The position numbers were made by a program, and so were the translations under genes. Below are positions 1 through 64,000 of a stretch of DNA of 64,000 bases, one piece after another. The notes under the pieces were generated by a model. It searched no databases and was not told the DNA's origin. It saw only the letters and a list, made by a program, of their open reading frames with translations. The stretch comes from Daphnia pulex. Taxonomy: Eukaryota > Arthropoda > Branchiopoda > Diplostraca > Daphniidae. The stretch's first letter is position 1; every line of letters begins with the position of its first letter. The stretch spans positions 5,022,001 through 5,086,000 of the forward strand of contig NC_060027.1 of NCBI RefSeq assembly GCF_021134715.1, given 5' to 3'.

Positions 1-305
1 TATATATAATTAATGCTTTAATACTTACAGAGGCAGAGTTATTGGAGGACTCCCTTTCTGATCATGACTATCCAGACTCAGATAGTCCATTTCTCACAAT
101 TCCAAAAAAAAAAAAGAAGAATGGCCTAATACAATACAATATACAATACAATATGTTAATACTTTTTTAGTGAATAATACATAATTCCGGTGAGCAGACG
201 ACGTCAGACTCTGTTGAAATTGAATCAAACAGTTTTCAGACTTTCAGTCTTTCCAAATTCTAAATTTATCTAACTGAAAAAGAAACAGACATCAAAAACA
301 TTGAA

Positions 306-604
306 ATGTTCAAGTATAGTTATCTGTGTGACTTGTAAGTTATATTTATGAAAAAACATTACCTTGGGGCAGAATCCTTTACTTAACAAGCAAAATTTAA
401 CTTTCAGGTTTGGTGAAAAACATCCAGCCTTGACCATATGCCCTAGTAAGTATAAATATTGATTTAATAAATGGTTATTTAAAAAAATATATAATTAATG
501 CTTTAATACTTACAGAGGCAGAGTTATTGGAGGACTCCCTTTCTGATCATGACTATCCAGACTCAGATAGTCCATTTCTCACAATTCCACGAAACAAGAA
601 ATAA
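306..604 (+). CDS. Mini-gene copy 1 of tandem array (unknown protein, 51 aa)
   Basis: Predicted exons are 306-334, 408-445 and 516-604. Joined, they give 156 nt, an intact 51-codon ORF plus stop. The protein starts MFKYSYLCDL, continues FGEKHPALTICP and ends with an acidic stretch (LSDHDYPDSDSP) and a basic tail RNKK. Every junction has GT-AG ends and correct phase. I do not recognise the family. The acidic serine/aspartate stretch and basic tail look like a short nuclear or regulatory peptide, but no function can be assigned. The units could also be duplicated 5' exons of one larger gene that ends at 2175. Confidence 0.4.
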
Positions 605-788
605 GAATGGCCTAATACAATACAATATACAATACAATATGTTAATACTTTAGTGAATAATACATAATTCCGGTGAGCAGACGACGTCAGACTCTGTTGA
701 AATTGAATCAAACAGTTTTCAGACTTTCAGTCTTTCCAAATTCTAAATTTATCTAACTGAAAAAAAAACAGACATCAAAAACATTGAA

Positions 789-1087
789 ATGTTCAAGTAT
801 AGTTATCTGTGTGACTTGTAAGTTATATTTATGAAAAAACATTACCTTGGGGCAGAATCCTTTACTTAACAAGCAAAATTTAACTTTCAGGTTTGGTGAA
901 AAACATCCAGCCTTGACCATATGCCCTAGTAAGTATAAATATTGATTTAATAAATGGTTATTTAAAAATATATATAATTAATGCTTTAATACTTACAGAG
1001 GCAGAGTTATTGGAGGACTCCCTTTCTGATCATGACTATCCAGACTCAGATAGTCCATTTCTCACAATTCCACGAAACAAGAAATAA
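789..1087 (+). CDS. Mini-gene copy 2 of tandem array (unknown protein, 51 aa)
   Basis: Predicted exons are 789-817, 891-928 and 999-1087, with the same exon lengths (29, 38 and 89 nt) as copy 1. The encoded 51-residue product is the same as copy 1 as far as I can read it, including the tail RNKK and the stop at 1085-1087. Splice motifs are preserved. The intact frame fits either functional constraint or very recent duplication, since the introns are equally conserved. Confidence 0.4.
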
Positions 1088-1270
1088 GAATGGCCTAATA
1101 CAATACAATATACAATACAATATGTTAATACTTTAGTGAATAATACATAATTCCGGTGAGCAGACGACGTCAGACTCTGTTGAAATTGAATCAAACAGTT
1201 TTCAGACTTTCAGTCTTTCCAAATTCTAAATTTATCTAACTGAAAAAAAACAGACATCAAAAACATTGAA

Positions 1271-1569
1271 ATGTTCAAGTATAGTTATCTGTGTGACTTG
1301 TAAGTTATATTTATGAAAAAACATTACCTTGGGGCAGAATCCTTTACTTAACAAGCAAAATTTAACTTTCAGGTTTGGTGAAAAACATCCAGCCTTGACC
1401 ATATGCCCTAGTAAGTATAAATATTGATTTAATAAATGGTTATTTAAAAATATATATAATTAATGCTTTAATACTTACAGAGGCAGAGTTATTGGAGGAC
1501 TCCCTTTCTGATCATGACTATCCAGACTCAGATAGTCCATTTCTCACAATTCCAAAAAAAAAAAAATAA
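1271..1569 (+). CDS. Mini-gene copy 3 of tandem array (unknown protein, 51 aa)
   Basis: Predicted exons are 1271-1299, 1373-1410 and 1481-1569. Length and frame match the other copies, but the codons for RNKK are replaced by an A-run that encodes KKKK before the TAA at 1567-1569. The second exon (ending at 1410) could instead join in frame to the acidic exon at 1654. This copy may therefore be the 5' end of the downstream gene, with exon 1481-1569 as an alternative terminal exon. Confidence 0.4.
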
Positions 1570-1653
1570 GAATGGCCTAATACAATACAATATACAATAC
1601 AATATGTTAATACTTTAGTGAAAAATACATAATTCCTTACCTAAAATTTAAAG

Positions 1654-2175
1654 AAGACATATTGTTTGATTGTTTTACTGACTACGATCCTGAAGACCAA
1701 GAACTAGAAGTGGAGGATGAGGAGCCTTGGTTCACGTAAAAATAAACCGTAATTAAACTTGTACTTTCAATAAATAAAACTAATTAATACCTTATTTTTA
1801 ATTGTAGCTGAAATCATACTGTCAGCTAATGAGAGAAAAAAGGACGACAGCAATTCTGGTAAGTAAAATGCCTATGTGAAAAAAACAAACAAACATTAAT
1901 AATTAAATTAAAACGAAAAAATAAAATGTATATATTAACTTACAGATGAAAACGAAACTGATGTAGATGATGTCGTTTTACCTACACCCAAAAGGAAGAG
2001 AAACGTCCAACCTAAGAAAGATAGGAAGAGGGCTGCAAAAGCTGTGAAAAGGGCCAAAAACGAAGAGGCAAACGAGGCTCCAAGCCACGCAGAAGAGCAG
2101 ACTTCCACATCTTATTCTAAAGAAATGTCGAAGTTATCGAAGCTCTTCAATGATCATTTCTCCTGCTCTGAATAA
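1654..2175 (+). CDS. Unknown acidic/basic protein, 3' exons (possibly decayed)
   Basis: Exon-like blocks are 1654-1735 (acidic, DYDPEDQELEVEDEEPWF), 1808-1858 and 1946-2175. The last two join in frame and encode an acidic stretch, then a strongly basic nuclear-localisation-like part (KRKRN, KKDRKRAAKAVKRAK), and end in SCSE with stop TAA at 2173-2175. I could not join the 1654-1735 block in frame to the 1808 block: phase 2 meets a TGA. Either that exon belongs to another isoform or the gene is damaged. The product looks like a small nuclear protein. The family is not recognised. The upstream tandem units probably supply its first exons. Confidence 0.4.
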
Positions 2176-3252
2176 CTATTCAAAAGATTGCACGATAGTT
2201 TGTACAAAATTGTAAAAACAAGTTCAAATATTTCCACATGTCCCAAGTGATTTTATGTGAATACAAGTGAAATTCTCTCATAATAGACTAATTTAAAAAG
2301 AAAATGAGCTGAACTGAACACTACATTCATATTAGAATGATGGATCCTCATTCTGAGCAAAAGCAAGAGTCTTTCAAAGCGATCAATCTGTGTTTGCCTC
2401 TGTGTTAGCCCTCACAACAGTGTTGCGCGATTTGTTTAATTCAATCGTGCAACACTGTAGACTAGTGGGGGCTTTATTCATAGGGAAAAGGGTGTCACAT
2501 AAAACTTTTTTTTCCTACACCCGAATTTGTAAGCAAAATTAAGTAAACATTCAAGGGACATGGGGAAGGGCGAAGGGCTATATAAAATTACAGTATAAAA
2601 TCTAAAAATCCATATGAATTATGAATTACATGTACCCGAAAATGCGTGTGTGAAGCACGTAATCGGTAGGGAAAAGGAAAATGAGTGATATCCACTGGAT
2701 ACCGTACCACCTGACCTCTACCGGCATGCAGAAGCATCGCCTGTGGAGGGTTATAGGGGAGTTCAGTCTTTCCTTTGTAGTCTATGGTTTCGCAATGCCG
2801 TAAAAAAATTCCAATTGAAATGCCAATTTGCTTAGCACTTACCGGAATACTAAATTTCGTAAGATGTATCCTTTTTCCTTTGCAAAGGAAGTCGGGTATT
2901 CGGACCGATTGGATTTCATACATTCATTTAAACGAAAGGTGTCCTCCTTACCTATAAACCAAGAAGTGCCAGGCGGATACAGCAAGCATCATTATTTGTG
3001 ATCAATCGTTTTTTACCAAGAACCGAGGAAAAACACTTGCAAATATTACAAATTCATCAATATTTTTATTTGAATAAAAATTGGAAACAATTCTGTCAAT
3101 ATTCAATAATATCCTCCCCCCTCCCGGTTGGTTCACACAAAATTACATTTAAAAAAAAACAATATTTTTACTACAATCGCCAGAATATTGCTAATCATTT
3201 TGACGGGTTTTTAGTACATGTTGGTTGATAAATTGAACTTACATTTTTTTTA
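2176..3252. other. Intergenic stretch with one hairpin and polymerase eta 3' end
   Basis: This gap lies between the unknown plus-strand gene and the convergent polymerase eta gene. It holds the inverted repeat at 2407-2473. A minus-strand AATAAA at 3065-3070, about 180 nt past the polymerase eta stop, is a plausible poly(A) signal. A 111-codon minus-strand ORF at 2588-2923 shows no recognisable domain and I do not call it a gene. Confidence 0.5.
2407..2473. repeat. Near-perfect inverted repeat / hairpin
   Basis: Outer arms AGCCCTCAC (2407-2415) and GTGGGGGCT (2465-2473) pair with one G-T wobble. Inner arms ACAGTGTTGC and GCAACACTGT (2417-2426 / 2449-2458) pair perfectly, and CGAT/ATCG-like bases extend the stem with one mismatch. 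The loop is T-rich. It could be a hairpin RNA, a small MITE remnant or a cruciform site. Nothing in the sequence decides between them. Confidence 0.6.
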
Positions 3253-5749
3253 CTACGGCCGGCTTCCAAAAAACGAATCTATCGTCCTTGAGCGCTTGCT
3301 ATCCTTGGCTGCCTTCTTCTGGTTCTTCAACGGCCTCTTCGACGATTTTTTCTCGGCTGTCTGGACTTTCGAATTGTTGGCCAATGAAGAAGTAGAAGGC
3401 TGGGCAGAAAATTCCTTTTGCAATTCGGACGCCAAATGGAAATCTTTGTGTTCTTCGATTTCTTCTCGGAGAAATTGTTGTTTGCACTTGTCACATACAA
3501 CGAATTTATCATTTCCATAACTACCTTTCCTAGCCTCGATTGCTTGTAAAACTTGGCGCTGTAGATGAAGCGGGAGTAGAGCTAGGGTATCCATATCAAC
3601 TTGATTTAAATCTGGAAATAGTTCTTCAACGGAGAATGACTCTTGAAGACCCACCATTTTCAGGGCTGCTGGTTCAGGAACAGATTCTTTAGCTGATTGT
3701 ATTGGAGTGTTTTTGTCAAGGCAACGAGAAGCAAAAAACCCAGTTTTTTTCACTATTCCACAGTTATCTTGATTGGAAATAGGCATTGAACTCATTTCTC
3801 TATGGACTGATACAGGCTCTGCTTCAGTGCACTCTGAAGCAGAGTCGGCTGTATTTGGTTCTGGTGCCGTAATACTTTCTTCTTCAATATCCAAGATTCT
3901 TTCAGTTTCTACAAATTCATTTTCTTCATCCTCCTGATCAGTACTGTTTTCGTTTAGATCATCGTTTTCATGCAATGCTTCCTGTTCTGCATAGGGTTCT
4001 TTTTCCTTGTTGGTTTCAGCACTATTTTTAGTGACAAAAAAGCGATCGATCCTGGAATTATTTTCCAGTTGATCAACAAACTTGCTAGCTGAAACTCCAA
4101 GGCAGGTAACAACCACTGGAACTCTAGTGTTGCCTTGTTTGAAACAAGGATTTTCTTTACTAATAACTGCCAAGCAAGCGTTCGCCATGTGCATTTTTTC
4201 GTATGAAGAAGTCAGAGGAATTGAACGAGTATAAGAGTACGGTCGTATATCGCCTTCTAATCGAACCGTCAGAGTTAATAGTTTTGCCGTTCTATTATTC
4301 TAAAAAAATAAATTTTCAAGGGAAAATATGTTATGCCAACACACGAAAAAGAGGTACAAGAGTGATGGGATTTACCGTTTCCCGGTCTTTCTCGAGTCGC
4401 TCAGAAACTTCAGCACATAACTCTTCTAGCCAATGGCTTATTTTCTCCCGAGAATCTAGTGCAGCTAAACCAGTGAAATTTTTATTACAGCCTATGGACT
4501 TGGGCAGTCTGCGGGAGCTGACCGACTCATGATCCACTCCTCGGGCGTACCAGTAAAGCCACGTGCTGAAAGACAAAGATTTCAATAAATATGAGAGGCA
4601 TTTAAAGATGAAAGCGAGAAAACTTACCCCGTCTTACTATCAAAACGTTCCTGCAAGACCCGCTCGGGAATTTTTACGATATCTGCCATAGTAGTACAAT
4701 GGAACTCTTCTCGTAGAACAAGACCAAGTTTACCACCAAGATTTCTAACTTTCTTTAAAGGGAACGTCGTAAAAAATTCCTCAACGGAACGAAAAGGCAA
4801 AACGGTTTGCTTGTTGGGCTTGTTGATGCCTATAGGAAAAAAAAAAGTCATTTTGAAGGCTCATAATAAAAAAAAAGAAAAGAAATAAGAGCATACCACA
4901 AGCTAGTTTCGCCAACATTTTATTGTTGGAAATCCCAGCAGAACAACGAAATCCGGTTTTTTCATAAACAGCAGCGCGCATCTTTTCAACCAAAATAGCA
5001 CCATATGTTAATTTCCAGTCATTATCGTTGCAATTTCCTTCCGATAACGCTTGTAACCACCCGTGTACACCTACGAATTTATAGGAAATATTGTAGTAAT
5101 AGAACTAGAGCATGTAAAATAATGACCGACCTTTTACATCATCTGTGTCGTTCCCCCATCCAACAAAGTAAGTGTTTGGAAGCTCTTCAAGATCGATCGC
5201 AGTGGCTATATTAGTAAAAGTAGGACATTGACAAAGTGAATGACGAATTTCATCAAGCTGAATTTTACTTTCAACCAACCTGTGGAATCTGAAAGCATTT
5301 TATCTATAACCGCGGTCATGTCTATGTATGCTTCATCAATACTGGCGCGCTCTACGACGACACCAAAGCTGCACATCACATCAATGACTTCTTTTCCTCC
5401 ATCCCTGTACCTAGAATTGCAAATTATGAAAATTATATATATCTTTTTTGATAAATTTAGAAAAATACTTTTACCTTGTGAGATCAGCTTTTCCTCGCTG
5501 TTCAGGTACTCTGTAAAGAATGCAATCTGGACATTTTTCCCTGGCTTCATCTCCTCTCATCTGCTTAGTTACTCCTTGCGCTCTAGCTTCATAATTTACA
5601 GAAATAATACCACCCCCTTTCCATTTTTTATACTGCACCACACAGGCAGGTTTTCCTTTGTTGCCAGGATTTTCTCTCTCTTCCACTTGAACATAAAAAC
5701 AGTCCATGTCAATCAAGGCTACAACTCGTTTTTCATCTTCAGCACTCAT
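3253..5749 (-). CDS. POLH: DNA polymerase eta (Y-family translesion polymerase)
   Basis: Translesion DNA polymerase that copies past UV dimers at stalled forks in the nucleus. Seven exons: 5749-5475, 5410-5280, 5205-5131, 5070-4897, 4829-4628, 4565-4376 and 4299-3253. All GT-AG junctions are in phase and give 697 aa (human enzyme about 713). Visible landmarks: the IDMDCFYV metal site near residues 13-20, QYKKWKGGGI near 39-48, YEAR at 53-56, and the SIDEAY catalytic pair D117/E118. Thumb motifs follow (SAGISNNKMLAKLA, then INKPNKQTVLP). A C2H2 ubiquitin-binding finger (UBZ) uses C618, C621, H633 and H637, and a C-terminal PIP box RTIDSFF lies near 687-693. A second PIP-like RIDRFF is near 432-437. 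The start ATG overlaps the stop of the upstream ORF, which suggests translation from one bicistronic transcript. Confidence 0.96.
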
Positions 5750-6105
5750 CTTTTAAGTTTTTTTGATGCACAAAAGTTCAAGTATTGTATCATATCCTCT
5801 CTGGTGGAAGGACTCAATGGAAGATCATTGCTTGATGTGGAACACTGACTATCAATTTCATTGTCATCACTTTTTGACAAAACCAAATTAATTTCCTTTG
5901 TAAGTATTGGTTCTTGAGACTTCACTTGATCAATACCATCGTTCAATTTTCTTTCCAAACAAGGAACTAGTTCTTCGTCTTCACTGTTATCTGGCGACGT
6001 ATCAAAAACGACAAATTTTACATCTGGATCTCCTGCCAGGTATTTTGAGCTGTTTGGAGCAAAATGATACCCTTCGGACCACGTTTTCCCAGTTGTTTTA
6101 GACAT
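5746..6105 (-). CDS. Unknown 119-aa ORF overlapping the polymerase eta start
   Basis: A single uninterrupted 119-codon ORF on the same strand directly 5' of polymerase eta. Its TGA stop (5748-5746) overlaps the polymerase ATG (5749-5747) in an ATGA arrangement. I see no splice donor before the overlap that would remove it. The product begins MSKTTGKTWSEGYHF, has an acidic serine-rich middle (DTSPDNSEDEEL) and ends in a basic tail CASKKLKR. I do not recognise a family. Its length and the exact 1-nt register make a real upstream cistron plausible, with termination-reinitiation or leaky scanning (its own ATG context is weak, T at -3). It could instead be a long uORF controlling polymerase levels. 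Confidence 0.6.
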   Translation of the reverse strand: MSKTTGKTWSEGYHFAPNSSKYLAGDPDVKFVVFDTSPDNSEDEELVPCLERKLNDGIDQVKSQEPILTKEINLVLSKSDDNEIDSQCSTSSNDLPLSPSTREDMIQYLNFCASKKLKR

Positions 6106-6524
6106 TGACTTTTTAAACTTAATAAGTTGTCACATTTAATATTAGTTTAGCATGTATATCTTCCCGAGCAGATTTTTTAATCGGTAAACAACCTACATCC
6201 ACAATTCCACATTGACACATTCCTCTCGAGTTGTCTGCTTGTTAGTTCCCGCCAAAACTTAAACCCGCCATACTTCAACCTGGTGCTTAAGCTACCTCTG
6301 AAGTTCTCATACATAATAAAAATTTGTTTAAAAAATGTTGTTAATCGTTTACATTATTAAAAAAAAGAAATTCGAATATAATCAATCACCAAATACTCAA
6401 TTTACACGGATAATCTGTATGACTGTATGTACTCGAGTCAATTTTGTTATTGAATTTTTTTTTTATTTACTTTCATTACAAATCATGACATTTGGAAGAT
6501 TTCATACAGCGAATTAATATTGTG
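6106..6524. other. Spacer between CCDC97 3' end and polymerase eta transcript
   Basis: This gap should hold the polymerase eta promoter and the 3' end of CCDC97. A minus-strand AATAAA at 6462-6467 lies about 58 nt past the CCDC97 stop. No further coding sequence is visible. Confidence 0.5.
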
Positions 6525-7601
6525 TTAGTCACTATCAAAGTATCGTTCTTCGGCATCTCTTTCATATATGACATCGTCTTTGGGATGTGAAGAATCAATT
6601 TGGCTGTAGTCGAACTCTTCATCACGCCCACTGAGAAAGCTACTATACATACCTTTAAAAAATGGTAAATATTAATCGAAAAAAAAATAAATAAATATAT
6701 CGTAAATAATACTTGATATAAATTCATCGCGGAAGAATTTCTTTTCTTCTTGATCTATATCATCATCATCATCCTCTTCTTCTTCCTCTTCGCAAGCTAA
6801 TGCCTCATCCCAAGCTGATTGATCAGCTCGTTGTTCATTTCTCCTTTTAGAATTCTCAGAATCACCATCTATGTGGGCCATGAAAATTGTTGAAAGATTA
6901 CATAGCTTTGGTTGTTCCTGTTCTAACAATCTTTTTTCATCTGATGACATATATTTCTCAACAAGCTCATGAAATAATATTGGGTTTCTTTTCCTCATTT
7001 CATCCATGCTGAAATATTTCCCTTCTTTTATCATTTCATTCATTGCATGGAAACGCAGGTTTTTAACACTAGTTTGTGTTAATTTATTCTGTTTTTCCAG
7101 CTGCTGAAGATGAAATAAAACTTCATAGTTGTTTTCAAATTGATGAAAGTAAGTCAGGTGATTTGGATTCAATATTTTTCCAAACCTGACTAAGAAATTT
7201 GAAGGACTTGATTTCAACACTGACGCTGCAATCTTTTTCTTCTCCTCAGCTGTAAGTGCTGGTTCATCACGTTGCTGGCTTCTAAAGAAAATATCTTCCG
7301 CTTGGCTATTTGCCACATAAGTGATCATTTGCTCTTTTGCCAAGTTGAGTTCTTCAACATCATTGTCAGTAATGTTGTCACATTCTGATTGATGAGTTTC
7401 TGGTAATGTTGAGGTTTCAGTTTGGTTGAATATAGGTAATTGAGTTGTTCCATTAAGATTTGATATCACAGCATCTTGTTTCCTAGAGTCTTCTCTTTTC
7501 TCAGATGCTGACTGGATCAATTTAGGTGTTTCATGTTTGCAATCACTAAAATCACTTTGATTATCCAAATTGGAACACATACTAACAGAATTTTGATCCA
7601 T
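6525..7601 (-). CDS. CCDC97: Coiled-coil domain-containing protein 97 homologue
   Basis: Two exons, 7601-6713 and 6652-6525, give 338 aa. The N-terminal third is low-complexity and Ser/Thr/Glu-rich. The conserved CCDC97 (DUF2052) part includes FLVRFGKILNPNHLTYFHQF, KNLRFHAMNEMIKEGKYFS and the acidic run EEEEEEDDDDDID. The second exon supplies the typical end SSFLSGRDEEFDYSQID and stops shortly after AEERYFDSD. The family is reported with the SF3B splicing complex in vertebrates, so a nuclear splicing role is inferred by homology only. I chose the ATG at 7601 because it has a strong context (ACCATGG) and follows a short unlikely upstream extension. It is divergent from AIMP1. Confidence 0.9.
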
Positions 7602-8097
7602 GGTCCAACTGTATAAAGCACTTATTACAATGATCCAGGAAATATTACACAACTTCTAGCGCCGAGAATTTAACAAAGTTTGAAAATTTTCTATTAGATG
7701 TAGAACCCAAAAATTGCAGTAAAAATACTCTCAAGTAAAACCCTCTTGACCATTTAAATATTTTATCCAATGTAGACAAGAGCCCAAGGCCAACGTTTGT
7801 TGTGCTTGTGCAGCATTTGTTTTGTCGTCTGCAATCTCTGCATCTCTGCAAAAACCGCAAAAATAAACGCATTTGACACACATGCAAAATGTCGGCAACG
7901 TTGTAGAGCAGACAACATTTTCCTTTTCGATCCTTTCTCCATATGTTCGGCTGTCGTTGTCCTATTCGTGTTTCTATTTCGTAAGCCACACAGGCGGCGA
8001 CTCAGCATTAAAAATCTTTCAAGAACTGGAATTTCTAATTGAAACGAATTAACCATCAACTCTTTACTTCACCTTCAGTTAATAATTGTAAAATATC
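7602..8097. promoter_or_regulatory. Bidirectional promoter region CCDC97 / AIMP1
   Basis: The two start codons face away from each other across 496 bp, so both promoters and 5' UTRs must lie here. No TATA box is placed convincingly for either gene. ORFs inside it (7645-8059) overlap each other on both strands and show no domain. Confidence 0.5.
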
Positions 8098-9348
8098 ATG
8101 TCTTCTGCAGCGAGGATACTTTTGCAACTGGAGCAAAAGGCAACAAATGCTGAGAGCTTGATTGTTACTTTGAAAAATGAGGTATAATCATCTAAAGATT
8201 GCAGTTAAAATTAAGTTATAAATTTCCTAATTTAACTCCCTGTGATAAAGTTTATTAGTCAGGTGTTTTTAAATTATTTTGTTTACATTTTAATTAATCT
8301 TATTACTAACGAATTTTCTGTTCACCATTTTTCTGTTTTTAAAGTTAATGAAGTTAGAAAGAACTCAAAGCAGTGCAGCTCCCAATCAGTTGGCAACTTT
8401 GAAGCTTGAAAATGAAAAATTGAAACAAGAAGTGGAAGTTTGGAAACAAAAGCTTGTTCAGGCTGGTCTAAGCCATGGAGTTCGATGCTTTTCTACATCA
8501 GCTACTTGTCAGCCTCTAGTTGCAGAAAAAGTTGAAAAACCAACAGAAAAAGCTGAAAAGCCAGCAGAAAAAGCTGTTGTCTCTTCACATCCTGATAGTA
8601 AAAAGGCAAAAGAGACAAAAAAGAAAGATTCTGGTAAATCAATTTTCTTGGTTATGTTTAAATTTGTGTTTATTAATTTATTATTTTTATTAGTTAAGAC
8701 TGCTGAAGTGAATAAGGTGGAAATTGATGATGGACCAGTTGATATTGGTCGAATTGATTTAAGAATTGGAAAAATTGTAGCAGGTACTGATATTTAAAAA
8801 CTTACAGTGTAAACAGAGTAACAGTTTTTGTTTTATTTGTCTTTGTTTAGTAAAAAAACATCCTGATGCTGATTCCCTATATGTAGAAGAAGTTGATGTA
8901 GGTGAAGGAAAAACTAGAACCATTGTGAGTGGCTTGGTCAAACATGTCCCCATAGAGGAGATGCAAGATCGAATTGCCATTTTTATGTGCAATCTCAAAC
9001 CTGCCAAGATGAGAGGAATAACTTCAGAAGGGATGCTGATGTGCGCATCAACACCTGAAAAGGTACTAACATTTTCTAAACATTTCTTGATTTATCCTAT
9101 AAAAGTCGCTTTAGGTGGAAATTCTGTTGGCCCCAAACGGAGCTGTACCCGGTGATTTGGTTGAAGCAGAAGGATACGCCAGACGCCCAGATGCCGTACT
9201 TAACCCAAAGAAGAAAATTTGGGAGGCTGTAGCTCCAGATTTGAAAACAAATAATGAATCTGTTGCAACCTATAAAGGAGCAGTTCTTTCTGTTCCTAAT
9301 AAGGGGCCCATATCAGCTCCTACATTAGCCAATGTTCAGATTAAGTAA
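8098..9348 (+). CDS. AIMP1: Aminoacyl-tRNA synthetase complex-interacting protein 1 (p43/EMAP II)
   Basis: Scaffold of the cytosolic multi-tRNA-synthetase complex; its C-terminal OB-fold binds tRNA. Five exons: 8098-8181, 8345-8633, 8694-8783, 8851-9062 and 9115-9348. They join in phase to 302 aa (human about 312). The N-terminal 75 residues are a leucine-heptad coiled coil ([19 protein letters not shown]), followed by a Lys/Glu/Ala-rich linker. From about residue 140 comes the tRNA-binding domain: [36 protein letters not shown] and [14 protein letters not shown]. The EMAP II-like end contains [10 protein letters not shown] and LNPKKKIWE. The linker and coiled coil mark it as AIMP1 rather than a bacterial-type Arc1 or MetRS tail. 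The promoter is shared with CCDC97. Confidence 0.95.
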
Positions 9349-10875
9349 GAACATGTCAAGGTATAACACTGACTGGGGAATTAATACATCAAAATTTTGA
9401 TGAATTCTATATTTCTAGTCACTAATAATTAACTAAAAAATCCATCTCGAATTTCCGTCTCAATCGATAGTTATTCCTGGTTTCAACTACTTTGTTGTTA
9501 ACTATTCTCGGTATCTATTTGATTGTGGCAAACAAAATTGTGATATTTTACACATTCGCAGTGCTACGTGAATATCGCAACGATTGTTTTATAGAATTTT
9601 TTGTCTTGTATGTCCAACTTTCTCGTTGGTAGTGCTAATTAAAAAACGGCAGTTAACGAATACGAACATTGTTTACGAATACCAAAAGACGCCCTTAAAA
9701 TTGCAATCTACGACTTATATTCATTAGCAATGTATAGAATTGATCTTTGGTTCACTAAAACTTTGTTCAGTGTATTATAAATACCTTTAAATTATTACTT
9801 AAATTTTAGATATTTGGAATGGTTGGTTCTGTGTAAAACAAGAATATGTCAAATAGTTAGACGACATTATTTTCGCCACTAGCACACCTTCCGGCCTTGA
9901 CGCCAGCACCAGCCAATAACATAATCGTTTGTCGTCCATCAGCAGCCCCTGGAAGTTTGTTCGCTCCAGCAACAATCGTGGTCAAAGCGCTGTTCGTGGG
10001 ATCTGCATTTGTGCAAACATCTTCTGTGAATGCTCCTACTTCTTCAGTTCCAAATGTTCAACCAAGGATTTGGTGCCGGTTTGTTTGTAACATGGGACAA
10101 TGTTTTCGACATATCTGCATTTGGTGGTGGCACTCCATCTGGTATTATTAGGTCGTATTTGGTATCCTTCTTACAGAAGATAAAAGATACAACCTACTAG
10201 ATCTGAACTCATTTTTAAAGCTAGCCTTTTTATTCTTTTTACAAATTTTATCTCGATTACAAGTTATTTTCCCTAAGTCTTAATTTGAAAAATCGAAATT
10301 ATTATAACGAATTAAAAAACTTAATGAATTAAATAAATTAAACTTTAAATTCATAATGTGAACGTGAATAATTAATTGGAAGGGGGTGTGTGAAGCTTTA
10401 GGAATTTAGCTTCTTTCCTCCGGCTTTCCTCGCGTCAAAATGAATGTTTACGTTACAAACAATTACATGATTTCTCGACTCCTAAATAGAAAAGAAATCG
10501 AAAATAATTTAAAAACATCGAAATCTGCACTAGATAAAGGTTTGCATCTGCGAAGATTTGAATCAAGGATCTGGTTGTGGGATAAAGTTAGATCCTGCAT
10601 TTGGCGTCTTTTATTCAAAGGTCGCGCCTATTGGGAGTCCCAAGTAACCCAGAAACAGCAACGCCTCTAGCGGAATTTGGATCCTCCGTCCTCCGATTTG
10701 TTGGCCAGTTCCACCAACCAACACTACCTCCATATATGTTGATACCGATTAATGGCTGTCGAAACTCTTATTTTTTTTAGGATTGACATCAGCGTTTTGT
10801 CACACGTATCGCCCATGATTGATATCGGGCTCAATTGATTTGTTTGTGTTTTTCTATTTCTTAATTTATTTTGAA
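9349..10875. other. AIMP1-GDAP2 intergenic region with pseudogene remains
   Basis: AT-rich spacer of about 1.5 kb that holds AIMP1 3' flanking sequence, nucleoporin-like pseudogene pieces (listed separately) and the GDAP2 5' region. I found no canonical AATAAA close to the AIMP1 stop. An ATTAAA occurs at 9638-9643. No intact gene is visible. Confidence 0.5.
9880..10745 (+). pseudogene. Decayed FG-nucleoporin-like fragment
   Basis: Two blocks (about 9880-10155 and 10535-10745) have the composition of an FG-repeat nucleoporin but are broken by stops and frame changes. Readable pieces include SAFVQTSSVNAPTSSVPN in one frame, FNQGFGAGLFV and SAFGGGTPSG in another, and later SNPETATPLAEFGSS. Between the blocks the sequence is plain AT-rich DNA. 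This fits an old partial copy of a nucleoporin gene. I cannot say which nucleoporin, and the assignment rests on composition and a few short FG/GFG motifs. Confidence 0.35.
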
Positions 10876-13800
10876 ATGGAAGTGGAAAGTTTGGCTCGCT
10901 GGTCGGAAACCAACGCCACGAATTCATCTTTTCTCAGAGTTCTTGGTTTGGAGAGTTATCATGAATCAGCTCCATTTAAGTTTCGGCCCGATCTCAATAA
11001 AAAAATTATTTTGTGGTAAAAATCTGGTTTCAATTTGGTTTTCTTACAAAATTTTTACTCATTTACTTTTAATAGGGAAGGAGATATTACTACACTGTCT
11101 GTCAATGCAGTTGTACACCCAACAAACGAATCATTTACAGAAAGTTCTCAGTTAAGTCAAAAGGTGATAGAATGTGCTGGCAGCAAACTAAAAGAGGAAC
11201 TAGTCACCAAAATTAAATGTAAGTTTAATATGTTTTTCTGGTGTTGTCTTGCATGAACAATCTTAAGATGTCAAACTGTCAAGCCATCAATTTGTGCTCA
11301 CTCTTGTATTTTTCTCTCTGTTTTATAGATTGCAGGACAGGTGAAGCAAAAATAACTCAGGGATTTGATTTACCTGCACGCCATATTATTCACACAGTTG
11401 GTCCCAAGTATAATGCTCGGTACAAAACTGCTGCAGAAACCGCTCTTTATTTTTGTTACAGGTGAATCCTAATTTATTGAAAAGCCATTATCTGTCTTTG
11501 ATTTCTAATGTTTGGCTTCAAATTAAAACAAAAATAATATCTAACAGGAATGTTATGGAACTTGTTCATGAATATCAACTCTCAAGTGTGGCCATACCCA
11601 TCATCTATACTGTCAAAAGAGGATACCCCCCAGACGAAGGAGCTCACTTGGCACTCAGTAATAATTCCTCTTCAGTCACCCTGTTTATTACAAAATAGAT
11701 GGCATTTGGTCATTTTTTAAGTAGATCATAAAAATTTATAAATATCTGGATTAAAATTCTATTTAGTCATAATTAAGGTGTGTCATATAGTGCTGACTGC
11801 TGACTCTAGAAGAAATCAATTGGTTGCGCAAAAGAAACGACGCTTGGGTATAAAACTTGGCGACAATCCATATTTTGCTGCCACTTGGCTTGTCGCCAAA
11901 GGGTTTAATATAATAGTATAAACTCTGCAGAGCATGCTCTACATAAATCTAAGAAAAATCAGTAGCTTATTTTCCTCATTTGTTATGCAAACAAGGACAA
12001 AATTTTACCATTAAACTGTACATTTGAAAGTCTCATCTCTTAACACACGACCCCTATTACATAAAAATGCTAATGCAATGTAAATATAATTGCAGGGACG
12101 ATCCGAAGATTTTTGGAACAATACGGCGACAACATTGAGAGCGTCATTCTGGTTTTGGACTCCAACAATTACGGCATTTATCAAGTCCTTTCGCCGCTTT
12201 ACTTTCCACGAAGTGTCCATGAGGCCGAATTCTCACGTTACCAATTGCCGTTCGAAATTGGTGATCCGGTAAACGGTGAGCCTATCATCAGTGATCGACG
12301 TATTCGCATCATTGATAATCCTCAGCATGCATTCCAAGGTAAATAACTTTTTTTTTTCCCTCAATTAAAATCACACAGGATGAAAAAGCGGTTAACCTCA
12401 TCCTGGTTGCCAAAAATATGGAAGGTTTTTATTAGACAGGTTTCCTTCGCCTTTCTTTTACCGCAAAATCCCCCGGTTGTTTTTATCGCTCAATATTAAA
12501 TGGTGGTTAGAGGTCTTTCATTAGCAAAGGAAATGTCAAAATTTCTATGATAGAAACGGACTCGGCGAGCATGGCAGTTTACGTCCTATGTCGCAAGCCG
12601 TTTTCGAATCCGGGGGCGTATTTTTACCTCATGCGTGATAAAAGTGACATGGTCCTTTACCAGTTTATTGCGTGGGTAAGAAGCATACTGACGCGCATGC
12701 GCCAAGTAGAAAATCCTGTTACTTGAGATAAAGAGTCCCAACCTTGCCCTATCGCGAGTTTGACGGTGCGTCATGGTTTTGCTGCGCAGCATCATCTGCT
12801 CAGTCGCCAGAGCAGAAGGGAATCGACTTTGCTTCGAGTGATAACGCCTCCCCAAGCTCGATTTTAAGCTGCATTATTGACAATTTAGTGGTTAAAGTTC
12901 CATTTTTATTTAGTTTCATCAGTATCGACAGGTAACCGGTATGAAAGGTGTGGCATCGTAGCTTTTTCTTTTCTCTTTTCGTGTCGTCTGCGTGTGTGTC
13001 TCGTCGTACAGAGTTACCTGGAGCCAACAGTGTGTCGGTTGCTCATGTGACAGACGGTCTGTGGCGGGCGAATCTGTGCAGTGTTATCCGACTTTTAACG
13101 TGTACGCAATCGACCCAATGACGAAAGGTGACTGTAAAAACAATTCATTAAGTTGAGACACGATGTTGAGCTAATTTTCTTTGAATTTAATTCGTGTCAT
13201 CAGTTTGCTAGTCGGTTGCGTAGTCACGGTTTACATAGATGAAGAGTTCCTTTGTTTAGAAGATAGCTGCAATCTAAGAGGTTATATCTCCGTAGTTACA
13301 ACTCTGACATCGTTAGTTAAGCACTTGTGGATGTGTAGGACACACCATTTCGCTGGGTGTTATTAGTAAATTCTACGTTGTTGTTTCGTTATACGCCGCT
13401 CGTTCGCCTTGGGCGAGAAAAACGAGTTCTTACATTACTCTAAGGAATACACCTAGTGGTTTTGTTCCACTGCGATAGCTATTAAAGCTTTCCATTCGTT
13501 CGTCGCGCGTAGACCTAATTTCATGCTATTTTTCCGGTGTGAGAAAACCCACATAGCTTTGAAGGCATCTCACAATACCCAACTAGGTCTGTTCTCTCAC
13601 TGCCGTGTTAACTGAGCCGAAGGTTTTGACCGCGCCCCACTGCCGTGACGTGTTTCAAATTAAAAAAGGTGACCTCATTTCTCAGTTGTCTGATTTCGGT
13701 AAAGTCAAGGTCGGCGCAATTTTAAACTTGGACTATGCCAATCCCTTCCCACGGGTTCCTGCCGGGCCACCATCAACAGGGAACTAGCAGTAGTATCGAT

Positions 13801-16000
13801 CCGTGCCAATGTCTTGTAGGAAAGGCGGAACCCGGGCTCGTATGATCCCACTCTCTCTCTCCTTGACGTAACTTTTGCCGTTGGCTTTTGATGTTCAATA
13901 GTTGGACAGTCCCCTATTTTTTTTTCTAGATTCTATTCGCCTAGACTTTTCGGCTTCTGTCGCACATGCGGAGCTTCATCCGTGTGTGTGTGTGTGCTAT
14001 GGGACATGGTCTTATTCCTGTTTGGTAAATATTTTGTTGGAGAAACGTGATGACACGAATTGACGTCAGAGGGAACCAACGTATTAACAGCCCAGAATAG
14101 ACTCAAGATTCTGCCTCCCAACTTCCCCTCCAAAAAATAAAAACATTAACCAAAATTGTTCGCTGGACCGTCAACTTTATTTACCCTTGTCTTGTCTTCC
14201 ATAGATTCGTGGGAGGAACCTCAGGATCTAAGTGCCAAGTTTGGCTGCAGCGTGTCGGTAGGCGAACACTCTTTCGCCCAAATGGAGGACGACGTCGATC
14301 GGCAAAAGCTGTTAGGCCAACCCAGTCATCAACGTGTTGGACATCCCGTTACCGACATCGACCATCTCACTTTACAAGTCCAGGTACATTTCCACTTTGC
14401 TAAGTTTAATGGCGTTTCGAAATTTCTATTTTCCTACAGGTCTAGTGATCGCAAAGTCCAAATGATTCAGACTTAACCTTTGCTCGATGAGAGAGATATG
14501 ACCATATCGGCCAACAGTCGCGATTCGATAGCACACTTTTTCGATAACGTATTGCGTTTGGGGAATTTGGAACAGTTTTCAGCATGCTAGGCGAAGATTC
14601 GTTCAGATTTAAGGGCATGCGAACGGGATATTGGAGAGCACATATGTGCAATGGAAGTTTGACATGCGCCATCTCGAATTCTTTCATGCAATGGGTTGTA
14701 TCATGTAACTGTGTGAAACAATAGTCGTTAGAAACGTAGATGCAGTGGGTTGTTATAGTAGTAGGCTTACGAGTTACATCATTAATTAATGAAGAAATGG
14801 AGATGCTTACCGCCGGGCCGTTGGATCGTAGTTGACTTGTCCTTCCATAGTTTTCTTTTTGTAGTTGGCTGGTCATTTGTTTTACCTGATTACCGATCAT
14901 TGATTGCCGTCTGATTAACGGCAACTCCTTCCACGCACGGAATAAGCTCAAACTCAACTGTGGTAGGAAGTTTGATCGATGCTCCCATGGCGTCGATCCC
15001 TAGCAACTGACGACGCGACTGTTGACTAAAAGTGTGCAAACAACTGCGTGATTCGGTGATCCCTAGACTTTTGCCACCATTCGAGAATTGCTTAATACGG
15101 AAATGGATCCTGTCTCTGAGGATGGGATACTCGAGGTGGGTATGGGGGTGTGAAAAAGTTTGTCACTGCAAAATACGAACGACACCTCGTAGTAAAACAT
15201 CGTCATGGCGACGCTTGCTTCTGTGGTTCTTGCGTGTCTTCAGTTTAGATATTTAATTAGATATCGTGTCTATGAGCGATAAATAACTATATTATATTTG
15301 TTTATTTTGTTTGCCAATTTTCAGCATCACGAGAGATACGAGCGATTGCTGCGTCGAGCCAAAACGGAAGATTTGTCGGAGGTTTCCGGAATCGGATGTC
15401 TCTATCAGAGTGGAACGGATAAGTTCGGCCGGCCCGTAGTCGTCTTTGTCGGCAAATGGTTTAATTTCAACGAAATTAATTTAGATAAGGTATTTATAAT
15501 AATGAGATTGTCGAGTGAAAATGATTCAGAAATAACCGTTTCCTCTGACGCAGGCTCTGCTGTATTTGATCTCGTTGCTCGATCCTCTAGTCAAAGGTGA
15601 TTACATAATCCTCTACTTCCATACGCTTACCGAGGGGCATAATCACCCGTCTATGACGTGGATGCGGGAAGTCTACAACGTCTTGGAATACAAGCACAAG
15701 AAAAATTTGAAAGGATTTTATATTATCCACCCCACTTTCTGGACAAAGGTACCGTAATGTGGTGCTAATACCTGTTCACAATTTTATCAATCTTTCTCCG
15801 TTGAAAAACAGGTCATGACTTGGTGGTTCCTGACGTTCATGGCCCCGGCCATTAAACACAAAGTCCACTCTGTCCCCGGTGTCGAATATCTGTACAACAT
15901 CATCAACATGGATCAACTGGAAATCCCCGCCTTCATCACCGAGTATGACATGACCGTCAACGGTGTCCGTTACGTCGAGCAGACGAGCGGCGATGAATAA
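10876..16000 (+). CDS. GDAP2: Ganglioside-induced differentiation-associated protein 2 homologue (macro + CRAL-TRIO)
   Basis: Nine exons: 10876-11015, 11076-11218, 11329-11461, 11548-11657, 12096-12338, 14205-14383, 15325-15489, 15554-15748 and 15812-16000. All phases agree and give 498 aa, against 497 in human. An N-terminal macro domain (about 40-200) contains NAVVHPTNESF, CRTGEAKITQGFDLPARHIIHTVGPKY, a conserved tyrosine-rich end and KRGYPPDEGAH. A linker with PLYFPRS follows. The C-terminal SEC14/CRAL-TRIO domain (about 345-485) carries YLISLLDPLVKGDYIILYFHT and FYIIHPTFWTKV. Macro domains bind ADP-ribose-type ligands and SEC14 domains bind lipids, but the precise role of GDAP2 is poorly known. 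Intron 5 is unusually long for this window (1.87 kb). The chosen ATG gives the family's normal N-terminus. Confidence 0.95.
12339..14204. other. Long GDAP2 intron 5
   Basis: An intron of about 1.9 kb, much longer than its neighbours. It has mixed composition and several short open frames on both strands with no domain. It includes a short GT repeat near 13982-13996. An internal promoter or enhancer is possible, but nothing specific supports one. Confidence 0.5.
14384..15324. other. GDAP2 intron 6
   Basis: An intron of 941 nt. A 171-codon minus-strand ORF (14442-14957) lies in it without recognisable domains or splice context. No feature is called. Confidence 0.5.
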
Positions 16001-19000
16001 ATGAAAGTCAGAGATTATCCTCCTCATTATATTGGGTATTGAGCCTGAAAAAACGATGTGTCCTCTTCTGCAAAAGAGCCCACCTTCTCCTCTTTCCCTT
16101 CTACTGTACGAAGTAACCAAAAGTCCCTTTTTTTCCGAACACACATTCTCGCCCGATTCTCTTCTCCCTTGTTCACGTTAGTGTCGTCACAATAAGATTC
16201 GTTGCGCGTAGGAGACTAGAAGAAAGGCTGGCGTTGATCAAAGCCAGTGCGGATGCAATAGTTTCTCGTTGCTGAGATCGTCCATTTTGATTGTTGGTTA
16301 TATACTCTTGTTTCATTTAGTAATTAAAAAGTATGGAGGGAGAAAAAACAAAAACAAATAATCGATAGGCCGGTGGACGTTGAACTAGTCGGCCGTCACG
16401 TGTCCACAATTTTTTCGCTTGTTGGTCGTATTTTTGTACGTTGCTGCGAAGCGTTTTTCTACATGGCCGTGCCATTCGTTAACAATTCTTTTGTGATCAG
16501 GTAAAAAAAGAAAAGAAGGAAGAAGAAGAAGAAAAAGTAGGTGAAACCAAAGGAAGGAATCGAACGGCGCCATTGTTCATTTTTTTAAATAATTATCATA
16601 CAAAATAGTTATACGAAGCGAATGGAGAGCGTAGCGTGTGTCAAATTAGTGCCTCGCGATAGACTGTGTAGGGATTTGTATCCGTCTTCCCAACTCTCTT
16701 TTGATTTAGTCGTTTTTTCTTGAGGAAATACGTTAGTCTCTTCTTCCTTTCTATTTTATTTCCACTTCTTCTTCTTCGATTGATCGCTTTGAAAGTCCCA
16801 CTCTCACTTTTCCGCAATTCTCTTGGATATTATTATCGTCTTTTGATTTCCTCCTTCATTGAGTCTTGGCATCTCTCGTTGTTGGGCACTTTTCCAGCTG
16901 TTTTTTTCCCCCCATTCTTTAACTACTGTACTATGTCTCTTTCTCTTTCGCTGGCTCGCACCATTCACGAAGTTCGTCGTCTCCCATCCAGGTGAAGTCT
17001 TGAAAGGATTATTACCAAACGTATAAATACCTATGCGACGACGACTCGCGATGCTATCTTAGAATTTTTAACCGGCCGTTCGTGATTGTTCGACCTTGCC
17101 CTCCTCTTATTCTCCCTTTCTCTCTCTCTCACTACTCCTTCACTCCTCTCTCTTTCTTAAATACTTACACACATCTAGTTAATGAATTCATGATTTTTGT
17201 TCGACTTAAAAAAATAATTACAGACATCTGATGCTGTGAGCGCGAGATTTACTTTTTCCAATTTGTTGCTAACGCAAGCCAAAAATAAATAAGAAATTAA
17301 TACCGAAAGGGAGAAAACAAAAATTTTGTCAAAGCCAACACACAACACAAGAAGTAAAACCAAAAAAAAAAAAGCAAAATAATAATAGCCGCCCGAACTT
17401 TCGTGTAGCGTGTAGTTTATTATTACTTTATACGAGATTCGAATACAAAAGGAAAAAACGTTGTTAAATTTAAAAAAAAAGGAAAATTCTTTTATTTCAA
17501 TTTAATTAATCAGAAATGGTGAGCTGTTGAATAAGTAATACGTGCCAAACATGAGACGGTAAGTCCTCTCTTTTCTGCAGAATTTGTGTCTAGTGGCACC
17601 CGCACCCATTTGAAAGGAATGATACCAAAATGGCCTTGGTGGTGCAAGAGATTGTTCGTGTGTCTAAATCTTTTACGTGTATATATATGGACGTTATTTT
17701 ATTACGTCTATTCTCAATTTAGGCTTGTTTTTATTTCGGCGAGAATGCGAAATGGCCTCCAGGATCGATCTTTTCCCGAGAAGAAGAAGAAGAAGCCACT
17801 ACCATTTATTTGATGGATGGGAAGCAGCGACGGGCTCTTGATTCTTTTTTTTTTTTTTCAAATGAGAGGTCGTGCCCGCCATGACGGTAGACGATACGTC
17901 CCCTTCGGCATCGGCCCCTTGTCCATCCATCCGTCAATCTTCTTACTGCGTCTTACCTGTGGTACTACTACTCGTCGTCGGAGACCCTATTGCACCACCA
18001 CAGCGAAGACTGTGCTCTCGAAATGGTGCGATGACCAGTAGTGTTATCCAGACATAATAAGGAAATCTGGACATGGAGACTAAACTAAAAAGAACGACGG
18101 TTATTCATTGCTCAATATATTTTAATTGTATGTGCTCCAAGCCTCTCTCTCGTATAAGAATATAATAAGTTTTGTTGAAAGAAGAAAAAAATCCTGTTTA
18201 TAGATTTTTTGGTGTTGTGTCGTTCAGCCATGACGCAACTCTCAGAACGTCAAACAAGTGTCATATTATTATAATTTTTTTATGATTGCCAAAGTTTTTT
18301 TTCTTGACTTGAATTCTATTTTCACCACCAAGGTACTATATATTCATTAAGTAGAACCTACGGATGTGATTGGGTACGCGCCGGTTAAAAAGAGCGCCAA
18401 TTTTAAAACTTAGATAAGTTTAAAGAAAGCGACGAAAACAGGGCACACAAGTTTTCGATTAATGACTTGCCATCCTGAATTTATTACGTCTAGTTAATCT
18501 TTTGGGTACATGAATTATGGCGCCCGACTGCTAAAAATCGAACATACATTTTCTCGACACATATTTTCTTTTCGGTTTAGTTTTAACCAGACCAAGTGAA
18601 ATCCAGGCCGTAATATTAAAAGAGATTTTAGGTCATCTTTACCGCATTTCACGAGTCGGGTGTGATTCGAACTTTGATCTTTTTGCCGAAATAAAATATT
18701 TCGAAATGAAGAGACTCCCCTCCCCTGTTCTAAAAAATAATACGACACCCCCATCATCGCGAAATGTGTGTGCAAAAGTCGACTGACCTGATTTAGACTA
18801 AATATCCTTCGTATAGGACGACGCGGGGTGCGCTGGAAAAGAAGAAATGGGTTGGAGGAAATATGCATCTAGTGTACTACAGTATACATACGCATTTGTG
18901 TCGGCACGAAACGCGATTTGTGTGCCGTAAAAATCTAAGACGCAATTTGAAATATTTCCAACAACGAGAGATCTATTCAAGGTGAAACCTCCTTTGTCTC

Positions 19001-22000
19001 GGCCGTGGCAATCTCTCTCTCTCTTTTCCCGTATAATAGACTTGCTGGAAGAACCCACGCATGCAGCATATATGCCCTTAGAGTTTGTATTACAGCGTCT
19101 AAACTAATATAACGGAGGTCACGCCATCACGCCGAGCCGGACGGGAAACTCAACCACCGTTCACAAAATATTTGCTCTCCGATGGGCCTCAACAATTCCA
19201 CGTGTGTCTTATTCCCCTTTTGATATTGAATTTGATTTTCTTTCTTTCTTCGAGGGTATGTACACAAAGTGGCCTGTGCATTTTGGCTGTGCAGGCCGGC
19301 GTGAAAACCAGCTTGCCCGCCCCCACTACTATACTCTACCACACACGTGAAAGGTGGCGGTTTTTGTTGTTGTTGCGCTGGACTTCAACTCTCTTTATTA
19401 AAGTTTTCTTTTGACGATGATGACGACCTTGGTCTGATTCGCACTCGAGTCCCAACAACAGCAACAACAATTCTAACAGGACGGCCTATATCGGCAGAGT
19501 TGTTGCTGCGGCCGACCTTGCGCTCGACTCTGCGCCGTTTCGTCCCGACGATTGTCTATGCTGACTGCGTAGCAAGTTGACATCGACGACGACAACGGGT
19601 TGCCGAATGTATAATAACAAAAAGATCCAGTCACGAATGTGTGTGATAAATATAGTAAATGCCGGCCCCGTTATAGTTGCATAAGACCTCTGTTACTGCT
19701 GCACAGCCCAGCAGCAGTTTAATTATGCATGCACACACCAAAGTCCCCGCAAAAGGCTCATCATGTCGAATATGTTCGGCCCTCGTTGTTAAGTCCTGTT
19801 TCTTTTTCTTTCGTTTTGACAAGGATAAAATCTTCCGTATTTGTGTGTGTGTGTGTACGGTTATGATAATTTGCATGTGCCGGGGTGAGGCTCGACAATC
19901 TTTTTCCTGGATTGTATACATGTTACATGTAATTAAGGACGTGCGTGTAATTATAGATGAAAAGCCGTACAAAATTGGTTGTCGTCGTCAACTAAAAACA
20001 ATTCAGTCGTCCGTTTTCATTTTGTATTGTGTTATTCCCCTTTTTGTTTTGTTTTGAATAGATTCACTCACGCGTTCGGCGAAGCCATTGAAATTAATTC
20101 GAGGGAGTGAAATTTTCAGATTGTTTAGTATATTACCCAGGAATGTGTTACGCTGATGAATGGTTGATTGTGGTCGTCACGCAACACACTCCTTGCGCTG
20201 ATGCCCTATTTTTTGAAGGAAAAATTAGAAGTAAAAATCTCCTTGTTTGAGCGTTAATTCACAGGCGATTTCCGTTCAATGTCGTGATAAATGACCGTGT
20301 CCTTTGCTTGTATATTGCTGCGGTATTATTGGGTGGATACGTCCACACGATCGTGGGGAGTTGTTGCTGCTATATTGCGCCTCGGCAATTGAACCTTTTA
20401 AGAAGTTGTTAAACAATTGCATCTGTCTGAATTTACAACATCTGACAGCAGGGCAGACGGAAATCAAAGTTGCGTCGAAATTCGATTTATATGCGCGCGC
20501 ATAATAATTCGAAGGACTTTGGTTGATTGTGAGATTCATTTCACCCTTAGGAATGAGTCGTTGAACTTGGGTCTATTTACCCGAAATTCTTCAACGGCAA
20601 TGAGCGTTGCAGTGATATATTCTCTTTGCCATATAGTCTGGCGCGGGAGAGATGAGAAATTGAATTAAATTCAAGATTATTATGATGTTTGATATAAAAC
20701 AACCGTTCCAAAGTTTTGATTACTGTTTGCGAGAGATGAAAAAAAAAGGCAATCAACAAATGTTGAAAGGTGGTTAAACGATGTTGATGCTCTGGGGATA
20801 TTAACGTCGGTTTTTGATGGATCGTAACTGACGATGTTTGAAAGCCTCCGCCAATATCATTTTGAGGATTAAACTGCTGTGACTAGATTTTTGCTTGTAT
20901 ACCGGTACTTCTTCCTCCTTTCAGAGTCCTTGAAGGAAAAATAAAAAAATCTATTTATATTACGAGATTACGATAAAAATATTATTTAAAAAAAAAGGAT
21001 TGACATTCAATGAATGTTTTATATGCCTGTTGATACCCTTGTCAGATTACAAGAAATTTACAAAGACGCCACGCAGCGGTATATTATTAAAATATGTAAG
21101 GCGTGATTTTCTTCTATTCGAAATTTTTTATTTTTAAAAGTTCTAAAAATTTCTTTTTTTTTCGGTTATAGGAATATAGCACATGTGTTATCGCCATTTG
21201 GACGCTGTAACAAGATATAAGAGGATGTGAAAAGTTTTTGGGAAAGAGAAATTAAAATTTTGACAAAATAAACCAAAAAATTGATTAAATCGTTTTCTTG
21301 CCTCTATCTGCTACAATGTAATGTTATGATGTCAAATGAACAATAAGTAATCAGATGTGACGCGTAATAAAAACTTATTGAACTTTGGATAATCGTATAT
21401 ATTAGTTGATTCCTTACAGTTCTAGAATACAGATCTCGTCACCCTTGGTATTAGATCTAGTTTGCATAAGATTAGGTTTATTTCTTCATTAGTTTAAGCA
21501 CGGCTGGTTCTTTAAACAGTTTTAAGACATAAAGATCGTATGAATGATCATTCATGGGTGAAACAACTGGTGGCCTACGAACCAGCCGGGATCTTTCTAT
21601 AATTCTAACTAGATATCAATCTAGAATATAAAAGAACATGCATCCTTACAACCACTGGTAAATTTAGTTAGAGAGAACCACAGTTATAGGACATATAGTA
21701 CTGCCGAATCGCATAGATTCTTACATTGATCCTTGTTCTAAATTGCATGCATATTGCTCATTATATAAAATACAGTAATTTTTTTATATTATCTGATAAT
21801 GAAGCAGGTTTTGTGTTTTGAAAGTGAATGCGGGGAGAGGACGTGCATATTGGTTCGAGCAACGACGCATAAATTAACCGACGAAATCAGAAAATCTCTA
21901 ATTTTTAAATTGTTATGTAAATCCGTTGGAAAACAGACACCGGACATGTAGAGCAAAACACAACTGATAAAATTGGCCAACGGGAATGACTTATTATCTT
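16001..22000. other. Gene-poor interval downstream of GDAP2
   Basis: The first few hundred bases are probably the GDAP2 3' UTR; an ATTAAA at 16323-16328 is one possible signal. The rest is T-rich and A-rich DNA with short unrelated ORFs on all frames. One inverted repeat (21501-21588) stands out. I see no protein gene, RNA gene or transposon with recognisable ends. Confidence 0.5.
21501..21588. repeat. Imperfect hairpin with 10-bp perfect terminal arms
   Basis: CGGCTGGTTC at 21501-21510 is the exact reverse complement of GAACCAGCCG at 21579-21588. The interior holds a perfect 14-bp palindrome, TGAATGATCATTCA (21540-21553). This could be a hairpin precursor or chance. No known small RNA seed was recognised. 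Confidence 0.45.
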
Positions 22001-25000
22001 TTTTTATTTTTTCAAATAAAAATTCGGTGTGTATGGGAATTAAATCTATGAATTGCGCTTCTTCTGCGTGACCAACTGCGGGATGCACTACTGCTGATGT
22101 TGATGACGAAGCTCAAATAATAATGTAACATCCTGTGCAGTGTGTCTACATGACTTTTGTGTGTGTCTTGGCGAATCTAATCCGTTTGTTGTTTAGACTT
22201 TGTCCGGCTAGTTGCAGTTTGAGCGATTTTGATTTACCAATCGTTATTTCTTCTTGTACATATTTATTCCGATAAATCACTTCTCCTTTTTTTAAATATA
22301 TATTTTTTTAAAAATCTTTTTTCTCTCTCTTTCGGCATGCCGGGACATGTCGTGTGTGTTTGATTGAGAAGGGCTGGATGTTGTTGATTTCTTAAGGGGA
22401 AAAAGGGAAAGGCGAAGGGCTGACCCGCGCCACGTCCTTCAATCTCTGCAACTGGCTGGAAACACAATCACACGTTGTACACATATACACATGCGTGTAT
22501 ATATATATATATATATAAGTACATGTATCTTTACCTGGCCCGTTCACCGAGCGTCATCAAGGCCGTCAACTTTTGGGTTTTGTCCTCCTCCTCTTTTTGC
22601 TCTTAGTCGGACCTCTCCCTCAGCTCTTGCGTTTGAATACAACACACGATTCTTTTGTTCGCTTTTTCTGTGTATATTATATCTGATTTTATTATTCCCG
22701 TTTTCACAATCGGCTCGTGTGTGTGTTTGGCAACCCGGTTTTATTTTATTTTTTTTGGCCAGGGAAACAACTTAGTCGTGAATTTAATGAAAGTCCACGG
22801 CAAGGACGTCTTATATCAACAGCAGATATATGCTACTATATGCGCTCAGAGAGACAAATGTTATAAATCGGTTCCAGGGAAAGTGAAACAATGTTACGTG
22901 TCACTATTGAGATCAATGTCCAGTCGGTTCAATTCAAAGAATCGCTAAAAATTTCGTTTTCCACCCATTAAGCTAACAGCCAAAAAATTCTTTTGCCAAC
23001 AGTTAAATAATCATATATAGTCAGTCTGAATAAAAACAAAATAAATGCCATTGATGGAATACGGTTATCATTCCATCGCCGTTTCGAAATTGGGTTGTAA
23101 AATTAAATCGTTTGGAAATGGTGTTGACATTTTTCCTTGAAAATGTCGTTTGCGAAATTCGGAGAAAGAAAGAAACCCCCAAACGATTATCGACATGGTT
23201 CGATTATTTCTGTCTTTTATACAATCAGCAGCAACAGCTAGAAGTAGTCTATAGTCGGTTAATAGGAATAGAGTGTGTCACTCGCTATTCAATCTATATA
23301 TACGTAACAGTGTTTAGCTTTTGTTCTCTCCTTATTGGCACAATTCTCTCCAGCAACGGGAAAAAATAAAATAAAACAAGACCAGGAGCAGCAAAAGGCT
23401 TTTCTTGATTACGTCACGACGACAAAGATTTCCGCGTCGGTACCGAAACAAAACAACAACAACCAAACAAAACCAAAAAGAATTTCTTTTGGCTTCCGTT
23501 ACCGAGCGTTTCAATTGTGCATATCCTTATCTCGCACATGTACATCTCAGATATTTTCGGGTTTTACTTTTTTTGTTTTTGTTTTGTTTTCTATTTCTCA
23601 CGTTATATTCTTCCTCTCTCCAGGGCAGCAGACCAAAAGGATGGAAGTCTGTGGTACCGTTTGTTATGTTGTTGTTGCTGTTGTCGGTTGTCCTCCATCT
23701 TCCAAAATTTCCGCAGCCAAGTTGTAGTATCGACATAATTCGCCGTCTATTCGGATTCCCCGTCACGCTGAATTGACGAAATCAATAACAGAAAAATCAC
23801 GATACACAGAGCGGAATGATAATCATTTAATATCCTCAGACTGGCTCTAATATAAAATGGAGCCATCAGATAAATAAAAAGTTGGAACTTTTGTTTTATT
23901 TTTTCTTCTGATTTTTTGGCATTGACATCGGAAGGATATATGTGTGAGACCTTTTGAACTAGATGACCAGTCTAGCGTGTGCCGCATCCGTCAAACTTTT
24001 TACCGTGTCATATAGATGTCTCTCTGTCAAAATGTTTCCCGGTACTATACCGCACCGTTCAGCGTGCGGGATCTGCCGATTCGCTTAATGAGGAAAACAA
24101 AAAAATAAAAAAGATGCAACTATATCATCACACGTCATTTTGTTGGCTCTGGTACTATCTGGCTGGAAGAAGCGAAATAAAATTTTTTCGTATATAAGCT
24201 ACTGCTGATATGGCCAGCAGGGCAAACGCCAACGGGAGGGTCGTAATAGATATTCCCGTTTGAAAAATGTTGTTCTTTTTCGTCTCGGTGGTTGTGTTTT
24301 TTTTTTCTTCACGATGATCAAGTCGAGGTCGATTAGTGAAAACGCCAAAGGAAGAAACTTTACACACATATAATTGGCATTCATTTGATGTGGGCTAGTA
24401 GGTTGCATGAGCTGTGATTAAGTTCAAGACTTTTTTTTCTTTTTTTCTTTTTCCTTCGGGAAAATGAGGAGGTGGCTGGAAAACGAGGGGAACGTGCGGG
24501 TCAAATGTCAGGATTTTTGTGTATACACATTCACACGAGTGTATGTGAAGTGGGTGGGTTTCTGTGTGTGTGTGTACATTATAAGAGTTTTGGTATACAG
24601 CAAAGAGAGAGAAATAACCTCTGGTCAGAAATCCGAAGGCGCAGATGATGAGGAGGTCTGCTCGAAAAAATGTTGTTTTCATCTTCTCTCTCCCGCGGTT
24701 CAAATGATTTCTGCAGACATGGCCGAGAAAAGGGCGTGTGTGTAACATTACAACTATCCACTGCATTATTTTATATTATATGTGCTGCTGCTGTTACTGC
24801 TGCTGCCCTGTGGACACTGGGATTAGACATTATTGCCGGGACTGGATTTTATTTCTTCCTTTTGTCCCGAAATCGGCAAGCGCCAGGCATCCAATTGTAT
24901 ACGTAAGCCAATCCCGTTAGATTTTTCATTTCAATCTTCTTCTTCTTTTTAATCTACGTTCCTCGTGTTATACTATTTGATTATAGAAGAGGAGCTCGGC

Positions 25001-25029
25001 GTTGTGTGAATGACCGACGAGAGAGCGTC

Positions 25030-25120
25030 CAATTGGAAAATAAAAGAAAAGAAACGTCGTCGTCGCGTGACGTCACGGCGCGCGGAAGTCGTGCGCGCTC
25101 TGCACGCAATCCAATTTGTC
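25030..25120. promoter_or_regulatory. CRE and CCAAT-containing CpG-rich patch
   Basis: A perfect palindromic CRE (TGACGTCA, 25068-25075) sits between two CCAAT motifs (about 25030 and 25109) in a CpG-rich island within AT-rich DNA. It looks like a promoter or enhancer core, but no gene start can be tied to it. Confidence 0.35.
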
Positions 25121-27273
25121 GACGCTGCTGTACTGTGTGTTGACTGAAAGGGACGACTTTTAGTTCGGCAAATGAGAACGCCGGGATAGTCCAAATATCT
25201 AATGCGCTTCTAAAAATAGAATTTAAAATAAAAAGAAAGAAAAAAGAGATTCACGCATGTGTTTTCTCCTTTTTTATTTTTTCGCTCCTATTGTATTTGG
25301 AAACCAGTAAAGTGTTATTGAAGGAAAAATGAACTACAAAAGGAAAAAATAGAAGAAGAACAACATTACACAATAAGTATGTCGTCGTCGCTAAAGGCCT
25401 AATTCCCCCCTTCGGTTGTAGATCATCTCATTATACACTTGCTTTTTTTGTGTCTACTTCTCCAGGTGGATCATTATAGATATTACGGATGCTATAATAA
25501 TATACTTTTTTTTATTTTTTAAATTTTTACTACTACTACTAGTAACTCTGCCGGGTATATAGTATAGTAGCGAATTGGTTGTGTTGCATATAACGAAAGA
25601 AAAGAAAAAAGTGTGCCATCATCCTAACTAACCTACACCAGGAGGAGAGCATTGGCTTTTTTGGGTTGTATGGAGGCTAATGGTTGGCGGCCCGATGAGT
25701 CCTGCGCGCTTCTTTTTCTTTTCTAGGTCGTTGACGTCCTATACTGTCAGCCTCTTCCAAGTAGAACAACTCGAGAAAAATAGGGAAAAATAAAAATAAA
25801 CATTTTTATATAACTACTGCTATTATTGTGGATTGCCTTTTTATTTTTAGATGGTTTGGGCGTTGGCTCCTCCCTCTACATAGAGTTGAACGGCACATAT
25901 ATACCACCCTCTACATTGTTACAAGAGAATCTAATAATATCTAGGCATTTAAATGATCGATGGGCTTTGCTGGTGCAGCGTCACTTGTAGGGCCTCTGGA
26001 TGAAACTCGTAACACAAACCCGTTCCTTTATTCTTTGTTCCCCTTTTGGCGAAAAACTTGACGGATTCCGTAATGAAATTTTTGTTGCCTCTATATCCCC
26101 CGAGTGCTTCGTTTAATATGCAAATCAATGGAGACTAGATACACACGAACTGAGAAGAGCTACTATATAACGACCGGCTGCAAAGGTCAGCCAACTTTTG
26201 AATTCAATTTAGACGGTTCTCTGACTTGATGGAATAAATACAAAACCAATAAGAAGAGAGATTGGAGTTTAAACACGATTTTATTTGACTTTTTTTGCGT
26301 ATTTTGTTGGTTTTACAATGAATTTTTTTTTTGTTTATTTGTACAGACACAAAATGATTTTTTTTTCTTCTTCGCAGCTGACTCGATGATGACCTACTGT
26401 TGTGTAATAAATTGGAAGATTATAGAAAAGAGAATAATGGATCGACAAGTCAAGAAAAAAAAAAAAAGATTGTTTGGGAGAGAGAGAGAGAGAATTATTT
26501 TTCGGTTCCTTCAGTCGGGCATCAGCGCAAAGGTTTACACATTTAAAAATGGATATGACACCTGAGGATTTCTTCTTTTTTTTTTTTTTCTTTTTTCTTT
26601 CAGTCATTTCTTCTGTTTCGATATAGGAATTAGCTTCACGTCTATTCCACCAAAAAAACACAAAATGAGGAGGGTTTAAAAAAAAAGTCTAAATGGATCA
26701 TAACATCCATTTCGCGGTGTGTGTCTAAAAATCATCGCCGTCCTTTTCTCTCTTTCTTGGATGGAAGAACATTTGGTTTTACAAGTCGGATGAAACGTTT
26801 ACAACAGGTGGGGGAGGGTGGCCGACGACATTTGTCAATATCCTCATCTACAACATGTGAATTCTCACTACGAATAATAAGCCAAAGAAAGAAGGAAAGA
26901 AGATGACAAACGCACACACTTTTGTTTTTTGCCTTGACCCCATAATGACGTTGATTACAATTAAAAAGGGAGAATAATAATAATAATATGTATATAATAA
27001 TATGTATAAGAAATTGTATGTATAGAAAATAACCCCCACGAACCAGAGCGCATAATGATTTTTTGGAAGGAAGGAAGTAAACGAAAATAATAATAATAAT
27101 AAACCACACCAAAAAGGGAAGTTGTTGTAAAAAAAAAAGCCTTCTTCTAGTCTTATTTGTTGTTGTCTGAATTCTAGTACAATAAATCTAGGAAGAAAGG
27201 GAGTACAGGGATTTTGCATCTTGGAAGATATTATATAAATCACGTCCATTCAAACAATACCAAGGGGGAAATT

Positions 27274-27286
27274 GGGGGGGGGGGGG
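27274..27286. repeat. G13 homopolymer
   Basis: A run of 13 guanines, rare in this A/T-rich interval. It may form G-quadruplex-like structure or be an unstable or sequencing-sensitive tract. Confidence 0.85.
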
Positions 27287-29539
27287 AGCTGTAATTAGAA
27301 TATCATAAGACGAAATATATTCGATAATGATGCAGCAAGAGAAAACTGGGATGGGACCACAAAAGAATTAAAGAAAGGGAGGAAAGAAATTTTTGGAGGA
27401 AAATAATAAAAATAATAAAAAAAAATTGGGATACAAGGATAACGTTTGATATTATATCACATTGATTTGACCACAATAGCCGGAAAAGGAAGAAAAAAGT
27501 AGGGGGGTTTGGTGGTGGGGGGTAGAAAGATGTAATGCAATTTTTCCCGCTTCTTTTTCAAAAAAAAAAAAAAAAACTGAATTGGCGTGTGTTTGTCGGC
27601 GCATGTATAACTGGAATCGATTCATTCAAAAAATTAATAAGATCCGAACCGTTTTCTTTTTTTTTTTTTTAAATTCATACGCGGAAAAAAAAGGACAATT
27701 TGTTTTTTCAACTTCGTTCACGTCAGGTGCTTTCTTCTTGGCATCAAGAGATCGACTCCAGAATTAATTAAAGAGAGATTTTACAAAAAAATTAAGGTGG
27801 GCCAAAAAACAAATTAACGAAAAATCAACAAAAAAAGTGTGTGGATTTTGGTTTTTTCCAATCAAATTTTGTTTTTCCAAGTCAGGTAAATGGGTGTGTA
27901 GATCAGGTGAGCCAGCTCTTAACAAGTACAATCAAAACATCGAAATAGAAGAGAAACGTTTTTATCCCAGTTTTTTTGTTTTTTGTGTGTAAACTCGATG
28001 ATTTCGTTCTACCCAGGGAAGAAAACAAGCGACTGAAAATCGACTTCTTTTGTTTTCGAAATTGCGTTGGGTTGTTTGTTTGTTTTTTGTGTGTGTATGT
28101 ATGTGTGTGTGTGGTTGGGCGTATCACAGACGAGCAAAGGCTTCAATTTCCAAATGAAAGAAGAAGAAGAAAACAAAAAAAGAAATTTTTCTTCGTGTGT
28201 TTTTCCCGCAGTTTCTTTTTTAAAAAGTTTTTTTTCGGAGGGTTGGAGAAAATGTCTCGAATGGAGTTTGACGGAGTAGAAAAAACAATTTGGTGGACGT
28301 CGAAATCGCAAAAAAAAAGGAAAAGGGCTGCGTATGTGTTGCGTGGCGGAGGGGAACAAGGAAATTTTGGCCGAAAAATCACGTGACGTGAACGCGCGCG
28401 TTTCCATTGAAAAAGAAAATAATTGACAAAAATAAAGAAAAAAACTAGATTTTTCCATTTAAAAACGGGTTTACATTTGTTTTTGTTGCTATCGATTCGG
28501 ATCTGATATATATCACGTCGGCCATATTTGATTGTTATCCGAGAAATAATAATAAAAAAATAGATTAATAATAAATCACATAGCAAATTGTATACTGAGG
28601 GGGGGAAGAGAGAGTGAAAGAAGAGCGGGAGAAACGGACAACACAAAAACGGCAACTATTTTCTGATAGACGGAGATGGGGGGAAAAAAATAACACTATT
28701 CAAAGTGTGTGTGTGTGTGCGTGCGGCATTTTTCGTGTGCATTTTGTAACAATTTTTTCTTAATTTTTTTTCCGGAATTTTTTGTGAATTTTTTCTTTTC
28801 GTTTGTCAATGTCCAGCTGATGCCGCTGCACGAGCGGGAAGGAGGTAAGATCAGCGTGAATTGGAGGTCTTCTTGCACAGTACTGGGTCTTCAACTTGAT
28901 GGCAATCAAGTAGAAAACCTTGAAAAACACATTTTAAAACAAAAAAAGAGAAAGAAACGAAGGACGAATATAGAATGGAGGAAGAAGAAAAAAGAGAATG
29001 TGGTGGTGCTACCAAAGAAAAGAGAATACGTAAACATTGGGAAACACATCCTGACATTCAAACGACCCCAAATATATAGCAGCTCTTTTTTTTGTAGAGA
29101 GGGGGAGGAAAAAACCAGTTGGGAAAACCCCTCCAATTCCAACAAAAAAAAACAAAATTCGACGGAATAATTTTTTCTTTCTTTTCAATTTGTGGACAGG
29201 AGGATTTTCCGCTCATAAAGAAAAAGGGAAAGGTCAGTTGGGGATCCTACACAGGTGAAGGGGAGAGTGTTCCTACAAAGTGGGTCACCTTGGGACAGAC
29301 ACAAGACACACAAAGGAGAGGATGCTGTCAAGAAAACAAAAAGGGAAAGTTGTGTGTGTCTCGGACTCGACCAAAAAAGAATAACACAAAAGAGATGCTA
29401 CCTAGACGACCTCGTCGTAAATGGTAAACAACCAACAGAAAAAAATAATATGAGTTGGAACAGAACTAATTTTAAAGTGAGCCAGACATGTAGAGAAGGA
29501 CTGTAATAGAAATAGAGAGAGAGGGGGGGAAAGCCTTGG

Positions 29540-29594
29540 CACACACACACATACACACAGTTAAACGTAGACACACACACTCACTCACACACAG
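29540..29594. repeat. Interrupted CA microsatellite
   Basis: Two CA-rich tracts separated by about ten unrelated bases, located in the likely TENT5 3' UTR. Confidence 0.8.
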
Positions 29595-30213
29595 CAACAG
29601 CGGGGGTGTTTTTTGTAAATTTTTAGATTTTTTCCAAGTTTTTTTTTTTTTGTAATATTTTTTGTAATTTTTTTTTTTAGGGTGATTAAATGTGTGATGT
29701 CGGTTGCCTACGGGCTGGATTATATCTACACTGGAGAGAGATAGAGAAAAAAATATTTTTCCTATAATCTATTATATGGTGGTGGGGTTGAAAATAAAGT
29801 TTGGGGGGGTTGGAAAGGTCGATATTTCTTTTCATCTTTTTTTTGTATGAGTTTTGTTTTTAATACAAGTTTTTTGTTGGTTCATTTTTGAAAGGAAAAA
29901 GGAGAAAAACGACACGACACGATAGTTTGTCGGCGTAGGGACGAAAAAAAAGGAGGAACATAAATCCACTTGCGTGTAAACACACACCAGGCGTCACGAC
30001 GTGTGAAGTGTTGAATTTCCAGACATGTAGAGGCCAAAAAACAAGGATGAGGAGAGAGTGAAAAAGCCAAACAACCTCCTCTGCTCGTCTTCGAGACGGA
30101 ATGAAGAAAAAAGGGGGAAAAAAGGAAGAAATAAACCTCCGAGGGGCAACAACACAGATGATGTGGTGGTGGTGTTGGATGTCCTTTCTCCCTCTCTCTC
30201 TATTCTCCGCCAT

Positions 30214-30332
30214 TTAGGAGCAAGTCATCCACGCGCAGGGGCAAGCGCAAGGAGGTGAGCACGGATAGCAGGGAGTGGCCGAGGGAGAAAGAGCTGGAAC
30301 GCTGGCTCCTGTCGTCGTCACCACTGCTGAAG

Positions 30333-30364
<32 letters not shown>

Positions 30365-32010
30365 GCAGGAGATGAAGGAGGAGGAGTACTCGTCGTCGAA
30401 GGAGGAGGCAGCGACGTCGGCGGAGGAGCCGCAGGAGCGTAAAAGTATCCACCGTTGCTGGAATAGACCACTGTCGGTTGGCAACCAGAAATGCGCACCT
30501 CGTAGACGGGAGCGTGGCCATAGCTGGGCGGATGACTTTGCTGTTGCTGCTGCTGCTGTTGCTGCATCTGCTGCTGGTGGTGATGTTGTTGCTGCTGCTG
30601 CTGTTGGTGGTGCTGGTCAGCGTAATAAGCCTGATAGGCCAGCTCCTCGATGAGCGACAGGGTCTGCCGCCGCTCGTGGCCCATCAGACAGACGGTGGAC
30701 TCGTCGACAACGCTGTAAAGGATCATGAGATAGTCGTACTTGAGGGCTTCGTCGGCTCCGACAAAGTGGTTCCATAGGTAGTTGTCGAGTTTGAGCCGCT
30801 GCTGGCCAACGTCTGGAAAGTCGATAAAGAACCTGGAGCACATGTAGCGCTCAAACGTCTTGATCTGGTCGGGATCGGCCGGGCGGTAGTCCTTGACCAG
30901 CAAGTTGCAATACTTGAGCAATCCGCCGCCGCGGATCTCCTCCGGATTGCGGGTGGCGATCATCTTGTGGTGCAGGTGGTAGTGGGCCTGGCGGAAGTCG
31001 CCGTACACAGACTCGGCCACCACCGTCGGGTAAAACGACTCGCTGATGGGCATCGTAGAGGCGCAGTCGTAGAAGAGCACCAGCGAGTCGAGAATGATCT
31101 GGAACGAGTCGACGGAAAATTCAAATTGGCGCCGCATATTGTGGACGAATTTGAGTTCCACGTTCTTGCCGCGGTGGTTGGTGCCCAGGGAAATGAGCGA
31201 CCAGCGATCGCCCTCAGTCACTTTCACCATCTTGGAGACGTACGCCTCCTTCAGAGAGCACGAGAGCATGCGCGTGCGAGAGACTCCGGCCGGAAGAAAG
31301 TCCAGCAGCGAGTCCAGCACCGCCGTTTTGATGCGGTCGTAGGTGCGGGCCGACGACAAGTCGACGCCGAATATGAGATCCAAATCGTTGTACGCTTGCG
31401 GCTGGCAGCGATCCAGCGCCAGGACGTAAGAAGCCGCTCCGCCATTGATCCGCATGTCCTTGACAGCCACGCCGTCCGCTTCCAGTTTGGCCCGCACCAG
31501 CGTCACCAGGTCGCGCAGGCGCAGCTCCAACGTCGGGAAATTACCCCGGCCGTGGATGCTGACCGTTTCGTTCATCACGTCGTGCACCCTGGACACTTGC
31601 TCGTAGCTCAAAACGGCGAACCGCTGCTGTTGCTGTTGCTGCGCCAATTGGAGCTGCTGCTGCTGCTGGAGTTGCTGCGTCTGCTGGGCCACGGCCAGCG
31701 GTAGCGACTCGGTGCTGCCGCCAGTGACGCTACTCCGGCTAGAGAGCGATCCGCCAGAGACGGAAGCCGTAGAGACCAAACTGACGTCTTCGAGATCAGC
31801 GTCGCCGCCCAGGTCGTAGCCGCTGTCGCTGTCGCCGCTGCTGCTGTGCTCCGACAGAGACTCCACTTCCGTCTCGGCTTCAGCCAACGACAATTTGGCA
31901 GAAGTGAGATCCGTCAATTCGTCAACCACCTGATCGTTGCTGTTGTTGCCGTTGTTGCCGTTCACCACGTCAGAGAGTCGCAACATCTTGAGAGCGTCCA
32001 TCGTAGCCAT
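30214..32010 (-). CDS. TENT5: TENT5/FAM46 non-canonical poly(A) polymerase
   Basis: Cytoplasmic nucleotidyltransferase that lengthens poly(A) tails of selected mRNAs. From the ATG at 32010 the product is 598 aa, longer than vertebrate members (about 390-440), because of an acidic/serine-rich N-terminal extension and several poly-Gln tracts. The catalytic core starts near residue 135: [26 protein letters not shown] near 189-197 and the metal site DLDL near 209-212. Strongly conserved family blocks follow: [64 protein letters not shown] and [14 protein letters not shown]. The frame stays open upstream to 32088, where an acceptor-like TTCAG precedes it, so an upstream coding exon or a TTG start is possible. 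I prefer 32010 for its strong context (GCCATGG). Which vertebrate paralogue it matches cannot be told. Confidence 0.93.
30539..30612 (-). repeat. Poly-Gln/His-coding CAG/CTG repeat in TENT5
   Basis: Imperfect CAG-type repeat encoding runs of glutamine broken by histidine and methionine near the C-terminus. Similar tracts occur at about 30338-30365 (mostly in another frame of the C-tail) and 31620-31685 (N-terminal side). They lie outside the catalytic core and probably vary in length between individuals. Confidence 0.8.
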
Positions 32011-35000
32011 GGCTGTCACGTCAATGCCACCGATTTTCAATTCTTCCAAACGTTTCAGGGCCGTGCCACTCAGTTCCAACGTTCCCGACTGAATTTAACA
32101 AAATCCAATTTGAAATGAAACGAAAAAAAAACAAATTAATCATGTGGAGATGCCGGAAGCTGAAAAATAACAACTTAAAAAATTTTCAATTTTTTCCTCC
32201 TTTCTCTTTATCCATCGATGCCCATCGACACACGAAAAGTGAAAGAGAGAAACTGGCCAGCCACACACAAATCAATTGAAGCGCATCACAGAGAGACAAG
32301 AGAGAAAGAAAAAAAAGTTCTAGAAAAAAGACGGGCCGACTAACTGGGCGGTGCTTATCCAGCGATAACAACTCGGTGCCCTTAGGCCAGCAGATTGTTG
32401 TTATTGTGAGTTGTTGTTGTTGTTGGCTGGGTGGTAGGGGAAAAACCAGTTTTCTCGAAAAAAAAATTCTCTTTTTCTTCTCCTGAACGCACATGCCTGG
32501 ACAAGAAGACACAGACCACACCATCGGCATTAGCCGTGAAATAAACCTGAAACCGCCTCGACTATTCCGCCGTCAAGTTGACATTGACTTGAAGCGACGC
32601 CATCGGTCGTGAAACGCGCATGCCCACCAACCCGCCCCCGCTAAATCAAATCAAATAAAAATAAAAAAAAGTTCCTCTTACACCCAAAAACGATCATCCC
32701 CATCCACACACTCACACAGAGAGAAACGAGAGAAGCGAATAAATAATTCGCACATTTTAGAAAGGATGACCTTGTTTCGGCGTTCACTCTCACTCTCGAC
32801 AGGCGGTCAAACACTTTCGCTCGACCTTAATGCAGCAGCACCATCGTGTGCCAAATATTTGTCGGGACCCGAATAAAAAAAAGCAAAAATAAAGTCAAAT
32901 GAAAAGAAGAAGAAGACTTACCAAAAAAGAAAATGTGTTTCGCGTGACAAAGAAGAGACACTACTAACACTTCACTTTGGGGATAAAATATCGGCAAAGG
33001 AATTAATGATTGCAACGTTCTTTTGAGTCTGTAGAGAGAAAATGTTCCAGAAGTGGCAGACGAGAGATATTATTCAAAATTTGGAGATAACAAAAGAAGA
33101 GAGAGACAAATTGTTTTGTTGGTTGGGTTTGGCTGCTTCCCCTCTCCCGACTATCTCCTCTCCTACTCGCTGTTTTTTCGTTTCGTTTTTTCGGTTGGGG
33201 GATTTAACACATGGGAATGCGCGCACACACCGGAGAGCTGGGAGACTGGCGAGCGACTGACGGCCGTTGCGACGGCGATGCAGACTAGACCCCCAACAAC
33301 ACCCAGAAATGGCCAGAATACCCGCCCACTCTCCCGCAGGGCACCACCACCAAAAGTGGGTGAGGTACAGTGAGTAGTAGTAGTAGTAGGTAGGGGTGGT
33401 GGTTGGTTGGGTGGTAACAGACAATCAGCTGTTTAGAGATACCAGATTTTACCGCCACCAGAGCGCGCTAGTGTCCAGCCAGTACCTTCACCAGTTCCTT
33501 TCGGCTGAACACCGTGAAACAAAAACCGACTTGAATCGACTTGTACATTCGGCATTATACATAAAATATATAAGTTTTACTCGGAATTCCAAGGGGAGAA
33601 GGGGGGAAATAATTATTAGACAACGTCCTTGCTTTGTTGTTGTTGTTATTTGCGCACCACGTGAGGGAAACCGTTTGGCCGCGATTCGATCGACTGGATT
33701 TTTTGAAAAAATGGTTTTTTTTTCGCTTTGGCGGCCTGAATGTTTTCACTGGAGAGCAGGAGCAAGTCGGCGAATCTCGTTATAACTTGAGGCCGAGTTT
33801 TTGACTCGAAGCCCAGTGACTTTGACCTACATCAAATGTATATTTCTAACGTGAAAAAAAGAGAGAGGTGCAGTGTCATCTATTAAGCACTGGGTGAAAT
33901 AATGTTTTGGCACAGTTTGGCCAAAATTTAACAACTTTCACCCACTTTGTGCAGAAAATTTCAAACGAATTTTTTATTCGCCAAATCGTCTTACAAAAAC
34001 AGCCACGCCTCGTATTCATTTCATTTTTCTTTCGACCAAAACACAACCGGATCTTTTTGGTGGTGGTACAGTTTTCTGGAATAACACGAGTCGCATTTGA
34101 TTTTTTTTTTAAACCACTGCCCTCGAGGCGAGTTGGGGAGGACCTTCAACCACTTTCCCTTTTTCTTTACTCCCAAAAAAAAAAACCTTTTTATATTTCA
34201 TTTGCTTCTCTCCCCCAACCAACTGAATAATGGAATCCAGTTACTATCGTCCAGATTGATTTAGGAAATAGTTGGAATAAATCTCAAACGCAGTGAAAAT
34301 GGGACCACTTTGTTGCCAAGTGATTTGACATTTTTCCGACGAATTGCGCGACTCCACCCCGACGAGTTTGGTAATCTGCCCTTGAAAGTCACAAACGGGA
34401 ATTAAAGTCAAATAAAAACAAAATAAAAATAAGCGGAGCTCCCAATTATTTTCCCAACACGACCTATCCCCTCCCTAAGGCGACTCCTGTTTAATTCAAT
34501 CCAGGGGAGGAGTCTAAGCAGCAGCACAGCACGAGCGAAAATTGCGCTAGCCAAAACGGTTTCCATATCCACTTGGAAACAAAATCGTCTACTGCCACAT
34601 ACACACATTTGACCTTCGTACCCACGCAACCCGCCACCACCGTGTGTATGTCGTCTCTCCCACCCCCAAAACAATCAAAACTCAAAATGGACACTTGTTA
34701 TAAGAAAGAAACAAAATATTATCAACTTGTTTTTGTTCCTTCCTGCCATTATTTATAGAAATAAAGAAATCAGACCCCCAAGGAAATAATGAAGAGGAAA
34801 ACCAATTTCTTTAGATCAGCCACTACCACAATATCCTAATCTACGATATTACATTCCGATAATTGCTACAATAAAAACGTTGAGCTCTATCAAGATTGTC
34901 GACCTACCAAAGATGGCGGGTTCGCTGTGCACACACACAAGAGTCGAATCCCTTTGTGTGTGTGGCACATTATTCTAAAGCTTCTTCCTTGCCTTTTTGC

Positions 35001-37639
35001 ACTCGGCGTTATGCAAATTGCGTGAATATCCGCAACGACGGAATAAGCGAAGCCATTGACGAGTCGTCCGTCTTAACGGGAGGAGATTTCCCCCCAGCCA
35101 ACAAATTCCAAACGGAAACCTTTTGGGCGGACAAGATGTGCGGGGACATCAACAACTCAAAAATATCGACCGCGTGAGGCCTATCGCACGTGGACTCTCT
35201 AAGAAGAAATGTGAGCGATAAACAAAATTCACGGAAAAATATAACGACCGTCAAGAGCAGGTGAACGACGACGACACCTGCTCCAGCACGTGCCATTTTA
35301 AGCGGATGGATTAAATAAATAAATAAATAATCAACCAACTTGTCGTCAAACTGCCTAGCAACCGAAATTTTGGACACAAATTGTTGTTGTTTTCGAGGGG
35401 GAAAAACCCGTTTTATTTTTTATTTTTTGAAAGATGAAACCGCTCCCGGGTTGTTTCACATTCGTGACCGACTCGTGTTCGACCTCTTCTTAAACCACCA
35501 CCATCTTCTTTAAAACTTTTTAAAAACACAAAAGCCAGGAGCTTTTATTACGAAAAAGAAGAAGAAGAAGAAATGAGGCAGCATGTTTCTCTCATCGAGC
35601 CGGAGCGTTGAACTCGAAAATGGGAAAATAAATAAAATGTTTCTAACCAAATACTCACAAAAAGAAAAAGAAAAAAAACATTTCAAGAAAAGTCAGCTGA
35701 TTCTAGACTCTACAGTCTCTACACGCCCGTGAAAACCAACAAAATGAGCCGGAACGAACAAAAAAAAAATCAATTACAGAATACAATTTTTGCAATCTAA
35801 AAAATGTGATGAGAAATGTCAAAAATGATTCTTACGTTTAAAAAAGTTAATTTTCTAAAAAAATGATCGAATTTGACCTGATTTTTCTGGAAGGAAGAAA
35901 GAAAAAATACAATGGGCGAAATGGGAACCCCTTTTGTGGTAGTCGCTCCTCTCAGCTGATCACGTGAGTGTTACGGCCGGCCTTGAACCGTGTTTATCCC
36001 ACCTCCCGCAAGAGTTCGGGCAGCAACGTCCAGCATCTCCTCTACTACTACTCTGCCCGTTCACACCGTTAAACCCCCTCCGGTCAATAAACATTAGGAC
36101 GAGCACATAAGAACTGAAAAGAAAAAAAACCTTTTACGTTCGTTCGTTCGTTCGTTCTTCTTCTCTGGCCAATAAACAACACAGTCAGAAATGAACGTTG
36201 CGTCCCGCACAGAGTCTTCCGCTCCGGAACTCCGTCTGCTGCTGCATCTCCCGTTAGATTTTATAGGGCCGACGTGACCGGCGTCCTACTTCTAAGAGCT
36301 GGTTCAAACAAGATTCAAATAGACTGTAGAATAGAAATAAGGTATAGAGAGAAGGGCCCATGGCGTCATAGACGAACTCCATTGACTGGTGGGGCCCAAT
36401 TTTCACATGTGCTAATAAATGGCAGCCATTGAATGAGATAAGAAAAAGAACTTACTACGCACAAGTCCTCCCCCACTTTTGTAAACGTTTTACGTCATCC
36501 GCCTACGCAAGCAACCCCTTCCGCCACACACTCGGGTATCGATCCAGCTCTCTTGGCCCCCCACCCCCTCTCGCTTGTGTGTGTGTGTGTGTGCGTAGGG
36601 ATCGACGAAGCTTCTGGAACGTTCATCATCATTACGACGAGTCCCGAAAAGGTCAGATGAAAAAGGGTTGCCATTTTAGGTGGAAAATGCGAATCGATCA
36701 CAGACGACGACGACGATGGCTGAGGCGGTCGAAATGGGCCCGGACGCCCTTAAAAGGGTATGTGGGCGAACCCCGAACTAGAAAATGTTGTCTGGGGGTG
36801 CCAAATGGCCGAGGAAAAACTAGAAAAGAATGCACCGAGAATAACCCTGCACGACGTCATCCATTGGTAACGGGCCAGCAAAAGAAAAAAAATTCACGGC
36901 GAGAATACACGTGCAATATACACCGAAATGAAATGAGATGAAAAACTATTCCCATACATCTGACCCGAATATAAAACCTCGACCCGGGTCAAAGGGCTTT
37001 TTCTAGACTATTCCACATGACGAATAGACGAATTGAATGAATTAAATAAAACGTCAAATTACCTGCATGAGGGGGAAAATGGGCCTGTCCATGTTTACGT
37101 GTGTGTCGTACAAAGAGAAGTGAAATGGCGAACGTCGGCTGCTCAAGTCACACACTTTTACAAGTCACAAGACGCACCACAGAATCAACAATTCACTAGA
37201 ACGAAGAGAAACCCTTCGTTAACAAATAAATAAAATCAAATAATCAATTAAAAAGTAAGGATGATTTAAAAATACATTTGGGAAATGGTAGACGAGAGGG
37301 TTAAATGAGGGAGGAGGGTGGAAGCATGGCTCATGGCCGCTTAGACCGGCGTAGACAAAAGTTACACATATGAACGGGGTGGAATTACAAATAAATGAAT
37401 CTCTTGTGAGCAGAGCACACTTACCGAATGTTACACACGTTCTTGGCACAAGACACTGACACACAATGGCTGGGGGTTTCTGGTGGCCACAAAGTTACAT
37501 ACACTTTTTTCGGGTAGACGTTTGGTTTTTTAGACGCAGCGGATCTCCTAAACGTGTATGTTGGCGTCGACCGAAAACTGAACGAGCAACACTTGTGGCG
37601 TTTCATCGACCAAGTAGTAGACGACGAAAAAACCCCCCC

Positions 37640-37665
37640 GTGTGTGTGTGTGTGTGTGTGTGTGT
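37640..37665. repeat. GT microsatellite
   Basis: Thirteen uninterrupted GT units directly after a short C-run. Similar shorter GT tracts lie near 36575-36593 and 28705-28719. Confidence 0.9.
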
Positions 37666-38814
37666 CTTCTTTTGGGCCCGCTGCGCTTCTCCGCCCTCTA
37701 ACTGGCGGATTACGAACCGCTGCCAAACCGCCCAAAAACCGTCTGGCCCTTTATTTTGTATTTTCGAATCTTTTTTGGCAATTTCCCCCTCTGGGCATTC
37801 AAGTACGCCTCTCTCGACATTCGTCTGCTAGACCCAAAACATTGGCCGAAAATCTTTCGATTGTCAAGGCCGAAAAATTTGTTATCACTTTATTAAATAT
37901 TACAATCACTCGCCAATTTATCTGCCGTAGACGGTGACACAAAAGAGGTTTTCGTAACAGAAAAAAAAAAGACAAATGATAAGATAAATGGCGGCTCGAT
38001 CAGCTGCCGGGACAGAGAAGAAAACAAAGGTCAACCATCGACGATATTGCAACCAGCCAATGTTTATGGCAAGTGCAGCCGATAAAAAAGATTCGCCTTT
38101 TTTATTTTTTCGTGCCAACCGAATATTTACCAACTTAACGTTGGACTAGTATCAGTAAAATAAAAATAAATGCGACTAGGTCCTGGGCCACATGATTTAT
38201 GGATGAAGGTATTCAGAGCTAACACACACGGACGCTTAAACTTGGATGAGGCGTGCTCTCGACTCACCGTTATATTACACACACAAACTATACATCAATA
38301 AATTACACGAGAAAGCTGCACGCCGCCATGATAAACGTGCAGCTCCTATCCTTCTTCCTGGTCGATCTCTTTAGAATTAAAACTCCCCCTAGATTATCAA
38401 ATGAACTCGATTATATCGACTTGAATGATTAATTGAATAACAGCCATCTCTCAGGAAGATGACGTATGTTTATAGTGAAAGTGTGCCACACGATTATTAA
38501 TAACTATTACGTAGAAGGTCGTTCTCACCACACACAAATTGGCCGTGAGCAGTTAATATTAAATGAATTTGATCTCGATAGACAAAATAAAGTTGATGTT
38601 GCATTGCTGGTTTGGTCGGCCAGTTTCCTATTGATTTTCGCCTGTTGGGTGAGAAAATCACTATGTGCCATAGAGACGACGACGGAGTGAGAGAGAATCG
38701 ATCGACTCACGCCCCACTTTTTATTTTGTTTTTTTTTTTCCCGTTTTTCCGTTTTATTTTTTGGGCTGCTGGGGCTGATGTACTTGGTCGTCTTCCTACG
38801 CAGTTGCATCCGAT

Positions 38815-38822
38815 TGACGTCA
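38815..38822. promoter_or_regulatory. Palindromic CRE site
   Basis: A full TGACGTCA octamer in the TENT5-BCKDHB interval. It is a candidate bZIP/CREB-type site. The function is inferred from the motif only. Confidence 0.3.
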
Positions 38823-40072
38823 TAGCGTCGCATGGTGAATGGCTCTCGTAGATACTGCTAGATGTCCTGTGCAATTTGACGAACTGGCCAACTTATTTTT
38901 TTTTTCTTTAGTGCCATCGCATTGTCTACCTCGTTAAATATTCTCGTGATATATACTATATACGTGTGTAATAGTATTAGCTGCTGCTGCACAGAGGATA
39001 CAAGAGAGCAGAGCAGACGCTGGCACTGCAACCGATAATCAACAATCGCCCCGGCTGACTGACTGTGTGCGCTCAGCACAAACACGGAATTGAGTCCGGA
39101 TATCGAAACCTCATTTTAATGGGAAATCATTTTTATTTTTATTTTATTTTTCCCTCTCTATCCATTGATTGAATGGCAAAATAAAAAATAAAATATTTGG
39201 GGGTTTTCAACAGCTGACGTCGACAACATTTTTATTATTCCGGAAAGAAGAAGAAAAAATAAAAAAAGTTGCGGTAATCGATTGAAAATGCCACCGGTTA
39301 CGTCACGACATCCGTAGATTTTTTTTTTTTCTTTTATTTATTATTTGTTGTATTAATAGTGTCACCTGACAGGTTTGCAAAAGGTACAAGAATAGGATGG
39401 ATGGTATAACATACCCAACAACGCTCTTCACGGTGAATAGAGTAGTTTTCCAGCAACGATATACATCGTTTCTCTATATTATACATATACCGGCGGGAAT
39501 ACCTAACGTGAGTTTACCTTTTTTCTCAGAAATATATGTGTCACCTGTACACACGCACCGAGATGATTTTTCCCATTGATGTTACAAAATAACAATTTTT
39601 TTCTGTTCTATACATTTATAGGATATCTTTTTTAAAATATTCCCTTCGCATTACGTTCTGAATTTCTCATTCATAAAGGATATTATGTGAATTTACTATA
39701 CCATATACTCGCACACAGGTTCGCAAATAAAAAAAAAAAACTGTACACGAAATGATGATGAATCGAATCCATTCATTTCCATCCCGGACGACAGGATATG
39801 AGCGGATTGGCTCACGCGAATCTAACGCGATTTCACGGCCTTTTTTTTGAATGATTATTACAATTCGGATGTCAATTTGTTTTCATCTAGTCTATTTAAT
39901 GTAGTTCAAGAGTGGCCTATAAATATATCTAAGTCTGGCCTATCACGTAATGCTCACAGGTGTTTAGATTCATCCAATAACAGCAGTGCGGACGTCAGCG
40001 CGTGTAAACGATGAGAGAATAACCAAGGCAAAGGAGCGGGTGTTGCAGGTGCGTGATGGAGTGCACCACCAA

Positions 40073-40101
40073 CACCTATGTGCAGCACTGGCACATAGGT
40101 G
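40073..40101. repeat. Perfect 11-bp stem, 7-nt loop hairpin
   Basis: CACCTATGTGC (40073-40083) pairs exactly with GCACATAGGTG (40091-40101) around the loop AGCACTG. It is compact enough for an RNA hairpin, but too short for a typical microRNA precursor unless flanking bases pair. Confidence 0.6.
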
Positions 40102-40732
40102 CACTAGGCATTGAAACGATGTCAATAATAATAATAATGCTCATCATCCACTTGTTCAAACGCGGAAAATAAGATAAACAGACGACGAAACAGATCTAGG
40201 ACCCCATCGCCCGTGTGTATTTCACGGATGTGTGCACTGCTCCCCGCTGCGGTGTACATGTGTACAAAACAACCGAGAATATCCCGCTCGCAATAGGATA
40301 CATATAGACTTGCTGGTTACCATATTAAAATTTGGTTTTATTTCAATATTTCAAAGAGAAAGAGAGAGAGGAAATGGCAGCCAACTCTCTGATAATATCT
40401 CTATTACATAGGGCATTCACCCTAGTGGCTATTAGTATATATGCAATTGAAAAACATGTAGAGTAGATATGTGGGTTCTATTCTCTGTGCTCCGGGACTT
40501 TGTAAAAAAAAAAACAATTCAAGTTCACAATTACATTTTCGGTCGTTATTTTATTTGTCTTTGAATTAATTGACAATAGAACTCGTTTGCGCGAGCTATT
40601 TGCTGATAGCCTTAAATGGCAATCGCACTCACCAACTGGGTAATAATAATATGCATGTAATCCTACTGTACATGCAGAGCAAGTGAGTGCTGTGCACGTT
40701 TGAGATGTATTATTTTCTGCGACGCAGTTATT

Positions 40733-40740
40733 TGACGTCA
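40733..40740. promoter_or_regulatory. Palindromic CRE site
   Basis: A full TGACGTCA, followed within eight bases by GCACGT. Candidate bZIP binding site in the intergenic region. No gene start is attached to it. Confidence 0.3.
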
Positions 40741-42881
40741 CGTTGCACGTACCGAGTGTGGCAGTGATGGCAGCGGCTGGCCGGCGAATCAATACCGAGA
40801 GCCCAACAACATATGCACGGCCCTTTAGAGTCTCTGCTGCTGCTGTGTGCGCTGTGACGTCTTTCCAAACGACTAAACACTTGTCGACGGGGGATGAAAA
40901 CGTTTTAGCTCTTTTATTCAAAGCTATTTAATCGGATGCGCTTTAGATTTAATGCAAAGTAGAGAGGGAACACTGTGTAGCTACACGGTTAAACTGATGT
41001 TCGCGTCTAGAACGTTTGAGTTAAATGTTCTTGGAATAATCAGCCCGCATTGACGTATTCGCACGTGCAGAACGGGTCTCGAGTGATCTATATAAAACAG
41101 ACGGCGGGAAATTTGAAATCTTATTTGATGTTTAAAAGAAAACACATTTTTTGGGAATAAATAAAAACATTCGCAATGTATGCATGTAGAACCCGTTGAA
41201 TTTTTACATCCATTGTTGAGAGAGCAGATATAAACGGCGAGACACGTCACGCGCTCTCGAACCTGTTTCGTCAACCGAAGTGATAACAAATTATTTGATT
41301 CCGCGATTCACAGTCCAATTCAATTCATCGAGTCGATTATTAAGCAATTGGCTGAATTTTTTTTTCCAATCGAAAAATATTCAACCGCAGAATTTTTTTT
41401 TCCAGTCAGGAATACTATAAACCTGCAACCGAAATAGTAAATAGAAAATCGATTATTATGTGAATTTCCGGCCAATCTGGAAAAGTCGTTACTACATTTT
41501 TGCCAACTGAAAATGTCGACGGCGATTGTATAAGCTATATTCCCCCTAAAGCTGAAGGTCGCCAATGTGGAAATGCAGCAATCTCGGTATACTTGTACGC
41601 ATTCTACAATACAAGTAATAATATGCAAAAAAAAAAACCAACGTCCTTCAAAGTCGACTGCACGCAAAGTTGTGTCTTTCTTTCTTTCCTTCAAGCTGCT
41701 GATATTATTATACAGGGTGTACGTTACATAGTGGGAGTCTAATAGCTAGCAGCTCTAGCCGGCTCTGTGCTATACGCCATGGCGTGTGGACAAGAGAGAG
41801 AGTTGAACTATTCTGACAGATTATATGAAAATGAATGAAACCAAGTCAAAAAATAAAATGAAATGACGACAGTTCCGGCATTTCGAATATTATTGTACAA
41901 TAATAAGCCTTTGATTTTCAGCCAAAAAAAAAGAGAAATATATATCTATCCCCCCTTTTTTTCCTTCACGAACAAAGAGGGAAGTGAACGATGACAGTTG
42001 TGTATATAAAAACCGAAGTCGGCGATTGCACGATAGAGAAAAGAGCGAAAGTGACTCTCTCTCTTTCTCGGATCTATTTTTCCCCCTTTCAAAATAGTCA
42101 TAGTACTATAACAATATCCTTTGGAAACTGTGTTGACTTCCTTGTAAAAAAAAAAGCCAAAAATTACAGTTAAAATTGCCCCTATTGTCTTAAATTTATC
42201 TGTTAAAAAGCGAATTATTTATTCGGGACAAGATTCGGGAATTTGTTGTTCTGCGCCAATTCTATACGGAAGGACAGTAGAGAACAATGGTGGCTCATTG
42301 TGTGTGAGCAATGATCGTGAGTTTTCTAATCATTCGGATGGGGGCTCAACCGAGCCGATCGTAAACATTGGAAACATCTAGAAAACCGATAAAAAAAATT
42401 TGAATTGTTTGCAGTCAACTCGTGTAAACCGAATCTCTTGCGTCAATTTGCTTAGTGGACGCCTCACGGATCTCTCCCTAATCCAGATCGATCCCCAAAC
42501 AACGTAATCAGCGTTTTGTGTAGTCGACATATAGAATATATTTGTATGTATACTGTATATTATATATATACTATATCATTGCTGGTACATACATGTTGCC
42601 TACCGAGATAAGGAGAGCTGCGCTAAGGCCGACTGCTGGTAAATAGTGTGCAACGGTAATCGCACCCTTGAGACATACATATGCACGCCTGGACACGTAC
42701 ACATTCGACCTCAGTGAAGGGAACAAATGAGCATAAACAAAATTTCCTTTTTTTTTTTTTTTTTTAGATTAGTTATGTAATGTACAATCATATCTCTCTG
42801 GCGAAAGCGATTTTAATTAAATTTTAATTCTTTATTTTTTTTTTTTTCGTTTTAAACATGACTTTTTTTTTAATTGCTCTC

Positions 42882-45035
42882 TTAATAGTTTACTAGTTTC
42901 TTGACAGCTTCGAAGCAACGCCATTTGTCGGGCATGTAGAACGGCTCAAACATGTGCGGGAAAGGTGTGTCGAATCCCGTGACACGCTCAATGGGCGCCT
43001 CTAAATTCAGGAAACACTCGTGCTGTTTTCGGGGTAGAAAGAAAGTGTTGAATTAATCAAAGAGAAGCATTGATTGAGATCGTTCACCTTATCATCACAG
43101 CCTTTTTATTTTTTAAAAGTTACCTGAATGCTGGCCGCTATTTCAGCTCCAAATCCAGACGTCAATGGCGCTTCATGGGCTATCAACAATCGCCCCGTTT
43201 TCTTCACCGACTAGAGAAACATAGTTAGAAAGCGATTAACGAAAAATAATAATCATAATAAAATGGCGAATAGAGTAAAAACAACCAAGATCAATATAAA
43301 CAAAATGGCGAAAGAGAGGCAAAAAGAAACGACAATCACATTGGATAATAAGTCAACAGGTTTCACTTCCGCGTCTCGCCTCACCGACCCTCCCACAATT
43401 CGAATATTTTTGTCCAAACCTGGTCGTTGTGCCCACAATTAGAAATCGGCAGCTCTACTGTTACAACCACCGCAACAACAACAACAACAACAAAAGGGCT
43501 GGGTGATAAACGAAAACAGAAATACAATTCCAGCCATTCAGCGCAAATGTCAAGAGAGAAGTTTCACTTAAACCATGTGACTCTCGTTTCGGATTGCTTC
43601 AAAATTTCTCATTTTTTATGGTATCTCCCTTTTTTTTAAAAACAATTTTTATTTTTTCCCACAGCAACGGAGAGAAAGGGCATAATGTTCGGGTTACCAA
43701 CCTGGGCGATGGTCTCCTTGTCCCACGGGAGAATGGTAACCAGATCGATCAGTTCGCACGAAACGTTGAGCTGATCCTTGGCTAGTTGGCAGACTTCGCG
43801 CAGAACATGAACCTGGGTGCCCCAGCCGACCAGCGTGATGTCATCTCCTAATGAAATCAGATTAATAAAACCCATATGTTGGCGACGTTTCTCTTTTTAT
43901 CGTCGGGCGAATAAAATCCCGACATCAAAAATATGTTTATACGTCTCAAAAAAGATAAGACCAACACAACACATGATGATTTGATTATGGACACAAACCT
44001 TCGACTAGGATGTCGGCTTTCGACAACGGCATAGTGTACTCTTTGACTGGAACCTGTTCGACGGCGCTACGGTACAGGATCTTGGGTTCGAAGAACAAGC
44101 ACGGGTTTTTGTCACGAATGCACGACAGGAGCAAGCCCTTGGCCTTGATGGGCCCTCGGGGAACCACAACCTTTTAAAGACAACGTACAGAACCGCATTA
44201 AAAACAACAAAAAAAAAACAGTGTCACCTATCATCCATGACAAGAAATTCAGGTTTCACCTTGAGTCCGGGGCAATGAGCAAAGAAAGCTTCAGGGCTTT
44301 GGGAGTGGTACACCGCTCCATGCCCTACTGCAGAGCAGGGAGCACGGATGGTCAGAGATCCACAATCATAAATGCCCCCACTCCTGTACCGGTATTTGGC
44401 AGCTTCATTGCATATCTGGCAAAAATAATGATTTCGAACAAGACCTGTTTAATGTTTCGAGATAATGAATATAGCTTCAGGCTCTTGAATGATACCTGAT
44501 CAAATGCTGGAAGGATGTAATCTGCAAACTGAATCTCTGCAATGGCAGTGGCTCCAGCAGTGGCAGCTCCGATACCAAATCCAGCAATTCCTTGCTCACA
44601 CAGTGGGGTGTTGAAAACTCTGGACTTGCCGTGCTTCTCCTGGAGGCCAACTGTGCAGCGAAACACTCCACCAAATGCAACATCCTCACCAAAGATAACT
44701 GCAAGCAAATCAAAATTCTTAAAAAGTGCAAATCAAACCATTTGAATTAATTGTCATGTTTACTTACCAGCAGTTGGATCTTGGGTTAGAGCTATATCAA
44801 GTGAATTATTGATGGCCTGAAACAAATTCATCCGCTGAGTTTCACCTGCGTGCGAATCAAATTCATTTTAACGATGCCATGCATTCAATATACATCAAAA
44901 TTAACCGATTGGCGAACCTTCGGAAGCAGAAACAGTATCTGGAACGAAAGTGAAATGAGACAACCGCTGAGATATTCTTAACGGGCATTTATTGTTGAGA
45001 ATGAGATTCCGTTTAATGAAAGTACGGAGAGCCAT
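42882..45035 (-). CDS. BCKDHB: Branched-chain 2-oxoacid dehydrogenase E1 beta subunit, mitochondrial
   Basis: Beta subunit of the thiamine-diphosphate E1 component that decarboxylates the keto acids of leucine, isoleucine and valine in the mitochondrial matrix. Eight exons: 45035-44918, 44845-44768, 44698-44496, 44415-44260, 44170-43999, 43847-43702, 43210-43124 and 43022-42882. They join in phase to 366 aa (human precursor 392). The N-terminus ([10 protein letters not shown], then Arg/Ser-rich, no acids) is a typical mitochondrial presequence. Family motifs: [77 protein letters not shown] and FFEPKILYR. Later come [13 protein letters not shown] and [19 protein letters not shown] and the C-terminus favour BCKDHB over pyruvate dehydrogenase E1 beta. 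A poly(A) signal lies 46 nt past the stop. It is divergent from the first FLVCR-like gene. Confidence 0.96.
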
Positions 45036-45850
45036 GTTTACACTTAGCAATTTTACGTCGATATCGTCTGATTCCAACTTCCGATTATTCGTTTTTTCAT
45101 CACTAGAGCTGCCATCTATCGTTGCGAACGGTCATCTCTTGAACCAAACGCAATGCCGTTCCTTGTTGTCTACTCTAATCGATTAGAGCAGCACTTCTTC
45201 CTGTTCCGCGGGTCACGAAATAAAAAGTTATCGCCCCCATGTGACCCGGATGGCGTATCAAGTTGGCGAGCGATCATTTACAATTTTTTTTTCTTTTTAT
45301 CCAGAATTTAGTTCAACATTTAACCGCAATTTTCTCCCAACAAAGAAACCTTACAACTTTTCGTGGGCTAGTATACAAATAGACCCAACACAATTGAACT
45401 CGGCCATCAAAATGTAATGAGAATCCATGTTTGCTGTGACGAAATCGATTGGCAATTCAACCTTGAAGGGCATTCGTTGACTGGACGCTCCCAATGTGAT
45501 AGGATATCAATATGGCATCCCACGAGAGCCCAACATCAACAATCATCCGTCAGGATAATCGCGTACGACTGTAAGTCTAAGCTCACTCGTACATAGTCAA
45601 GTCAGTAGTGTGGACCGCAAGTGTAAATAACGGAGAACAACCATTTGATCAGCATCAATTTGTATTTTTTTTATTTTTTTAAGTTTATTACCAGAATGGC
45701 GCCTTTATTTGTCGCCTGACCCGTCACTTGAACCGGGCCTATAACCAAGCTATAGACGATCGATAAAATTCGCCGTTCTCATTCCTATTCAAAGTGCACC
45801 AGTCCCTGAAAACGATAGTGCGAACATTGACATTTTTTGTCATCAGACAT
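45036..45850. promoter_or_regulatory. Divergent promoter region BCKDHB / FLVCR-like A
   Basis: 815 bp between two divergent start codons. It contains the 16-bp perfect palindrome CTCTAATCGATTAGAG at 45173-45188, 138 bp from the BCKDHB start. No TATA box is placed with confidence. Confidence 0.5.
45173..45188. promoter_or_regulatory. 16-bp palindrome with paired-type homeodomain core
   Basis: CTCTAATCGATTAGAG is its own reverse complement. The core TAATCGATTA has the TAAT-N2-ATTA layout known for cooperative binding of paired-class homeodomain dimers. That use here is inference. Confidence 0.4.
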
Positions 45851-48095
45851 ATGGAGTCGAAAATGACGCCGGCCAGCCCAGTCAGCGATCACGATCTACT
45901 GACACATCACAATAAGCATGCGCAGAAAAATGGGAACGAGATAGTCGTTTTCCACATTTCGGTGCCGGAAGAAGCCGAGTCGAAAAACACCGGATCGCAG
46001 GATCATCGGCAAATGCTGTCCACCAAAGTGTACCCACGGAGATGGCTGATGCTCTTGATTTTCGTCACGGTCTCAATGCTCAACGCCTTCCAATGGATCC
46101 AGTTTTCTATCATAACCAGTTTGCTGATCAAGTACAACCTATATCATTATCATACGTATTAAAAGTAGCTACGTACCGAGTTCATATCTTTTTTTGTTTG
46201 ATGTATCTAGATATTACGGCGTCGATAGTCAAACTGTCAACTGGACGTCATTGGTTTACATGGTGGTTTATGTTCCATTGATATTTCCAGGTGCCTGGGT
46301 CATGGATAAAATGGTCAGTCTAGACATGGGAAAACAGGAATTTCAGAGTGCAAATGCTGATAACAGCAGGCCATTGAAAATAATAAATAAATAACTCCCG
46401 GGTCTAAATTTATCTCTCAATAGGGTTTACGAGTGACGCTGTTGATTGGAAGTTTGGGGACGGCGGCTGGCGCGTGGGTTAAAGTATTATCCGTCGCTCC
46501 CGATCGCTTTTACGTCGCCCTCATCGGTCAAACGATCGCAGCCGTTTCGCAGGTCTTTGTCTTGAGCGTCCCGCCAAACATAGCGGCGACATGGTTCGGT
46601 CCCGATCAAGTTTCATCGGCCTGCTCCATAGGAGTCTTTGGCAACCAGGTAAAAACATTTCAGCTAGTAATCTGATGAAGAATAAATTTGGAATAATCGG
46701 ATCGAGTTGAACTCGGTCCGATTCGAATGATCACATCAGTATGCTGATGGGCTCTCTCTCTAACGGAATATTTAAATGGAAGTTATGATACAGCTATATG
46801 CAAGAAACATATCCTGGTCGTAAAAGTAAGACTCGTAAATTTATTAGATACTTTGTCTGTATGCCCATCAATATACAGTTAGGTGTGGCTCTGGGTTTTC
46901 TCCTGCCGCCCATATTGGTGAGGGACGGAACTATTGAAGAAATCGGCAGCGGACTGAGTCTCATGTTCTACATTGTGGCCGGATTATGTACGGCTGTTTC
47001 CATTCTCGTCATCGTAGGTATATCAATTCGAAACAATTCAAATTGACAAAGTTTTATAAAGCTGCTATTTACATATTATGAATGTCAATTTCCATTTGAT
47101 TTGAATTGCAGTTTTTCAATCCAAACCGCCGCTGCCTCCGAGCCTGGCCCGTTGCTCTATCGACTCGTCGACGGACTCGTTGAATTATTCGCAATCGATT
47201 AAACGGATTATGTGGAACCGAGACTACGTCCTTCTCTTGGTCACTTACGGCATCAACGTAGGGGTCTTTTACGCCATGTCAACCCTCTTGAATCAAACCA
47301 TTCTCCAGCATTTCCCAGTAATAAGTCGTCGACAACTTGAGCAATTGCAATTAGCGTAACGAGCCAACAAATCATAATGACGTCCCAATTATTCCCGGAC
47401 GTGATATAGGGGCAGGAAGAAAGTGCCGGGCAGATTGGATTGACGATCGTCGTCTGCGGAATGGCCGGCTCCGTCCTGGGTGGAGTTATTCTCGACCGCA
47501 CTCATAAATTCAAGTGAGACATGATGTGACTTTTTTAAAAATTCGTTTCCATAATGGACGTGACGATTGATCGCCAATTATAACAACTCTCGTTTTCGTG
47601 TCTATAGAGAAACGACGCTAGCCGTCTACGGAATGGCCGTCGTGGGAATGGTTGCCTACACTTTCACTTTCAATGTGGAGATCATCGCCGTCACGTTCGT
47701 CACGGCCGGAGCCGTAGGGTATGTTATATCGAATTACACTTGTATTTCTTTTGATTTGATTTATTATATTCATGTGACCTGTTTTTTTTTATTTGTCGAT
47801 ATTTGTGCGGTCTGAATTGGTCAGCTTTTTCATGACGGGATACCTTCCGGTGGGATTTGAATTTGCCGCCGAACTCACCTACCCCGAACCGGAAGGAACC
47901 TCATCCGGGCTGCTCAATGCGTCCGCTCAGATTTTCGGCATCGTGTTCACTCTTTTAGGTGGGTGGTTGCTGGACGATTACGGCGACCTCGTCTGCAACG
48001 GGACGTTAACGTTGGCTTTGTTCATTGGAGCCATTGTGACAATGTTCATCCGTCCGGAACTCAGACGTCAGAGGGCCGTCAATGGTTTCAAATAG
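45851..48095 (+). CDS. FLVCR-family (SLC49) major facilitator transporter, copy A
   Basis: Twelve-helix plasma- or organelle-membrane transporter of the SLC49 group; vertebrate relatives carry choline/ethanolamine and have been linked to heme. Eight exons: 45851-46131, 46211-46313, 46424-46648, 46879-47017, 47112-47317, 47410-47513, 47608-47718 and 47825-48095 give 479 aa. The N-terminus is soluble. Helix 1 carries the family block [10 protein letters not shown]. Other landmarks are [76 protein letters not shown] and [12 protein letters not shown]. The ATG at 45851 is the first in frame; only a GTG lies upstream. Poly(A) signal at 48212-48217. First of three tandem paralogues; its third exon has no internal intron. 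Substrate is not predictable. Confidence 0.93.
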
Positions 48096-50266
48096 CCGTT
48101 GAACCATCATCATTTTGGCTCGTTGGACGATTGTGCCATCAGTTTGCGACTGCGGGGACTTTCGCTGTTTTATTGTTGCATGTGTACATGGACCATTTTT
48201 TTTTTATTCCAAATAAAAAAGGGAATGATTACTCAACTATTCAATGATGGAGTCGAATTGTAAAATGATTATGGTCTTTCCAGTTATGCTGCTTTTTCAT
48301 TGCATAACGTACGGGAATTTTTTGGGCGTATGTAATAGCAGTGCAGCAAACAGTAGAAGCGAGCTCAAATCATTTGCATATTTGTTTAAAAAAATTTGAA
48401 ATGTAGGCTACAGTGGGGGATTTTTCTGTTATTTCCACGTTATTATTATTTCCTCGAACTTTGATTAGTAAATCATTTCTTACAAAATTTTCTTTGTTTT
48501 CGGGCGAAATTGTTCAAGAACAGACACAAAAAAAAGGAGACGAAGGACAAATGTGGATACGGTGATGCTTAATTTATTCCTGGTTTTTTTGCTTATACAA
48601 CATCAAACAGCGCGCCAACCATGTAAGGTAGCAGAGAATTTGCATTGCTCAGATTTCTGTCATTGATTTCATCTAGAAATGTCTCCCTTCCATTAGATGC
48701 ACAAACAACAGCGACATCCCGTTATTTCTCGTTAAATTAACAATATTAAAAATATTAAAAACAAGAAAATAAATCGATTGGTGAGAATGCGACGTCTGCT
48801 AAGAGACAAAATGAGCGGCTAGTTCAAAATCCAAATATGGGCATGAACTCCGACGAGATGTTCTCTTTTTGTTTCTAGTCCAAGCTAATTATATAGTACA
48901 GCTTAAGGCCAACGGGTTCTAGCTACTACTCTAGCATCGTTTGCGTCCAAAACTCTGTCAAGAGGTAAAATCCTTAACAAGAAGAAGAAAAAAAGGCACA
49001 AGGCTTTGTTAAAACACAAAATTTAATTAGTCGCTCATTTTCTTTGTTAATCCTCTATTGTCCGGATGCGAGCACAACAAACCATTCCGCGCTCCCGTTC
49101 CCGCCAGGGCCTCAACCAATTCTCTAACGCAACACAACAGCTCTCGTTTCATTTTGTTTTTTAATTACATCTGAATTATTAAAGGAAGTATAATAGAGGA
49201 AGAAGACAAAATTCTGTTACTTGTTTTACTCTATTGGTTTACGATCTCATTTTTGTTTATTTCACGATCGATAAAAAATTATTGAATTAAATAAAAAATG
49301 TGAACATTTATATTAGACCAGCCTTGAATAAGCAGTGCAGCAGTGAAAGGCCGGAATAATCCCCCGAAATTCTGACATCGTTATCGCGCGTTATTATTGC
49401 GGTTTGCCGTTGGGTTTGCGGAGAACGCCATATTACACATTTATAATTCGGCATTAAAAGTTTGTCGAGTCTATATTGCGTTCCTTAGCTCTCTTATATA
49501 CACTACTTTTAGATAGGCGGATAAGATAGCAGATAAATTCCTTTATTTTTAACAGCTCGGCGCGTGTATAAAAGTATGCCGTCGGCAGCAGTCGCATTGT
49601 CGCTGTTTGTTTCTCTCTGTCGGCGTGAATTTTCGGTTTTTGCTTCTCGCGGCGGAACTTACCTCACGAAGAGTATCTAGACAAGTTGAGGCCAAGGCTG
49701 AAATCGGCTTCTCTGTGGGCCAAGGCCGCAGCACCTCTAAACACTCATGGATTTACATTTTTTTCTTCTTCTTCTAGTTTTTCGGTCGTGTTATTTTCTT
49801 CTTTTTCGTCTATTTCGGCCGCTGGCTTTCGACCAATGAGAAGAGCGGAGCGGGATGGTCTCAGATTCGTTCGTCTCGATTCTTCCCCCCCATTCCCCCA
49901 TTTCAAGGCGGAGCACGGCACGCCTATAGCCTCGCCATCCCGCGTTGACAAAAGACTAGGTAGCGTCGCTGACCGTTCCGCTTAGACGAAAATCACGCGT
50001 TTGGCATGTAGGAACTTGTTTACCTTTCCAATCGACTCTCTTTCGCTCTTACCCGTTCACTTGCAAACACACACTTCACATCGCTCTCCTCCCGGTGCTG
50101 TTGTTTTACTTTTTCTTGTATTGTATTCGCGCTCGCGACGTATACTAAACTCGCAATTCCGACCATTGCCTCCACCCTCTGGCCTTCTGCCCACCTGTAG
50201 CTGCTGTTTCGGCCATTTCAAGTCTCACAAAAAAAGAAAAGAAAAGAGGAAAACCCATTCGGCGAG
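48096..50266. other. Intergenic region between FLVCR-like copies A and B
   Basis: Holds the copy A 3' UTR with AATAAA at 48212-48217, then AT-rich DNA, and the copy B promoter and 5' UTR (CpG-richer from about 49560). A 99-codon ORF at 49686 and its antisense partner look like chance frames in this richer stretch. Confidence 0.5.
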
Positions 50267-52582
50267 ATGGTGTCAGACCAGGAGACAAACCAATTGCGTT
50301 ATCAGTATTCTCCCATAAGTCCGGCAGTCGGGAGAGAAGAACAAATCGTTGCTGGCCAAGAAGAGGAGGAAGTTGTTGGCGCAGCAGAAGAGGAAGTGCA
50401 GGCCATGCTGGACAACGTCAAAAGTGTCGCTCCCATCATCGGTGCCATTAGTGGAGCGCTGCAGCCCGTCAAGAATCATTCATCAACGGCGTCGTCGATG
50501 GAAACCAAAGTGTACGCCCGACGATGGGTCATGCTCATCATTTTCGTTCTCGTCTTTATGACCAACGCTTTCCAGTGGATTCAGTTCTCCATCATCAACA
50601 ATTTAATCACAAAGTGAGTGACAATTAAACAAATTAATGTATTTTGGTTTCATTTTGCGGAATTATCTGTTCGTTCTATCGCGTGATGTGCAGGTATTAT
50701 GGCGTCGAGAGTTCGACTGTTGACTGGACTAGTTTGGTTTTCATGGTCGCCTACATTCCCTTAATTTTCCCTGGGGCCTGGATCATGGACAAGATGGTAC
50801 TATTCAAACTTAAAGTTCAAATGAAACAGAAATGTTTTAATTGCAGAAAAATTTGAATCCATATAATTTTCCACAGGGTCTGAGAGTGACGTTATTGCTC
50901 GGTGCTTTCGGAACGACAGCCGGAGCTTGGACGAACGTCATGAGCGTCGCACCCGATCGGTTTAATTTTTTAGTTTGATAATTAAGTCACTCAATGCAAC
51001 ATTTAACCATCATTATTTTTGGTATCAATTTCGTTATTCAGATTTTACGTCGCCCTAATGGGTCAAACGCTTTCGGCAACGGCCCAGGTCTTCCTTTTAG
51101 GTCCGGCTCTAAAAATGTTTATGGATATTTCACGAATGAATAAAATTGTAATTTATTATTTGTTTAAAAAAAAAGGAGTTTCTCCCAACGTAGCGGCAGT
51201 CTGGTTTGGCCCGGAACAAGTTTCTTCAGCTTGTGCCATTGGCGTCTTCGGTAGTCAGGTGAGGCAGAAATATTTTTAGCTCTGACATTGAAAGCAGCAG
51301 ACATATGAGTTAAAACTTTGAAATTATATGGATGTAGTTCGGTATCGCTCTGGGTTTTCTCATCCCACCCATTTTGGTTAAGGATCATGAACTTAAGGAA
51401 GCCATTGGCGACGATTTGCTTTTCATGTTTTACATCGTTGCCGGAGTCTCCACTCTATTACTGCTGACCGTTATCATCGGTAATTTGAATTCTTTATATT
51501 TTTCTGTAAGTCCACTTCTATATAACCTCGCTAAAAATTTACGACGTTACTAGTTTTCCAAGCCAAGCCAAGCTTGCCACCGAGCACGGCTCGCTACCTG
51601 GCGGCCCAACAGCCTTCGCCCACCCCGTTGACCTACTACCAGTCCGTCAAACGGATTGTCACCAATCGGAATTACATTTTGCTCTTGTTCACTTACGGCA
51701 TCAACGTGGGAGTGTTTTACGCCATGTCGACCTTGTTGAATCAGGTCGTTCTCCAACACTTTCCGGTAAGAAACAGCACAATAACACCCTTGATCGTGAT
51801 TATTGGTACCAAAAATGTATAACCGTTTTGATTTTCCAAGGGCGAAGAGGAAAATTGTGGCCGAATAGGATTGACTATCGTCTTGTGCGGTATGGTTGGC
51901 TCGGTCCTGTTTGGCTTCATTCTCGACAAGACCCATAAATTTAAGTAAGTTGCTGTCGTGTGTCGTCCCCCTTCGCGTTTGGTTATCTGTGCTATAATTC
52001 ACGACCGGTTGACCTCGGTGAGATTCCAATGTTTGTTTTTCAACTTTTATCCTTCGCCACCATTTAGGGAAACTACTCTAGCTGTCTACATTTTCGTTTT
52101 GGCCAGCATGGCCGCCTATACTTTCACCTTTAAGTTGGATCACATTGCCATAACTTTCGTCACGGCCGGAGTTACCGGGTATCTAGCTAACATTATATTA
52201 CACATTTGTTTGATGTCTTTTTTGGGCTTCATAAAAATTGGGTTTGGCCAATTTTTGATGACGTATTGTTCGTTTCAGGTTTTTTATGACGGGATACTTG
52301 CCAGTGGGATTTGAATTTGCAGCTGAATTGACCTATCCGGAACCCGAGGTGACGTCAGCCGGACTGCTGAATGCCTCGGCCCAGTTCTTCGGCATCATTT
52401 TTACTATTCTCGGCGGATGGTTATTGGGAAATTACGGCTCTCTGGTTTGCAATGGAACAATGCTGGGCGCTTTGCTGGTGGGGGCCGCTCTGACGCTGCC
52501 CATTCGGGCCGAATTGAAACGTCAAAAGGCCAACCAGACGGGCGAGGAATCGAAAGATGCCATTAAAGACGGCAATCCTTGA
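50267..52582 (+). CDS. FLVCR-family (SLC49) major facilitator transporter, copy B
   Basis: Second tandem paralogue, 515 aa from ten exons: 50267-50613, 50694-50796, 50877-50959, 51042-51100, 51176-51258, 51338-51479, 51554-51765, 51841-51944, 52068-52178 and 52279-52582. It has a longer, Glu-rich soluble N-terminus than copy A. Family landmarks: [69 protein letters not shown] and [21 protein letters not shown]. The exon equivalent to copy A's third is split by two extra introns (50960-51041 and 51101-51175). The second of these is 75 nt, has no in-frame stop and ends in an A-run instead of a pyrimidine tract, so a 25-residue read-through isoform is conceivable. Poly(A) signal at 52817-52822. 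Confidence 0.92.
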
Positions 52583-55380
52583 CTTTGGCTTTGTATTTAT
52601 TAAACAATCATTTCTGGAAATTTATATTCGAGATGCATCTCTCTCTCCAACTTTCCATATTTATATTTGTCAGTTCCATTTCTAATAACAATAAGGGTTT
52701 TTTTTTTTTATAATTCAGTGAAATTCATTGAAATGTCCGGTCCATTTGTATTTCTCATATATTTAAATTAAATTAATTTGTTTCTCTGCGGTAATAGTTG
52801 AATTTGTTCAAATGAGAATAAACGCCATTCAAAATCTGAGACTCCATATCAATTATAATTAATTCTAACTATATCTTATCAAAATTCCGTTGGTCTCAAT
52901 TAGACCCGTATTACAATCGACCTCAACCAAGATCAGCCAGCATAGTTTGAACGAGTTTTCGTTCGTGATAGGATTTAAGAACTAGTTCCACATGTACAGG
53001 CATGCACATGATGGACGATGTTCCTGGTTAATAAATAACCAAGTATTTGAGACAAAAGGCGAGTCCTTCAAGTAAAGAAAGACCTCGACCCACCTACGCC
53101 GCCGCTGCATTATTTTCTGGCTGCGCTAGCTGTGCTGGACTATACGGGGCGAGGTGTAAAATCCCAACGAGTGTCATTTTCGTGACGTCCGAAATGGGCT
53201 GTGAGCCTGCTGGCTGCTGCTGATTATCACCCTCCCGCTGCGCATATAGTCGTGTGTCATCTGAAAGCTTCGGACTTATACGAGGCCGCTCACTTTAATG
53301 GACTTTACCGACCTGTCAAGATGTATTATTGCGCTGTGAGACGGCGTATAGGCACGCTTTAACGGCGTTGAGCAAGAGAAAAGGGAAATAAGTGACCGTG
53401 AAACGAACTCTCATTTTTTTGGCAATATTGTCGATTCGAAATGTGCACACACACAAACGCAGATGGCATATACAGGGATAGCTAGGAATCGTTCTCCGAG
53501 AACGTTCATTTATATTTGACTTCTACTAACGGAGACTTGCTTTAACTTTCGCAAAAAAGAGAGACACAAGAAAAAGCATTATTACGTAGACATCTATAGT
53601 GGTAGTTAAAAGGATAAAGCCAAAGTCGAAAAAAAACAAGGACGGCGGACCTTTTTTAGTAGAAAGGAAAAATTTGCTATGGTTAATTGTTGTTCACCAT
53701 AACAAAACGTTAGTGCTGCCATCATGAGGTCAAAAAAATTTTTACAATTTTACTTGTCATTTATTTAAAAAAATGCAATTTATAATCTTAATATAAATCA
53801 TAAATCATTTATCAATCATTCATCATTATAAATCATTTATAAGCCACTTAAATTGGAGTCGATGTATGGATTGGCTCCAATTACTTCAAATATAAATGTC
53901 CAGTGCACCAGTGTGTCATCGCGCTCGTAGCCAAGTGGTTGGAGCGTGGGAAAGTGATAAGTTCTTATGTTGGTTCAGATATACTTACATGATGGTCTAG
54001 TACAACTTCTAGTACGAAACAATTCTCGTGTTCCTGCAGGCATGTGTATTAAGTATTGGGCGATAATGAGTTCGGCTTTATCGGTAGATAGCTACGTGTT
54101 TACATAAGGATTATATACTCCAAGACTTGGTACCTAACACATAACTTAAGGCGTACTACACTAGACTTGTATCTGGATCAGCGTTTCGTTTATAAATAGT
54201 CAACAGTTACAATTTTTGAAAAAGTAACGAGGTTTCGAAATTATTTTCTAAAATTATTATTTTTAAAAAATTTGTAACATAAAATAGCGGGAACTAATAA
54301 TCTCTTAATCAGAGAAGTTCTTCATCGTTCAAAACCTTGTTCCCTCGATTTCATTTTTTCATTTCGTTTTTTAAGACCTACACAAACACAAAACGTTTTC
54401 ATTACATTTTTTGGGGTTTTATTTTATTTTTAGTTGAATGAAATTCATAAATTCCGTTGTCTGGTAAAACCCGAAAAAAAACGTGTTACAATTTATTTGA
54501 TTTACAGTGCATGTGTAAATATGTGCTATTGCTATAGATTGCGCAAAATATTTCCAATTATTGCATCCGCAAAAGCGATAGCTTAAGCATAATAATCAGG
54601 TCATGGAAACAAATGGCCAATGTTATTGCCGATGTTTCGACACGACGGGAAACAAAAAGTCCTGAATAAATTGGGTTTTATACCATCAGCCATAGCCAAC
54701 ATTTAGGTTGAGACATATTCGACTTTTGATTTGATCTTGAGAATTGACTTGTTGAGTTGATCACAGATTGTACGCTTGACTTGAATGCATTAAAAAACCT
54801 AGATTCAACAATGTACTACGTGAGACTCTTCAATGTCAGCTTCATACAACCCGAAATGGAACTCTGTCTGTCCTTTAATGCCTCTTTATTTTTCATTCAA
54901 AATCATGGACCGATGGGGCCTCATTCATAACTTCCTAGCGGTTTACAAATCTATGCCAAGGTATAATATAAATAATCAAAATGCCACTTTTAGATTGATA
55001 ATTGAACATTAAAAATCTACCAGATAAACTAAATTGAGTTATCATTCATTATTTGTGTTATTTCCTTAAAAAAGCCAAGCTTTAGTAGGGGAGACCGGAC
55101 CCATACTATATTGGACTACAATGCAACATACATATTACTGCATGACTGTCACTAATCAATCATATTATGCATAACTATTTACTTTGGTTTTTGGTTAACG
55201 GATTGTGAGAACAGCTGAGACCAGTGACCGTGGTTTTGCCCGCATTTATTTTAGCTCGCGTTATGCAATTTAAGACGAGGTAATAACGGGATGTGTAACA
55301 GGCGTTATATGACGATAAGGTGGGAGGATGCCAAACCAGGTAATTAAATTAACCTCTACAGTTTTCAACAGATGAATGTC
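52583..55380. other. Intergenic region downstream of FLVCR-like copy B
   Basis: Copy B 3' UTR with AATAAA at 52817-52822, then AT-rich DNA. From about 53790 to 53845 a degenerate short repeat of the form AAATCATTTAT recurs. A tRNA-like SINE head follows at 53921. I see no ORF with a domain. Confidence 0.5.
53921..53990 (+). mobile_element. Probable tRNA-derived SINE head / degenerate tRNA
   Basis: The bases 53928-53938 (TAGCCAAGTGG) match the RNA polymerase III A box. GGTTCAGAT at 53972-53980 resembles a B box, 44 nt downstream, the normal tRNA spacing. The seven bases before the A box (GCGCTCG) have no matching 3' acceptor strand, so it is not a functional tRNA. It most likely derives from a Ser- or Leu-type tRNA, as in many arthropod SINEs. 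The element's 3' end could not be set. Confidence 0.4.
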
Positions 55381-55453
55381 GGGGATGTAGCTCAGATGGT
55401 AGAGCGCTCGCTTAGCATGCGAGAAGTACGGGGATCGATACCCTGCATCTCCA
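55381..55453 (+). tRNA. tRNA-Ala (anticodon AGC), copy 1
   Basis: 73 nt with a full cloverleaf. The acceptor GGGGATG pairs with CATCTCC (one G-T), with A as discriminator. D-arm TAGCTCAGATGGTAGA, anticodon stem CTCGC/GCGAG with AGC in the loop CTTAGCATG, and a T-arm with loop ATCGATA, the A54 form common in arthropod tRNA-Ala. There is no intron and no encoded CCA beyond the discriminator. A T4 run at about 55459 can terminate polymerase III. Confidence 0.97.
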
Positions 55454-55945
55454 AATCCTTTTATTCAAAAATTTTAATGATTTTAAAATTTCACTTAACG
55501 CCTAACAAAATATATGTTTCCGTAACCCATATAGGAGCACTAGAGCAGAGCATGATTTTTTTCCACAGGAATTCTTTACACCTTGCTTTTGAGATTCGCT
55601 CCACTTGAATTAAAGTTTTCAAACTCAACGTTGGATGACATCTGATGTTCACGGGATGTTCCATTAAATCCCACAGTAATTTTTTTCTTTTACACATCTA
55701 TGAACCTGAAAAAATGTATTTAGCTACAATTTTAATTCCAGAAAATTTTCCATTAATCAAATCAATCGTGAATCAACAGGCGCAATAGCAGGAATGTGCA
55801 CACATAATAATTTTTTATGTAGCATTATGCTAATAACTTCTTGTCTATATGTTCATTCTATCATTAGGATTCGGGAACAGGAATACGTGATCACGATTTA
55901 CCTTGCAACGACAAATTATACGTCTTGCGAGTGTCGATGAAGCAT
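55454..55945. other. Spacer between the two tRNA-Ala genes
   Basis: 492 bp of AT-rich sequence. The five bases immediately before the two tRNAs differ, although both follow a GATGAA motif. A minus-strand frame of 68 codons has no domain. Nothing else seen. Confidence 0.5.
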
Positions 55946-56018
55946 GGGGATGTAGCTCAGATGGTAGAGCGCTCGCTTAGCATGCGAGAAGTACGGGGAT
56001 CGATACCCTGCATCTCCA
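55946..56018 (+). tRNA. tRNA-Ala (anticodon AGC), copy 2
   Basis: Identical over all 73 bases to the copy at 55381 and in the same orientation, 565 bp downstream. A T6 run at 56026-56031 is a strong polymerase III terminator. Confidence 0.97.
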
Positions 56019-57783
56019 GAAATACTTTTTTCTCACTTACAGCGACAACTTAACCATGTACAACTCTGAGTGGTTTCTTATTTTACTGTAAAATTATACA
56101 AAAATTAAAATTCCTTTATAAACATAAGAAAAACCATGGAATAAGAAAAGATTAAAAAATTTATAATTTCGGAAATTGCTGAAATTGGAAATTTCGGAAA
56201 ACCACTATCTATAATCGTGCTTGTAGAATAAACTGGAATACTCGGCTAATAAGCTTCCCAGTTTCCAGTTAATTTTGTTGATACTGTTAATACTGTTGCA
56301 ATTATTAGTTGATAATTAATTGATCAGGTTGTTTCCGACTCTTTTTCTGATGGTTTGCTTGACGCAAAAGAAAACGAAAAAAATTGGAAATTTCGGAAAA
56401 TCTCGAAAAATTGAAGGCATATGAAATTTTGGTAAACGTGAAAAAACCCTGGAAAAACCCATCACCAGAATATCCACGCAAAATTTCTGCAGTTTCACTT
56501 TTTAGAAAGAAAGTCGAGAAATAACCCTTGAAACAATTTAGGCTAACACAAAATAAGGAGTAATCAAGATAAGATGTACAAATTCTTATAATTGTAAATA
56601 AGTGTATTGTAAGTGTATTATAAGTGTTGAGTGTTGGTAGTAACGTTTACCGTTTACCACACCACACCCATGCCATTTGATTGTTTCCGTTGCCGTGCCT
56701 TATTACCAATTTTGCATGTTTGGACGGAAGTCAACAGCATTTAGAATGGCAACTTTCTCAAAACCCGAAGACGACAGTTTTTGATCAGTATCCGTCCCTT
56801 TCTGTTACTACAGTTTCAGTTACTCTGACATAGCAAAGTCTATATCTGTAAAGAACATGTGCGGAGAGAAGCTTCAGTCGCAACAGCGCTCAACAGAGAA
56901 AGTTGTTTGGCGAGTTCAAACGATTTCTAAAAGCTAGAGTCCGTATAGAGACATTTTTGGACATACCGAGACTTTATTGTGTGAGGTGCTGATCCCTATA
57001 AATCATACTATATACCAACCATGCCAATTGATTTCACAAGTTTGCGATTTCTAAGTGAAATTTTGGCTCCACCCATCACATCTTCCACAAAAGGCGGACA
57101 AAAGGTTTGAAATTCCGAACCAGTTTGGTTTCGAATCAGTTTTAGATTGTTCGTCTACGAGTATAAACCTCTGAAATTCCGTCCACACCTCTCTATAAGG
57201 CTATACATTTCTGTAATTATCGTTTTTGGGAATTAACAGAACGTCCAGTTTTTTGGTGATAACCTCTACAGAACGTCTAAACCAAGCAAATTGCAAATCC
57301 TCATTTCCAAACTGTAAGTTATACTACACGCCACGCACCCTAACATAATGACGTTATTTGTTCATCTGATCTCATTGTAGTATTGTACGTATATACGTGA
57401 GGTGGCAACTTTTGATCCAATTATCTGTTTGATTTTATTCACTTTCATCGCCTTCTTACTTTTAACTTGAATTTCTCTTTTCGGGTTTTAATATTTTTAG
57501 CAAAGCGTTGCTCTAATATTCTTTGAGACTCGGCAAAATGTTGTACGCTTCTTTGCACAGCGATAATGGGTCATAATGCGCTAAACCGTACACATTTTGG
57601 ATTCTTATAAGGATACCTTTACTAAAAATATCCTATTGTCCATTCTAATCTAAATATATATATTTTTCTTTCAAAGTTTCAATCATTCTCACCTTTGTCC
57701 TGCTGGAATTCCAGCTTATAATTACATCTTTACAATTTTGTTATTTATTAGACACCTTTTGAAGTGAATTTTCACAAGAAGAA
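56019..57783. other. Intergenic region before FLVCR-like copy C
   Basis: AT-rich. The string TTGGAAATTTCGGAAAA occurs twice (about 56185 and 56386). The last few hundred bases should contain the copy C promoter and 5' UTR. No other gene is visible. Confidence 0.5.
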
Positions 57784-59897
57784 ATGGCGAAAAATAAATT
57801 GCAAGTTAATTTCCCGGAAGACGTAAAAGAGTTGAGTAAAGGAACAACAGCAAATCATCATAATCAGCACCTGCACCTTTCTATTAATGACCCATCTCCT
57901 GTGGCGAATACAAAAGTGTACTGCCGCCGATGGCTGATGCTTTTCATTTTCGTTTTGGTGTTCATGACCAACGCCTTTCAGTGGATTCAATTTTCAATCA
58001 TCAACAACTTGATTATGAAGTAAAGGATTCATTTTAGAAATGTGATACTTGGGCAACCATGACTATAGCTCTGATATTTATTCTTGTTTGCTTTTTCCAC
58101 ACATTTTTCCGCATTACTCAGATATTATGGAGTAGGAAGTCAAGCCGTTGATTGGACAAGCTTGGTTTTTATGGTAGTTTACATTCCATTCATCATTCCT
58201 GGAGCATGGATTATGGACAGAATGGTAAAAATGATCAATGATTAATGCAATTTTTTTTGTTTCTTTCGATTTCTAATTTTTAAATTTTTAATTAAGGGTT
58301 TGCGAGTCACCGTTCTACTGGGAGCCATCGGGTCCACTACAGCAGCATGGATCAACGTTATGGGCGTTGCACAGGATCGCTTTTACGTAATTGATGAATA
58401 AGTTTTACATGTATTAGAAAATGAATAACAAAGATTTCATTTTATTCAAACAAGGTGATTCTCATAGGTCAGACAATCGCATCTATCGCTCAAGTTTTTG
58501 TGTTGGGAGTTTCTCCCAATGTGGCGGCCGTTTGGTTTGGGGCAGATCAAGTTTCGCTAGCATGTTCTGTCGGGGTATTTGGAAATCAGGTAAAAACTTA
58601 CAGAGACTCAGAGAGATTGATTGAATTATACTAACTTGTTCAGTTTAGATAGGTGTGTCTCTTGGATTTTTAATCCCTCCGATGATGGTAAGAGACCACG
58701 ATAACTTGGAAGACATTGGAACGGACTTGAAGCTTATGCTTTACATTGTAGCCGGATATTGCTCCGTGTTGCTCTTTACCGTCATTTTTGGTATAAACTA
58801 TAAAACTAAATCTATATTATTATTATATACACTATAATCATTTCTGTTACGGATGGTGAGTGTAGTTTTCCAAGCCAAACCTCCTCTACCGCCAAGTGGG
58901 GCTCAAAGCCTTTCATCCAAACAATCGTCCGCTACTTTTTCGGAATACTTTCAATCGCTGAAAAACATTATAACCAATAAGGGTTTCCTACTGCTTTTCA
59001 CTTCCTATGGGATCAATGTCGGCGCCTTTTACGCCATGTCCACTTTGTTGAATCAGACGGTTCTGCTTCACTTTCCGGTATATAACGTTTACTACAACAG
59101 TCATCGCATAATGTGTACAAAATATTCTATTGTTAATTGTTCATTTTGTTCTGCTGGAAATATTTCAGGGCGAGGAGAAAAATTGTGGCCGAATAGGGTT
59201 GACTATTGTCGTGTGCGGTATGTTTGGGTCCATTCTTTTCGGAGCTATCCTTGACAAAACCCATAAATTCAAGTAAGTTTAGTTGCTTGTGCCACTATAT
59301 ATACAGATTCTGAGATTAATTGACGTCTGCAAATACTGTAATTTTAAGCTAGATAATTACAACAATTTTTTCTAGGGAAACGACTTTGGTGACATACTTC
59401 TTTGCCCTAGTTGGAATGGTAACTTACACTTTCACTTTCCGACTTGAATATATTCCCATCACTTTTGTTGCGGCAGGAATCGCTGGGTAGGTTTAGCTCT
59501 CATACAATATCTTTTTATCAATGAATAATGGTTTAAAAGAGCATGCAATTTTTAATATTGTTTGAATTGTCTGTATAGTTTTTTCATGACGGGATATCTG
59601 CCCGTGGGATTTGAATTTGGCGCCGAATTAACTTATCCGGAACCCGAAGTCACTTCGGCGGGGTTGTTGAACGCCTCCGCCCAGGTTTTTGGCATCACCT
59701 TCACACTTCTGGGAGGTTGGCTGTTGGGAACCTATGGCTCCATGGTGTGCAACTGTTTATTATCAATGGCGCTGCTGGTTGGTTTCGCCATGACTTTCCC
59801 CATACGCCCGGAGCTTCGCAGACAAAAGGCCAATCAAGAATCCATTTTCGCTATCCTGGGTGGCGAAAAAGTCAATCCTTTGCCAGTTTCTGCTTGA
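57784..59897 (+). CDS. FLVCR-family (SLC49) major facilitator transporter, copy C
   Basis: Third tandem paralogue, 483 aa from nine exons: 57784-58019, 58122-58224, 58297-58386, 58455-58589, 58649-58790, 58866-59077, 59169-59272, 59376-59486 and 59579-59897. It has a short soluble N-terminus containing a His-rich patch (HHNQHLHLS). Landmarks: [91 protein letters not shown] and [13 protein letters not shown]. It looks closer to copy B than to A in helices 1-2 (shared [17 protein letters not shown]). One extra intron (58387-58454) splits the exon equivalent to copy A's third, seven bases from the first extra intron of copy B. Poly(A) signal at 59943-59948. It converges with CFAP36. Confidence 0.93.
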
Positions 59898-60201
59898 AAA
59901 TTGAAATGCAGTAGTATATAGCTTTATAATTGTTACGGTAAAAATAAAGAAAGTAAAAGCCGTTTATTCAGGTCAGATATCGCTCTTCCGTATATGCAAT
60001 ACACGCGCTGTGTTAATCTAGTAATTAAAATTCGACTTACTACATGTGCAAGGTGTTTAAATAAATCCCGTATTTCATAGTTCTGAATTTAAATGTTTGA
60101 AAATGTGACGTGCTAAAATAATAACGCAGACATGTTTTACAATAAATATTTTAAATAAAATTTAAAGAAAAAGTTTTATCTTGAAGATATAAAACAAGAT
60201 T
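59898..60201. other. Convergent 3' ends of FLVCR-like C and CFAP36
   Basis: 304 bp shared by two 3' UTRs. It holds AATAAA for copy C at 59943-59948. No separate CFAP36 signal is seen beyond the one that overlaps its stop codon. Confidence 0.6.
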
Positions 60202-61806
60202 TTATTTCGGTGGAACGCCTTCCACCTCCTCTTTGATTTTCTGCAAGAGCAACCGTCGATATTGAATGGTACGCTCGTCCACCTCGGGAGACGCCTCGCC
60301 GGCCAAGGCCGCTCGAGCGGCACGTCCAGATCTCGGTCTAGACATTCCCGGTTTACTACTTTCTCCTGCCACCCTGTCCGTCCGCTCTTGCTGCTCCAAC
60401 TGGAGTTCTCGTTCTTTCCGCTTCTGGCTGAGAATCTTGTCACGCTGAGCCCGCAACTGCACGCGACGTTGCTCCACCTCTGCCGGATCAGGAATCCTCA
60501 TTGCAACTAAATAAAAATTGACCAACGATTTAATTTTTTTTTAAATACAAGTAATTCTTTTAGAATAAGTAAACCTTTGGCTGGAGATTCAACTTGATTG
60601 GTTGGCGGAGGTTCATTGGTATCCGGCAATGTAGTCACGCTCTGTTCATCTTCAACACTCAAATTTGTCTTGAGAAGTCCAGCAACGGAAGCAGCCAGAG
60701 CTCGGTCAACTTGACGTTCACTTAAAATTAGAATGTGTTTCCCATTGTATTGTAAGTCCTTTGATCCAAACCATTTTACCTTCGCGCTTTTCTTGGACTT
60801 GGGCATTTCGTTCGGCCACATGTTCCGCCAACGATTGTCGAATGGCTTCGTTGATGTCTTCCTCGGAAAACTCATCGACAGACGATCGATTTTCAATGGC
60901 CGGGCCGTCGTCGGGATGATTGCGTTTCTGACGAAGCATTTCCACTGCTTCGTTGTGCAGTTGCTCATTTTTAGAGCGCATCAGAACTTTGAAGCGATCG
61001 TAATCTCCAGCCGATTGCACGGGTTCTAGTAATTGCTATAACAGATCATATGCAACGTTTAAAATCAATGTGGCGTGAAATGAATGAAATATATAATGTG
61101 TGAAGAATAAATGAGCCATAGTTAAATTACCTGTAAAGCCGCCGATCGAACGGATGGCTGAATTTGACTCAAGGCTGATTCTAAATGTTCCGGCTGAAGG
61201 CTTAAATCATCCATGTAAGCCCCGAGCATGACATCCACCTTGCATGAATCAGAAATTATGTACAAATCTGTTATGTAATTTGCTGCTGGCTCGCTCAATA
61301 GAAGAAGCGTCACAAGGTGTGACTTGACTTTGTACAACATCTCACCAGATTACGGAAATCCTTATGGATTCCCAGGTACTCAGTCTCGTACTGTTCGCCA
61401 TCACCTTCAAATACTTTCAAATTTCACAATGTTTAAATTTTAAATTTCGGGTAAAACCTTTATGAATTATGAATAAGAAATTATTAAAATTTTCGTGACT
61501 CAAAAATGGTATATTCTAGTTTTGCTTGTTAAATAAGTTGTCGAACGCAGAATAACAAGCAGACGCAGAAACAGACTATTAAAAATACCTATAAAGCATT
61601 GAAGCTATGAAGCTATACATACAGGAACATGAACCTATAATATGTCGCTATAATAATATTAGTTATGTTATCATACCTACGGACTTCTGCTCTATGAAGT
61701 TAAGAATTGGCGTATTCCAAATGGGACCACGAAGGTAGGCCACCAATGAATCCAGAATCCAATCGGCGTTGTTTTCGTTGTCTGTCTCACTTTTCGCTTG
61801 CTCCAT
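60202..61806 (-). CDS. CFAP36: Cilia- and flagella-associated protein 36 homologue (BART-like, CCDC104)
   Basis: Ciliary protein with an N-terminal BART-like domain; the vertebrate homologue binds the small GTPase ARL3. Six exons: 61806-61677, 61404-61346, 61238-61131, 61035-60780, 60709-60575 and 60506-60202 give 330 aa (human 342). The BART-like part (about 10-130) includes WILDSLVAYLRGP, WNTPILNFIEQK, YLGIHKDFRNL and LLEPVQSAGDYDRFKVLM. Next comes an acidic motif, DEFSEEDINEAIRQSLAEH. The C-terminal half is charged coiled coil (RRVQLRAQRDKILSQKRKER) ending in RRLLLQKIKEEV. For intron 4 only the distal AAG acceptor (before 60709) keeps the frame. The stop TAA lies inside an AATAAA. The ATG at 61806 has a strong context and matches the family start. 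It is divergent from MCM8. Confidence 0.92.
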
Positions 61807-62861
61807 GGCTGAAGGTGGTAGTTTGGGACGGTTCTGGAATTGACAGATCGCATCTACAATTGAAACTCTCCTCCGGAAAACCGGACTGTTTAACTCCTGT
61901 CCAAGCGCGCGATCCATGGCGTGGTCATAGCAACGAAACGATAACAAACACAAACCCGCACAAACCCTCAGATAGACCGTCCTGTGCTCGAATCTTGACC
62001 GATTTCGCTGTAGAATTCTGTCGCCCACAAAATTTAATTGTCTTGATTTTTTTTTATCACGAATTTTTTAGTTAATTAATAAGAATGACATCCTATTTTA
62101 TCAATCCTTTCGAATTTTCAAACCGCATACGATTTTGGATTTTCAATTAAAAATCGGGAAAAATATAAAATTATATCCACTCAAAAATAATATAGGCTAG
62201 TCTTTTGCGATCCTCGCCCCATCTTTTAACATATTCCTCCCCCTAATTTATTTTTAAATTGATGGATTAACCATGATATTCGTGATGGATTTTCATAGAA
62301 TGAATATTGAATACGGTGATATTTTTCTTAAAGTTCCCTGGATTAAATAAGTTACGAGAATACGGAGAGTCCCGATGCATTAATTTTCCGTAATATGTTG
62401 ATATTGCTATAAAATAAGACGAAGAATTCTTTGTTGTTGCTTGAATATATATTTTTCATTGAGAGTAAGTGTTTTATTTTTTTTTTTATTATTAAAAAAA
62501 AATCAAATTTAAACTAGATAAAAACATAATTAATGTGTTTATTTTCTGAGAGGATTATGGCTAGTGATTCTTCCAATTACAAAATACAAAGTTCATGTAA
62601 AATATTTGTTTTTGCAATTATGTGGAGGTTATAAACTACTTGAATTTACTACAATTATGAACAATTCACAACTAGGGTTTTCTAGGTCGAATCGAATCTT
62701 ACCCATCCTTCAGAATGGGCTTCACTTTCTGTCGTCTGCAATGTTAGCGGCGGTTTTTTATCCTTGGAAAAATCAAAACTTTGAACCACATCATAGCTAT
62801 TGCAGTCTTTTTTGTTCTAGTTAATTCCATGTTCACCCCAAAAAGTTAAGTTTGTTTAGCT
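61807..62861. promoter_or_regulatory. Divergent promoter region CFAP36 / MCM8
   Basis: 1,055 bp between two divergent starts. The CFAP36 frame stays open upstream to 62028 without a better-placed ATG except one at 61917. The rest is AT-rich. No TATA box or other site is called with confidence. Confidence 0.45.
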
Positions 62862-64000
62862 ATGGCAGATTCAGGAAATAATTCTAGAGGTAAAGAAAGA
62901 GGTGGGTTTCGTGGTAGAGGCAATAACAACTGGAGGTCTAATAGATGGAGAGGACGTGGATATCAAAGAGGCCGAGGATCAACAAGAAACAATGACAACA
63001 ATAACGGTAATGAGAAACTTTAATTTGTTTCTGATTTATTCTAAAAATGTTTATAAAGATATTAGAGATCCTCCTTCAAACCAAAATATTCAGTCTTCTG
63101 ACAGCGAGACACCAGCAAGGCAGAGGAATCGTATAAATCAGCATTTCCCACCAGTATCTTGTCCATATAAAGGGTGGAAACATTACTTCCCATCAGAAGG
63201 TATCAACACACTTAGAGAATTGAAAGATTTATCTAATAAAACTTATAAATTTCCATAATTTTCACAGATTTTGTTCCAACTACGAGAACAGTTCAAAAAA
63301 TTAATTGGTCAATTGAGTTATTTTCCAATCAAGAAGACTTGTGTGACTTCAGTGCTGCAGTAGAGAATGGCGGATTTCCCCTAGATTATAAATTCTTGAT
63401 TGAAGATCAATACTTTTGTGAAGTATGGCCTCAGTTCAAAGATGATCTAATTAATACCCCTACAAATACATTAGCAGTGCTGAGTCTAGCAATGTACCAG
63501 GTAAATAAATTGAAATATAACCTGAAAATAGCATGTTTCATGTAACTACAGCATGTATTCCACAGCTGCTTGTGGAAAATGCCGAAAAAGATGGGAACGC
63601 TGACGCGGAGGATGACCTCTCTCAGAGAAGCAAACTAGCAAATGACGTACCTTATATTCGTGCTCGATTGATCAACTACAGAAAAATTACTCCTCTCAAG
63701 AATCTTCGTGCTGCCCTTTTCGGAAAGTTGGTCGCCGTGTCTGGAACCTGTGTGCGGGCATCCAACACCACTCCTCTGTGCCTATCTCTAGCATTCCAAT
63801 GCCGCACATGTTCGGGCGTAATGACTTACCCTCAAACTGATGGGAAATATGAATCACCACCTCGCTGCATCTTAGATAGGGATAGCTTGCAGTGCACTGG
63901 AACCAACTTCGACCCTCTCAGAAGTTCGACCAAAAACGTAACGATAGAATGGCAGTCGATCCGCATTCAAGAAAACAGTTCCGAAAATCTCGTAATTATC
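62862..64000 (+). CDS. MCM8: MCM8 DNA helicase, N-terminal part (runs off the window)
   Basis: Homologue of the MCM8 helicase, which works with MCM9 in homologous recombination and crosslink repair. Exons seen: 62862-63006, 63059-63199, 63268-63500 and 63566 to the window end, still open, covering about 317 residues. The N-terminus is rich in RG repeats (GGFRGRGNNNW, RWRGRGYQRGRG), as in vertebrate MCM8. Then come CPYKGWKHYFPSEG (family block PYKGWKLYF), the N-terminal A domain, and VPYIRARLINY with KNLRAALFGKLVAVSGTCVR. A zinc-finger region starts CRTCSG and ends in the IEWQSIRIQE block. The Walker motifs lie beyond the window. Promoter region shared with CFAP36. Confidence 0.94.

Follow-up and report, generated by a model that had tools for sequence, protein, structure and literature searches.

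A 119-codon frame that overlaps the start of DNA polymerase eta in Daphnia pulex: a plausible dicistronic arrangement

Does a small protein gene precede DNA polymerase eta on one mRNA in Daphnia pulex? Polymerase eta influences mutation and UV tolerance, and Daphnia serves as a model in which mutation is studied. In the 64,000 nucleotides analysed here (the window), the polymerase start codon is overlapped by the end of another open reading frame, ORF1. If ORF1 is a true co-cistron it would be a candidate for a partner of the polymerase or for a device that sets its dosage. The locus would then offer a clean natural case in which to ask how ribosomes in animals come to a second cistron at zero spacing. 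We argue that the pair is a plausible new case of a dicistronic arrangement. The reading we prefer, to which we give somewhat less than an even chance, is that ORF1 truly encodes a small protein and forms, with polymerase eta, a single transcription unit of which it is the first cistron.

The polymerase gene and the overlap

The polymerase eta gene lies at 3253..5749 on the minus strand. Its seven coding exons (5749-5475, 5410-5280, 5205-5131, 5070-4897, 4829-4628, 4565-4376 and 4299-3253) join into a protein of 697 aa, and its six introns are 60-76 nt long. The Pfam domains are IMS, POLH-Rev1_HhH, IMS_C and zf_UBZ; the Y-family catalytic core, the C-terminal IMS domain and the UBZ are all present. 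The best match to solved polymerase eta structures has an E value of 6.2e-118, and the alignment, whose chains we take to be human, begins at query residue 5. This implies that the polymerase ATG is genuine. An assembly error that divided one protein can be rejected for the same reason, since the polymerase needs no extension. Y-family matches occur at four genomic loci: the one described here, one iota-like, one Rev1-like and one on contig C7. Polymerase eta appears to be single-copy, with a reservation over the C7 locus.

ORF1 occupies 5746..6105 on the minus strand, with an ATG start, 119 codons and a TGA stop at 5748-5746. The polymerase ATG is at 5749-5747, and the two codons overlap in an ATGA at 5746..5749 of the same strand. 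This is the anatomy that the original prediction described, and reading the sequence confirms it. The remaining five frames of the ORF1 stretch contain 7, 13, 5, 4 and 4 stops.

The overlap alone carries little information, because a TGA is inevitably present in every gene that begins with ATGA. ORFs of 100 codons or more precede 10 of the 2,813 ATGA sites in 264 kb of the D. pulex genome, with ORF1 counted among the ten, and we reject ATGA as a signal per se. Only one other ATGA site is followed by a long frame (L011), and by its coordinates this site sits within a longer ORF on the same strand. The open length of ORF1, unlike the overlap, is informative. When local sequence was simulated, 40 of 142,715 sampling points (2.8e-4) had a given frame open, with an ATG, for 119 codons or more; the points were spaced 21 nt apart and are not independent.

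Transcription start and splicing

An exact E2F-type motif, TTTGGCGGGAA, is found at 6246..6256 on the minus strand, just 5' of ORF1. We take it to be a candidate promoter element. It is the only exact one in the window against a mean of 0.04 expected, and at least one occurred in 4 of 100 shuffles. The motif TTSGCGGGAA with one mismatch is no commoner in the window than chance (5 matches vs 7.33 expected). The upstream neighbour is a CCDC97-like gene (6525..7601, minus strand, Pfam CCD97-like_C). Its last exon, read by eye, has its stop at 6527-6525 and an AATAAA near 6467. At its other end this gene (from 7601, minus strand) stands head to head with what is presumably an AIMP1-like gene (from about 8098, plus strand). 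They are about 0.5 kb apart and possibly have a common promoter.

The interval from the E2F-type site to ORF1 holds up to five upstream AUGs (6220, 6212, 6198, 6153 and 6135). The one at 6220 has G at -3, and a uORF of 33 codons (6119..6220, minus strand) is on the mRNA only if transcription starts upstream of 6220. How many of these AUGs the mRNA carries depends on the position of the transcription start. They are a difficulty for the reading we prefer.

The original prediction also saw no obvious intron here. The frame is indeed uninterrupted, but the rest of that statement is less secure. The highest acceptor within 6260-5740 is at 5831 with a score of 3.8, and one at 6193 scores 3.3. The six polymerase eta acceptors score 8.2-12.6 on their own matrix and -1.0 to 7.7 by leave-one-out, and the CCDC97 acceptor (read by eye) scores 1.2. 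Since the acceptor at 5831 is within the leave-one-out range and above the CCDC97 acceptor, splicing around ORF1 is possible. A donor at 6196 scores 6.5 and with this acceptor could remove most of ORF1. The hypothetical intron 6196-5831 would be 366 nt, vs 60-76 nt for the introns of polymerase eta. The same donor, a fair one, could open a different 5' intron (6196-6118) that joins 6220-6197 to 6117-5746 in a frame of 131 aa. We set this intron aside because its two possible acceptors, at about -5 and -7, are poorer than any leave-one-out score, of which the lowest is -1.0.

One can imagine a scenario where ORF1 is a real gene but polymerase eta is made mainly from its own mRNA, which would start inside ORF1 or have ORF1 spliced out, for example by 6196-5831. 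The pair would be compact but not functionally dicistronic. The acceptors at 5831 and 6193, both inside the leave-one-out range, favour this. So do the flies, where dicistronic mRNAs are apparently the exclusive source of both proteins at only 45 of 159 loci, according to an excerpt of PMC4528330. Reinitiation after a long ORF can also be inefficient, and in CASQ2 its product is about 82-fold below the first product (excerpt of PMC5972666). However, the window has no second exact E2F-type motif, and an intron of 366 nt is out of keeping with those of polymerase eta. We regard a separate polymerase mRNA as a serious but doubtful explanation.

Does ORF1 encode a protein?

The sequence statistics suggest that ORF1 quite probably encodes a protein, though they do not all agree. 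Its codon-phase statistic has a z of 2.89 with p 0.002, a value uncorrected for the choice of this model after a first codon model had failed. The z exceeds all 66 wrong-frame controls (maximum 2.67) as well as the median of 1.97 for 24 coding chunks, of which at most 4 were scored per sequence. The model was trained on polymerase eta, CCDC97 and 6 of 18 long ORFs (GC under 0.46). The first model had genes of mixed GC as its training set and told real ORFs from wrong-frame ones poorly. Its rows for CCDC97, TENT5 and one stretch of polymerase eta (4390-4563) were not in frame and were left out.

The synonymous-only codon score of ORF1 is below the null (p 0.97), which is the wrong direction for coding. 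Its positional base composition resembles that of the adjoining genes, with p 0.011, which rises to 0.059 when the nulls are stop-free. This signal comes from the N-terminal half (p 0.020, and 0.039 with stop-free nulls) and is missing from the C-terminal half (p 0.595 and 0.726). The original prediction holds up in part. That a small protein cistron stands before polymerase eta is favoured by the length of ORF1, by one codon statistic and by where it lies, behind the sole exact E2F-type motif.

The predicted protein of 119 aa has an overall pI of 4.64. The N-terminal third has a pI of 8.1, the middle is acidic and rich in Ser, Asp and Glu (pI 4.05), and the C-terminus is basic (pI 9.6). It ends in KKLKR, which we assume could be a nuclear import motif.

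Relatives of this protein were sought in several collections. The Pfam search gave nothing at E<=10, and the PDB search gave nothing significant (best match E 0.25). The sole match in the D. pulex genome is ORF1 itself, without a paralogue. In prokaryote genomes none of 34 pattern matches was confirmed. In viral contigs 2 of 3 were confirmed (L030 and L031), and these two are identical across 801 compared bases. The L030 gene (4815-6263, plus strand of an IMG/VR contig) is a phage terminase (Terminase_6C). Near the N-terminus of ORF1, 12 residues, TGKTWSEGYHFA (window 6093-6058, minus strand), are the same as the stretch around the terminase TGKT motif, and 26 of the 36 bases agree. It must be noted that this run contains the search seed KTWSEGYH. 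BLASTP of ORF1 against the terminase gives E 7e-7 with 37% over 63 columns, but this is a single comparison of a pair picked from a very large collection. Across 50,697 phage records there were 13 weak matches to ORF1 (best E 0.3). As no terminase was among them, we do not treat the two as kin. The likeness is probably due to chance, though the 12-residue run is longer than expected.

ORF1 could instead be a long uORF that yields a functionless peptide and acts, when translated, only by lowering polymerase eta output. The want of a relative in Pfam, PDB, its own genome and the prokaryote and phage collections would suit this, as would a synonymous-only score that is not coding-like and the weak start context described below. 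However, 119 codons is long for such an element and the codon statistic, at z 2.89, is coding-like, so we find a functionless uORF unlikely. A chance open frame that is hardly translated is very improbable, for although our own estimate at 2.8e-4 is that a genome in which about 5,000 genes begin with ATGA would hold about 1-2 such cases, ORF1 was met in one 64-kb window rather than selected genome-wide, and its codon statistic is frame-specific.

How ribosomes might reach the polymerase

The start context of ORF1 is AAGTCAATGT, with T at -3, and that of polymerase eta is TAAAAGATGA, with A at -3. The first is weak and the second stronger. By the Kozak rule a weak and then a strong -3 context is the arrangement needed for leaky scanning, as stated in an excerpt of PMC11291117. 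After its own start ORF1 contains six AUGs, so AUGs are not few before the second ORF. Five are out of frame; the ORFs that begin at them are 1-17 codons long and stop at 6018, 5922 and 5814. Since these ORFs stop at least 64 nt ahead of polymerase eta, ribosomes that initiate there could resume scanning. The sixth, at 5793, is in frame and runs to the same ATGA. An in-frame internal AUG reportedly hinders second cistrons, a suggestion credited, by title, to Wall et al. 2005.

The original prediction cited such overlaps as known sites of termination and reinitiation. We found no specific support for a coupled restart here. The caliciviral-type UGGGA sequence, motif 1 of TURBS, does not occur within the final 200 nt of ORF1, its one copy being at nucleotide 15, and the RNA fold at the junction is nothing unusual (z -0.53). 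With neither feature present near the junction, a tethered restart of the viral type is not indicated. Cells can also reinitiate after termination in the absence of this motif, though weakly in the case of CASQ2 (excerpt of PMC5972666). Leaky scanning accounts for the weak ORF1 start context no less well than termination-reinitiation does. A nematode SL1 model had no match in the genome, but the same model also recovered 0 of 14 controls.

The shared transcription unit that we prefer might work as follows. Transcription would begin 3' of the E2F-type site, near 6250. This single promoter would give an unspliced leader that holds ORF1 and continues straight into polymerase eta. Ribosomes would scan past the weak ORF1 AUG and initiate at the better polymerase AUG. 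Reinitiation may assist, either at the ATGA or once the short ORFs within ORF1 have been translated. Polymerase output would be reduced. The anatomy, one coding-like statistic and the contexts of both AUGs are the observed ground for this scenario. From them we infer the start site, the shared unspliced mRNA, the mode of translation and selection on both ORF1 and a low polymerase dosage. The internal in-frame AUG at 5793, the splice pair 6196/5831 and the poor conservation of many fly pairs argue against it. A bolder version is that ORF1 is a cell-cycle-controlled nuclear accessory of translesion synthesis, obligately co-expressed with polymerase eta, and that the leader fixes a low ratio of polymerase to partner. 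We consider this improbable and offer it as a speculation.

This kind of arrangement is already known, since 159 dicistronic pairs are annotated in flies in FlyBase release 6.04 (excerpt of PMC4528330). The Drosophila dicistronic genes, such as Mocs2/CG42503, stoned and mei-217/mei-218, are alike in that they too belong to an arthropod and carry protein cistrons head to tail on a single presumed mRNA. The mei-217/mei-218 pair also concerns DNA metabolism, in this case crossing over (excerpt of PMC6778797). The Drosophila pairs have transcript evidence and some are conserved, whereas the Daphnia pair is known here from sequence alone. An excerpt of PMC2276209 reports that many fly pairs are poorly conserved across Drosophila species and that the upstream AUG of mei-217/mei-218 is not kept in the genomes of 11 other flies. 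Among the matches listed in the open PMC literature there was no dicistronic or uORF-controlled polymerase eta.

Green-algal bicistrons that use leaky scanning are alike in having a weak ORF1 and a stronger ORF2 start context. The excerpt of PMC11291117 describes a preference for weak ORF1 contexts, with in vivo tests at a synthetic locus as well as two others. In Auxenochlorella the stop and start overlap at some loci, as they do in ORF1 and polymerase eta (same excerpt). However, the algal loci are there described as depleted in potential start codons before ORF2, unlike the Daphnia ORF1 with its six AUGs. Termination-reinitiation at stop-start overlaps occurs in caliciviruses, influenza B and mouse GAD mRNA, and at an overlapping second ORF in human CASQ2 mRNA (excerpt of PMC5972666). 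ORF1 differs from these cases in that it has no UGGGA in its last 200 nt, no notable RNA structure and no aspartate-rich C-terminus.

Some minor observations can be added. A long GC-rich ORF with polyQ runs is found in the window at 30214-32079 on the minus strand; presumably it resembles a TENT5/FAM46 nucleotidyltransferase. Besides the COX1 carried by contig C13, short COX1-like fragments are found on the nuclear contigs C11 (6254056-6254226, L008), C4 and C3, and these are possibly nuclear copies of mitochondrial DNA. Two tRNA-Ala(AGC) genes on the plus strand of the window (55381-55453 and 55945-56019) have the same Rfam score and a spacing of about 0.5 kb, and are likely a tandem duplicate.
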